In this document: positions 1-64,000 of the stretch, in pieces
How the letters are laid out: the number at the start of each line of letters is the position of its first letter
Position numbering within the stretch: position 1 is the first letter of the stretch
Assembly: GCA_000151295.1 (NCBI GenBank)
Contig: GG745332.1
Span: 847,457 to 911,456, forward strand
Source: Allomyces macrogynus ATCC 38327
Lineage: Eukaryota > Blastocladiomycota > Blastocladiomycetes > Blastocladiales > Blastocladiaceae
DNA length: 64,000 nt
Reading direction: 5' to 3'
Notes under the pieces: model-generated
Databases searched by the model: none
Seen by the model: only the letters and a program-made list of their open reading frames with translations
Told to the model about the DNA's origin: nothing
Made by a program: the position numbers and the translations under genes

Positions 1-89
1 TTCGAGAACTGTTGATGAGACAAACCACAGATTGCTGATCGTGCATTTTCTTCACCTCCTCGTCAACGATCCAAACACGACACAACACC

Positions 90-1068
90 ATGCTTCAGGC
101 CACGACTTTCCGCACAATGCACGCTGCTACCACCGCATCTATGGTGGCCCGCCGGCTCGCGGCTGCACGGTTGATGTCGACCATGCCCGAGGGTGCCGAT
201 ATCAACGAGATTAGGCAGCAGCTGCTGCGCACGGCGTTGCAGCTCGTGCCAGAATACTCGTTCACCGACAAGACCATTACCGAGGCCGCCAAGCTGCACG
301 AGTACCCGTCGACGCTGCGCGGGCTCGCGCCTAACGGCGCGCGCGACGTGATTGAGGTGCTGTTCGAGGACGGGATCGAGCACGTTCGCCAAGCACACGC
401 CGAGTTGCTTGAGTACGCGTTTCGTGTGGTTCAAACATTCGCGGATTACGTTCGACCAGTTTGTTGACGGACATGTGCTCGCGCCTCTGCTCGTAGGCAA
501 TCAGGCGAGAAGAAGCCCGGCATGACCAAGGTCGTTACGCACCTGTCGCGCGCGCGGCTCGAGTACATGATCCCGTACATTCGCCAGTGGCCCGACGCCG
601 TGCAGCTGCTCGCGCACCCGACCAATGTGCCGTTTGCGCTGCACCATTTGCACAAGCTCGTTGATGAAATGTGGCACTTGGCCGGCGACAAGAGCTTTGA
701 TGTGCGTGATTCTGCGATCCGACCGACCAGCGGAACCGAAAAGCTGACGTGGATCGTGATTGTCTAGACCAACTATTACTCGAAGCGCGCGCTGCTAGCT
801 GGTGTCTACACGTCGACTGAATTGTTCATGACCAAGGACCAATCGCCCGGGTTCGAGCAGACGTGGGAGTTTTTGAATGCGCGGTTCCGCGACTCGGCCA
901 AGGTGGGCAAGGCCGCGAGCGACGTCAAGACGACGCTCGAGTGGGGCGCCAGCAACCTCAAGGGGTTATTGATGTCGGTGCGTTACATCCACGTTCACTG
1001 CACGATGGAGGCGAACTGGAGTTGCCGGCTCACTTTGGTGTCTTGCTTAGCGCGGCATTCGGTTGTGA
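90..1068 (+). CDS. COQ9: COQ9, ubiquinone biosynthesis protein
   Basis: Mitochondrial lipid-binding protein of the coenzyme Q synthesis complex, known to support the COQ7 step. Modelled exons: 90-423, 505-701, 768-977 and a short last exon 1051-1068, about 252 aa. The N-terminus is rich in Arg, Ala and Ser with no acidic residues until after MSTMPEG, as in a mitochondrial presequence. Family marks are the helical LRTALQLVPEYSFTDKTI region, the MIPYIRQWP helix and VDEMWHLAGDKSFD (about residues 164-177), followed by a TSTELFMTKDQSPGFEQTW segment. All three internal joins restore the family alignment. The 3' end is uncertain: skipping the acceptor at 1050 gives a tail ending at 1109, and another acceptor near 1072 gives a tail ending at 1156. 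It is convergent with the MutY gene. Confidence 0.87.
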
Positions 1069-1189
1069 ATAGTTGGAGAAGACGGGAAAGAGGGTGGAAA
1101 ACATGCTGATCAATCTATTCCCTTTTGAAAAAGCTCGAAATGGACTTTTGCTGTGAGATTGCAGTATCGTCGGTGAGCACAGCGGTCAT

Positions 1190-3240
1190 TCAATAGCGTG
1201 AGCGATTCCGCAAACGTACTTTAGGATCAGATGCGACCTTGGCCCGCTTGCTTGCTCGTGCCGGTGCAGCCGATCCGGCTGCCTTGGTCTTCTTGCTCGC
1301 CTTGCCGAGAAGCGCAAACGCCTTCTTCATACCCGTCGATACGGCCTCCTGGTCGAGGCCGTCTTTGGCCACCCACTGCGCCGGCGCGTCGAGAACCGCG
1401 GTGCACGCGTCAGCCGTATCAACAGGATCGAGACCTGTTGAGATCACGACGTGGTACACCTCCATTGTCTGCCGAATGTGCGAGAACAGATGCACGACGG
1501 TCCCGAGGGACTCGAGTTTGAGCCCCGCGCTGTCGCCCACATCCAAAATCTGCCCGACCGCGTCCACCGCCGTCTGCGCGTCGACCAACTCCCCGCGGTT
1601 CGGAAACTCCCACAAGCCGGCGAGCAGCCCCCTTTTCGGGCGCTGCGTGAGCAGAAACTTGTCGCCGGCCTGCACGAGCGCAACGTGGATCGTTTCCTCG
1701 CGCGGCGGCTTCTTCACGGACTTACGCGGGTACTGCGTGACGCCGGCGTCCTTGTCGGCCGTGCCCGACCACGTCTTGCAGTGCGCGCACTGGCAGTCGG
1801 CGCGTTTCGTGTGGTACGCCCAGCACTGCGACTGTACGGGACAGGTCGCGCAGCTCGGGTTGGTCGGGGTGCATACGAGCGCGCCGAGTTCCATGAGCGA
1901 CTGGTTCAAGTCGCCCGGTCGGTCTGGGTGGACAAGTTCGGTGGCGAGCGTCCTGTTGCAATCACCGACGCGGTGAGCGAAAACGGCATCAGGGAGAAAT
2001 GAAAAAAATGCCGCACACGTACCAGTGAAGCTCAATCACCGACTTGGTCTTGACGTCCCCGCCGAGTGCGCGCAGCCGCGACAGCACGCGAATAACATTG
2101 CCGTCAACGAGCGGTGCCGGCTGCTGGTACGCGAGCGAGGCAATCGCGCCGGCCGTGTACCGGCCGACGCCGGGCACCTCCTTTTCCAGCGCTTCGGCCG
2201 TGCGCGGCAAGTCGCCGTCAAACTTGGTGACAATGAGCTTGGCCGCCTCGTGCAGCCGCTTGGCGCGCGAATAGTATCCGAGGCCCGCCCATACTTGGTT
2301 CACCTCCTCCAAGTCGGCCTTGGCCAGGTCAAAGATGGTCGGCCACTTGGCCATCCACCGCTGGTAGTATGGGATCACGGTCGCGACTTGCGTCTGCTGG
2401 CACATGATTTCGCTTACCCACACTACCGAGAATGTAAGCGCGTCAGTGAAATGCCTATCCACCGTCCTCAAACCGAAAGTCGGCCTTACCTTCATAGGCT
2501 CGCTGTCCTGGCGAATCGGCAATTCCTGCAGGCACCGTCGGCATCGCGCTGCTAGACGCAGCGGCGGTGGGACCACGAGCGGCACGTCGTCGCGATTGCG
2601 AGCGCGCATCGCCTTCGTCGTCTTCGTCATCGTCGAGGTCGCTCAAGTCGGATTCGTCGGACCGACTAGCGGCAGCGTAAGCGTCGGAATCTGATGCCTC
2701 TGATGCTGTTTCTCGGGCCGACTGCTCGTCACCCGACGGTGGAGATGTGGCCGACAGCGACACACGAGCGTTTCGAGCGGCAGCGCGAGTACTGCGGCGT
2801 GGTGCAGTAGGAGACGGCAGGCCTGGCCGAGCACGCGACGACTTTCGTCCTATGCGCGCTTGGCGAGTAATTGCTGAGGAAGCGGAGGTCTTCGCTGCTG
2901 TCGACGAGCTCGCAAATTCACGCTCGGGCCGAACATCAGCAACGACGGCGGTAGCCGTCGCGGTATCGGTTGTGGACGCGGCAAGAGCGGCGGCAAGGAC
3001 AGGTTTCCTCCAGGGCAAATCGCGCTTGTTGGCGTCGTACCAGGCCAAGAGCTGGGTCTGGATGGCCTGGGCGTCGTCGGCGCCGAAGCGGTGCGGCGCG
3101 CCGAGGTCTTCAATGTCGACGTCCATGGGCGAGATAGTGCAGCCAGTGTCTGGCGTCGGATGATGGGAGAAGTGGTCGCAATCCCAGAGGTCAACCATGG
3201 TCAGCCGGCCAGTCCCTGCCGCCAAAATCGAAGCGACCAA
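1190..3240 (-). CDS. MUTYH: Adenine DNA glycosylase MutY/MUTYH with a large internal insertion
   Basis: Removes adenine mispaired with 8-oxoguanine in base excision repair. Exons on the minus strand: 3240-2490, 2422-2023, 1952-1190, giving 637 aa. After [17 protein letters not shown] (about residues 64-80) come roughly 165 low-complexity residues (basic, Ser/Ala-rich, then acidic) before the catalytic core resumes at [15 protein letters not shown]. The HhH-GPD signature [14 protein letters not shown] and catalytic Asp in VDGNV are present. The 4Fe-4S ligands follow C-x6-C-x2-C-x5-C. A CQCAHC cluster resembles the zinc-linchpin Cys of animal MUTYH. The C-terminal NUDIX-like 8-oxoG recognition domain includes the [10 protein letters not shown] motif, and the tail is basic. 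A downstream in-frame Met at 3126 is an alternative start. Confidence 0.93.
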
Positions 3241-3362
3241 AAATGCGATCGCGATTCGCTCGCTGGCCGCCGCGAACTTAGTCGTCGATCACAGCTAGTT
3301 CAAACCACGTCCGCCACGGCCCTCGCTGGCGAATGAATCAAACTTGTTGCAAGCTGATGACC

Positions 3363-4876
3363 ATGGCCGCAATCGCAACTACCCGTCCACTCCGTTTAAT
3401 TGGTCAGTGTTCGTCGGGCAGGCCCCCGCGTGGAGTGGCCAGCCGCAACGTCGCGATGATTGACCTCGACGTGGTGTCCAGTGCGTGGGCTGACTCTCAA
3501 GCGGACCCATTATTTATCGTGAATTTCAAGACATTGGCGTCAACCTCACGGACCCCGTCTTTCACGGCGTCTACCGCGGAAAGCAGCAGCATCATGGCAT
3601 GTTTCCAAACAATACGATTAGTCCAGACCAGAAACACGCGACCACGAGTTCAATTATTGCTAATATATCCTTTTTTCTTTCGGAAACGCTCGTCTACAGA
3701 CGATTTCTCGGATGTGCTGGTGCGCGCCCGCGCGAGCGGCGTCGAACGAATGATGGTGACGGGCGGTAGCTTGCGCGAATCCGAGGAGGCCCTGAAACTC
3801 GCGTTGGATCATGGTTCGTGACTTGACCGACCTTCCCCACCCTGTTTTGGCGCTAAAATTTTGGTCCCGTGCTGCCAGACTGGCTGTTCTCGACAGCAGG
3901 ATGTCACCCGACGCGCTGCTCGGAATGGCTCAAGAACCCCGACCAGTACTACCAGGACCTTCTCGCGCTGATCCAGCGTGGTCAAAAAGCGGGCAAGATT
4001 GTTGCCATTGGCGAGTGCGGGCTTGGTTCGTTGATTTTTGTTGTTGTGGTTGCAGTGATTGCGAACTTGAACTAACCTGCTCCTTGAATTCGTAGATTAC
4101 GACCGACTGATGTTCTGTCCCGCCGACGTGCAAAAGACGTACTTCCAGCGGCAATTCGACCTGGCCGAGGCGACCGAACTGCCCATGTTCTTGCACAACC
4201 GAAACACGGGCGGTGTGTTGCTATCTGGACCATTTGCGCAATCGTGCTGTCGGGCTCACGAATTGGGTGCTGTTATCATCTAGGCGACATGATCAAGCTC
4301 CTCAAGGAGAACCGGCACAAATTCACGACAGGCGTCGTGCACTCGTTTGACGGCTCGTTGGACGAACTGCAGGAGCTTCTTGCGCTCGGGCTCTACATTG
4401 GCATCAACGGGTGCTCGCTCAAACAGCCAGAGAACCTCGAGGTGCTCAAGCACATTCCGTTGGATCGATTGATGCTTGAGACGGGTACGTCGTCGTTCTT
4501 TCGTGATCTCGGCTTGCGTCCAGCTGAAGTTGCAGACTGATATCGTGACTTTTCGCGATCACTGGACATAGACGCGCCATGGTGCGATATTCGCCCGACG
4601 CACGCGTCGCACGCGCACCTGATAGTACCGCCTGCCGACTTGAAGCCGACCACCACCGACGCCCAGTATCCGTTCCCGACCTACTTTTTTGCGCCGGAAA
4701 GCCAGGCCAAGCGTGCCGACAAGCTCAAGCCCGGGCAAATGTTCAAAAGCCGCAACGAGCCGTGCACCATGGTCAAGGTGCTCTCGGTCGTGGCGAATGC
4801 GCGCGGCGAGTCAATGGCGGACGTGGCCGAGGCCACGTTCAACAACACGATGAAAGTGTTTTTTGGCCAGCAATAG
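3363..4876 (+). CDS. TATDN1: TatD-family metal-dependent DNase (TATDN1-like)
   Basis: Metal-dependent deoxyribonuclease of the TatD/TATDN1 family. Seven exons: 3363-3402, 3531-3596, 3700-3813, 3879-4025, 4096-4212, 4284-4484, 4572-4876; 329 aa. All six introns are phase 1. Metal and active-site motifs seen: [10 protein letters not shown] at the N-terminus, GCHPTRC, Glu in GECGLD, His in MFLHNRN, VVHSFDG and Asp in [14 protein letters not shown]. The second intron fits only as a GC-AG intron (donor GC at 3597), which gives [14 protein letters not shown], gap-free against the family. An in-frame ATG at 3333 would add ten residues. It is divergent from MutY with about 120 bp between the two starts, so the promoter is probably shared. 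Confidence 0.92.
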
Positions 4877-5591
4877 GGCCAGCAGGGCCAGCAGGGCCGC
4901 GATGTGACGAATTGCTATTCAAAATGTATTCTCTACGATTGTCGATGGTCCGTGCGGGTCTGCACAGCGATGTTGATCCAAGACGTGGGTGCTGCACTTG
5001 GACTATTGCAACCAGGGAGGCCTCTTCAGCAAGTACATCCTCCGACCTGCATGATATCGCTGGTGCGAATTTTGCCAAGGCGATTCGAGCGATTCTTGCG
5101 CTGATTTGCCGCTACGCGTCTCGCGCCGCAGCTCCCTGCTCCTCAGTCTCGGGTCTGAACGCGCGATAACGCGGGCGTCGGGCAGTGTGAGCAGAGTGAG
5201 GACAATCAAGAGGTGGTGCGGGACGTCTCGCAGCGATCAAATCACCACCACCGCCAGCGCGCCCCGCCTCGGCCAGCGGCCCAGCATCGACGACGACCCG
5301 GACTGGCGGGCCAACCCCTGTCCCTCACCCTCGGCAACAATCGGCAACTTCGGCTGTGCCCGGTGGGCCATCAAACAGAGCTCGCTAGTCGCAATCGAAC
5401 GCCATGGCGCGCCGCGAAACAATGGACCCATTGCGCCGTCGTGCTCCACCAACATGACCACATCCGATTTGCTGATGATGATATGCGGCCATCCACGCTC
5501 TGCGTTGGGCCCGCCGCCCCGCCGTCCCTGTGACCTTGGATTCTGCTCGCCCCAATAAATACGACCCGGTTCCCCGTCTTCGACTTGCTCG
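4877..5591. other. Intergenic, no supported gene
   Basis: About 715 bp between the TatD stop and the thioesterase start. The open frames here are GC-rich antisense shadows without recognisable domains. The last 150 bp should hold the thioesterase promoter and 5' UTR. Confidence 0.6.
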
Positions 5592-7546
5592 ATGCTGCGC
5601 GCTCTCGCTCCTGCCGCTGCTCGAACAATCCCTTCAGCACCGGCCTTTCCCTTGGTCCCGTCGACAGTCCCTCCGTTCGCTCGACCTGCCCCACCTCGTC
5701 GACCCACCATGTCGAGCCAGTCCCTGTCCTCGGCATCCCGCCAGCTTGCCTCGACACTCCTCCAGCGGAATGCTGCAACAGCACCGTTGCGAGTGAGCAT
5801 GCACTCGCGCTGGCCTCGCATACTCTCGGCACCCACCAACGGCGCTCGCCTGGGCTCGTTATCCGATGCGGCCGAAGCAGAGACGGTTTCCGCTGACGAA
5901 GTAAAGGAGATTGATATTGGTGGGCCCATTCGACCTGGGTACGCTCAACAATGCCGTTTTTTTCGGCTTTTCTCGTCCGCAACGGGCATACGCTGAGATC
6001 CCGCGTGTTCCTTGCATGTAATCAGTACTCGCCAGCATTCGGTGCTCCCGCACCGAACCTCGTTGACGGCGCGGCTGTGGGTGGACCGGTTCGACCGCAA
6101 CAATGCCGATTACCAGCAACAGCTCGCCAAGAGTTCCAGAACGCCCGTGGCGCCGCGGCAGCTCGTCTTGAAGCGCATGAGTGACTCGTATGTTTCGGAA
6201 CTGCTGCCGTTCAAGTCGAATGCGCACGTCCGCGAAGAGTACATCACGTTCGCGGGCGGGATTCGGATTGCCAAGGTCCTCGAGGACTTGGACGCGATGG
6301 TACGCGAAACTCTCGTTCTCGTAGCTTTCACGACTCCACTCTTGACCACGGCGCATTTCCCTAGGCGGGCTCCATTGCCTACACGCACTGCGCGTCGGGC
6401 AATTCGGACACGACGCCGCCAATCACGATCGTCACTGCGAGCGTCGACCGGCTCGACTTGCTCAAGCGGCCGACAGTCAACCAGGACTGCATGATTTCCG
6501 GCAAGACGACGTATGTCGGTAACTCGAGTTTGGAAGTGACGGTTCGCGTAGATGGGTTGAACGGGGCGGGCGAGCCCGAGGACCCTATTGTCAAGGCGCG
6601 GTTCACGATGGTCGCGCGCGACCCGATCACGAATCGCGCGGTGCAGGTGAACCCGCTCGTGCTCGAGAATGACGAGGAGCGACGACTGTTTTCGATGGGT
6701 GCTGGTACGGCCTGGTTTCGCGCAATCAGCGCTGGCTTTTAGATTGGATCTGACGCTGTTGATGTTCTGTGTGTAGATTTGCGCGCCAAGAAGAAGATTG
6801 CCGCGTCGACGTCGCTCAACAAGGCGCCGCCAACGTCCGAGGAGCGCTTGATCATCCACGATCTGTGGCAGCAGAGCCGCAAGTACTCAGAGTCGGGCAC
6901 GTCGCTTGCCGACAACAACACGGTGTGGATGGCCGACACGAAGCTATCGAGTTCGCACATTACGCAGCCGCAGGTACGTTTTGATTGGTGGGCGCGAATC
7001 GGCTGTAGCACATGTTCTGACCAGTTCCCGCTTCTCTAGGACCGCAACATTCACGGCTTCGTCTTTGGCGGCTTCTTGATGCGGCAAGCGTTCGACATTG
7101 CCTACTCGTGCGCGAGTCTGTTCTCGCAGGCGCACCCGATGTTCTTGGCCATGGACGATATTTGGTTCCGGTACGCCTTCTCGCTCACGATCTCTCCTCA
7201 TTGACGTTTCCTCTCTGACTCGGCGATCTTTCTCCTTAGCAAACCCGTCCCGATCGGCTGCATTCTTCAATTCCAGGCCCAAGTCGTCTACTCGCGCGCA
7301 CCGATCAGCAACAGTTTCCAGGTCCAGGTCACGGCCGACGTCGTCGACCCGCTCACGCGCAAGCGCGACACGACCAACGTCTTCCACTACACGTTCACGG
7401 CGGCCAAGACGGCGCCGAACCCCGTACCGCACGTTCTCCCGCGTACCTACGCGGAATCGATGCTCTACCTCGACGCGAAGCGGCGGTGGGAGACGGGTTT
7501 CGAAATGGCCAAGGAGGGCCACTCGCTCGTGCTGGACGAGTGGTAG
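5592..7546 (+). CDS. ACOT9: Mitochondrial acyl-CoA thioesterase, ACOT9 type
   Basis: Hydrolyses acyl-CoA to free acid and CoA, probably in the mitochondrial matrix. Six exons: 5592-5938, 6026-6299, 6365-6704, 6777-6973, 7040-7170, 7240-7546; 531 aa, with introns of 65-87 bp. The N-terminus is long, Arg/Ser/Ala-rich and poor in acidic residues, a likely presequence. Two hotdog domains are visible: the first runs through the FAGGIRIAKVLEDLDAMAGS region, the second through NIHGFVFGGFLMRQAFDIAY and the DDIWFRKPVPIG strand. The ending FPKTY-like PRTYAESMLYLDAKRRWE matches the ACOT9/10 C-terminus. An in-frame ATG at 5709 could be an internal start. It is transcribed in the same direction as TatD and convergent with the next gene. 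Confidence 0.92.
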
Positions 7547-7686
7547 TAGGCGAGTGCCGGGTTGGGGTAATTTATTCATAGTGTACGTGTTCAAATAGAG
7601 AATGGGATACCAGCACACCGGAAAAAACCTATTCCTGGTCAAAACGGCGCAAAATGGGGAATGCAAAGTAACAACGTAATCATCGA

Positions 7687-8982
7687 TCAATTCAAACTCC
7701 ACGCGAGCGGCGTGCCTTCGAGAAAATACACGTCGCCGAGCACGTTGCCAAGCTGCGACTCGTCCATCGTGAACAGCGGCGCCTCGGGGAGCGCCGCTTC
7801 GGCCTCGGCGTCCAATCCCGTTGTCAGGCACGTTGTTCTACCCGCGGGCGCGACGGGCTCGTCCGCCGCCACGCTCTCCAACACGTCCGGACTCGCGGTT
7901 GTAGCCGATGCCGATCCGTTTGCTTCCGCCTCCACCGTCGTCTCGTTCCTCGACGCGGGCGGCCACGGTTTGGCGCCGCACTTGGCCGCTGCATCAATCT
8001 GCCACACCGACGCGTGCAACTCCAGCTCCCCATGCGCGCCACCGGGACGCGCAACGGGCGCGAGTAGCCACAACACGTTGCGTCTCGCCATCATGCTTGG
8101 CATGTACGTAACGGTACTGTTATGTTGGCACCACCCGAGCGGGACCGGGAACTTCCTCTCGTCGAGCGCCGGGTACTCCATGGCATGAAACAACAGCCCC
8201 ACCGCCGGCGCCGTATCGGCCGCGCGCGACGCGACGGTGATCGCTGGGTTCGGCACGCTCGCGCGTCCGCAGGGACGGTGTACGAACAGGTGCGCGTGCC
8301 ACAGGTCGAACCGCGATAGCGTCAGGTTCGTGCGTGCGGCGGGTCCGCCGATGGCGCGGAATACGCTGGACAGGTGCGATGTGAGCGGTGCGAGGTCGTT
8401 GTGCAGTGGAGAGACGATGGGGGTGCGCGTCAGCGTGCACTTGTCGAACGCCGGGAACGTGAAGTCGCGCGCACGGTCGAGTAGCGCGGACATGGATGAC
8501 GACGGTTCGGCGGCAGTTGCACTAGCGTAGAGGGCGCGCAGTGCGTGCTGCGTGCGCGGGTCGGACGGGTTCGGCGCGGGGACCGGGATCGCGTACGGTG
8601 GGGTAGAGACCGACGTGATCGCATGGGCCAGTGCGTCGTCGGCAGCAGGGTGGAACGTGGTGGCCGGGGGCTCGTCGAGGATCCCTCGCGCGACGTGCTG
8701 GTGACGGCGTGCAGCAGCAGCGGCCGCGTCGGCACGGAGCAGCACGTCAATCAAAGCGCTGCCCGTGCGATTCGCGCATTGCGGTGCTCGAGCAGTGACG
8801 GATCTCGCGACGAGGTGCGACGCCGACGTGAATCCGCCCCATGGCCGGTTCGGTCCAATCAGGTCCGACTTGTCGTTGTTGATTGGCCACGCGCTGCTGC
8901 TGTTCGGAGCGGAGGCGAGAACCGACGCGAGCGCGACCGTAATCGTCAGGGCGAGCGTAATCAAAGCGACGCGGCGATTCAT
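7687..8982 (-). CDS. Unknown protein with N-terminal signal peptide or anchor
   Basis: Single-exon gene, 431 aa from the Met at 8982; I recognise no family. This start places a basic MNRR followed by a hydrophobic stretch (about residues 5-27) at the very N-terminus, a signal peptide or type II anchor; the frame stays open to an upstream ATG at 9156. The body is Ala/Pro-rich and has several Asn-x-Ser/Thr sites (for example NRTG, NLTL, NSTV, NETT), consistent with a secreted or lumenal glycoprotein. The central part with FDLWHAHLFVH, LLFHAMEYPALD and NVLWLLAP looks globular. An even number of Cys residues would allow disulphides. Convergent with the thioesterase, stops 140 bp apart. Confidence 0.72.
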   Translation of the reverse strand: MNRRVALITLALTITVALASVLASAPNSSSAWPINNDKSDLIGPNRPWGGFTSASHLVARSVTARAPQCANRTGSALIDVLLRADAAAAAARRHQHVARGILDEPPATTFHPAADDALAHAITSVSTPPYAIPVPAPNPSDPRTQHALRALYASATAAEPSSSMSALLDRARDFTFPAFDKCTLTRTPIVSPLHNDLAPLTSHLSSVFRAIGGPAARTNLTLSRFDLWHAHLFVHRPCGRASVPNPAITVASRAADTAPAVGLLFHAMEYPALDERKFPVPLGWCQHNSTVTYMPSMMARRNVLWLLAPVARPGGAHGELELHASVWQIDAAAKCGAKPWPPASRNETTVEAEANGSASATTASPDVLESVAADEPVAPAGRTTCLTTGLDAEAEAALPEAPLFTMDESQLGNVLGDVYFLEGTPLAWSLN

Positions 8983-9841
8983 TTTGCTGCAAGTTGCTAC
9001 AACCATGAGCTCGAAGCCCAACGCCAAGTTGCTGCAACCTGCAGCGTGGCGACGACGGTGGCAAAGGCTGGCGTGAACGTCGACGTACTTGTCAGCGCCG
9101 ATTGCGTCATGCACCGGTCGGGATGCGGACACGCCGCGGACAGCTCGAGCGATCATGACAGATTGGTCACGACCAAACTCGAAACGAAAAAGGGAACAAA
9201 AAAGAGAAAAGTGATCCTCAGCGCAGGATCATGGGTGGAGAGGTCTGGCGACGTGGTCGACTTGACGTAGCCGCGACCGAGAAGCGCACGCGACTATTCC
9301 CACGGCGTGGTGATGTGACGGGTGGTATGATCAAGCTGCAACCGCCGGCTAGCGGACGACAAATGGTGACAACTTGATCAAATTCGGATCGGAGAGAGGG
9401 ATCATGTCTTTTTTGCGGGCAACCGTTGTGTTCCGCCAGGGCCGTCTGCCCCCCAATAGTGGTTGGGAGCAACAAGCCCAATGCGGCGAGTGACAGTGCG
9501 GATCAGTCCCGTGACTGGTCGCCATAGCAATTAGCTCCATTTCGCTCGAGCCTGTCAGGCCTACCGACCATGCGTGACCGCGTCGCAAAGTGTCACAACA
9601 ATGTCTTTGCGTCCGCACCTCGCCACTGCCTGCGCCCATCGTCGACCGTTGCGGTCAATCGTAACCATGTCAACGGAAAGGACCAATACATGCTGCAGAG
9701 CCCACCAAGTCCTCACCAAGTCATGCAACCGTCGACCATGGCCGCCATAAGAACCGCCGCCGGCCCGCGTCTGATGCCGACTGTGGAGATAGCGACTCTT
9801 CCATCCGCCATCTTACGTCTTGCATCCGGCACCTCGCTTCA
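8983..9841. other. Divergent intergenic region, no supported gene
   Basis: About 860 bp separating the start of the signal-anchored unknown (minus) from the E2/F-box/TerD gene (plus). It presumably carries both promoters. I see no convincing ORF, tRNA or repeat. Confidence 0.55.
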
Positions 9842-12797
9842 TTGCAACGAAACCTCGTCACCATGGTTGCCCGCGTCCTGATCATTTCCTCGGCCAAGAA
9901 GCCCGCCACCAAGTCGGCGTCGGCGTCCAAGTCGTCCAAGGCGCAACGCGGTCCATCCACGACCCCCGCCGTTCGCCGGCTCATGTGGGATTTGAAGGAG
10001 CTGCAGGCCGACCCGCTCGAACACGTCGTGGCCTCCCCGCTCGAGGGCAACTTGTACGAGTGGCACGTGAACCTCGTCGGACCCGCGGATCTTGCGAGCG
10101 TCTGCCCGGCCATGGCCGGGTCCGTTTGGCACATGGTGATCAAGTTCACCGACTCTTACCCGTCCAAACCGCCGTCGGTCGTGCTATGTTCGTCGATCCC
10201 AGGCCATTTCAATGTGATGGGCGCACGACCGGCGGATGGGTTCTTCCCGGTGTGCATGGTTATGCTCGAGACGGGTACGTCCTTTTCGCGGAAATTGGCA
10301 CTCGAGATGGGCGGCGGTAATTGACGATAGCCTCGTTGTTCCACGTCCAGGCACTCTCCAGGAAACCGCGACACACCAGTACTCCGGGTGGAGCTCGGCC
10401 TACACGGTTCGGTCGATCCTGATGCAGCTGCAGGCGCTGCTGTGGCACCCGGACATGTACACGCACGCCAACGCCGCGACCCAACTCTCGGCTGCCGTAC
10501 AAAAGGCGCACGAGTTCCAGTGCACGGCGTGTGGCCATTCATCGACGACCCCGTTCCCGGCACTATCGCGACCCACATCCTCGGCGCGCAAGACCAGCGA
10601 CGACGACACGGCGGCGGCGACGCGCATCATGCTCGAGATGCCGCGGCACATCATCGACCAGCTCGGCCACCTGCGCCGGATCCTGCGCGGAAAGGACGCG
10701 CCGCTGCGATTGGCTCCGACGCGGAAGGAGGGGGACTCGTGGACGGCCGTGGCGAAGCCGCAGAAAAAAGTGGTGCTGGTCCCGCACCAGGTCGTCGCGC
10801 AATCCAAGAAACTTGCGGCGCAGGCCAAGAAGCAGACCACCAACGGCAATGACGGCGGCGAGCGCCAGTTCGCAAGGAGTGCGCAGGCCGCGATTGATCA
10901 CGGCAACGCCGGCCTCCTCGCAAAACTCCCGACCGAGCTCCTGCTGCAAGTCCTCGGCGACCCGTGCTTGCGCATGCGCGATGTGTTCCGTCTCTCGAGC
11001 ACGTGCCGGTACCTGCACTGGGCGTGTGCCGCGGCCGACGTCTGGCATCGGTTCGCGAGCACGCGGTCCGGACTGGCGGGCCTCGCACACGACTGGCGGT
11101 ACCTCTACATGGCCGAGCACAACCAGGCAATGCGCGACCTGCGGTGCTGGTACACGCGCGCGGCGTTCACCGAGGACGTGTTAGGGCTGCCGGTGGAAAT
11201 CACCGTGAACCCGCGCACCAAGAAAGTCGACTATGCGATGCCGACCATGGCGTTCCTGTCGCGCACGGCGTTCAAGGACCTAAAAGTGCGCGTGACACCC
11301 GGGGACAAGCGCACGTTCACGCATTGGATGCCGCTGTACTTGTCCGAGGACCATTTCGACCGCGTGTTCGGCGACCTCAAGCAGTTTATTGCCGCGCTCG
11401 CGGAACCGACGGTCGTGAACCCGACGTTTTCGGCGGGCATGATCAACGATGTGTTCCCGAAACTGCTCAACACGTGCGCGGTGCTACTGGCCGACCGCGG
11501 GATGCACGCGTCGGACGCAGCGATTGAGCTGTATACGCAGCTGCACCGCGTCTGGGTCGCGTGCCTGCACCGGTTCCCGAAACAGCAGGCGAACGTCGAG
11601 CAGCGGCTCGCGCGGTTCATGAGTTCCGAGGAACACCGCACCAAGACGACGGTCCCTGCGCTCGGTGAACTCGTGGCGTTGCTTGCCGTGAGCGAGGAGT
11701 ACGCGTGGGCGCAGCTGGCCGGGCCCGTGCTCGAGGAGACAATGCACCGCAACGTGCTGTGGATCGGCAAGGCGAATCCGGCGCTGATCAAGGGTCTGCA
11801 GAAGCAGCATCATGTTGCGCAAACGCCCAACGACGACCTGCTCAAGACGGCTTATGCGGCCACGACTGTGTCAAGGCGGCTGCTCGCGTTCCACGTGCTG
11901 TTCTTGAAGGAGCACCGCGGCCAGCTGACGGTCAACTCCAAGGGCGCGCCCGCGGCTCGATCGGTCGCGGAAATGGCGCTCACGGCCGACGTGCTCTACG
12001 GCAAATTGCCGACCCGCGTCACGGCGCGGATCCAATCGGGCATTCGCGCGATCCTCGACGAGATGCCGCATTGGGGCGCGTGGTACCGGCGCATGCACGT
12101 GACGATCCTCTCGCGGCTGGCGACGACGCGGTGGATTCACGGCGCCGTCTCAGCGTCGTTGCGCAAGGGGTACCATTCGCGCACCACGGATTTCGGCAAG
12201 ATCCAGGCGCGCGGCGTGTCCAAGATCTTGCTGCGCGGCGAAACGTATTCGGTGGCGCCGACCGCGCGCCGGATCGCGGTCGAGGAAACGTGGAGCCGCG
12301 CACACGGTGGGCTGTACCTGGACGCGTCGGTCATGGAAGTCGATGCCCACGGCGTCGCGCGCGATCACGTCACTTACGTGCACCGCACGTCGCGCGGCAG
12401 CGCAATTTCGCACTCGGGCGACTTGTTTGAGCATGCGCGCAACGAGGGGTTGCACCGGATGACGATTGATCTCGACAAGTTGCCGGCCGACGTGCAGCAC
12501 TTGGCGTTTTTCATGTCGGCATGGTCGTCAGCGTCGCTCAAGGATATCAAGGCGCCATATATTCGACTGACGGACGGCGCACAGGAGTTGTGCACGTATA
12601 CGTTTGCCGAGACGGTCGTCGGCGCGCACAAGTCGGTAATGATGGCGGTCTTGTCGCGGCAAATGGGGGTCGGTGGCGCGCCTGACAAGTGGGCGATGCG
12701 CGCGACGGGCGTGTTTGGGCATGGGGATGTGTCGAATGACGCGCCGATGCGCGCGACAGTGCGGCAGTATATTGTCGAGGCCCGGGCGGGCCAGTAA
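9842..12797 (+). CDS. E2-like (UBC) domain + F-box + TerD domain fusion protein
   Basis: Two exons, 9842-10274 and 10351-12797, 959 aa. Residues about 40-185 form a UBC fold: LKELQADPLE, LYEWHVNLVGP, KFTDSYPSKPPSVV, an HFN in place of HPN, a candidate catalytic Cys in FFPVCMVML, then GWSSAYTVRSILMQLQALL. A short C-x2-C motif (FQCTACGHS) follows. An F-box occupies about 333-375 (LLAKLPTELLLQVL...CRYLHWACAAADVW). A long mixed helical region of about 400 residues follows with no family I can name. The C-terminus (about 795-920) matches TerD: YLDASVMEVD, HSGD, IDLDKLPADV, IRLTDGAQEL. TerD proteins are calcium-binding stress proteins known mostly from bacteria. The order suggests a ubiquitin-linked scaffold; activity is an inference. 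An ATG at 9863 is an alternative start. Confidence 0.88.
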
Positions 12798-13572
12798 ATG
12801 AGCATGAGGGCAAAGACAATATAGAATATACCACGCCGGGACAGTGCGCGCGCGATTTGTGCGGGCGCGGCGGCGTTTGATAGTGAACTGATTTGGAACG
12901 CGATTGAGCGTGGACCTTGGTTGAAAATGCGCGAATCGGGCATGGATAAACAATATAAATCAGGCTGGCCGGCGATTGCAACGCCAGGAGCGCCAGGCGA
13001 GCGCGCGGGCGGCAAGCGCGGCGCAGACGTACGCAAGGTGCACTTGGAGCAAAAGATGTCAAAAAACGGCGCAAACCGCGTCGGCAACGCGGGAACGGGG
13101 GCCGAAAGCGGCGGTGATGCGATGGCTCTTTGCGCCACACGTGATCTGAATCAGACGCGCGCCGGTCGCTTGCTGCGTTTTGGTGCAAGTTTTGGCGTTT
13201 TTTGAGGGTCTTCTGAGGCGCGCCGGGCAGCGCCGGCAGCTGTGCGCCAAGGCGCGGCAGCCTGCCTGCGGCTCGGGTCTTTGCTCCATCGACCACCACC
13301 TCCGCGCACCCACCCCCGCGACCGCGACGCCCACACCCCTCACCACTGGACGCCTGACGCGCCGGCGTCTCGCCTGCACAAGTTCGCGGCCACCGCTCCG
13401 CACCGTCTCCACCTGTCGAGCGCGCGTACAATCGACCCTCGCTACCCAGCTGTTCGGGACCCGTGCCAAGGACCCAGATTCGCTGGCCCCGTCGGCCACT
13501 TGTTCGGCCCAACTCGCAAGCAAGCCTGCACCTGCATCGCTCACGTCGCCCGCGTCGTTCACGTCGTCCGCC
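12798..13572. other. Intergenic, probable 5' region of the bHLH gene
   Basis: About 775 bp. A TATA-like TATAAAT lies at 12954-12960, roughly 610 bp before the chosen bHLH start. The bHLH reading frame stays open to 13180, but the extra sequence is Ser/Thr/Arg-rich and looks like 5' UTR. No other gene is supported. Confidence 0.5.
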
Positions 13573-15158
13573 ATGAGCTTCCTGCAAAGCTTCACGCCGA
13601 CCGCGGCCGCGCCGGCGCCCGTATCGCAGCCCGCGCAGCAACTACCACATCAACAACAGCAGCCCGTCACGTACCTCTACGCGTACCAGCAGCCGGGCAC
13701 CTCCTACTACGTTGCCGTGCCGCCACCGTCGTCCGCGCCCGCATCGGCGGCAGGGAACGGAGGTGCGACCGCGGCCGCGAGCGCGACGCCCGCGATTGGC
13801 ACGCCAACGGCGACCGGATTCTACTTGCCCGTATCGGCCAACCTCCAGCAGCAGACGCAGCAACCGACGCCGCAGTCATATAACCAGCAACCGCAACCGC
13901 AGCAGCAGCAGCAGCAGCAGTACCAGACGTACCCGGCGCAACCGCTCGTGCAGCCCGCGGCGGTCCGCGTGCAGGAAGGATTCCATGTCCACGCAACCCC
14001 CGCGCCAGGCGCTAGTCCCGCGCCGCCACCACCACCGCAGCCGCAGACCGCCTCGATGACCGTTCCGGTCTCGACCGGTGGTGCGTCTTCCTCGACCGCC
14101 GGCGCGATTGCGATTCCACACATGTCGACGTCGGCGCTGAGCGCGTCATTGACGGGCCCGACATCGGCGCTCCAGTTCGAGTCTCTTCTCGCACCATCTT
14201 CTTCTTCGTCGTCGCTTTTGCATCTGACGTCGTCGGGCACCCCCGCGGCGGGCGCACCGCTGTCCGCGTCGCTGCCCGCGCACCACCACGTCCAGGCGCA
14301 GCGGTGGCCCGGCCTCGTCGCGGCGACTCCACCGACACCGTCGGCTCTGCATTTCGCCACGTCCCCTGCTTCTGCCGTATTTGCCGGTTCATCGTTGCCA
14401 AGTAGTGTCCCGACCGTCACGGTCGCGTCGGCCACGGCCGCCTCGTCGGACGTGCACGCGCTCTACGAGAAACGGCGGCGGCGGCGCGAGTCGCACAATG
14501 CCGTGGAACGGCGCCGCCCAGATATTATCAACGAAAAAATTGGCGAGTTGGGACTCATGTTGCCGGAACACATGGTCGGCGCCGACCCTACCCTGAAATT
14601 GTCCAAGGGACAGATATTAAACAAGGCGGTCGAGTACGTGCGCCAGTTGCAGGGTGTGCTCGGGCAAGTCCTCGATCGGCACCAGGAGCTGGAGCACGCG
14701 TTGCGGCATTTGGGTGTGGATCCACCGACACCGTCATTTGTCCCGGCGTTGCAGCGGATGGTTCCGGCGCTCGCGGGCACTGCTGGAGTGAATGGAGGGG
14801 ACGCGATGGCCGTGGATGGTGGTGGCAGTGGGGCGAACGGGGAAGGTGGGGAGGATGACGCGTCGCCGACGTTCGGTAACTTGCCGTCGCCGTTGGAGGA
14901 GGGGGACGAGGGGCAAGCTGACACGGCAAGTACCGCCGACGGGCTCACGCTCCAACAACAACAGCAGCAAGCACAGGCCCAGCAGCAAGCACAGCAGCAG
15001 GCGCAGCAGCAGCAAGCACAAGCTCAAGCCCAAGCGCAGGCCCAGCAGCAGCAACAGTACTCGGCGCTCTTCCAAGGCGCGGTATCCGCACCCACGACGG
15101 TACCGGGCACCACAGCGCCCGGTAGTGTCATGTACCTGTACAACCCGCAGTACTACAC

Positions 15159-15195
<37 letters not shown>

Positions 15196-15282
15196 GCGCA
15201 GCAGCATGCCGTACAGCTCGTGCAGCAGCCGGGCCAGCCGCACGGGGTCATGATGCTCCCGCAGCAGCCGGCGCGGTCGTAA
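13573..15282 (+). CDS. bHLH transcription factor with polyglutamine tracts
   Basis: 569 aa in one exon. The start at 13573 (MSFLQSFTPT) was chosen because the protein-like Gln/Pro-rich sequence begins there. The N-terminal half is Gln/Pro/Ala/Ser-rich, typical of activation regions. The bHLH lies at about residues 300-375: basic region RRRRRESHNAVERRR, helix 1 with INEKIGELGLMLP, a loop containing LKLSKGQILNKAVEYVRQL, then a leucine-spaced extension, most like the USF/MITF/SREBP E-box group. The His and Glu that read E-boxes are present, but the conserved Arg that follows is Pro. The C-terminus has two long CAG/CAA runs. It probably binds DNA as a dimer in the nucleus; targets cannot be told from sequence. 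Confidence 0.88.
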
Positions 15283-16287
15283 CCTTGACGTGCCGCTTGT
15301 TGTCCCGTGTCCGTTTGGCGTGCTCTCCCTCCTCCCGCTCCTTCTCTCTGCGTCGCATGTCGCGCGGATCTCTATCATTCAACAATACCTTCCCCTTTCG
15401 TTTGACCTTTTCTTTTCTATTTTTTTATTTTTTATTTTTTATTTTTTTTTTGAGGGCCGGCCGTTGCCGTGCAGCTGCTGGGCAGTTGTGCGCGCGCCGC
15501 GCCGTGCCACATTTTCGTCGTCGTTGGTTTGTCTCGCGTGTCGTGCCGTGCTTGTTGCTCGGCCAAGGTTCCTTGCTCCTGCGCGTTCCGAGTTTTGTCC
15601 AGCGGTTGTTTGATGTGTCTGCGGATTCATATTTTTTTTTGCGCCTGACCTTCCCGTCGCCCTCGATCATGAGCCGAGCGTGTCGACGGCTTGGAGAAAA
15701 CACAAAACATAGATTTCAAGGCGACTTCCTCTCTGTTTCTTTCAGTCAGCAAGGTGGAGCAGCACTGTCCGTTGCAAACTGACGCGTCCGATGAGAGATC
15801 ATGGTTGACAAGCAGCCAACGTTCTCGTCGATCTCTCATTTGACCAGCGCGAGCTGTCCTGCACCAAAACTCGAACAACACGACGCAAACCAAGACGCTC
15901 ATGTCGCGCAAAACGATACCGTCAATAATCAGCGACAATGTGGCTGGTCGCTCGACAGCAAGCCTAGCTCCAACATCCGCAAAATGGACCGCGAAAATCC
16001 GACCAGCATTGTCCATTGCGACAACAACACCCAACCTTCCGACAGCCATCTCAAGGTCAAAGTCGACTCGCGTTTCGGCTGATGTGCAACGAAGGGACCA
16101 AGGAGTGTGCCCGGGCCATTTTCGACGTCGAACTGCGGGTCCGACCAGTGTCGTCGGAACGGCCGTTCTTGTCCGCCGGGAGCACGTGTTATCATTGGGC
16201 GGCCCAAATGGCGTACCAATACGGATACCACGCCGATTCTCCGATGGCCCTGGTCGCACTTTTTCCTTTTTCTTGACTTGGAATCTG
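15283..16287. other. Intergenic, AT-richer stretch
   Basis: About 1 kb between the bHLH stop and the receptor start. A T-rich tract at 15405-15450 may belong to the bHLH 3' UTR. The open frames in both directions have no recognisable domain. Confidence 0.5.
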
Positions 16288-19200
16288 ATGCTCTTGCTGG
16301 CGGTGTTCCTGCCGGCCGTGACTGCCGAGAATTTCACGCTCGGTGTGCTCTTGCCGCTGTCCGGTCCGAGTATGCATTCTCTTTCTGGGTGGAGAAACTG
16401 CACGCGGGAAGAGAGAAAACGATTTCGCGTCTCGACAATTGGACTGACGAGCCGTTGTTTGCAACGCAGCGGTCGGCTCGCGCATGGTTGGCCAGCGAAT
16501 CCTGTCGGTCCTGAACTTTTCGATTCTGCGACTGAACCAGAACTTGGCCAACCCGCTCGGTACGCTGGCGATCTGCAATAAACAACGTGTTGTCCTCACA
16601 ATAGCTGACGGACAATTTCGGGTGCAGGCCACAATTTCTCGCTTCTTGTGGGCGACACACAGCTCAACCCGCGCGTTGGGACCGACCAGGCCTTGTCGCT
16701 TCAAGAGCAGGGCGTCGTTGGGTTGATTGGCGAAGTGAATTCGGCCAATTCTATCCCGATCGCGTATTCGAGTATGTGTGTCTTTTCCTTTTCACGATGT
16801 CCGACGATTCCACTGTTAAGTGCCTTCTTCTTCTCACGCGGTTCTTCTGGATCATCTTTTGCCTGGTAGCCGCGACCACGCAACTGTTCCAGTGTTCGGG
16901 TGGGTCCACGGCCAATACGCTGTCGGACAAGACGGCGTTTCCCAACTTTTTCCGCTTGATCGGATCGGATTCGTACGTGCTTTATAGTCAAGAATCTGCG
17001 TTGGACAATGATCTCATGGTCGTATTGGACTCGTTGTAGTTATGGCGGTGCCGTGGCTGCTGCGACCATCAAGTACTTCGGCTGGGAGAGCGTCAACGTT
17101 GTCGCCTCGGACGACGCGTACGGTTTGCCATGTTCGTGGGTCTCTCGTCTCTCCCGACCGCGACAAATCAGCGCGGCTGCGTCTCTGCAAAACTGTCCAC
17201 CTGACCGTCTTCCCCCCTCTGCTCTGCTCACTCCTCTAGTGGCCCAAAAGTTCCAAGCCGAAATCGAACCGCTCGGGATCCAACTCGCCTCGTACTCGCT
17301 GATTGGAACCTCGCAAACCGCCGCCAACGTGGCCACCATCCTCAAGACGCTCGCCTCCTCCCCATCGCGCATCAACGTGCTCTTTGCGCAACCGACGCAC
17401 GCCTACCACCTGATCACCGCCGCGATTTCCGCGGGCCTGTACGGTTCCGGGTGGGTCTGGACGGGGTCCGAAACACTCAAGACCATGTCGGCCCTGTTCG
17501 GCACGCCGCCCATGACGGGTATGCCCGTCGTCGACACGGCCTTGTTCGACGGGTTATTGGTCGCAGCGCCGCGCGAGGCGGAGCCGGGGTTCCCCGCCTT
17601 CGACCAGTTTATCACACAATGGAACACGGCGTTCCCGGGGGCCGCGTCGGATCCGAGCACGTGGGCATACACGCTCTTCACGCAGTCGTGTCTCGAAGCG
17701 CAGGTGCGCGGGGTCTTGAAAATGGTGCAGATGTTTGGTGCGCCAGCGGTCATGGCAAGGAATTACTCGGCGACGCTGGCCGAGTTTTTGGTGCCCTTTG
17801 ATAGCGTCACGGGGCCCGTCACGTATTCGAGGATGGGTGACCGGTTTGGGTACGGGGAAGTGTGTATATGTGTTGTGCTTTGCACTCGGTACTGATTGTC
17901 GGATCCGACCATGTAGCAACTTTGTCCTGCTCAACTGGCGCAACGGGTCGTTCCGGTCAGTCGTGAAAATCACCGACGCGCTCGACTTTATTCCGCAAGC
18001 GCCGATCCAGTGGCCGGGCGGCGTTCTCAACGGCACCGTCCCGCAATGGGCCGCCGTGTACCCTGGCGTGCTTGTCCTGTGGTCGAGTCCGTGGACCGTC
18101 GCAATGACGGCGGTGTTGGGCGTGAGTGTTACTGTTGTCGCGGGTACCTGGGCCGTACTCTTCACGGCACGCAACTCGTATCGGATGCAGGAACTCGGGA
18201 TGCGGTGGACGTCGCAGATTTTGCTGGGCTCGTTTGTGTCACTCGCTGCACCGCTGCTCTGGGTTGGGATTCCGACAGCAGCGACGTGTAATGCGCGCGT
18301 GTGGCTGTTGGTTACGGCGATGACAAGCATGGTTGGACCGATTACGGCGCGGCAGTATGCGATTTGGAAGTGGCACGAAAAGTACGTTTTGGGCTCTAGG
18401 GTTCCAAAGGCGAGGAGTTGGCCTAACGGTACCGTGCTCGATGTAGCCCGATTTTAGCCAAGGGGATCACGACGCTGCAGACGCGCACGACCGCAGTCGC
18501 GCTCTCCTACGGTCTGCTGTGCGCGATCCCAATGTTTTTTGCCATTTTTGCGTTCCCGCTCGCGGTCAAGACGACAATATCCAACTCTGCCACCGAGTAC
18601 TCGTGTTCGGGGTCGTCCAAGACCTTGGCACACGGGATTTGTCTGATCGCGGCGCTTTCGATGCACGGGTGTGCACCTCGTTTCTTCCACTTCAACCCCG
18701 TTCTTTTTCCAAGTCCCCATTGATGCTTTCTCACCGTCCATAGCATCACCTGCGGCCTCGCCGTCTATTTTGCGCGACAACTGCGCCGTACGCGCCGCCG
18801 CAACACGCAAACGGCCTCGCTCTACTACGCGATCCGGCACTTGATCGTCTCGCTGGTCTTGGGCGGCGCCAGCGCCTACTTTGTGCTCGGGTCGGTCAGC
18901 TACCTGTTCCTGGTCATGTCGGTCGCGTGCGTCTACATGGTGATTGGCGTGGTCGTCGCGCTGTTTGGATCGCACGTCAAGCAGATCCTGTTCCCGAATA
19001 CGCGTAACCAGTCGGCATCGTCCTTGGCGATTCGCACGGGACGGACCGATAGCCAGAAACCGGGTTCGGTGAACAGTGCGCGGCGGTCAGGGCGGTACAA
19101 GGGGCGCAACGATGATTCGGTACGTTGTGAATGAGATATTCGGGTGCATGGCTCAGGGTACTGATGTTTGACTCTGCGTTGTGCGTAGAAATTCACAGGG

Positions 19201-20045
19201 TCGTATCCAGTCAAGATGGGCACGGGCCCGTTCAGTCGGTGGAAACGCATGGAGATCAGTTATTTCGCTCAGCAAGGTACGTGTCCACCCTCATCTCACC
19301 CGACCCCCCTTCTTGATTTTCTCTCATCGGCGCGCCGTCGTCCATCCGCACAGAACTCATGATGTTCGCGACCGAGGCGCGACACCCGGCCCTCGTTCTC
19401 TTCCCACGACACATGCACGTGCACGCCCTCGCCAAGTCGCTCGTCATCCAGCTCACGCCGATGCCGGTGCTGCCCGCGGCACCCTCACCCGGCACCACCC
19501 CCGCACCCAAGCCAGCACCCCCACTCGTCCCCGTCCCATCCCGCGTCCAGATCCAAATGTTCCACGCCGACGACTTGGCCGCATGGCGCAGCAAGCTGCC
19601 CGGTGTGCAATCGGCGCGTACGGCGCGCACCACCTCAGCTGCGGGCGTGTGGGGTTCGCTGCGCGCGGCACTACGCCCGAGACCGACCGTGCCCGAGTCG
19701 GAGGTGGAGATTTTGGGGAACAGTAGTACAAGTTCGGCACGGTCGAGCGCCGTCGGTGGTGTGGGGGCGGCGGCGGGACGACGCGTGTCGGCGTTCGTCG
19801 CGTCGTCGGCGATGCACGTGCCGGAGTCGACGCTCGGGAGGGTGAGCATGGCCACGTCGATTACGGTGGGGGCGCACTCGGCTGCAGGGAGCGGGACGCC
19901 GGCGGCGAGGTCGGCGGCACCGCTCGAGGAGGTCGCGGCTGAGAGCGAGCCGGAGGAGGAGGAGAGGGTGGATGGAGCACCGGTGGCGCCGCGGAAGGGC
20001 ACAGGAGTGTCTACGGCGGAGGAGCAGAGGGGTGGAGAGACTTGA
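16288..20045 (+). CDS. Class C (GABA-B-like) G protein-coupled receptor
   Basis: Eleven exons: 16288-16369, 16470-16559, 16628-16771, 16870-16972, 17040-17122, 17240-17849, 17917-18381, 18447-18668, 18744-19119, 19189-19276, 19354-20045; 984 aa, frame conserved at every join. It starts with a signal peptide (MLLLAVFLPAVTA). Residues about 17-400 are a periplasmic-binding-protein-like ligand domain (FTLGVLLPLSGP, VVGLIGEVNSANSIPIAYS, FFRLIGSDSYGGAVAAATI, WVWTGSE). FGNFVLLNWRNGSF precedes seven hydrophobic segments between about 432 and 710. The cytoplasmic tail of some 270 residues holds SYPVKMGTGPFSRWKRMEI, then Pro/Ser/Ala-rich and acidic sequence. By family knowledge it signals through G proteins on binding a small molecule such as an amino acid; the ligand is unknown. 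Exon 2 is the least certain exon. Confidence 0.88.
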
Positions 20046-20456
20046 GCGTGGCAGACTGGATCGGAATAGTGCACTTATGACGGTTATTTTCGAACAAGGT
20101 TGATGTTTTGCTGATCGGGCCATTGGCGGTTGGATTTTTTGGGCTGGGGCGACAGAACGCATTGGGAAGCGCTCCACGTCGAAAACGCGTGGTTTGCGCA
20201 GATCACACCCGACAGCGAGCACAATAACATCCCGCTCCCACGCTCCTCACCATTTTGCCGGACCAGCACACGCACCCAACTTGACGCCGTCGGTCGCAAC
20301 TAGAGCGGCCGACGTCCCGCCCAGCGCTCGCTCTTCGACGACCTCGTTTGGGCCGACCAGGCGCCCCGATTCCGCTTCGCCGCCTTGCAACCATAGCAGC
20401 ACCTCGATCAACGACAACGACGCTCGGCACCAGCACCAGCACTCACAAGACGCGCC
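20046..20456. other. Intergenic between receptor and MO25
   Basis: About 410 bp; expected to hold the receptor 3' UTR and the MO25 promoter. No ORF with family features. Confidence 0.5.
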
Positions 20457-21982
20457 ATGAGTTTTCTTTTCAACAAGTACGCGCGCCCAAAAACGCCCGG
20501 CGACGTGGTGCGCGCGGTGCGCGAATACGTGTTGCGAATGGACACGCTTGGACCCAAGGTAATTTGCAACACTCAACCACATCGACAGCAAAAGGAGAAC
20601 AAATGACTGACAGTGCAAAATATTTGTGCTGTCGATGGCTGCTAGGGCGTCGAAGAAGCGAGCCGCGACCTGGCGCGTTACCTCGCGCAAATCAAGTACA
20701 TGGTGGTCGGCACGAATGGTATGGTGCTGGATCGACAATCTCGACGTACGATGCGGTCCCTTTGACGCTGAGCCTGTTTGTAGATGCACCGCCGTCGCCC
20801 GAGGTGGTCGTCGCCGTCGCGCAAGAGATTTACCAGCAGGATTTGTTGACGCTGCTCATCACGCACCTGATCCACTTGGACTTTGAGGTACGTGAGTGGT
20901 TGAGGCCGTTGGGAATCGCTGCTCGACGTTTGGGTGCTGATTGTGCAATTTTCCGATACTTTAGACGAAGAAGACGGTTGCCGCGCTTGTCACCCATTTG
21001 ATGCGGCTCCAAATGGGCCACCGATACCCGACCGTCGAGTACTTTGCTGCACGGCCCGATCTGCTTGCGTTCTTGATCCAGGGGTTCGTGTCGATGCGTG
21101 CCTCGTGGCCCTTTGTCTCCCAGCAAAATGCGCTGACTTTGACCCTTGTAGCTACGAGAACCCCGAGGTCGCGCTCAACTGCGGTGTCATGGTCCGCGAG
21201 TGCGCACGATCCAAGCCGCTGGCCAAGACGATGCTCGCGCACCCCATCTTTTGGAGCTTTTTCAGCTACGTACAGTCGACCACGTTTGATACGGCCAGTG
21301 ATGCGTTTGTGACGTTCCGAGTACGCTCTGGTCATTTCCACGCCATTGTCCCGTCAACGCGCTCAACTCACTGATTGTTTGCTGGGCTAGGATCTCCTGA
21401 CACGGCACACGGACTTGGCGACGGCCTTTCTCGACGCCAACTACGATGCGTTCTTCGAGCGGCACACGCAGCTCATGCACTCGACCAACTACGTGACCAA
21501 GCGGCAGTCGATTCGGCTGCTCGGCGAGCTGCTCACGGAGCGGTCGAACCACCAAATCCTGATGCGGTACCTGGCGTCGACCGAGAACTTAAAGGTGATC
21601 ATGAACCTGTTCCGCGACCAGTCGCGTAACATTCAGTTCGAGGCCTTCCACCCGTTCAAGCTGTTTGTCGCCAACCCGCGCAAGACGCGCGCCGTCGCCG
21701 ACATTTTGATTCGGAACCGCGACAAGCTCATGACCTACATTTCGAACTGCGTGCCCGACATGATTGGTACGCTTGAGGCTCACACTTGCCCTCCCATTTT
21801 GTTGATCACGCTGATCTCACCGCTTGCCGACTGCTCTTCGCACAGGCAACCAACCCAACGAGGACAAGATGCTCGTTTTGGAAAAGCTCGCCGAGCTCAG
21901 CGGCGCTTCGTCCGAGCCGCCGTCCTTGTCGGCCGCGTCGCACTTGGACAGGTCGACCGTCTCGTCCAACCCGGCGGCATAA
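20457..21982 (+). CDS. MO25: MO25/CAB39-family scaffold (Hym1-like)
   Basis: Helical-repeat scaffold that activates STE20-type kinases (LKB1/STRAD in animals, the Hym1/RAM morphogenesis network in fungi). Seven exons: 20457-20558, 20646-20718, 20784-20887, 20965-21083, 21152-21320, 21391-21766, 21846-21982; 359 aa, the usual length. It aligns end to end with the family: [14 protein letters not shown] start, [55 protein letters not shown] and [18 protein letters not shown]. The C-terminal tail is short and Ser-rich. A PAK-type STE20 kinase, a possible partner class, lies 5 kb downstream, but linkage alone does not show interaction. Confidence 0.96.
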
Positions 21983-22432
21983 CCTCGTTCCCGCCTGACT
22001 TGGTGATTACCCTCTCTCCCCACTCCTCGAATACCCGTTCCCCACCCCACGATGCTTGCAACCTTTCTCGACTACCTCTGCTCTTCGCGTTGACCGTGTC
22101 CCAGCCGACATGTTTGTGATTTCGTCTGCGATCCTGCTGTTGATGCCCTCGTTCTTTTGTGCTGTCGTCCATCCCGTTGTTGCTGTAAATAATCGTTTGT
22201 CTTGTTTCTCCAAATCATCGTGGATGAATGCAAGTATTTACAATGCTCCTTCAGCCTGCCGCGCACTCCGTCAACCACGCCGTCGCGGCATTCCTCGTCA
22301 GCTGGTCGCCGCCACCAACCCCTCCCTGCTCGGCCCTCCCTCCATTCACATTCACTTCCCAGCTTCCATCCACGGAACCGCGTCGCCAGCGCGCAGCCCC
22401 CCCCTCCCCCCCTCCATCTACTTCACCCACCT
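21983..22432. other. Convergent intergenic region
   Basis: 450 bp between the stops of MO25 (plus) and endosulfine (minus). Pyrimidine-rich runs near 22390-22420 are probably 3' UTR. No gene seen. Confidence 0.5.
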
Positions 22433-22894
22433 TCACGGCGCGGCCTGCACCTGCGCCTTGGCCGACGCCGCCGGGTTCCCTGCACTTACTGGCGGCGCCG
22501 TTGCGCGCGGCGGTGCTGCAGCACCAGCGACAGCGGCCTTGACGACCGACTGCGGCGCGAGCTTCCCCGGCCCGACGAGCGGGATCCCTGCAGCCGCGTC
22601 AGCCGGCCGCCCCGCGGCCTTGGCGAGCGCATAGTCGCCCGAATCAAAGTACTTGCGGCGGTCGCGCGCACTGCGCAGCCGTGCCGCCGCGGACCCGCGG
22701 TTCGGGATCGCGTTGCCGTACTTGGCGCGCAGTTGCTGTTCCTGAGCGGCGATGACCGACGACTTGGCAGACGGCGATGCGGCAGTGTCCTCGGACGCGG
22801 AAGAAGCGGGGGCGGAGGTCACAGTGTTGGTCGTGCGGCCGTCGGCCGGCGGCGAGGTGGTGGGGCGGCGCGCGGTGGGGGAAGTGGTCAGCAT
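22433..22894 (-). CDS. Endosulfine/ARPP19-family PP2A inhibitor (Igo1-like)
   Basis: Small regulator that, once phosphorylated by Greatwall/Rim15 kinase, inhibits PP2A-B55, controlling mitotic entry or quiescence. Single exon, 153 aa. The family core is at residues about 50-95: QEQQLRAKYGNAIPN, RLRSARDRRKYFDSGDYAL. The target Ser is S85 inside FDSGDY. The flanks are low-complexity Ala/Pro/Ser, as usual for this disordered family. The genuine family core is short, so the exact N-terminus rests on the first Met of the frame at 22894. Confidence 0.93.
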   Translation of the reverse strand: MLTTSPTARRPTTSPPADGRTTNTVTSAPASSASEDTAASPSAKSSVIAAQEQQLRAKYGNAIPNRGSAAARLRSARDRRKYFDSGDYALAKAAGRPADAAAGIPLVGPGKLAPQSVVKAAVAGAAAPPRATAPPVSAGNPAASAKAQVQAAP

Positions 22895-24453
22895 CTTGGT
22901 GTTGGCGAGCGAGTTGTGGGCGCGTCGGGCGGAAAGAGCGTGTGAGCGTGAAGTACGGGGAAGGGCGCGTCAGCAGCGAGTAGATCTTGGTGTCGGTCGC
23001 GTCGCGTTGCAGAGCGGCACGGCACGTTGAGTATCGCTTAGGGCGTCTTTGGCGCTGCGAGCCGAAACGTTGGCGTCGTCGCAGTGAAGCACGGGCGGTC
23101 GCGGCAACTGAGATCGTGCGTGCGCGGATCCGTTGGAAAATGAACGGTTTTCGGTCGCGGAAATGGGCTCGTCGGTCGGCAGTAGCGGGCGAGAAATCAA
23201 ACGCGTTCTCTACGTTAACAAGTCCTTCTGGTTGGATGGATGATTGGTTGAGAGCAAAGGCCGACGGGCGGGCACCATCAGCCTTTATACGTCGTCCCCA
23301 CACGCGACCCTGTCTCGTTGGCACGGCGCGCTGCTGCCGCCATCTAATTCCATCAAATGAACCAACTGGTCGGCGCGCGTTATCCGTGTGGGGCACCGTG
23401 CCAAGACACGGTGCCTTTGTGCTCGAACCGGCCTTCCCTGCCTTCCGCAGCACGCGCGCATGCACAACGGGAGACTTTGCTTTGGAAGGCAAACACGACC
23501 GCCCATCGCGTTGCTGGAGCACCAGCAAAGCAACCGACGATTCGCAACGAAAAGACGATTCGCCACCGCGAACATGCTGCATGGCGCGTGTGGGGAGCGG
23601 GGAACGCGTCGCCAGCCGAGGCCATGTGGGAGGGGAACAGATTTGGCGCACTCACGGGGAGGGGCGGCACTGGTCATTCGCGTTGCACGTTTCCGCGCGC
23701 GTTGGCCGCGCGTTGCATGTGCATGACGCGACGACCCACGAATGCCAAACGTTGAGCAATCCAAACGACGTTGACGCGACCGTTGGCGCGACGTTGGACG
23801 GCGAGCGCGAGCCAAATGCAGCACGGCTATTTATTTCATGTTCGTTTGTGCATGTTCGCAGCAGCATGACAGCGACGGCCAGTGACCAAAACACCGCCAT
23901 TGAAACGGCATCGTCCAGCCGCCTGGGCCCGACACACATGGCAAGATTGCTGGTGAATGGCGATTGGGCTTCATAGAAGCGAGTGCGGGCCAAGCCGAGA
24001 AGTGTCGAGTGGTTGGTGATGGTGAAAGGTCATGCAACTAGTGACGGTGGAGATGGTGGACCAAAAGTGGAGAGAGGGAGACATGGCCTTGAGGGAGACA
24101 TGCTGATTGGCCAGGCGTGGCCCGTTCTCAGATGGGCCAAGATCTGACGCCCAGGAGCCCCGAATCGAGGTCGGCCACGACAGGCCGAGGAGTGGCTGGA
24201 CAGACCGGCACCAGATTATCCGGCGATATGGTCAATTCCTGGTGTGATTCCCCCTTGAAAAGTAGAGGGGCTGGAGACGGGAGTTGTCATCTCCCATGCT
24301 TGCGGGAGACGCAGCAGCTTCGACTCGTTTCGGGCAGCTTTGTGCGCGGTGCCTGCCCGCCAAGGGAGGAACCGCGGGAATGATGATATTGGCGGTGATC
24401 GGCGACACGACGGTGGCAAACAGATTGTATTTGTGCCCCGAAACAAATCACTA
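22895..24453. other. Long intergenic region upstream of endosulfine
   Basis: About 1.56 kb with no supported gene. A TATA-like element reading TATAAA on the minus strand at 23284-23289 lies about 390 bp upstream of the endosulfine start. GC-rich open frames on both strands have no family features. CpG content is normal here, unlike the 33-37 kb block. Confidence 0.45.
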
Positions 24454-26669
24454 TCACAGCATCCGCGGCCTCTTCCCCACATGCATCGCACCGTCGGCCG
24501 CCGGTGCCGTCGCTGCCGCACCCGCAATCCCCCATGGGGCAGCCGTCTTCTCGCGCGCTGCCGCAGCGCGTGCAATCCCCGCTTCTGCGAGCTCCGATGC
24601 GCGGTCCGCCCGCCACGGACACGCCGGCGCGTACTCGCACACGCCACACTTGAGCGACACGTCGCCGAGATCGTGAACGCCGCGCGCGCACCGCACGCCC
24701 GTGGCGAGCGCCAAGAACGACTGGATCCAGAGCCGTGTCGCGTCGGCACCCGGGAAAGCGCAGTCAACGGAGCCGATCAGCGACGCGTCACCCTGGTACA
24801 GGTAGGTCACGCGCATGGTCGTGCTGACTGGTGGGCCCGCAACGAGGTCGATGAGCCGGTCGCGCCAGATGAGAATGTCGCGCAGGGTCGCGACGGGTGG
24901 CGGGGGCTGCGAGCTGGCGGGCGAGGAGTTGAGGATGTCGGTGCGGTGCTGGAACCCACCGGCAAAGTCGAACAGGTAGGTCGAGTTGAGAATATGGTCC
25001 TGGATGTCGCTGTAGAGCGGGCGGTCCGGGTCGGCACCAAGCGCCGCGAGCAGCGCCAGGCCGTCGGTTAGCGAGTCACGGCACAAGGTCGCAACAAGCA
25101 TGACGCGGTAGACAGAGAGTTGCACGCGCGCCGTGGCGCGCTGGGCACGCGGTGGTAGCGACGGCATCCGTCGCGTCTTGTGGTCGGATACGACGTAGTT
25201 GGTCTGGCCCGTGTCAGTCTCGGTGCGGTCGATTTGGTCGACGATCCCGGACAAGACGACACGCGTGCCCGTGGCCTCGTGCGTGACGAGCTGGTGCAGC
25301 CGAAGCTCGCGCGTTTGGCCACATGTGAGCAGTTCGTGCAGGCCAAAAGTGGTGGCGAGGAATCTGGTCGATTGAAACAAATGAGTGATGCGCTTTTTAT
25401 TGTCACAAGGCAGGTCCAGTCGAATACATACTTGAGCGCCAAGTAGTCTTCGCGCGTCTTGGCCCGGACCTTGATCTTGGGGTGCAGCTCTGTCTCGAGC
25501 TTCTCGTGAATCTGGTGGCCACGCTCCCGTGTGCGTTCCTGCTCCACGTCGCGCGCGCACCCAAACATAGCCAGCACAGCCTCGTCGCGGCCGACAAGGC
25601 GGCGGTAGAACCACTGGAGCTCGCACCACTCCATTTCCGAGATATCGGTGACCGACACGACCGGTAGCCGCTGTACCGGGGCGGTTGTGATGGATACGGC
25701 CCGTGGGCGCGCCCGGGAGCGCGAGCGCGAGCGCGACTGCGTGCGAGCGTCCGCGGCCGGATCCGAGGTGCGTCGGTGCGACTTGCGCTTGGGTTGTGGT
25801 TGCAGAAACTCCATGGTCCGCGACGAGAAGAGCGGGTATGGGCGCCGGTGCAGCGCCGGGAGCTCGCCGCGTTCGGTGGCCGCAATCAACCAAGAGCTTG
25901 GGTCTTCAATCAGCGGCGTTGGGTCCTTGCTCGGGAGGTCAGGGCACGGATCAGCCAAAACGGCCTCGTCCTGGGCGCTACCGGCGCCCTGGCCGGGTGG
26001 AGAGTCCTGTGCTGGTATCGAGCTATCGTCAATGAGGTGCATTTCCGGCCCCAGAGCGCTCGTTGCGGCGCTGCTGTCGGATGTTGGGAGCGCAGACAGG
26101 AGACGGTCGGTCTGCGTCAGCGCGAGCTGCCACCACTCGTCCGTATCAATGCTGCCGTCAAATTCGTCAGCATCTTTGTGCTCGTCAACGTCTTGACCTT
26201 CTCCACCGCGAGCAACGGCGGCAGGCATTTCTTGATGTGCGTGCGTGGCCAGGAGACGGTCGGTCTGCTCAAGGGCTTGGTCCCACCATTCCGCAGGAAA
26301 CGAGCCAAACTCGTCACTGTCGTCGCTACAGTCGTCGTCATGTTTGGAAGTAGCAGTGGCCATCGTTGATTGTCCCCGCATGCATTCTAGTTGGCCAGCG
26401 CCAGCAAGCACAGCGGGTGATGAGTCGTTCGGGTTGGGTGTAGCGGTCAAGGCCGGATCGGCGGCGGGCAGGCTGGTGTCGAAGCTAGTGCGCGCCGGCG
26501 GCGACATCGCAAAGGCGGGCGGCGCCTCGCCGTTGAGGTCAAACAAGTATGCGCAGTCGTCGCGACCATCGTCACGGATGTGGAGCAGCTCGTCGAGCGG
26601 CGCAGCGAGCACGCTCGCGGGCGAGTCTTGGTCGGGCGCGGCGAGCGCGGCGAGCACGGTGCGGTCCAT
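24454..26669 (-). CDS. EXO5: Exonuclease V (EXO5/Dem1 family)
   Basis: 4Fe-4S single-strand DNA exonuclease involved in mitochondrial or nuclear genome maintenance. Exons on minus: 26669-25432 and 25363-24454, 715 aa; the 68-bp intron joins YLALK to FLATTFGLHELL. Core motifs: SVTDISEMEWCELQWFY (first cluster Cys region), GHQIHEKLE, the PD-(D/E)xK-like IVDQIDR and VVSDHKTRRM, and C-terminal CGVCEYAPAC giving C-x2-C-x5-C. The N-terminal extension of about 320 residues is acidic and disordered and contains two copies of an EWWxxALxQTDRLL motif (about residues 125 and 178). An RS/RA-rich basic patch (about residues 300-325) may be a nuclear localisation signal. It is divergent from the PAK gene. 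Confidence 0.92.
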
Positions 26670-27104
26670 TGCTGTGGTTGGCGGTGTAGGAACGTCTGCC
26701 GTCGTACAGCCCGCGGTCGTCGTGGTTGCGGTCGTGGTTCCTGGTTAGTGGTGCTGGTGGAAGGGTTTGTGCGGTGCGTGTTCTGCTCTCGGTGTGGCGG
26801 TGTCGCTGGCCTGCTGGGCGACCCGCAACGAAGAACCAGGCCACCGTTACACAGCAACTGGAAACGAAACGTGCGACCCGCTTCGAGCAGCCGCCACCGC
26901 GAGGACGACGTCGCTCGACGTCCCTGCGTGCTGACACCGTGCAACTGCCCGCACTCGACCACGACGCGCCGCTCCAGCTCTCTCGACCCTACAGCCACCT
27001 CCACAGCCACCACCCACAAGCAACGGCTCGCTCAAGTGCTCGCCCTGACCGGCCCAATTCGCTGTTGAACTCGCCCTCCCGTGCCAGTCGACCGCGCTGC
27101 CACC
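26670..27104. promoter_or_regulatory. Shared divergent promoter region of EXO5 and PAK genes
   Basis: 435 bp between two divergent starts. No TATA box is obvious. The region must contain the promoters and 5' UTRs of both genes; specific sites cannot be assigned from sequence alone. Confidence 0.45.
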
Positions 27105-29575
27105 ATGTCGGGCGCCGCGCGCGTCGTCAAGGCCGGGTACCTGTCGGTCAAGGAAGATGGGCTGATGTCGTTCATCTGGTCGAAGCGGTGGGTCGTGCTG
27201 CGCGAGCAGACGCTGGCGCTGCACCGGTCCGAGTCGGCCCAGCAGGCCGTGACACTCGTCTTCCTGTCCTCGATTGCCTCGGTCGCGCGCTCAGAGAACA
27301 AGCCCTACTGCTTCGAAGTCGTAACCAAGGACGGCCGCTCCATCCTCTTTGCCTGCAAGAACGACGAGGAGGTGTATACGTGGATCGAGGAGATTTACGT
27401 GCGGTCGCCCCTGACCTCGGTCTCGTCGCCCACCAACTTCCAGCACAACATGCACGTTGGCTTCGACGACCGGTCCGGCGCCTTCACGGGCCTGCCTGAC
27501 ACCTGGAAGTCGCTGCTCAACAAGTCGGCTATCTCCAAGGAGGAAATGGCCAAGAACCCGCAGGCCGTGCTCGACGTACTCGAATTCTACACCGCTGGGC
27601 GCCGCCACCGTGTCGACGACCCTGACGCAGCTGCTGCGGCCGCTACTGCCACGTCTGCGGCACCCACGCCCACCGGATCGATTGACGACCAGAGCTCGTC
27701 TGACCTGTCCGACCGCAGCCCCGTTACGGCGCCGCGCGGTGTCCCTCCGCCGCGCGACCCAGCCGACGCCTGGCGGCGGCACCCGACTGCTCCCTCGGCC
27801 GTTGGGTCGTCGACAGTCGGATCCTCGACCGACAACCTCGACCATTTGGTCGCGCCGCGCCGGCAGTCGTCGATTGTCGACCGCGACGCGGCCGTGCCCG
27901 TGGCCATGCCCCCAACGCGCCCTCCCGTGATCCCGCGCCAATACGACGCGTCAAATGACGCGAGCGACCGTGGTCGTGCCTATGCTGAGCAGCGCGAGCG
28001 CGAACGTGTGGCACGGTCCCGGTCGCGCGGCCCGCCTTCGGCCGCGGCCAACTCGTCGGCTGCCGCTGCCAGCAAGCTCGCGACCCCGCCGCCGTCGCCG
28101 GGTCGTCATCTCATGGCACAGCCGCCGGCGCTCCCGCCGCGGTCCGTTTCGCCGAACCGGCCAGGCGTTTCGGGTGCGCGTACACCTTCGCCGTCGCGGC
28201 ACCACGCGCAGAACCAGCACCGCCCGCCGCCAGCGGCCCCTGCGCGTCCCGGGGTGGACCACGCTAAGCCGCCGCCCAAGAAGCCGACCAAGCCGAGCAA
28301 CGCACGCATGACCCTGCCGCAGGTCCTCGAGCACTTGCGCGAGATTGTGTCGGGCGAGGATCCGTCCGTCTACATCAAGAAAAAGAAGATTGGCCAAGGG
28401 GCGTCCGGGTCGGTCTACATGGCGCGCCACGCCATCACGCACCAGCTCGCGGCCATCAAGCAAATGGACTTGTCCAAGCAGCCGCGGCCGGACTTGATTG
28501 TGAACGAGATTCTCGTTATGCGTGACTCGAAGCGTACGCCATTCGGTTCTCGTCTCGTTTCTGTCTGGTGAATGCGGTGTGCTGACCATTTCCGCTCGAA
28601 ACCCCCCCCCCCCCCCCCCCCACAGACCCCAACATTGTCAACTACCTCGACTCGTTCCTCGTACACCGCGAGCTGTGGGTCGTCATGGAGCTCATGGAGG
28701 GCGGGCCCCTCAACGAAATCATTGACGCGAACCCGGGCCAGATCTCGGAGCCGCAAAACTCGGCCATTTGCCGCGAAGTGCTGCAGGGGTTGCGGCACTT
28801 GCACTCGTGCCACATGATTCACCGCGGTACGGTGCTACCCGTCCACGACGAACTCTCCTTTCGACGACGCTAACACATTCCTCTCTTTTCTTGCTCGCAG
28901 ATATTAAGTCGGACAACGGTACTTGGTCGCGTTATTATGCTGAATCTCTTCATTGCTAAGCTGACCGGATCGTGCTTGCTGCTTCTTTCAGTGCTCATGA
29001 ATCCGCAGGGCCAAGTTAAGATCACCGACTTTGGGTACTGCGCCAAGCTCACGGACGGCCAGTCCAAGCGCGCGACGCTGGTCGGCACGGCGTACTGGAT
29101 GGCGCCCGAGGTCGTCAAGCAAAAGGGCTGTGCGTATTCAGGTTCACGTTGATCCGCGCCCGCTTGACTCCAAATTGACCCTTCATCCCACATTACAGAC
29201 TCGTACAAAGTCGACTGCTGGAGTTTAGGTACGTGGCCGGCCAACCATGCCTGTCCCGCCGCCCCCTTCTCCACCCTGACCTCACCCCCTTCTATCCACT
29301 CAATAGGTATCATGGCCATCGAAATGGTCGAGGGCGAGCCACCATACCTCGACGAGGAGCCGCTGCGCGCGCTCTACTTGATTGCGACCAACGGCACGCC
29401 CAAGCTTAAGCACCCAGGGCAGCTGTCGGCTCTGTTCAAGGACTTCCTCGCGCAGGCGCTGACTGTTGAGGTGGAGCTGCGCGCGTCGGCTGCAGAACTG
29501 CTTGAACACCCGTTCATGGACCGTGCGTGCCCGCTCGAGGACCTGGCGCCGCTTGTGCAGGCCACCCGTCGGTAA
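27105..29575 (+). CDS. p21-activated kinase with PH and CRIB domains (Cla4-like STE20 kinase)
   Basis: Cdc42/Rac effector kinase for polarity and cytokinesis. Six exons: 27105-28533, 28626-28826, 28901-28918, 28992-29129, 29199-29228, 29307-29575; 694 aa. The ATG at 27105 sits in gccaccATG, a strong context. Domains: PH about 8-108 ([20 protein letters not shown]), CRIB about 110-145 ([15 protein letters not shown]), a Pro/Ser-rich linker, kinase about 425-690. Kinase motifs: [55 protein letters not shown]. Exon 3 is only 18 nt and encodes most of the catalytic loop; exon 5 is 30 nt. The first intron ends with a run of 20 C before the acceptor AG. Confidence 0.94.
28602..28621 (+). repeat. 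Poly-C run of 20 at a 3' splice site
   Basis: Twenty consecutive C form the pyrimidine tract of the first PAK intron, immediately before the acag acceptor. Confidence 0.95.
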
Positions 29576-29872
29576 ACGTGGAAGCGCGCGTGGCCGCGCT
29601 TGCTTGCTGCTGGGGTTCGATTTTGTTGTTTTGTTTGCATTTTTGGCGGGGTTTGCTCCGATCTTTTTTTTTGTTGGCGCGTGTTCGTTCCACTCTTTTG
29701 TTGCCCGTGTTTGTTCCCTCATTTTGTTCGATTTTGTCTTGCATCCGGCTGTGCTGGCTTGCACCCGCATCACCTCTTTTGCACTTCCGCCCTATGGACA
29801 CCATATCTATGTACTGTAGCGCATGATACATAGTCGACGGTTTGGTGGTTGATATTTTTGGAATCGACGCCG

Positions 29873-29883
29873 CCATCATCATT

Positions 29884-29975
<92 letters not shown>

Positions 29976-30001
29976 TATCATCATCATCATCATTATCATC
30001 A
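29873..30001 (+). repeat. (ATC)n microsatellite, about 43 units
   Basis: A nearly pure ATC triplet array with three ATT interruptions, lying between the stops of the convergent PAK and nrc-2-type kinase genes, in 3' UTR or intergenic DNA. Frames through it give homopolymer-like Ile, Ser, His, Met or Asp runs that are not real proteins. Confidence 0.97.
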
Positions 30002-30040
30002 CCCGTCGCGTCCAGCGACCGGCACTGCATTCACGAGATC

Positions 30041-33040
30041 TCACTTCACAACTTCCAAGGCCACGCCGCTCGGCACCTCCACGCTCTCCCGCTCTCTTCC
30101 ATCCTTGCCCACCTCATGCGTTGGCGACACGGCCTCCACGACCGTCTCGGACGTCGACTCGGGCGGCACCACCGCGTCTGGCCCCACAATCACCTCATCC
30201 AGCGGATCATCCCCATGCAGCAACGTAACACTCTGGAACGCAGCAAACGGGTCCGCCGGCACTGCACTTGCCGCGTCCTTAGCTGCACTCGCGCGCCCAG
30301 CGCCACCCGACACCCTGTGGCCGCTCCCAGAACTCGCGCGCCCGTTCCCGCCGCTGCTCGTCGACGCGACCACTCGTAGCCCCTCGCGCGATGCGGGCGC
30401 ACGCGGTGGCCGCGGCAAGTGCGCGGACGTGCGATTTGGCGGCGACGACGAGAGAGGCGTCGGTGGTGGTGGTGTGTCTGGGACCGGGTCGTGTCCCGCG
30501 ACCGCCGGGCCGCACCACTTGTCGAACAACGACGCGAGTTTCGCGCACGCGCCGCTGCCGCTCCCGCCGCTGCTCCTGCCGCCGCCGCCGGTGCCCGCAA
30601 GTGTCGGCGCCGACGCGGAACTCGTAGGCGCGGGAAGTCCAATCTCGCGCGGATCAAACGTCTCCTGCACGAAATTCGACACGCGGTGCGAGTCCTCGGA
30701 CCGGATTTCGTACCCGGCCGCCCCCCTTCGAGTCACACCTCCTGGCACGATCTCGTCGGCGTCCTCGGTCGCGAGCTCCGCATCGAGCGCGTCGTCGGCG
30801 GGCAAAGCAGCGGCGATCGCGTCCCACTTATCGCGCGACGGGATCATGGGTGGGGTCATATTGCGCAGGAGCGGCCAAGCGAGCGACTTGAACCACGGGT
30901 GCGTCTTGATTTCGTGTGCGCCCTGCTTGGCGCCGAGTCGCTTGGATTCGGATTTCGCGAGAAGACGGCGTATAAAGTGTCGCACGGTCGTGGAGATTGG
31001 GTTGTGCGCGATCGGGAAGGAGAGGTCGGTGCGCAGGATGTTGGCAAAAGTTAGGTTGCGGTTTTTGGACCGGAATGGGGTGCGGCCGTAGAGGAGCTCG
31101 TAGCCTGGGTAAGGGAGCAGCAGGGAATGAGCGGGTCGGTCCAATGAAATCATGTCGTGGAGAGGGAATACGAACAGAAGATCCCACTGGAACAGATTGG
31201 GCGTGATCACGGGGTTAGCAATGAAAGAGGGAGAGTGGGACAGACCAAGGCGAATATCGAGAATTTACGCACAGAGTCCACCAATCGACGGCCTATCGGG
31301 TGGATAAGTCTCGTTAGATCAAGGTCCAGCAGTATCCTTCGAAAAATCGTGGATAACGTACCACACCATGACCTTCGCCACGAATGACCTCAGGGGCCAG
31401 GTACTCCTCGGTTCCTACTCGCAAATCCACTTTATCAACCAACACGCGTACCGTCTTCACCGTGTTGGGAGACGCAAACACGCACCGACAAACGAATTGG
31501 TCCGGAAATCGCGCGCGTACGCGTCCGTGTCCGGCTGCCCGTTGGCCCATGCCCACTCGTTGCCATTCGGATTCAGGCCGTCGAATCCCGTCGAGAAGGA
31601 CGGTCGTCGTGGCGCGCGCTTGCTCAGGTCGAAATCGGTCAATTTGATGTGGCCGCTCGCGTGCATCAGAATGTTTTCTACTCACCGAATGTAAAGTCAT
31701 CAGCTTACCCACCCGCTCTGCTTTGAACAGTTTCAGAGTCCAACGCACCAGGCTTCAAGTCGCGGTAGCAGATCGAGTTGAGGTGCAAGTACTCGAGCGC
31801 GAGTGTGACTTCGGCCACGTAGAACCGCGCCTCGTGCTCACGCAGCACGCGGCCGGGCCGTTTTTGCAGCGCGCGATAGAACTCGCCGCCGAGACAGTAC
31901 TCGAGGACAAAGTAGACGTTCTTCGAGGTCTGGAACGTGTGGTAGAGCGTGACGAGGAACGGGTGGTTGCATGCCGTCTGGAATCGAATGAGGTGAGCCA
32001 TCGCACTCGCCCAGCTCAACCAACGACCAGCGAACCCGTACCAAAATCTCCTGCTCGGTCAAGACCCGGTGAATCTTGTTGCGCTTGAGCATCTCGGCCT
32101 TGGACAGCACCTTCGCGGCGTACAGCTTGTTCGTGCCCTTGCGGCGCACGAGGTAGACTTTGCCGACATCGCCCTTGCCGAGCAGTTTGATCTTGATGAA
32201 GTGCTCGGGCGCGACCGCCGACGGCTCGATTCGGCGCACCGTCGACGCGGCAAAGCTTGCGCGCATCGTCAAAAAGTAGTCTGGTGGACCCGACCCGGGC
32301 GCGGCCGTGGCCAGCTTGGGCGCCGACTGCGATCGCGGAACGAGCGACGTCGTGGAACGTATCGGCGCGACATCGAGGTCCGGTACCGAATCGACCAGCG
32401 TCTCCGCGGGCCGTGCGCCCAACTGCGGGCCGGCTGGTACCGCCGGTTGTGCCAGCAGCGGCGCGCCCGCATCACCGGCACTTCCCGACCACGCGCCGCG
32501 CGCGGCGAGCGACGACAGGAGCGGATTTCGCGCAAGATGCGGCGCGACCGCGGCCAAGTGTGCGGCAGAGGGCGCTGGCGGCGAATGGGTGAGATGCGGG
32601 GCGCTTGCCGACGCGACGACACGCGCGGGCGTGCGGGCGGCCATGGCCGGTGGGATGATGGCCACGGGCGAGATGGCGGTCGTGAGCGAGGCGCGGCCGT
32701 GGCCGACTGGTGGGGTCGTCAGTCGCGGCAATGACTGGCTGGATGCGGCGGGCGGCAATGAGTTTGGTGCACCCATCTGCACCAATTGCATGGCCGACGA
32801 TGACCGCGGACGGTCGGGTGTTCTTGCGCTTGCGGGCGCGGTGGGCGGGGTCGTGCCGCGGTCCATTTCGTTGGTACTCTCGGTGCGGAAGAGGGCCGAG
32901 AGACGGTTGGTGAGGCTGGTGCTGCTGCTGCTGCTGGTACGGTTGGTGCTTCTTGGACGCGGACTGGGCGCAGGTTCAGCATTGAGGATGGTCGCTGTTG
33001 GGTCAAGTGCAGTCGTACAGTTGGTGCTGGTGGCGGCCAT
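30041..33040 (-). CDS. AGC-family protein kinase, nrc-2/Fpk1/Kin82 type
   Basis: Fungal AGC kinase; relatives phosphorylate lipid flippases and affect polarity. Seven exons on minus: 33040-32042, 31977-31749, 31677-31486, 31414-31362, 31292-31273, 31186-31176, 31104-30041; 855 aa. The start at 33040 has a good context (accATGg) and precedes Ser/Thr/Pro-rich disordered sequence. The kinase spans about 280-570: [64 protein letters not shown], a long insert before the T-loop, [39 protein letters not shown]. The C-terminal 285 residues are low complexity. Exons 4, 5 and 6 are 53, 20 and 11 nt; the 11-nt exon is needed for frame and for the conserved TLGI-x-YE motif. Confidence 0.9.
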
Positions 33041-33260
33041 GGTGCTCGTGCTTGTCGTGCTGCTGCTGTTGTTTGTGCTGGCGGTCGTGACTATGACAAG
33101 GGGCGAATCTGGGTGCCGGTGCTTGCCGCGGCTGTTGATTGGCATGGTGGCAAGGCAAACGACCAGTACGGTGAGGCCAACAAGCCTGCACAAAGTGTGT
33201 GGTCACTCCCGCGTGACTGCAATGTGGGGAGCGTTGAAAACAGAAATCGCCACCCTGTAG
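33041..33260. other. 5' flank of the nrc-2-type kinase, normal CpG
   Basis: Last GC-rich stretch before composition changes at about 33.26 kb. It should hold the kinase promoter (minus strand). The reading frame stays open to 33193 but the extra residues look non-conserved. Confidence 0.45.
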
Positions 33261-33629
33261 TGGGTGTCATGGTTGTGACCGCTTCGATCTGATAATAATT
33301 AATTTACAATCGGCCAGCCTGAAACAAAAAGAGCAACAAGAAGCCGAAAAACACACTGGCGAGCCACATGCACTTCTGCTGTACATAAACCAATTTGCAA
33401 CTTTGGACATTGCTGACTGTTGAATACTAATGACAGTCAGCATTAAAGGCCAGTGTCTTGTTTCTTGGTGCAGCAACATCAACAATTTACATTGACAGCA
33501 GTGTGCTGCAGCAACCCAACATGCTCAGACCTGGGTCGCTCATGAGTCACTTGTATTCTTGGGCCTATACATATATGATTTTTGGTTGAGAACACATCAC
33601 CCATCAGGTCCAGACATGCACTGAAAGTA

Positions 33630-33645
33630 GGGGGGGGGGGGGGGG
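33630..33645 (+). repeat. Poly-G run of 16
   Basis: Sixteen consecutive G inside the CpG-depleted block; a plausible spot for length error or quadruplex formation. Confidence 0.9.
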
Positions 33646-34304
33646 AGGGAAGTTCAAAAGGATCAGGAAACCAACAAGTATGTGAGTTTGTGGCCCACTG
33701 TATCAGAGCCTCAAGTCACAGCCTTGCTCTGATTTGCCATGAAGCAAATTGGTGGAGAAAGGGTGGTTCTTGCTTTTGCTCTGTTTTCTGCTCATTTGGG
33801 CTTGATGAAAATGTATCACCTGAAACCCACACCACACCACAACTTAATTTGCAAAGAAAAAGGCAAAAAGAAACAATATCCTCTACCACTCAAGCACTCA
33901 ATGCAGTGTAGAGGGGCCTCCTCAGCTGTGTGCAGGCGGCTTGCTGGACAGAGGACATGGGGTGGAGTCAAGTTATGGTGAGAGTTTGTTGCCATTCTTT
34001 GTGTTTTGGATTTGTCTGCTTCAAGCACTCAACTCCAACTTCATTCCTGTCACACATTGGCATGTAGTATCAAATTCTTGCAGCAAGAGTCTCAGCACAT
34101 GACAATCAATGTATCAACATCATGACAACATGAACTAGTCAGTCAGCTCAAGGCTGATTCCTCTTGCCAGTCCAAGACATGAATTTCTGGTCAGAAGAGC
34201 CTGCTTGGGGCATTGCTCCTGCTCCTAGGCATTCTGGTGGCGCCAAACATGCATCACATTATGAAAAGAAAAATGGGAATGAATCAAGTACATTTTGGCA
34301 CAGT

Positions 34305-34755
34305 CAAATAAACAGCCCTGGACACCCACAAACATACTGTGCAAATACAGCCCTACCCACCCAACATCTTCATGGCCTGTGAGCAGGCCCATTGGCATGC
34401 AGTGCACAATGTGCATGCAACTCCATAGGTGCATGCCAGTGCACAGGCATGCTCTCTCTGCAATATGCACCACCACATGCTGCAACACAAGATGGCACTC
34501 CACATCCTCAATTTTAGTTCCTGGCCACTGTGCTGAGCACCATCAGGATGAACATGGCCACTTTGAGCAGCTCCTTCTTGGCAGTGAAGAGCAGTGTGGC
34601 CATGAGCACTGACTGCACAATCTTGGTCTCAATGCCCTATTGGAGACCCTTGATGCCCTCCCACTTGATGATCTTGTGGAAGGCATCCATGACTGAGACA
34701 TACCATGCTGAGTCATTGGTCCTTAACTGCTTGATCTGCATTCGAATTTCAATCA
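34305..34755 (-). pseudogene. Truncated, CpG-mutated copy of the PMP47/ANT1-type carrier 3' end
   Basis: Same-orientation copy of about 37916-38345: the last ~80 codons of the carrier, its stop and ~180 bp of 3' flank. The alignment is clear through ttggc(a/c)gtgaagagcag and continues to the shared catcag end at about 34755/38350, after which similarity stops. At almost every CpG of the intact gene the copy has TpG or CpA, while non-CpG positions are largely conserved. Without the first 235 codons and with many missense changes it cannot encode a transporter. Confidence 0.92.
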
Positions 34756-37180
34756 GCCAAGACTGACACAAACAGGCTCACACTGACCCTGCCTGATCTA
34801 CCTGACTCACTCACTGGGAGCTGTCACTGATGGTTCAAACCAGGCTACACCTGTGCTAACCCCCAGCTGCCACAGGTCACTGCACCATCTCCTTTTTGCT
34901 GCACTTGCCAACTTCAAATCATATCATGACCAGGGCCCTGATCCTCTCCACCACCAATCATGGTTGACAACAACTTTGCACTCATGGCCACTTATGACTG
35001 ATTCTACATTGCCCAACAACAATGCTCCCACCTACTACAGCTCAAGCAACAGCCTGAACTGTGACCACTATGAGCTTCCTATGTCCCTTGCTGTCATTCT
35101 GTTGAGAACAACAACAGGCGGCCACCTGGGCCGACACGCTCCACTCATGTCTAGTGCAAAATGTGCATGCATCCAACACTGCTATGAACTGAATGTCCCT
35201 GTCATTGCACTGAACCCCCACTGCACATGCAACCCACTGACCACTGAGAAAACAACCGAATCCACCATGTTGACATGCTTGATAGTCACCCATGACAACC
35301 CCTCCACCCATGTGGACCTCTGTGACAGCTGCTGTACTGGTAGCTAAGGGTGATCAAACCAATCATAAACCAAAAAAGCGCTTATTTGCAACAATGCCTG
35401 CCCAAACACATATCACCACCCATGGCCAACATAACCATGACACACTCCTCCATGCATCACCTGCCATGCAACCAACACACACGCTTTGGGGCCTTGCCCT
35501 CCACCACATCCTTGGACAAACTGCCATCTGTCAGCCAAGAAAGCAATGATGTGTGACCCTTCTCACCCACTAACTTGAGCAGCTGCTTGGTGGACAAACT
35601 GACACCACTGGCCCTCATCACGCCAGCGCCACCACTGGATTCAAGGGCAGCATGCTTGACCAGTAGAATTGGGTTGGGCCCATTCAGTTCAAAGTCTAGA
35701 GATCAGGGGCCAGGCAAGCATGACGTCAGATGTGTGACTGTTGCAACTGGACCAATCAAGACAAAAATCACTGTCATAATCTGGGTCAGGGACCATATCC
35801 TTGTCAATTGCCAATGGTGGCAGGGTTGTGTCCTGCTGAGGAGCTGCATGTGCCAGTTTGGCCAAGATGCAGGAGGCTGCATGCCCCTGTACAGTGGTGG
35901 CCATCCTCAGGGCTACAATTGGTCTGACACAGTGGATTGTCAAACAAAAAGCTGGTAGGGGCATGGTGTGGGCGGGGGGAAGCAAGAACCAAGCCTGCAC
36001 CTATACCAGCTATGACAAGGTGACAAGTCTGTCAGAAAACCAGCTGGAGAGGAGTGCAGAAATAAATGAGGTGGAGAGAAACACAGACCCATCCATGGTG
36101 CCAGAGCAGGGCATGTCATCCATGCCATGGACATGCTACCTGACAACAACCTTGAACAGCAAGGAAAAATTGACAGGGACAGAAACAGAATCTGCCACAG
36201 TCACACGAAATGCTGGTATGGAGTTGGCTGCATGCAACTGCAATGCAGTGCCCATCATGGTCACACCTGATGCCAGTGTGTTGTTGGCCACAACAGGGTG
36301 CAGTTGCTGCAATGCATTGCTCATTAAGTAGTCTTCAGCCAGGTCAAGGAACTTTGGCAACAGCAAGCAAGCAATGAGCAAGAAAAAGGTGCCACAACAG
36401 GACTGGCCACCAATTAAGTCAAAACCACAACAAGCCAACAGAATCTGCACAATAAAAACCATGGTTGCAATGATGGTGTACAGCATGCTGACAGAGCAGA
36501 CCACCTTCCTTGGCCTAATAGGGATGTTCATGTGGTGTGGTCAGAAGTTGCCATGGAACTGCCAATAAGGCTGGTGGAGAATGATGTATGTGAGAAGGCC
36601 TGCACCCTGCTCTATAGACATGACCTGTGACCCAAGCAGAAAATCTGGGCAAGCTTTTCCTCTTTTGGCGCCAGATCATCAGGGACTGTCATCATGTGCA
36701 CATGGACAAATTTGAGCATTTCAATGACATTGTGCCCAATCGACTTGCTGTCTGCCAGGACAGCAGCAGCATGCACAGCATGGCTGCATAGTGTGATCGA
36801 CATTGTGCACTTGCAGCTATTGGTGATCAGGTTGCTCATGGGCTTGATGATGCCCAATCCAAGTGGGACACTGCACCAGACAATGGCATTCATGAGCTGC
36901 AGTGAGCTGAGCATGATCTTGACCTTGGTGTCAAAATCAAACACAATAAACGCTTGGAGCTTGTTGAGATTGTTGGCGTCAACATGGCCAAGATTTCCAT
37001 TCAGGCCACCAGGGTCTGAGAATCTCATCAATGATTGCATTGTGGGGATCAAGATGGGTGGACGGACCAGCAACACCATCAATGACAACAGCAGCTGGCA
37101 CATCAGAAATGGGCAGGGCAGCGACGCAATCAGCTGAGACAGCACCACCACAGGTCAGGCTCTGGCCGTTGTAAGGGGAG

Positions 37181-37915
37181 TAGCAGCTTATTGTGTGCAG
37201 GTAGAGAGCATAGGCCGCCTTGCAGGACATGGTCAACTTTGTTGACAAGTGGGGATGTGGAGGCATGCTGGAACTTGAGCACCAATTGTTGTGGCAGCGC
37301 AGTGCGCATCTTATACTGTTCCAGCCTGCAGGCTGACGTGGTGGAGATGGGCGTTGGCTGTCATCTGCAAGGAAGTCACTCTGTGCTGCTACTACCTTGT
37401 CTAGTCCGACCTCATGTGGTTGGAGCACGTTTCTGTCTGCTTTCATGCCCGGGCATGCTCCATAAATGCTTTTGTGTAGTGGTGCGTCATCGCGCGTCAG
37501 TCTGGTGGGCAAGGGGCTGCACGACATCTGTGGAATGTGGAAAATCATTACCAATGCATGTTGCTTACCACCATCTCTGCACTTTGGTGCACCCTGCAAT
37601 GCGTTCTCGACGCATCCTCGACGCGCTCAAATGTGGGAGACAAATGTGCCTTGTGGGCATTATGGCCAGCAACGTGCTCAATGATCAGGTCGGGATTAGG
37701 TCGGGATCATCAACGATGGCAGGCGCTGTTTGAGCGATGGGTGAGCGTGCAACCTGCAAGGGTCGCGAGGCGTGGGAGTTTGGTGCTGAAGTTTCGGTGT
37801 TGGTGAAGATTTGGCCAAAGACTCCTCTCGAGACAGTGAGGAGCGCTGATCCCACGCTCCCAGGCATCTTGACAGAAGCAAACAGAGAGAACCATATACA
37901 TTTCAGCAAGGTAAA
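37181..37915. other. Transition zone between CpG-poor block and carrier gene
   Basis: CpG frequency rises gradually here, from sparse near 37.2 kb to near normal by 37.45-37.9 kb. No coding features are supported. It ends where the duplicated segment of the carrier 3' flank begins. Confidence 0.5.
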
Positions 37916-38093
37916 TTAAACAACCTCAGACGCCCACAACAAACCGTGCAAGCAAGCACCATCCAACATCCCAGGGCACGACGCGCGACGCGCGCGCGAC
38001 TCTGCGGGTGCGTGCCAGCGCACGGGCACGCTCTCTCCACAACACGCGCCGCCACGCGCCACAATACGACACGGCGCTCCACACCCCCGACGC

Positions 38094-39041
38094 TTAGTTC
38101 TTGGCCGCCACCTTGCTGCGCGCACCGAGCACGGTCAGGATGAACACAGCCACCTTGAACAACTCCTCCTTGGCCGTGAAGAGCAGCGCGGCGGTGAGCA
38201 CCGACTGCACGATCTTGGTCTCGATACCCTTGTAGAGACCCTTGACGCCCTCGTGCTTCAGGATCTTGCGGAACCCGTCCATTACCGACGCGTACCGCGC
38301 CGAATCGTCCGTCTTCGACTGCTTGAGCTGCATCCTCGACTTTACGATCAGGTACGGGTAGGTCACGCCGGTTGCCGTGAGCTTGGCGAGCGCGCCAAGC
38401 AGGAAGATGTCGAACGACGACAGGACGCCCGACCCACCGCTCGTGCGGCGAATTTTCTCGAGCCGACCGCGCGCCTGCTCGAAGACCGTGTACTGAATGA
38501 TCGGGTTGATGACGAGAATGAGCGCCGGGATCAGGCCTTGCCAGAGCGACGCGGGGCCTTCCTCGCGAATCACCTTGAGGAACATTTCCCAGGCGCCGAG
38601 CTTCTTGACCGGTGCGCCCGACTCGTCGAGCGAATCCTTCTTGACGGTCATGCGCGTGTTGATGACCCAAATCGGGTTGGTGACGAGCACCGTCGCGGAC
38701 CCGGCGACAGCACCGGCAATCATCGACTCGACGGTCGACATGACGCGGCGGCCCGAGGCGGCCAGGAACGCCGACTTGGTCGTCTCGTAGCACCCGTAGT
38801 AGACCCCGTTGGTGATGGCGATTCCAAAGAGCGCCGAGTTCATGCCCGAGAAGAGACCGGCAGGCCCATCCTTCTTGACGATCTTGCGCACGCCGTCGAA
38901 AAAATTCTTGTAGGCGTCGCCCGACTTGTCGTCCTTTTGCACTTGCATGCGCGACGAGACGGTGATCAGCGGGTAAGTCAGGACCGTCGAGACGATGCCG
39001 CCGGCGGCGCCGGCCACGGCGTGGGCCACGTTGTCGGACAT
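38094..39041 (-). CDS. ANT1: Peroxisomal adenine nucleotide carrier (PMP47/ANT1/SLC25A17-like)
   Basis: Solute carrier of the mitochondrial carrier superfamily; relatives in the peroxisomal membrane exchange ATP, AMP or CoA to support beta-oxidation. Single exon, 315 aa. Three repeats each carry a carrier signature: PLITVSSRMQ, PIWVINTRMTV and PYLIVKSRMQ. The TNPIWVINTRM segment and the short N-terminus beginning MSDNVAHAVAGAAGG are typical of the PMP47/PMP34 branch. The C-terminus SKVAAKN is basic. A decayed partial copy of its 3' end lies 3.6 kb away at 34305-34755. Confidence 0.93.
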   Translation of the reverse strand: MSDNVAHAVAGAAGGIVSTVLTYPLITVSSRMQVQKDDKSGDAYKNFFDGVRKIVKKDGPAGLFSGMNSALFGIAITNGVYYGCYETTKSAFLAASGRRVMSTVESMIAGAVAGSATVLVTNPIWVINTRMTVKKDSLDESGAPVKKLGAWEMFLKVIREEGPASLWQGLIPALILVINPIIQYTVFEQARGRLEKIRRTSGGSGVLSSFDIFLLGALAKLTATGVTYPYLIVKSRMQLKQSKTDDSARYASVMDGFRKILKHEGVKGLYKGIETKIVQSVLTAALLFTAKEELFKVAVFILTVLGARSKVAAKN

Positions 39042-39900
39042 GCTGGAAAGAGGGAGGGACGACTACACGCGGCAGAGAACGGGGGCGTCAGCGCGCGCGT
39101 GGGGACTGGAGGCCGATTTGAGCGCGAACACGCCGCAAGCACGCCGGCCAGCCGGTGCTTGCTTGGCTGGTTGGGCCGGTCGTGTCGATGCTGCAGCGTG
39201 CGTTGGCGTTGGTGTCGAGGTTCATACAGGATTGGTGCGCGGGCACGACTGGCTGGCAGGGAGAGAAGTGGTCGTGCAGAGCTCGCTTGCAAGACGAGGA
39301 AGGGAGCGCGAGCGAAGGCGGCACGGTTGGTTTTGAAGGTCGGCCGTCTTAGTGGTTTTTGGACATCACCACTCGGTTCGGCACCCCGCTTTCATTCCCA
39401 ATGCGGTCACGTTCTTCTCTCCACCGCGTGGCGCACAGGGCGCCGAAAAACAGAGGAGAACCGAACCGGGATCGGCCGGTGTGAAAAGCGAAGTCGATGA
39501 AGTCATGGGCCATACCGGCATTATTACGCCGAAAACATATGGCCGATTGCGAGCTCTAGGGATGTATTTTACGTTCGCGTTGTAACCATTTCCAGGGGAG
39601 GAGGAACGAAAGGGAAAACGACAAATCGAAAAGGAAGAGAGAAGAGTAAGGGCGGAGAGGATTAAGAACGGCGAAATGAACGGCGTGCCGGAAGAGAGGA
39701 GGGAGAGGAGCACCGACGAGAGCAAGGCAAGAACGGGGGGTGGACAGGACAAACGAGGACATGGCGAGGAACACAGGACAAAAGGACCGAATCGAGGAGC
39801 GGAGGGGCGGCGGTAAAAGAAAATCAAAACAACAAAAAATAAAGCGCGACAAAACAACGCAAGACGACGACTTAGTAAATTTACACCTCCACGCCGCGCA
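39042..39900. other. Intergenic with purine-rich strand
   Basis: About 860 bp between the carrier start and the RhoGEF stop, both minus strand. The interval 39590-39840 is strongly G/A-rich on the plus strand (pyrimidine-rich on the transcribed minus strand), probably RhoGEF 3' UTR and the carrier promoter. No gene is supported. Confidence 0.5.
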
Positions 39901-42900
39901 TCACGTCGATGTGAGCGACGACGACTCGTTGGAGCTCATCAGCGACATTTTCCGCCCGAGCTTCGACAGCGGGGGCGGATTCCCTGCTGCGTGTGCGCGC
40001 TCCTCGATCGACCCGCGCTTGCTCCCAACCGACGTGCGCAACGACCATGACCCGGACCGCGGCCGCGCCGAGGGGCCTGATGCGGCCGAGGAGGACCCAC
40101 CGCCAAACCACTTGCGCAAGACTCGCGTAAACAGACCGCCGGGCTTGCTACTGCTGGGCGCAGCGATTGAAGCAGTCGAATCGGATATGCGCGGCTGTCC
40201 CGGTGACGAGGCACGCACGCTCGGTCGTCTCGTGGGCCACGCAGTGGGCGTACCGCCCGGGTCAGCAGCAGGGATGATGGCAGGGACCACGACTATGATG
40301 CTGCTGCGCTTGCGCCGAATCACGAGCGACGGCGTGCGTGCGAGCACATCCGGCGAACTGGTCGCGGGCGGTATGCGAGGCGACCCGATCCCGGACCCGC
40401 GCCGCGGCGGGAGCGGCGGCGATGCGCCTGGGGGGATATGGTCGGCGGCGATCAAACTGCGTCGTGGCGTCGAGTGCACTGAGATTGACGTGGTGCGTTC
40501 CGGTACACGGCGCAGAGGCGCCGCCGACGTCGCCGGCGCGACGACCACTTTACTGGACCTCGCAGTGCTGCCCGAGGACGCCTCGGACGCGAGGGACGCC
40601 CGCATTGTCGCAGTCGAATCCGACGCGTGAAGGGGTAGCGACCCCCCTGCGGCCGGCGGCAGCGGCGGCAGCGGCGCCGCCAGCCTTGCCGTCGACGGCT
40701 CGTCACAAATCGGCACACTGAGCACCAAATCCGACAAGGTCGGCGACGGCGGCGGTTCCGAGGGCGGATGTACTGGTTCCGGCGGTGGTGGCGGCGTTGG
40801 TTCCGCTGCGCGCGGGACCGGCTCCGACGCCATCGACTGCCGCGTCCACGCGGGCCCGACCGGTTCCGGCTGTTCCAGCTCGGCCTGCATGTCGAGCACG
40901 GTGAGTCGGTGCGTGGGAATGTATGTGAACAAGTCGGCAAACGCCGTGTCGACGTTTGTCTCCTCGCCGTTGGCTTCGTCGTGCTTGCCGGCCTTGTCCT
41001 TGCGCGCTTTGCGTTTCTGCTGTACGGCCTGTGTCGCACGCCGTGTCAGATCGTGCGCGGCTGTCCAGACGCGCCGCTTGGAGGTGACGGTCGACGTGGA
41101 TGCGGATGCCGAGACTTGCGAGATCGGGCGCACGGAAAAGCACGCCAGCGTGTCCTCGACGACGTAGTCTGGGTCGTCGCCGCCCGGACCGATTATCAAA
41201 CCCGGCGCGCTCGCGGGAGGCGCCGTCCCGCTTGACCCGGCCGACGGCATCGTCCCGCCGGAACTCGCCGTACGGTTCGTCGACCCGGTTCCATTACGGT
41301 GCAGCGAAGACGCACTAGACTCCGACACGAGTTCGGCAATACCCGCAGCCGGCGCACGAACACTGCTGCTCACAGCTGACCCAGTGGCCAACGAGCTGGT
41401 GCTCACCATCGTCGTGACGCCGTGCGATCCCGCGGGCACATCCGCCGAACCAGGCCGCGACCAATAGACACTGTCGTTGCGATCACGCCGTGGGATCAGC
41501 GGGACCGGCGCAACTTGGCTCCAGTCGGCCGAGTCCGTGACCGCCGGACTCAGCGCCGATACGGGACTGTCAGTCTCGGACCAGGCAATCGTGCTGCGCG
41601 CCTGGTGCGGGACGGTGGGTGCGGTCGGGGACACGGGCGGGGTCATGGGCGCGCTCGCACACACGGCGAGCGCGTCCTCAAGCGGGACTTGCACAAATGT
41701 CGGGGTCACGGACGAGTCGTCAGCAGGGAGCCATCCAGACGGTTGCGAGAGCCAGAGCGGCGCAAGATCGTCAGAGACGGGCGGCGTCGCGTAGTCGTCG
41801 GTCCAGAGCGTTGGCAGGGCGCCGCGCAGGACATGGTAGAGTGCCGCGAGCCACCGCGTGCGGGTTTGCAGCGAACGCGCGAAGAGATCGACGACGGCGT
41901 TGGGGGATCGCAGGCGCAAGCCAAAGTGCTTGTGTGAAGAAGACGAATCTGAGCCAAATTGGTTGGTTATCACACACAGGAGACCTTGAAAGGCACGATT
42001 CGGGAAAACATACCGTGGCTGGGCGCAACCAGCTCCGACACGTCCCACGCCGCGCCCGACTTGAGCTGCCAGACGTGCCGCAGGCATACTGGCGCTGCCC
42101 GTGACTATCCGGATCCGGTGGGCCGGGCTCGGCCGCGACGAGCGTGCCGTCCGAGAACAAGAACAGGCCGAGGTACGCCAACGGGTCCGGATCACGCGGC
42201 GCAGCCACGTTGGCGGGTGCCGACGCGGCGGTCACGGCACTGTCGAGCGACATCATCGAGTTAAAGATGGCGCCCGAGTGCAATCCGACCGTCGTGGCCT
42301 GGAACGCAATCACGGGTGCCGACTTTTGCGCTGCGAGTGTCCGGCGCGCCATTGATTGCGGCTGTGGCAGAGCGCGCGGTCTCGGCACATGGTCGCCCGA
42401 TGAGGACGACGAGGAAGACGACGAGGTCGGTGGCAACGCGGCGGCGTGCAGGCGGAGGTACATGCCCGAGGACAGGACGAGGTGCAAGTGCGGCTCGACT
42501 TCGGGCGGCAGCTGGAGATGTTCCAGGGGCACACCGACCGACGGGTCGTTGGCAACGCAGGCCATGAGCGCGGCCACGGCATCGATGCGCCGCTGACCGT
42601 GGTGCAGGTCGTCCCACCACGCCGTCACGGCTAGCTCCGATTTGGCGCGCATCGTGGCAATCAGCGAGGACCAGCCTTCGCTCTCGCCCGTCGGCGCGTG
42701 GCACTGCGGAACCGCCGGAGCCGGCGCATGGATCGAAGGCGGCGAGTACGCCGTCGACGTCGGTGACGCCCAGGTCGTGGGCCGTTCAAGCGGCGACGGT
42801 GGAACGCTCGGCCCACCCGACGAGGATCCGGCAGCGGAGAGACTACTTGCTTTTGGGAGTAGAGTCAATGATGACGAGCGACGTAGCATGAACCGGGACC

Positions 42901-45046
42901 GACGGCGAACAATCTGCGGCTCGGCCGGCTGCGACGGCGCCGGCGCTGTCGCAGCCGTGGGTGTCGGTGCTGTCGTTGTTGTGGGTGTCGGTACCGCCGA
43001 GGTCTCGAGCGGGCCATCGCCCGCAGGAAACATTTGCGCCTCGAGCGACTCGCGCAACGGCGTGCCAATATCCAAGTCCGGCAAGAGCCGAAACTCGTTC
43101 GCGGCACTCTCAAAACTCGCGCGCAGCTTCGCGAGCCCGACCTCGACCGACGACCGGCGTCGGCGGAGCGGCGGAGTCGCTGTCTGCTGTTGCTGCTGCT
43201 GTTGTTGCGACGAAGCTGTGTGCACCGACACGTCCCCGGCCGACGATCCGGACCCGCGCGCCACCAGTCCACCTGCGCGCACGACCACCAGGGCCGTCGG
43301 CAACGTCCCGCGCAACACGGGTCTCGGCGGCACCTGCACACGCGTCCAAAATCTCCTCGCCGCGGCCCTCCGTTCAAACTCGCGCCGCTGCACGTCCACG
43401 GCACGCGCGACCGCACGCATCGTGTCCTTGGCGCGCGCAACGGCGGCCATGGCCACTTCGACGGGCACGGCGTGCGGCATATCGGCCGGATCGAGCGTGG
43501 CCGCAGCGGCAGCGAGCGTATCCTCGAGCTGCTGCAGGAGCAGGCCGTACCGCGTGAGCCGCTGCACGGGCTGCATGAGCAGGTCCGGCACAGTCCAGCG
43601 CTGGTGCGGGTCCGGCCCGAGGCCGGCACGGTCGCACCCAAGCCGTTGGCATTCGCGCTGCCACGCGGCCGCGAGCGCGGGGGGTTCGTCGTCGCCGAGA
43701 TCCGACCTGGACGCGCTCGTACAGGATGGAGGAGCAGCAGACGTGGGTGGCGGGTGCGGTATTGGGCGGTGCATGGGATCGACGGGAGCGTTGGGTCGTG
43801 GTCGACTCGCGCTCACGACGCTCGTCGCGAGGTCGCTTTCTGTGTCCGTCTCGGCACCATCCGCTCGGGCAGCAGCACCGTGCGAACTCATCGCCCGTAC
43901 AGTGGCCATGATGAGCGACTCTTTCGCGGCCTCGTGCGCGGCACGTGGAGCGCGTCGCCACGCAGCGACTGCATCGCCATGCGGTGCGCAGTATTCCGTG
44001 TAGGCAGCGACAAGCGCAGGCGCCGAGACGATGTGCGACGCTAGTGCCGATCCTGTTCCCGCGGATATGGAGGTTCCGGATCGTGCGACGGGTGGCAAAT
44101 GCGGTGGCGGTGGCGGCACTTCGCGTGGGGTCGGGAATACACTCGCGACGAATATAGCAAGCCCAAATGGCCGCGGCCGGCGACAGGCCCCACTGCGCCG
44201 TGTCGTCGTCGTCGCCGTCGAGGGCAGGGTCATCCACGACCGAGCTGCCGTTGCGGAACGATGCCGACGAGCGCGTGGATGGTGGGAGCGGGACCGAAAG
44301 GGAAAGCGCGCGTAATGGCGACGCTGTCGGTGCCAGCATGGCGCGCGCAAGCAGCGCGTGCTGCCGCGCGAGGTCCGGCAGGCTGCGTACGAGCAGGACG
44401 GCATCTTCGGCGGGGATGGTCGGCGGGGCCGGTGTGGCTCCGACCGGGGCGTTGCTGTTGTTGGCACCATTACCATCGGCATTTGCCTCGGCATCACCGC
44501 CGGAGGCTGGCGAGCCTACGCTCCAGGCCGCGAGGAATGCGGGCAACGTCTACACAATCAAAACAAGAGCACACCACGTTCGCGAGGCAATGAAGCACAT
44601 GCGCGGACGGACGACGGGCGGCTGGTCAATACTCGGCACCAAGAGACGCAAACAGAAGCCCTCCCCGATCCGGGAAGACTCTCATTCGTCCATACATGGG
44701 CCAGCGAGCGCATGAGCCTTGCGTAACGGCGCTCCGAGCACGTCAGTTCGTGCAGCGCGTGATCGACCTTGGCCCAGGCGCGGTCGCGGGCCCGGCGCGC
44801 AGCACGACGTTGAGCAGCGAGCAGGTCGGCGGGCACGCCGGTTGGGTCCTTGGCGGGCGGAGCCGGCGCGCGGACAGCCCACTGCGCGACTGTTGGCGTT
44901 GGCGGCATTGGCAGCATGGCGACGGGCAGCGGCGGGGGTGGTGGGGGCCGGTGGCTGCGGCGGGGGGTAGTGTTGGCATCGTGGGCAAGTACGCTCGAGG
45001 ATGCGGCAGGGTGGCGGTTGGGGTTGCAGCAGCTGTTTTGAAGCAT
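39901..45046 (-). CDS. Large RhoGEF (DH-PH) protein, with a frame inconsistency
   Basis: Guanine nucleotide exchange factor for Rho-type GTPases. Exons on minus: 45046-44696, 44549-44150, 44052-42014, 41948-39901, about 1610 aa. The DH domain starts at HELTCSERRYARLMRSLA and has the diagnostic WTVPDLLMQPVQRLTRYGLLL, with long insertions between helices. After a Pro/Ser/Gln-rich linker a PH-like domain has YLGLFLFSDGTLV, VWQLKSGAAWDV and FGLRLRSPNAVVDLFARSLQTRTRWLAALYHVL. Between the first two of these the frame shifts by one (42070-42115) with no usable intron, so one base appears missing there. The C-terminal 600 residues are Ser/Pro/Thr-rich. The second intron uses a weak donor (gtcgcg). 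Confidence 0.78.
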
Positions 45047-45681
45047 GGCGCGGCGCGCTGGCCGGTATTGGAACGGAGCGGTCCCACCGCGGCAGGTCCA
45101 TTTTGGTTGCAGAGAGCGCCGCGCCCGCGGCGTTGGAGTGGAGCGCGAGCACGGTGGCCGCAGTGGTGGTGGTGGGAAGCGGGTGCACACAAGCGGGCGA
45201 GCCGAAGCAAGCTTGGAGGCCTTCCTTGCTTTCTCGTTTCTGTGCCTGGCCTGGGCGCAGCACGCCACCCGCACCCGATCGGAGGGCGCGCATATGGACC
45301 TGCCAACCATCCGAGTCCTATTTGGCCGATCTGCCGTCGTGCCAACACGTCTTCCGCTCACCGCCTTGCACAACCCCAGACGACACTGGATCACGCAAAC
45401 GGGATCCATGACCGCTGCCTTTGCACCCGCGCGCACCCAACGGCATGGCGCGCGATGCCTCCCCTTTGCACGAGCGCGGACCCGTTTCGTGCGCGCGCTC
45501 GTCGCGGAACCCGTGGGCCAGACGCGCCTGCAGTTGTCACACCCGTGCTCGGTTGAAACGCGTGCACTGCTCTATTGACATCCTGAAATCCTCTCGACAC
45601 GAACAATACAAAATGGGCAAAAGCCCGACGCGCCCGTCTGTCGCATTGGTCCGCCCCACGTGTCCGCCCCCTCACCCTCGA
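45047..45681. other. Intergenic between RhoGEF and sphingosine kinase
   Basis: 635 bp; RhoGEF promoter and sphingosine kinase 3' UTR are expected here. The RhoGEF frame remains open to 45436 but the extension lacks features. Confidence 0.45.
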
Positions 45682-47985
45682 TCACTGCCCGCTCCGCGAC
45701 GCCTTGGTCGTCGTGCCCTTTGGCACTGCCGCCTGCTTGACCTGCCGCGCAAACGCATTCTCGTCCAAATCGCGCGCGCAAATCACCGTCGCGAGCTCCG
45801 GGTGCACCTCAATGCGCACGGCGCCATACGGCTCGTTCTCGCCGTCAATCACCAGGTGGCCCGTGCGCCGCGTCTTGCGCCACGCCGGATCATCGCGCGC
45901 GAGCCCCGCACCGCCCGTGTTCAGGAGCGGCGCTTTCCCGCCGTTCGTATCGGCACCACTACCGTTGGTCCCACCAAAATGGCGGTCAAACTCGGGGTCG
46001 TCTGGGTGGAGCGGAACCAGGGCGACGGCGCGCGCCTTGACGCGGTGAATGCGCGGGTGCAGCACGTGCGTGCCAGCGCTCTGGTCGAGCATGTAGGGCA
46101 GCAGCGACATGGGTTTGATATCACCGTCGGCCCAGAGCAAGTCGATCACGCCGTCGTGCATACGTGCGTGCGGCGCGCCATTGAACTCGATCGACAAGTG
46201 CGCGAGATTTTGCACGTTGACCATGAAGTAGCGGTTGGGCGCATGCACGGTCCATCCGGACCCGGCCGCTGTCAGTGCCGACCACGGCACCGTTGCAATT
46301 TGCGGCTGCGGGCCTACTTCCGGCACGTGCATCAGGTCGGGCGTCGTCTTGGCCGAATGCGCGGCGGTCGCGGCCGCCTGCTCCGAGTCTTCGTCGAGCA
46401 CGTACGCGAGTCGATAACCGTAGTATTTTGGACACACCATCCCGTAAACGGCCCAGATGTCGGACCGGAGGGGGCCGAGCACGCGCAACACCTCCGAGTC
46501 AATGTCGAGGTCGGCAATGAACCCGGTCATGACCGACAAGTGCGCCATGCCGAGCCGGTGCGGGACCATGGTACCCTGCGGCGACATGCGGTCCTGGTAG
46601 ACGGCCAGCATGTCGAGCGGGCGCGCCCACCCCTTGATCGCGGCGAGCACCGTCATGGCCGCCGAGACCAGGTTGAGCGAGGCAGCGAGTGCGTTGCCCG
46701 TGCCAGCGGCAATGTGCGCCAGCGGGAGCAACCGCGAACGGCCCCAGTCGAGACGCGACAGGAGACCATTCCAAAACTCGTGCACGATGCCGTCGCCGCC
46801 CACCAGAAAGGCGCAGTGGTAGTTGTCGATGGCGAGCGCTTCGGCAATGCTCGTCGCGTGGCCGGGACCCGTTGTGACTTAAGGAGACGCGGGGTGAGTG
46901 AGCGAGCCGAACACCACTCTCAAACGAACAGCTGTCCGACGTACCGATCAGCTCGGCCTCAACTTGGGCCACCTTGAGCAGCGGCAGAACCATCGTCCTG
47001 ACCATGGATAAGGCCTTTCGCTTGCCCGAGAACGGGTTCGCCACAACAAGGCACTTGCCACGCGGTGCTACAAGGGCGGGCAATTTCAACCACCTTCAGT
47101 CTAACTGCCCGCGAGCACAGATGATAACCCCACACTCAGCGTACCTCGCCACCCGACCGCACGCCGCACGCGGTCAATCCACGCCGCTGCGGCCGCAGGT
47201 GACGCGGCTGCAAACGTCCACGACTCAAACTGCGGGTGCGCCGTGTCGACCAACTTGCGCGGGACCTTGTGGCGCAGGACATGGACGGCAAACCTCGACG
47301 CGGCCGCCGACTCGTGGCTGGTCGGCAACGGATCCTGCTCCATCTTGTCCATGAGCGCGACCATGCGCTCGAGTCGGCTCATGCACAGCGCGCGTGGCAG
47401 CGCAATACCCGCCAAGGCGCGCGTCACGTTGAGAACTTGGTCGCCGTCGATTTCCGTGACGACTAGCGAATGGAGCTGGCCGTGAGCATTTTCCCCATCG
47501 ATTCCGCTGATTCGTTGTCGGCGCATACCCTTTCCGCTCTTGGCGTCGAGCACACGCAAGAACGCCGTCGCTGGCAGGTGCTGCAGCGGCGGACGCTCAT
47601 GCTCCCACGACTTTGCTGGGTTCTCGGGTGGGAGGTCCATTGGCGCCCATTGCGGCGGAGTCTGTTCGGTGTCAGCCAGGCTGGCCCGGTCGACGACCTC
47701 CAGCCGAACTCGCCGTGTGCGACCGAGCAGCGAAATGAGCGTCAATTCGTCGCCCATAGTCGCAGCATGTCTCGGGACTGGGAGATCATGCATGTCCACC
47801 GCCACATCGCCGCGGTGGGCGAGCTTGGGGCTGTCGTAGGCCGGCGCGGCCGTTGCCTGCAGGTCGTTGAGGACAGCTGAGCTGGGCACGGCTGCGGGGG
47901 CAAAAATGGGTGACCCAGCCGCATACTGCCCGAGAAGCTGTTCCTCAACGTTGGCCTCGTCGTGCTTGCTCTTGGTTGACGACAT
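45682..47985 (-). CDS. Sphingosine (long-chain base) kinase with N-terminal PH-like domain
   Basis: Phosphorylates long-chain sphingoid bases (LCB4/5, SPHK family) and so sets the balance of sphingolipid signals. Exons on minus: 47985-47145, 47067-46945, 46877-45682; 719 aa. Residues about 70-280 look like a PH-type module (ELTLISLLGRTRRVRLEVVD; FESWTFAAASPAAAAAWIDRV). The diacylglycerol kinase-like catalytic domain begins KCLVVANPFSGKRKAL, has TTGPGHATSIAEAL and the nucleotide loop FLVGGDGIVHEFWNGLL, then GTGNALAASL. The later conserved blocks HLSVMTGFIADLDIDSE and YYGYRLAYVL fit. The C-terminal part contains an insert rich in Ala and Thr and ends with a basic tail. Start taken as MSSTKSKHDEAN. 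Confidence 0.92.
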
Positions 47986-48222
47986 GGTCTTGAATATGGT
48001 TCGGTGCTCAGGTTTCCAAGAGAAGAGGCGGCTTCACGGGCACCAGCGGCGAAACTCCTGCCAAACTCCAGTTCAAAGTCTGCTGAAGTCTCGTTCCACG
48101 TCACACCAACACACCCATGGCGCTGATGAAGTGTGCGATTTTGCACCAAACCTCAACGCGGCGCGATGTCAGCGACCAAAAGCGCAACTTTTCAAATTAA
48201 GACTTCAAATCAATATTTATCC

Positions 48223-48663
48223 TTAACGCGTCTCCGCGTGTTCGGCGACCGGCACGCCGACGGACGGTGGGCTCGTGCAGCCACTCTCATCGCCCGCGAC
48301 CGCCGCACTCGGCTCGTCCGTCTCGCCGTTCACGACCCAGTCCAAGAACTCGGCTATGACGGCGCGGTCCGGCGCCTTGGTCGGCAAAAAATGGCCGCCC
48401 GCGTGCTCATACACGACCGCATTCGCAAACGCCGCGGCCAAATCCCAGCTGCGATCGGCCGGCACCCACTCGTCGGCACCGCCCCAACTATGCAGCGTCG
48501 TGATCGACCAGGGCGCAACAGGCGCGCGGAACAGCGGCGCCAAGTCGGGGTCGCGAGAGACGAACCCGGACGACAGAATCGCGAACCGGAACGGCGGATG
48601 CGCCGTGGTCAAGGGGCCATTGGGCGCGTTCGGGTGCATGCGCATCGCGAGGAGCGCGGCCAT
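48223..48663 (-). pseudogene. 5'-truncated FSH1-type serine hydrolase
   Basis: 146-aa frame matching only the C-terminal half of the FSH1 alpha/beta hydrolase family: PPFRFAILSSGFVSRDPDL, TTLHSWGGADEWVPADRS (catalytic Asp region) and VVYEHAGGHFLPTK (catalytic His). It begins with MAALLAMRM, exactly after where the nucleophile elbow GxSxG should be. I find no exon with GFSQG or the N-terminal LCLHG strand in the next 900 bp upstream, so the nucleophile Ser is missing. A distant upstream exon cannot be fully excluded. Confidence 0.72.
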
Positions 48664-49577
48664 GCGCCATGGCGCCTACCAACGAACACCGCGTGAACTG
48701 ATAGTTCCGGCGTCGCCGTCACCGCCGCTGATGGTGCAAGCAAGTTGAATTGATTCATTCCAGTCGACTTTACCAGCAGTCGTGACAGCAAGTTGTGCGT
48801 TGGGCAGCGAGGTCAAGTGTTGGATGCGATGGGGTGCGCAGACCAGACGCAGACCAGCGAAGAAACAAGTTCGCATGGCAACGTGTCATGTGAGGTCCTG
48901 TGGCCCAAGACACTTGAGAAAAACGACGCTGCAACGCCATTGCCAGCTCACATGCATCATTTGCTATTTTAGCCCGTCAACGAACGTCGACGGCGATGTG
49001 CCCATGACGAGACCGGCCAACAGACGCTTTGCAATGAAGATTCAACATTTTTTAAATAGTTTCAGCCTTGGCCTAGGCACGCTCCACAAGTCGTGACACT
49101 TCTGTTGCTGTTTTATCCTCGCTAGATTTTGGCCAAGAGAAATGACGAGACCTCAACAGCGTCGGGCGGACTGAACCGCGACTGTACATCGCAATATTTA
49201 CCGTGTTAGAAAATAGCTGTCCTGATCTCTCTTTGTGCCTTGTATTGCTGCCTTTATTTCCAAGGATGTCTGCTCCTGTGGATGTGTTGCGTTCTTCCTG
49301 GCGCCAATGTTCAGCAAAGTCACATTTCACGTTTGTTGGTGTTTCGTCAAGCGATCAGCTTGATTCGCGTCACGCAAAAGTGCGCGTCGACGTCGCGCAG
49401 TGGGCTCGAGCGAAACGGAGACATTCGACATCCGAACGGACTTGAACCGCGCATCGACGACGACCACCAACACTTGCTGCAACTCTTGCTGCAAGAATCC
49501 ATCGACGAGCCTGTCCAGACCGGATTGCAGGGACCGCGGTGCTCTATTTTGAAGTGGCCCAACACCGGCCACCAGGA
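48664..49577. other. Divergent intergenic region
   Basis: About 900 bp between the truncated hydrolase and BRE. No supported gene. A plus-strand frame at 49203-49445 and another at 49240-49839 have no BRE-like sequence before 49530. Confidence 0.45.
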
Positions 49578-51124
49578 ATGGTCCCAGACGCGCAACTCTT
49601 CGCGGACATGGACGCGCTCGCCGTGGCTCTCCAAAACCAACTCCCGACCGACTTTCCGATTGCACGCGTCGATCTGCCGCAATGCGCACCATTTCCCGTC
49701 TTCTTGGACCGGCTGGCCGCGCTCTACTCGGATGAGGAGGTGGCATCGCTGCGCGCCACGTCCGACTTGGGCGGGCGGCCATTTTCCGCCTCCATATCCC
49801 TTTGCGGACGCGTCGCGGGTCTCGGTACGCGCGCCGTAGCGGATTCCTGCTGTAACCAGCTCGGGAAACTCATCAAAAACGCGTCGTCGTCACCCCCGCT
49901 GTAGTCGAGTTTCTGTTTGATGGACCAACACCGACCGACTTGACGTTTCCACCGGACGTGGTCGTGTCGGGCGTCGACTCGAGCTTCCAGTGCTCCTTGG
50001 CCGACATTGCCCCGTACTTGGTCCAGTGGAATGGCGCCACGGACGCGTCCAGCCAGCTGGTCGCCATCATCAAGCGCATTCGCGACCTGATCAAGGTATT
50101 TCGTGTTAGCCAATTTCGTGCACGTTCAACTCGACGCTAACGACCCCTTTCCATTTTGTGGTTGGCCAGGCTCATCATCTCGATCAGGTCCTGCGCTTCC
50201 CCGACGAGAAGATCCGGTTCGAAATGTCGACGTGTGCTGAAATCGACATGGAAGTGGGCATTTTCCATGACCACAACGAGCACTTGCATGCCGACGTGAC
50301 GACAATTGTCATGGACCTGCCCGTGACCTACCATACGGACGCGCTCGACGATGCCGGCACGAGCGTGCTCACGGCGCACGTCCTTGTCGAGCACCGCTAC
50401 GTGACGGATCCGGTCACGCTCGAGTTCACGCTCATGCACACCGAGGCGTCGCACTGGCTGCCGTCGGCGTGGATCGCGAGGCAGGACGTGTTCAAGTTCC
50501 CGAGCTATGCGCCAGACGTGCCGCTGCTCGAGTACGTGAGTATGGTGCGTGGCGCGCTCGCAGATGGTGTCGACGCGCTGTTCAACACGTTCCACCGCCG
50601 CAAGACATTCACGCAGCGGCTCGCGACCTTGTTTGCCGAGTACGTTCTGTGCATGGGGTTGGCTTGCAATCGGAGCTCGAGCGGATCGCTGACACTCTGT
50701 TCTTGTGTGTAGCTGCGTCGTCGAAATCGACACGACGCAATACGCCGAGACAACCCTCCTGCTCGAGTCGACCAAGCAAACGCGGTCGGTCCTGATCCTC
50801 GCGACCGTGCGGCTGCCCGAACAGTTCCCGCGCGAGCCGCCGACGCTCATTCTGCGTGCGCCGCTACACACGCAGGGCGATACGGCCGACGACGTGCCCA
50901 CGGCCGGTGGCGGTGGCGGGTCCACGGCTGCGAGTATCCGGTCGTCGACGTCGAGCCGCGTGTCGGCGGTCGTGGCCGCGGCCGTGCGCGTGCCCGAGGT
51001 CGAGATCAAATGGAAGTCGTGGGCGTTTAGCTCGCGGTGGACGCAGGACGAACTCCTGAGCAAGACGCGCGTCTGGGTTACGGGCGAGGTGGACAATTTC
51101 GGGAATCGGTTGCTGTCCACGTAG
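49578..51124 (+). CDS. BABAM2: BRE/BRCC45 (BABAM2) homologue, BRISC/BRCA1-A scaffold
   Basis: In animals this UEV-type scaffold links the Lys63-specific deubiquitinase BRCC36 to BRCA1-A and BRISC complexes in DNA damage and signalling. Exons: 49578-49824, 49905-50095, 50170-50639, 50713-51124; 439 aa. The alignment with the family runs through GRPFSASISLCGRVAGLVEF and FDGPTPTDLTFPPDVV, YLVQWNGATDASSQLVAIIK, FPDEKIRFEMS, a second UEV-like region, DVPLLEYVSMVRGALADGVD with FHRRKTFTQRL, then LATVRLPEQFPREPPTLIL and SSRWTQDELLSKTRVW. A Gly/Ser/Ala-rich insert lies near residues 365-395. The start is uncertain; the frame is open upstream without an ATG to about 49446, so an extra 5' exon is possible. 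Confidence 0.87.
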
Positions 51125-51340
51125 GCCGCGTCGGTTGGTTGGTTTGGATTGTCATTTCCAACTCGATTTGATGTTGTTTGTGCTCGAAGCCACCGTTGCC
51201 CTTGATCGCGAAGTGGTGTGACGTGGACCCATCAACCGCTTCATCATGGCGAATTGTTCCTCGGCAACCCCCTCCCTCTCCATGGCACCGACCGTTCACG
51301 CTCCCATCTCGATCAGCAACACGAGCAACTTGCCGCAATG

Positions 51341-52105
51341 ATGGCCACAGTCCCCACCGATCGCGCGTCTGCCGACGCGTTGCCGACATCGCGTCCGCCG
51401 GCGTCAAGCGCGTCGGCAAGCAGCTCGCCGCACGCCGCGCCGGCCGGCCGCGTTACCGCCGCGATCTTGCCCGGCGACGTGCTCGCAACGATCTTTGACC
51501 ACGTCAGCGCGCGCTCGCTCGACCAGCTGCTGCGCTGCCGCGGCGTCAACAAGCACTGGAAGTCAGTGGTCGAGGGCGCGCACATGAACGCACTCTACCG
51601 GTCGCTGCTCACCAAATGGGGTGCCTCGACAACGGTCAACCCGCGGGCGCGCAAATTCAACACTCTCTTCTCGCTCGTGCTCAAGGAGTACCGCGCCGGC
51701 CGGTGCTGCGTGTGTCTCCAGCACACCAAGGCCAAGAATCTCGTGGCTGGGCGGCTCTACGGGCCCAAGACGGACGATCCGAGCTGCATCACGTGTCGCG
51801 TCAAGGTGGTGCTCAACGCGATCGCGATGCGCAAGAAGGACCCCAAGTGTTTCAACGCGCTGCCGTCGCGGCCGCTCCAGTTCGTGCACGAGGATACGCC
51901 GCTGCACAAGAAGGTGTTGCGCACGGTGCTGCACTTGCCCGAAAAGCTCGTCAACCAGCTGCCGTACTATCCCGAGATCAACCCACACAACCCGCACGGC
52001 GCGCCCATGCGGATTTTCGACCAGGACGTGGTGGAGAAGATTCTGTTTGCCGTCACGGGACACAAGGACACTATCCAGGTCGACTACGAGTCGAGCGCGC
52101 GCTGA
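51341..52105 (+). CDS. F-box protein of a local tandem family, copy 1 (intact)
   Basis: 254 aa, single exon; ATG at 51338 or 51341 (ATGATGGCC). A low-complexity leader is followed by an F-box at about residues 35-80: LPGDVLATIFDHVSARSLDQLL, then RCRGVNKHWKSVVEG. Next come NALYRSLLTKWGASTTVNPRARK and a candidate zinc-binding region with CCVC and CITC pairs. The end contains HGAPMRIFDQDVVEKILFAVTG. The same architecture recurs in the three paralogues downstream. F-box proteins present substrates to SCF ubiquitin ligases; the substrate is unknown. I do not recognise the Cys-containing C-terminal domain, which may be lineage-specific. Confidence 0.83.
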   Translation: MATVPTDRASADALPTSRPPASSASASSSPHAAPAGRVTAAILPGDVLATIFDHVSARSLDQLLRCRGVNKHWKSVVEGAHMNALYRSLLTKWGASTTVNPRARKFNTLFSLVLKEYRAGRCCVCLQHTKAKNLVAGRLYGPKTDDPSCITCRVKVVLNAIAMRKKDPKCFNALPSRPLQFVHEDTPLHKKVLRTVLHLPEKLVNQLPYYPEINPHNPHGAPMRIFDQDVVEKILFAVTGHKDTIQVDYESSAR

Positions 52106-52503
52106 TAGAGTGTTGCGGGTGGAGTGCGTGCGGCACGGTTCCGATGTTGCACGAGAGGGAACGATTGACCTGTTCCAGACTGACCTGACCAGTCAAGTCG
52201 ATCACTTCCAGGCAACCATACCTTCCCGACGGGCGCTCGTCCCGTTTGTCGATGACCAAGGCCGACTCGATGCCGCTGCCGGTGCCGGCAGAGATGTACA
52301 TAATGTAAAAATAGGTAGGGGCGAGTTTAGGGATAAGGATTTGAATGGTTTGGTGCCGTTGGTTGTGGTGCTTTCTTCGACAACGCGTCTCGCAGTGTGA
52401 TGACTCTTTTCGTACGGCATTGCATCCACACGCGAATCACGTCGGACTTGGTTCTCTCCTCTGCTCCCCAACCTCCGCAAATCGCCTCCACCACTCGGCG
52501 CAA
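52106..52503. other. Spacer between F-box copies 1 and 2
   Basis: About 400 bp with no coding feature. Confidence 0.5.
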
Positions 52504-53337
52504 ATGGCGACCAGTATCTCCCACTTCCACGCCCGCGATCACGTCGCCCGCCGCAGCCGTGCAGACCGCGACCACGGCGGCTGGAACACCGCAGCGCGCG
52601 AGTGCCGGCAGCTTCCCGACCGAAACTCTCATGCAAATCCTCGACCGCGTCGGCACCGTGTCGATCGGGCAGCTTTTGCAGTGCCGGGTCAATCGGCACT
52701 GGCGCGCGATCGTTGAGGTGCGAACCTGAACCCGCTGTCCACGCGCACGCTCGCCAAGTGAGCGTCGGTGCCCGTCCCCGACGCGCCGAACGTGTCGCTC
52801 TTCCAGCTCGACCACCTCGCGTTCCAGCTGCACTGCAGCGTCTGCAACGAGCCGCGGTTCCCCGACACGCTCATGCCGTATGGCGCCGACCCATTCGAGC
52901 TCGTGTGCCACCGGTGCCGGTTCGACAAGCTGCTGCGCGCGATGCGAACCAAGGATCGGACCACGCTCGCGACGCTGCCGGCGACACCTTTTGTTGGGGT
53001 CGAAGTGACGTATTTTGGGACCGAGACAGTGCAGCATCTCGGGTTCCCGGCGCGCGCGCTGCACAAGATGCCGTTCGACACGGTCTACGACAAGAACACG
53101 AAATGGGCCGCCCACCCGGAGCGAGCCGTGCAGCTCGCCTGCTACGCGTGCACGGGGTCGAGGGAGCCCATGGACCCGTTCAAAACCGAGGGAGTCGAGG
53201 CGAAGGCCAAGGCCCAGGGCAAGCGTGCGACTGGCGCGGCCCGAGTGGGTGGACGTGGAGTGCAAGTCGACGCGATTGGCGTGGGCGCGGGTCGAGGACA
53301 CGTTCCCGATCCAGTATTCAATGAAATTGAATTTTGA
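52504..53337 (+). pseudogene. F-box family copy 2, degenerate
   Basis: Homologous to copies 1 and 3 along its length: FPTETLMQILDRVGTVSIGQLL, QCRVNRHWRAIVE, then LNPLSTRTLAK, CSVC and CHRC pairs, ACTGSREPMDPF. Defects: the Gly of CRGV is lost; a one-base deletion lies at about 52715-52725; the conserved Trp codon after LAK is TGA (52759-52761); and the first ATG (52504) is out of frame with the F-box. A phase-0 intron from GAG|gtgcga to ttccag (about 52717-52807) would bridge the defects at the cost of a conserved segment, so a shortened spliced product is not excluded. Confidence 0.75.
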
Positions 53338-53634
53338 TTCCTCTTGGCCAGCCATTTGGCTCTACCGATCTGGTCGACACTTCGCGTTTCAGCCCAAAAC
53401 AATGGCTCCCCTGCTCGCGTTCGTGTGGCCTTGGCCCGATCGCATCGTCCAGTTGCTCATCTTCCTAATGTTGGTGTCAAAGATGGACGGCAGTCGTCCC
53501 GGCGGCGCGCGGGTTCGGGCCATCACAGCGATGATCAGCGCCCGCGCTCTCCAAACCCCCACAGCCCATGTCCCAAACACGCATCACCTCGCTTCAAGAC
53601 TTGCCGCAACCGCCCGCACGCGATCCCTGCTGCC

Positions 53635-54528
53635 ATGCTGACCCGCTCCGCTACTGCTGCCGCGCGTGCGGCGGCTCGCGCCTCGGCTCCCGCGTCGCCG
53701 CTGGCCGAGCCCGATGCGAGTTCGCGTCGCGGCAAGTACAAGAGTCAGCCCGCTGCGCCGACCGGGGACGTGGACCGGCGTGAACCTGATCCGCCCGTCC
53801 AGCCCACGTCGTTCGCGCACCTGCCGCCCGAAATCCTCGCGCTCATCTTTGAACGCGTCGGCACCGCGTCGATCGGCCAGCTGCTGCAGTGCCGCGGCGT
53901 GAGCCGGCAGTTCCGCGGCGTCATCGAGGGCCAAGCACTCAACGCTCTGTACCGGCGCGTGCTCGCGTCGTGGGGCGCGCCGACCACTATCAACCCGCGG
54001 GCTCGCAAGTTGAAGACGCACTACGCACTCGTCTACCACTACTTCACCGAGCACTGCGCCCGGTGCCGGAACCATTTTGCGGCCCACGAGTGCGAGCCCT
54101 ACGCGCCGCGCATCTGGCCGTTCCAGATCCTGTGCCGCGACTGCCGCGCGAACCGGTGCCTGCGCGTGATTCGCGGCGGCGACAAGCGCACGCTGCGCCG
54201 GCTCCCGACGCGTGAGTTCCTGGGCCGCCACAAGGATAAGCGCATGTGCAAGTCGACGCTGGTCAAGCTGGGTCTGCCGGCCAAGATTATCGCGCATTTG
54301 CCGTGCGAGCTCGTCGAGAACCCGCACTACGGTGGCGCCGCGCCGATGCGGCTCTACGACCCCAAGCATGTGCGCGCCGTACTGTGCGCGTGGACGGGGT
54401 CCCGCGAGCCGATTGATCCGTTCCAGTCGCGTTGCGGGCGGCACGGCTCGCGCGACGGCGACGGGTTCGCCCATGGCGAGGGCAAGGATGATGACGATTC
54501 GGCGAGCGAGTTTTTGCCGGAGGAGTAG
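53635..54528 (+). CDS. F-box protein of a local tandem family, copy 3 (intact)
   Basis: 297 aa, single exon. The ATG at 53635 (MLTRSATAAARAAARA) is preferred over the open frame reaching 53344 because copy 4 begins with a matching MTRSAAAAA. F-box at about residues 60-105: FAHLPPEILALIFERVGTASI, GQLLQCRGVSRQFRGVIEG. Then NALYRRVLASWGAPTTINPRARK, Cys pairs CARC and CRDC, GLPAKIIAHLPCELVENP, APMRLYDPKHVRAVLCAWTG and SREPIDPF. The C-terminus is acidic. It is the best-preserved member and the reference for judging copies 2 and 4. Function beyond the F-box is unknown. Confidence 0.85.
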   Translation: MLTRSATAAARAAARASAPASPLAEPDASSRRGKYKSQPAAPTGDVDRREPDPPVQPTSFAHLPPEILALIFERVGTASIGQLLQCRGVSRQFRGVIEGQALNALYRRVLASWGAPTTINPRARKLKTHYALVYHYFTEHCARCRNHFAAHECEPYAPRIWPFQILCRDCRANRCLRVIRGGDKRTLRRLPTREFLGRHKDKRMCKSTLVKLGLPAKIIAHLPCELVENPHYGGAAPMRLYDPKHVRAVLCAWTGSREPIDPFQSRCGRHGSRDGDGFAHGEGKDDDDSASEFLPEE

Positions 54529-55378
54529 GGTCGCTTCCTGCGCCTGACACGTGCGGAAAGGTGGGGGACGCGCGCATTCGGCGGGGTTGAGCGTGCTGCT
54601 CGACCAGCGGTTCATGGAGTCAGCATGGTGCCGGTCTCGTTTGTGATATGATTTGGCCAGTCGGGCGCAGAAAACGCGTCGGAGCGTGGGTCTCTGGTGC
54701 AGAGTGTTGATTATTTGACTGAGTTTTGGTATACGGCACGCATCTACCCTTGGCCCGTGAGGAGAATTGTTGTGAAGCGCGTTCCACAGACACTCGCTCA
54801 TCACATGCGAATGTGGATGCTCGACGGTGCAGGCGAAATGACACTGGTGCTGGTCAAAGTAAAGTCGCGATGTGTGGGCATGTAATTTTTATCCTTTTGC
54901 ATCAGTCCTTCGCTTCGGTCCTACGCATCAGCTTTGTGAGCGCGATAATTTAGTCTTGAGTCGCCGTCGCTCCGTTCGAACCTCTATCGCAGCCTCTCCC
55001 CGAGTTGCCGTACCTACGCGCGACCACAAACTCCGTAACGACAACGACTGAACACTGTCATTTCCGCGCTCCCGCGATCGATCTCTCTTGATTTCGTCCC
55101 TGCTCGCGCTCGCATCGAGACCATGCTCGCGACGCACGCACCCAACCTGACGGTAGCCTCATGCAGCGCTTCCTGTTGCGTCGGATCGTAGTGAATTGTG
55201 GGTTCTCAGCGCGAGGGTCAATTTTTGAATCCATTCTATGACGGTAATATTTTTGCGGTGGTGCGAGCTGGCACGTTGAGTCCAGCTCAGCAGACCAGCA
55301 ACTGCTCGCTGTTGACGACCAGTTCCTCGCTCTCAATCTTCATCCTGCCGCGGATCCGCGCATACTACCACCCTCGAC
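54529..55378. other. Spacer between F-box copies 3 and 4
   Basis: About 850 bp, somewhat AT-richer than its surroundings. No supported gene. A GTTCGAACC string at about 54974 resembles a tRNA B box but no cloverleaf could be built around it. Confidence 0.45.
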
Positions 55379-56388
55379 ATGCCGATGACACGCTCCGCTG
55401 CAGCCGCAGCTGTAGCTGCTGCGACCACGCGCGCCGTTGCTCACGATCCGGCTGCCGGACCGACCGACACGCGCTTGGCCGCACTCGCTTCCACACCGTC
55501 GACCACAAGCGCACCCGCCGCTGCTGCGACCTTTGCTCCGGTCACGACCTCCCGTGTGCAAACCGACCGTGCAAGTTTGACGATCTGCCCGTGGACGTGC
55601 TCGCGCGGATCCTGCCGCCCGCGATTGCGGGGCACGAGCCTGACGCGCTGCAATTGCTCCTCTCCTGGCGCGCGCTCAGCCGGACCTGGAAAGCAGCCAT
55701 CGAGGGGGATTCCCTCAAGTCGTATTACGAGACGCTGCTCACGCAATAGAACGTCAAGGCCGCGCCGAACCCGCGGGCTCGCAAGTATCGGACCTGGTTC
55801 TCGCTCGCCATGCGCGAGGTGGAAGCTGGCCGGTGGGCGACGTGCCGCAACCGCGTCGAGCTCAGCATGACACCCGTTGGCGGTCGGTGCACGACGTGCC
55901 GCGTACGATCGCTCCTCGAACTGCGCCGTCTCGACCTGGACGCGTTCCGCGCGATGCCGCGGCGTCGCATCGTCGGTTTTGACATTGAAAAGCAGGACGA
56001 CGACGCGCAAGCTGGCGTCGGCAGGTATCGTCGGCAGCGGCACAAGCACAAGGAGGTGCGGCTCTACAAGTCAATGATCCTGGGCGTTCTGCAGCTGCCG
56101 GTGTGGCTCGCCGAGGAGCTGCCGTACCGCGAGGAGCGCAACCCGTACTACCGGCGCGCCGCGCCGATGCGGCTCTGCGATATCCGCACATTAGAACGCG
56201 TCATGGCCGTGTGGACGGGGCGCACGAAACCGCCGATCGACATCTCGCAGGACGCGCCGGATTGGCGCAAGCTCGATCGGCAGGAATCGAGCGTGCACGT
56301 CGGTACCGACTGCAGCGAGGACGACGGCAGTGAGGAGGAGGATGAGTACGATGAGGATGACAAAGGCGAATGGGGTGCTGAGGAGTGA
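55379..56388 (+). pseudogene. F-box family copy 4, frameshifted with an in-frame stop
   Basis: The N-terminus MPMTRSAAAAAVAAATTRA resembles copy 3. The frame must change by one between about 55440 and 55575 to reach the F-box FDDLPVDVLARILPPAIAG, LSWRALSRTWKAAIEG. Then SYYETLLTQ is followed by TAG (55747-55749) at the position of the conserved Trp, after which the frame continues open with NPRARKYRTWFSLAMREV, TCRNRVEL and CTTCRV Cys sites, LPVWLAEELPYREERNP, APMRLCDIRTLERVMAVWTG and an acidic tail to 56388. The long intact downstream frame suggests recent inactivation, or a sequencing error at the stop. Confidence 0.8.
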
Positions 56389-56937
56389 TTGGATGCGCAC
56401 CACACGCCGTGTCGCGTCGACCTGCCAGGCGTCGAGGACGGTTGCGCGCGTTTGGTGGTGGGGCACGGCTCCACGATTCAATCCGTTACATTTGGAATAT
56501 TCCCATGCGATATCGTCTCTCGGCCTGGGCAGCGAGTGATGCTCTTTGAGTGCGGGCCGCATCTCATCATCATGGCCATCAGCATCCTTCGAGCTCACCT
56601 GGCGGGTGGGAGACAAATGGCCCCGATGAGTCCCATTTCGTTACACCCTCAGGTCGAGACATCAATGTCTTTACTGGCCGCGTGGACACTCTGGCTCTCG
56701 CCGTTTTCCAACTCCCGCCGCGGATCTACCCCGCACCGTCACACTCACCTCACCGTTACGATTACAAGCTTTGCTTCTTCTGCCAGGACCAGTGACGGGT
56801 ACGGCTCGCGACGACACGACCGCCGTAGTACCCGCCCCAAACCCAGGGAGGGGATGTTTAAACATCGGGAAATAACTCGTCTCGGGACTTTACTAAAGGT
56901 CTCTAGAGAGTTTAAACCAATCTTGGACCTACGTATA
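56389..56937. other. Convergent intergenic region
   Basis: About 550 bp between F-box copy 4 and the TPX2 stop. No gene seen. Confidence 0.5.
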
Positions 56938-59111
56938 TCACTCCCGCTGCGACCGTTTACTCGCCCGCCCCTGCGTCTTCTCCACCTGCTCCCCCACCGT
57001 CGTCTCCTCCGATTCCCGCGCACGCTTGGGCGCCGACAACGGGTTGACCACACCTGCCGCGTTATGTGCGCGACTCCGCGCCTCGGTGCGCAACGTAAAC
57101 GGCACCGGCTTGGTCGTCCCCGTCTTGCCCGACTTGGTGACACCAACCGCCCCCCGCTGCGGCGGCGGCGGAGGCGGCGACACAGGCCGGGGCTTGGGCT
57201 TAGTGATCGCGGGCGACATGGGTGTCGTCTTCGCGAGGTGCTTGAGCGGCGGCACGCCGAGCGGGCCGTCGCCGTGCAAGATCTATTGGAATCGGCGCGC
57301 ACAGTTGATTCCTGAATCCCTCCGCAATCACGCCCCAAACCGACTTCAAGCGTACCTTTTGGTTTGCCGGCCGCGCCTTGAACGGCTTGATCTGCGCCAT
57401 CAGCTGAATCTCGCGCTCCTCGGCCGACATGACGTACGTGGACTTGGCGCGCAGCTTGGTGAGCAGCCGCGGCGACTTGGGGTGCGTGATCTTGGGCCGG
57501 TGTGCAGGGGGCGGTGGAGGAGCTGCCGTCGCGAGGAGCCGCGGCATCAACGGCTTGAATTTGCGCTTGGGCGTGCGCAGGAACTGCTGGACGCGCTGCG
57601 CGAGTGGGACAAATGGCGACCTGGCGGCTGGTGCGCTCGCGGCGGTTGAGAGCAGCGCGGCACGGAATGGCTTGAGCACCTTGAGCCCAACCGTCTACAG
57701 TGAGTGGAACAAGTCAGGTTCATGAAATGGGGAAAGTGGAAGTGGGACCACCCGGGCGGAACCGTACGCGCTTCTTCTTGATCGGCGACGCGACAATACG
57801 CAGTGGCGACTTGTGCTGCTTAAGAATGCGCCGTAACGTCGGCGTCTTAGCCACGTCGGCCGCCATTTTCTTGCTCGACAGGTAGACAATGTGTTCGGTG
57901 CTCGCGACCCGTCGCACGGGCGTCATCGGCACGGTATTCGCGGCAAAGACGTTGGGCGCGTCGCCGTCAGTCGCGTGCTCCTCATGCTCGTCCTCCCATC
58001 CGGCCGACGACGCGGCCGAGACGCGTCGCGACGACTCGCCGAGCGGCGTTGGGGGCGCCGTCGTGAGCGGGCTAAAGTCGACAAAGAGCCCCGCGGACGC
58101 GCGCCGCATCGATTCCTCGAAGGGTGTCGGGGGTGCCGTCGTGAGCGGACTAAACTCCATGTCGGGAGCCGCAGTCTGACGTGGCGGAGTTGATGGGCGG
58201 GCAGCGGCTGATGTAGTCGGCTCGGTCGGGTACAACATGATGACGGATTTGCGGCGCGAGCTATGAATTGATGGTGGACGAGATGAGGTCCGGCAAGGAC
58301 GTGCACAATTCGCAACACAATGGAACGCAACGTACCTGCGGCGTGACGGCGTGTCGACCATTCCAGTCGCTGCTGACGCGGGTTCCGGTGCTAGCATCAT
58401 GTCGTTCACCGGTGCGGCGCGATAAGTGTCAGCACGCGGTTTGCGATTCCTAACGTTGAGACGCGACGGTGGTCAGCACCCACCTCCGTGAAGTCAAGCA
58501 GACCAACCCGAACAAGAGCGAAGTACCTTGGCCGCGTTGGCGTGTCATTCGGCGTATCCGGGGCTGACACGTTGGCCAGCGCCCGAGGCGTCGACGGCAC
58601 CGACGACTTGATCGGTACCGGATCCACCGGTTCGGCCGCGTGCGAAAGCTTGCGCGTCGTCACCGGGCGCCCGGGCGTCCCGCGTGCCGCAGCAAACGGC
58701 GTCAAGAGCGCGGGGTCCGCATCCATATTGACCAGCAGGTCGCCGAGCTCGTCCTCGTCGGCACTGCTATCGATTTCTGTGAACAATTGCGCGGGCGAGT
58801 CGCGGTGCGTTGCTAATATCCAAAACGAGACGCGTCAGGTTCCTCAATAAGGAACGCGATCAGGCTGGCCGGACCGGATGAGCGCACGCACCAAAATACT
58901 TGGTGACTGACGGCGTTTCCGGGAAGATACGGCGACCCGCGTCGCGCTCATCATCGGCGATCTCGCGCAGATCCACGAATTTGGGCGCGTCAAACTCGAA
59001 GTCCAGGTCAATGGCCGCGGCGTCGCCGTGCCGGTGCACGGGCCGCCGCATAGGCGTGTGCGATGCGAACCGTGTCGGGGTCGCCGGCTTGGACGAGCCG
59101 GCCGAGTTCAT
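56938..59111 (-). CDS. TPX2: TPX2-like spindle assembly factor
   Basis: Microtubule nucleator and Aurora A activator regulated by Ran and importin. Six exons on minus: 59111-58892, 58812-58527, 58449-58336, 58260-57768, 57694-57356, 57282-56938; 598 aa, frame kept at all joins. The N-terminus has DLDFEFDAPKFVDL, like the TPX2 Aurora-binding motif. The middle is disordered with two copies of FSPLTTAPPTP and many TP/SP sites. The TPX2 core is SAEEREIQLMAQIKPFKARP, ANQKILHGDGPLGVPPLKH, then KPVPFTLRTEARSRAH near the C-terminus. Lys/Arg-rich patches (SPIKKKR, TPKRKFKP) suit nuclear import. TPX2 is absent or unrecognised in many Dikarya. Confidence 0.86.
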
Positions 59112-59647
59112 GATGGAGAATACGAAGTTTTACGCGTCTTTGGTCGTCTGGAGAAGCGAAGGATTGGGCCAGACGGCGATGGTGATGGTGCGAAGTCGAG
59201 AACCGCCGTTGGTGGTTCAGGGCGGCGTTTGCGAGGAGCAGGCCAGGATTGCGCGTGCAGGGCAAGGTGGAGAGGAAGGAGATCAGGGGCGCGGGAGCAA
59301 GTTGCGGCAAGTCGGCGCGGGGATCGGGGCTGGTTGCTGGAGAGAGAGAGGGTGGCCGCGGGCGGGCAGGATGTGGACGAGAGCGGCGGAGCAGGGCAGC
59401 GTTGTTGTTCCATCTAGCAAGCAGGTCTGAAGCCCTTCAGAGGGCAAGTTGGCCTCACGATGTTGTTTAGTTGGTTGATCTGCACGAATACCAACGAAAG
59501 ACACGTCTAAATTAACAAATCTATGAAAGAAACGGCAACGGCAATGGCAACGTCCCCACCATCTCGATCTAGCGCATGCCGTGCACGACGAGGCACGGTA
59601 GCCCGTTCGACGTGCTTGATCGCGACCGGGACGAACAAGAGTGTTCA
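59112..59647. other. Intergenic, TPX2 upstream region
   Basis: About 540 bp between the TPX2 start and the stop of the next minus-strand gene. No gene supported. Confidence 0.5.
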
Positions 59648-60780
59648 TCACGCCATAGACGTCGGCTTCATCTCTACGTCGCGTGCCGTCGCCACGGCTG
59701 GTCCGCGCTCGATCCCAAAGACGCGATCGCGCAGCTTGTGCACGGCAATCATGATCGCCGCAAACAGCAGCGTCGCCAAGAGCACGCCCGGGTACATAAA
59801 CGCGGCCGCGGGCTTCGTCTGTTGGTACGAACGCCATCGGAGACGGTGGAGAAGGTCGCAAGTGGTTAGAACTTTGCCAGGACAGGTTACAAAACCGCGG
59901 GAAGACACAACGTACCCAATCGAGAAACGAATAGACCCAGTAACCGCCACTACCGATCAAGGAAATCGTGAGCAATTAGTCGAGCTCAACAAAGGAAAAG
60001 GTGGAAACCCGGTCAACGTACATCAGGTGGTAGATAATCGCCCACGCCGCGTAGAGCAAGATGACGACAAGCACGGGCACGAGCGCGATCCAGTTCATGG
60101 TCATGCGCCCGAGCACGAGTTCCGAGAGGACCAAGAAGAGCGTGATGCCGTGCATCGACATGGACGTGATGCGGCTCATGGTCGTGCCGTTGACAAACCC
60201 CTGCAGTTTCACGAAAAAAGTGAGTGAGACCCCGTCCAAGAGCAACGCATGGGAACGATTCGACGAGAACAACGGACCTTGCTCAAGAAGATCCAATAGA
60301 CCGTCACGACGAGCGGGTGGTTGGCCGAGTTCAAGTTGTGCAAGAGCGTGTGGATGTTGGCCGTGACGGGCGAAACGGCCAAAGCCGTGCCAAACTTCTG
60401 GTACTTGTAGCCGAAATAGACCGTCATCTGCAATTCGGGCGATGTGATCAGTTTGTGCTCGGCGAATCAAAATTCCATCAAATGAGCGGACATACCGCAT
60501 AGTACGCGAGCAACGAATACCAGTTGAAGTGCGTATAATAAAACAGGTAGCCCGCCGCGTACACTGCCGAAGAATAGTGCGTCTCTGCCCAGCCCGCGAT
60601 CGACAGGCCGACAATGACAAGGCCGTAGACGAGCACAATCGAGCGCCAAATCAGCAGTCCTTTCGGCGAGAGAAACGTTGACGTGACAGCGTCCTTGGGG
60701 TGCTCAATCCCAGCGCGCAGACGTTGGAAGAACGTTGGACGAGCAGCGACAGTTGGCGATGGGGCAGCGGAAGCCGACAT
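59648..60780 (-). CDS. Multi-TM membrane protein, AIG1/rolling stone-like, paralogue A
   Basis: Five exons on minus: 60780-60496, 60427-60278, 60200-60022, 59949-59916, 59818-59648; 272 aa. About six hydrophobic segments: GLLIWRSIVLVYGLVIVGL, a segment around THFNWYSLLAYYA, HPLVVTVYWIFL, MHGITLFLVLSELVLG, WIALVPVLVVILLYAAWAII and MYPGVLLATLLFAAIMIA. The MHG...E motif, a conserved NHP and WVYSFLDW before the last segment resemble AIG1/FAR-17a and rolling stone-type proteins (some of the former are lipid-ester hydrolases), but I cannot decide the family. Its neighbour at 61632-63035 is a clear paralogue. Confidence 0.8.
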
Positions 60781-61631
60781 GGTCGTGAGCTGGTCAATGA
60801 CGGTTCGGACACGGTCTATCGTCGATCGGGTATTGTTCTTGAGGTCGTCGCTGCTGTTCTTGGTTGCGGTCGTGGTTTCCGGTCCAGTGATCGTCGTTTT
60901 TCAATACGGTCCGCGCAGCGGTCGCCGTTTCGCGAGCAAGTGCGTTTGCAACGGTCCGAGCAGGTTCAGAGGCGCGCGGGAATCGCTCGATGGACAGGTC
61001 AAGCGCAAGTCGGGCAACGGGGACTCGAGCTCGAACGTCGTGGTTGGGCAACGAGCAGAAGAGGGAGCGGCGGGCTGGTCTCTCGTTTCCCGTTGCATCG
61101 TCCCTCTATCCCGTCGCGTGCCAAGCGTCTTGTCCAACGCGCCACAAGGCTGAAACAGATGCCGGCGACCCGATTGCTCCAAGTGTGGGGCTCATGCTGC
61201 TTGATCTTGGGCTCGAAAAATGGTTGGATTGGACGCAGCTGGCGGCATCAGCCGGGAAATCGTCCTGGGGCCGGAGCAGCCGAGGGTTTGTGCTTGTGGC
61301 GACGTTTGACTAACGGTCACGTTTGTGGGGCCAGCCGCGCATCCGGTGTTCCGCTGGATGCAAAACTGTTTTTGAAACCAATACGACGACGACGACGATG
61401 ACGATGACAACGACACTGACGAAGGGAGAGGAGCGCTGAGATGCCGCTCGCGCACGCAACGGCCAAGACGGGACGACGGCAAGACGGACATTGTACAAAA
61501 GTGGAATGGGTTGCGATCTGCAAAATGAACGACGGCACACGCGAGCAGCTGCAAAACGGACAGCGGAGCAAAAAAAAAAAAAACAGCGAGGACGCGATGA
61601 TGGGGGCGATCCGAACACTCTGCACCCAAAT
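60781..61631. other. Intergenic between the two membrane-protein paralogues
   Basis: About 850 bp with no supported gene. An A run of about 14 lies at 61570-61583, in the 3' region of paralogue B on the opposite strand (T run). Confidence 0.5.
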
Positions 61632-63035
61632 TTACACGTTGTCGCTCGCGTTGAGCCGTGTTGCGCTCAGTTCGACCTCCTTGTTCGCCTCGTATCCGTC
61701 CGACCGACCCACAACAGCGTCGCGCAGGCGGTGCACCAGGACCATGATGCAGAAGAAGACGATCGCGGCAACGAGCACACCGGGGTACATGTAGGCCGCC
61801 GCGGGTTTCGTGTAGTCAAGGAACGAATAGACCCACGCGTCGCCACTAGATTTGACGGGCAGGGATTGGTTATTAACGGGTCCGACGTGAAGACAGCCTC
61901 GACGGATACAGTTGACGTACATGGCGTGGTAAATGATCGCCCAGCACGTGTAGAGAACCAGGAGGACGAGGACGGGAACGATCCCGATCCAGTTCATGCG
62001 CATCCGGCCGTACGAGATTTCGAGCAGCACAATCACGAGCGTGACGCCGTGCATGAACACCGACACGAAACGGCCTGGCGTGCTCGTCGACTTGGTAAAG
62101 TTCTACGCATGCGTGGGAACAGGAAAGGATGGGCCACTGTAAGAGGCCGCTGCAGTTGTTGTTGGCGGACTGTCATTGGACGTACATCGCTCAGAAACAG
62201 CCAGTAAACGACCACGACAATCGGGTGGTTGGTGCAGTTGAACGTGTAGAGCAGCGAGTGAATCGTCGCCGTGACGTTCGACACGTCCATATCGCGTTGC
62301 GCTGCCACGGCGCGCGTGAACCGGTAGCCGAGGTACGTGCTCATCTAAAGAGGCAACCGTGGGTGGAGAGAGTGGGGGAGGTCGCGAAACGTCAGAAAAA
62401 CCCCAAAATTGGCTCGAAATGCAACATCGACGCACCCCAAGATAGCACATGAGGCCAAAATGGTTGAGATGCGTGAACATAAAGCTGAAAAAACGTCACA
62501 AAATTCGTCAGGCGACCCCGAAAACGACGACAATGGGTGGAAAATAGCGCGATCCGTACACTAAACAAGGACGAAATACAGAATACTTTGTTAGACGACA
62601 AAGCAACGGCGTCAATCGGAAAAATGAGAGAGCTTCGTACACTGATAGTGAAAATGATTCGCATTCGGCGCCCGCGATGACAGTTGGAATCGATTGTTGG
62701 TTAGCTGACGGCACGGAGCTTGGCATCGCGCGAGGTGAAATGCAGCGGAGCCCGTACAACTACAGCGCCGTCACAGAAACGCGTTAGCCGACCCGGACAC
62801 GGTGGAGAATACAGAACAACGCGCGGCTCATACATTGCAAGTCGTAGATCGAGTCGCCCTTGGAGAACCATCGCACCATGGCGAGAATCAGCACGGCGAG
62901 AAACACGACAGTCAAGAAGGCGCGCCACGCCATGAGCGTGGTCGCCGACAAGAAATTGGACGTGACGGCATCGTGCGGGTACGTGATGCCGGCGACGAGC
63001 TTGCGCGACATGCGTTTTGGCGAGAGGGCGGCCAT
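61632..63035 (-). CDS. Multi-TM membrane protein, AIG1/rolling stone-like, paralogue B
   Basis: Five exons on minus: 63035-62818, 62484-62436, 62344-62186, 62102-61921, 61845-61632; 273 aa. The start has a good context (accATGgcc). It aligns with paralogue A throughout: YPHDAVTSNFLSATTLMAWR, FTHLNHFGLMCYLG, NHPIVVVVYWLFLSD, FMHGVTLVIVLLEISYGRM, YTCWAIIYHAIGDAWVYSF, TKPAAAYMYPGVLVAAIVFF. Intron positions are shared except that B has an extra 333-bp intron in the first coding part and lacks the intron A has after SFLDW. The 333-bp intron is much longer than the local norm, so that join (62818/62484) is the least sure. Confidence 0.8.
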
Positions 63036-63837
63036 GGTTGGTCTTGGTACGGCGCGATGGGTATGGTCGAGGTCCTGGTCTTGAGTTCTGCTGCCGCGTC
63101 TTGCGACCGCGTCGTTGCTGCTGTCGCTGCTGCTGCTGCCGCTCACTGCCGCGTTGGATGCTGGTGCAGCTGGACGTGCTGAAGTTGCCCGGTGTGCGCA
63201 AAGTTGAATAAGACGGCAAGTTGGGAGCGCGGTTGATTTATTGTTCGAGTGGGGAGTGCAGAGTGAGGATACGAGGCAAGGCAAAGTCTTGGCGGAGCCA
63301 CGGCAAAGCTGGTCCCACGCCATCCAGCGGCGCGTGTCACTGGAGATTGGAGAACAACCTGGTTGCCGCCAGCGCGCCATGGCCAGGGACGCGTGATGGA
63401 CGACCGGCGCGCGGTTTGGGGCGGTGGGATGGGCGTGAACGGCTGTGAAATGGGAGGCGTGCGCGCCCAGGGTGAAGCGCACCGCCACCATGAGCGTTCT
63501 TTCTCCCTGCTGGGCCATCGTCGTCTTTGGTCGTTGCAGCGCCCCGTCCACCAACGTCAGCGCGACGTCCGCAGCAGCGACGGCAACGTGAAGATGGAAA
63601 TAAACTCATATTGTTGACTACGACGAGAGTACAGAGCTCGCGTCGTGGCACTGTGCCACGGGCGCGAAAGAACGAAATGAGGAACCCAACCAAAATGAAC
63701 AAAAAAATCAACCACAAAAGACCAAACCGCAAATGGCTGCATCGACGTTACGACTCCAAGGCCGCCCTCTTCCCTCCTGCTCGCGAGCATGGGGGCGCCT
63801 CGTCTAGGTCCGACCATCACTCCCCACCCCCTCCATT
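63036..63837. other. Intergenic
   Basis: About 800 bp between paralogue B and the gene that leaves the window. No supported gene. Confidence 0.5.
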
Positions 63838-64000
63838 TCAAAAGAAGTGGTGCCCGTGGCCCGTCAGCTCCGCGACCGACCCTTCCTCGGACTGCGGAAT
63901 CGACCCGCTGCCCTTATCCTTGTCCTTGTTACGCTTGAACGCCTTGCGCAACCCGGCCGTGAAGCGGTGGCCCGCCGACTTGGACGGCGCCACGGTCGTG
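63838..64000 (-). CDS. 3' end of an unidentified gene, cut by the window edge
   Basis: Open frame entering from beyond position 64000 and ending at TGA 63838-63840, 54 residues visible. It is basic (SAGHRFTAGLRKAFKRNKDK), then acidic, ending GHGHHFF. Codon use matches neighbouring genes. No family can be named. Confidence 0.45.
   Translation of the reverse strand, partial: TTVAPSKSAGHRFTAGLRKAFKRNKDKDKGSGSIPQSEEGSVAELTGHGHHFF

What the first reader, a model, noticed from the sequence alone, without database searches (positions are those of the whole stretch)
9842..12797. Single-chain E2-like + F-box + TerD protein
A UBC fold with a candidate catalytic Cys, an F-box (SCF substrate-receptor module) and a C-terminal TerD domain occur in one continuous 2.4-kb exon plus one short exon. 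TerD is best known from bacterial stress and tellurite-resistance operons. A ubiquitin enzyme fused to both an SCF adaptor and TerD would couple calcium or stress sensing to ubiquitylation. I do not know a described eukaryotic system of this kind.
Basis: partly seen in the sequence, partly recalled or inferred. Interest (0 to 1): 0.85.

Follow-up and report, generated by a model that had tools for sequence, protein, structure and literature searches.

The report
One-chain ubiquitin enzyme with TerD
The fungus Allomyces and many distant relatives carry one protein that joins a ubiquitin-carrying enzyme, an F-box, a part predicted to be shaped like the ligase end of the giant human protein UBR4, and a TerD domain best known from bacterial tellurite-resistance genes, so it looks like an old self-contained protein-tagging machine that deserves study.

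Summary
Window + 9863..10274 joined to 10351..12797 encodes a 952-aa protein identical to AMAG_04797 of Allomyces macrogynus. UQ_con, F-box-like and TerD pass Pfam cut-offs.

The architecture is old: chytrids, Blastocladiomycota, Amoebozoa, green algae, liverworts, a lycophyte and ferns have it. The E3-like fold also occurs in giant-virus proteins, three of them named E2. The catalytic Cys is kept in 30 of 30 rows outside the green clade and 0 of 13 inside. The acidic GDDE of bacterial TerD is replaced, so calcium sensing is doubtful. Activity, SKP1 binding and the TerD ligand are inferred.

The parts
9863..10274 (+). exon 1 (residues 1-137 and the first base of codon 138)
   Evidence: of nine frame-keeping GT..AG solutions listed, the one that keeps the E2 motif; spliced protein identical to AMAG_04797
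10275..10350 (+). intron, 76 nt, GTACGT...CCAG
   Evidence: exon-wise matches of the C57 and C75 copies break at nearly the same query residues
10351..12797 (+). exon 2 (rest of the protein and stop)
9959..10544 (+). E2/UBC domain (residues 33-202, the intron lies inside), RAD6/UBE2A-like
10253..10255 (+). catalytic Cys C131
   Evidence: Cys in 30 of 30 rows outside the green clade and 0 of 13 inside it that have the region (green P0009 begins just there)
10521..10538 (+). C-x2-C-G-H motif after the E2 (C195, C198, H200), possible zinc knuckle
   Evidence: C195 in 38, C198 in 42 and H200 in 43 of 65 rows of A3 (17 to 20 rows have a gap there); also in P0007, a UBC protein without the other domains
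10545..10919 (+). linker between E2 and F-box (residues 203-327): low-confidence, with predicted helices at 235-252 and 285-298
10920..11054 (+). F-box-like (residues 328-372)
   Evidence: Pfam; stronger in some relatives (45.7 bits P0024, 47.1 P0068, 52.1 P0073), below the cut-off in P0039 (19.8)
11130..12161 (+). UBR4-like E3 module: hemiRING-like part and helical UZI-like part (residues 398-741)
12222..12767 (+). TerD domain (residues 762-943)

Best explanation
The gene encodes a self-contained E2-E3 ubiquitin ligase. Shown by sequence or predicted fold: a RAD6/UBE2A-type E2 domain with its catalytic Cys, a C-x2-C-x-H motif, an F-box, a domain with the predicted fold of the UBR4 E3 module (hemiRING plus UZI), and a TerD domain, all in one chain. 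In green plants and algae the E2 part has lost its Cys and probably became a regulatory pseudo-E2, so there the E3 module must use a separate E2.
Against: No activity was tested. Sequence alone does not link the middle domain to UBR4 (HMMER; hhalign against a single UBR4 sequence probability 0.3); the link is by predicted fold only, about 10% identity and rmsd 4.1. The C2HC zinc ligands of the hemiRING are not kept: one Cys (C403, 63 of 65) and one His (H472, 62 of 65) are near-constant and this protein has a single Cys in residues 385-480, so the RING-like part would be metal-free or different, and may bind E2 weakly. Arg11 of UBE2A is Trp here and the Arg95 place is Gly. The E2 active-site loop carries an insertion that AlphaFold2 leaves uncertain (139-147 under pLDDT 50). 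E2-E3 contact in cis could not be tested (no coordinates or PAE). 13 of 13 green-clade rows lack the Cys, so E2 catalysis is not universal in the family.
Confidence: 0.6

Rival explanations
1. The F-box is the main link: the chain joins SKP1-CUL1-RBX1 and brings its own E2, so that RBX1, not the internal module, activates the E2; the UBR4-like part is a substrate-binding scaffold.
For: F-box above the Pfam cut-off here and strong in some relatives; the E2 has an insertion just after the catalytic Cys, a place where CDC34/UBE2G-type E2s also have one (recalled).
Confidence: 0.2
2. The E2 domain is a regulator rather than an enzyme also in Allomyces, occupying the E3 face until TerD binds its ligand; ubiquitin comes from a free RAD6.
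For: All 13 green-clade rows lack the Cys but keep the E2 region around it (P0009 begins there); UBR4 itself uses a free UBE2A (PMC10873205).
Against: Cys kept in 30 of 30 rows outside the green clade; the HPN-type His and Asn are kept in 43 of 47 and 40 of 46 rows that have a residue there.
Confidence: 0.13
3. A fused or wrong gene model: two or more genes read together.
For: No RNA of this gene was seen here.
Against: Exon 2 lies in one open frame from the E2 end to TerD; 26 proteins bear all three Pfam domains (counted by hand), one of them a transcript; purifying selection over the exon 2 parts.
Confidence: 0.01

Closest known systems
UBR4 E3 module (hemiRING-UZI) with UBE2A/UBE2B
   Different: E2 is in the same chain; zinc ligands not kept; no sequence similarity found; no UBR box reported by Pfam; F-box and TerD instead
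E2/E3 hybrid enzymes UBE2O and BIRC6 (recalled, not compared here)
   Same: E2 domain and E3 function in one chain
   Different: there the UBC lies near the C-terminus and the other domains differ; none has an F-box, UBR4-like module or TerD (recalled)
SCF F-box proteins
   Same: F-box in the middle of a substrate-receptor-like protein
   Different: carries its own E2 and a second E3-like module
Bacterial TerD/TerE/TerZ/SCP2 family
   Same: TerD fold and LDAS and HSGD-type motifs
   Different: GDDE replaced by G-x-H-x; part of a ubiquitin enzyme, not a ter operon
CapA/CapB of Dictyostelium
   Same: TerD-type half in a eukaryotic protein (PMC3188802, passages read)
   Different: the passages mention no E2, F-box or UBR4-like part; the proteins were not compared here
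Giant-virus proteins named E2 ubiquitin-conjugating enzyme (Terrestrivirus, Tetraselmis virus 1, Hyperionvirus)
   Same: middle-domain fold (Foldseek E 4.6e-20 to 6.5e-15, TMq 0.75-0.80, 20-24% identity) in proteins that their records call E2
   Different: their other domains were not examined; TerD or F-box there not tested

Membership tests
E2 ubiquitin-conjugating enzyme (UBC) | UBC fold and Pfam UQ_con above cut-off | tested here: met
E2 ubiquitin-conjugating enzyme (UBC) | catalytic Cys at the conserved place | tested here: met
   C131 here; 30 of 30 rows outside the green clade; 0 of 13 inside
E2 ubiquitin-conjugating enzyme (UBC) | ubiquitin thioester and transfer | not testable with these tools
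   needs a bench assay
UBR4-type E3 module | hemiRING plus UZI fold | tested here: met
UBR4-type E3 module | C2HC zinc ligands (C4838, C4841, H4887, C4890 in UBR4, PMC10873205) | tested here: not met
   only C403 and H472 are near-constant in the family and this protein has one Cys in residues 385-480; residue pairing with UBR4 is by eye
UBR4-type E3 module | detectable sequence homology to UBR4 | tested here: not met
RAD6/UBE2A E2 family | best sequence matches within the family | tested here: met
   14 best distinct PDB sequences; no tree of E2s was built
F-box proteins | F-box above Pfam cut-off | tested here: met
   29.4 bits against 24.3
F-box proteins | SKP1 binding | not testable with these tools
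   needs pull-down or structure
TerD family | TerD fold and Pfam match | tested here: met
TerD family | acidic GDDE stretch of the bacterial proteins (its role as calcium ligand is recalled) | tested here: not met
   alignment to 3ibz and 2kxt; G-x-H-x in the family, H839 in 62 of 65

The most novel reading that the evidence does not exclude
An ancient class of ubiquitin ligase, present before Amorphea (fungi, Amoebozoa) and Diaphoretickes (green lineage, ochrophytes) split and carried in core form by giant viruses, in which a RAD6-type E2 is fused to a UBR4-type E3 module that has lost its zinc, with an exchangeable C-terminal reader (TerD, vWA): the stand-alone relative of the UBR4/UBR1 system, reading a Ter-type stress signal and answering with ubiquitin. 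In the green lineage the fused E2 turned into a pseudo-E2 once.
Probability: 0.45. Interest if true: 0.85.

Novelty: new variant of a known kind. Interest (0 to 1): 0.75.

Why it matters
It gives a small, one-chain version of an E2-E3 pairing that in animals needs a 574-kDa ligase and a separate E2, and so a handle on how the UBR4/UBR1 E3 module arose and whether a metal-free hemiRING can work. The apparent single loss of the E2 Cys across green plants and algae is a natural experiment on enzyme to pseudo-enzyme change.

Tried and rejected
Calcium sensing by TerD: weakened by the lost GDDE. Sequence proof of UBR4 homology: HMMER profile against PDB gave 8 sequences with E 0.14 to 1.2 and no UBR protein among them; Pfam at E up to 10 gave three families, each in one of 11 members, best E 0.14; hhalign probability 0.3 against one UBR4 sequence. 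PF13764 (UBR4 C-terminus) in the own genome: no match, and no control genome rang, so uninformative. In the VIA list for the full model no F-box chain is among the 50 rows shown; the F-box rests on Pfam alone.

Prokaryotic origin: genome-contig scans with the F-box-to-TerD alignment and with the TerD alignment found nothing, but the patterns were lineage-specific, so absence is not shown. Viral-contig scans with A2, A6 and P0016 found nothing, while structure comparison did find giant-virus proteins, so those scans were too narrow or the viruses are not held. The TerD-only protein search gave 6 proteins, all with the architecture of this family or already in it. tblastn of P0019 on plasmids matched 2527 records; of the 20 rows listed 16 name TerD family protein or TerZ, and the one region opened shows a separate TerD gene. 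NF041916 (bacterial RING_SCO0854 family) matches P0016 and P0006 only in the TerD part (E 1.6e-4 and 3.4e-4) and the own genome at six other places, model positions 92-189, none in the gene studied: the family may join RING and TerD in bacteria, but no member could be fetched.

Tree: midpoint-rooted FastTree of 65 rows, many from metagenomes; the green split has support 0.991, but many deep nodes in fungi and Amoebozoa are weak (0.06 to 0.86) and Powellomyces falls with Blastocladiomycota (0.927), so mostly vertical descent is likely, not proven. P0064, the only row that I could place in the ochrophytes by its record (taxid 35687, now Octactis speculum), has no precomputed Pfam domain.

Full report
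What is there. The window lies in a 54-Mb genome (G000, contig C71). The gene runs from an ATG at 9863 to a stop ending at 12797 with one 76-nt intron (10275..10350) just after the E2 active site; the 952-aa product is identical to AMAG_04797 of Allomyces macrogynus ATCC 38327, which NCBI names a hypothetical protein. Pfam finds UQ_con, F-box-like and TerD, all above their cut-offs.

E2 and E3 fit each other. The UBR4 module recruits UBE2A/UBE2B, the animal RAD6 proteins, through Arg7, Arg8, Arg11, Arg95 and Ser97 of the E2 (PMC10873205). A profile of the UBC part of 7 members from outside the green clade has as its 14 best distinct PDB sequences only RAD6-family E2s (91 bits for UBE2A; UBE2D1 follows with 80.4; the RAD6 status of 1z3d, 1q34 and 2aak is recalled). 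The Arg8 equivalent is Arg in 38 of 38 rows that cover the E2; the Arg7 place is Arg or Lys in 19 of 27 rows outside the green clade, the Arg11 place in 17 of 27 (Trp in this protein), and the Ser97 place is Ser in 25 of 27; the Arg95 place is Gly in 22 of 27. So two parts that meet in trans in animals appear in one chain here. Against this stand the lost zinc ligands (one near-constant Cys, C403, and one near-constant His, H472, where UBR4 has C2HC) and the absence of any sequence similarity to UBR4. I therefore say UBR4-like, not a UBR4 family member.

How wide. The first search (7 proteins) gave two Allomyces macrogynus copies, A. javanicus, A. arbusculus, Blastocladiella and the liverwort Riccia with the three Pfam domains, and a separate UBC protein P0007. 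A profile of the part from F-box to TerD found 69 proteins, of which 21 bear all three Pfam domains by my count of the table, among them Powellomyces, Obelidium, Siphonaria, Chytriomyces, Entophlyctis, Planoprotostelium (Amoebozoa), Cymbomonas, Parachlorella, Symbiochloris, Diphasiastrum and Adiantum. P0016, a transcript called a complete ORF by its source, has all three. Searches by shared words miss distant members, so absences are not claimed. A tree of 65 rows recovers the green lineage as a split with support 0.991, with land plants inside it; deeper fungal and amoebozoan nodes are weak. The middle-domain fold was also found in predicted proteins of giant viruses, three of them named E2 ubiquitin-conjugating enzyme, and in vWA proteins of a marseillevirus and a pandoravirus; their other domains were not examined, and three scans of viral contigs found no relative by sequence. 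In the own genome there are this gene, a C69 copy with stop codons inside, a C75 copy and two C57 copies in opposite orientation.

The green switch. At the catalytic Cys, 30 of 30 rows outside the green clade have Cys and 13 of 13 inside it do not; 10 of the 13 are green by name and 3 (P0009, P0011, P0015) by their place in the tree, and P0009 begins right at this place. The green motif is [WY]-x-[LVF]-x-[LMIY]-W-[DNH]-C-x-P with a Cys four places further on in this alignment. Whether that Cys took over is unknown; a pseudo-E2 is the simpler reading.

TerD. The fold and the LDAS and HSGD motifs are kept (D795 in 63, D828 in 61 of 65), but the GDDE of the bacterial proteins is G-x-H-x, with H839 in 62 of 65. 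One paper suggests that TerD may recognise specialised nucleotide derivatives (PMC7159879, passage read). In one environmental protein a vWA domain stands where TerD should begin (P0072), in another PBZ fingers follow TerD (P0039): the C-terminus looks like an exchangeable reader. Both are single environmental sequences.

Mechanism and standing. Most likely the chain is its own E2 and E3, with TerD reading a signal or substrate and the F-box linking it to SKP1 (all inferred). Paper searches: TerD with F-box gave none; the titles listed, and the passages that I read of PMC3710099, PMC3188802 and PMC7159879, show no description of the architecture; hemiRING with UBR4 gave four papers, of which I read passages of two. 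These cover openly licensed papers only, and the main Ter paper of 2012 was not held. E2/E3 hybrids are a known kind (UBE2O, BIRC6; recalled), so I class this as a new variant of a known kind, with high interest.

Noticed in passing
G000:C69:497019-499726 (loci L010, L011, L013, L017): A copy of the gene 79-85% identical piece by piece with several in-frame stops, probably a decaying duplicate.
   Followed up: no
G000:C57:932294-935147 (-) and 980375-983228 (+): Two copies of the second paralogue in opposite orientation about 45 kb apart with the same matching scores; their 5.4-kb loci are not identical when laid together without gaps (1139 mismatches).
   Followed up: partly
BFVD hits (Terrestrivirus, Tetraselmis virus 1, Hyperionvirus, Klosneuvirus, Catovirus, Marseillevirus LCMAC202, Pandoravirus inopinatum): Giant-virus proteins, some named E2 and some vWA, share the fold of the UBR4-like module.
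   Followed up: partly
P0072, residues about 375-557: Environmental protein in which a vWA domain stands where TerD would begin, after the UBR4-like module.
   Followed up: partly
P0039, residues about 915-980: Environmental member with PBZ (poly-ADP-ribose-binding type) fingers behind TerD.
   Followed up: no
P0007: UBC protein with the same C-x2-C-x-H motif behind the E2 but none of the other domains by Pfam.
   Followed up: no
NCBIfam NF041916 (MXAN_6230/SCO0854): A bacterial RING protein family whose model appears to hold both a RING and a TerD-like part; may be a bacterial parallel.
   Followed up: partly
window 13150..15282 +: Neighbouring open frame with a helix-loop-helix DNA-binding domain (E 3.2e-13) and long Gln-rich runs.
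   Followed up: partly
window 7690..9228 -: Open frame of 513 aa on the other strand upstream, no Pfam match at E up to 0.01.
   Followed up: no
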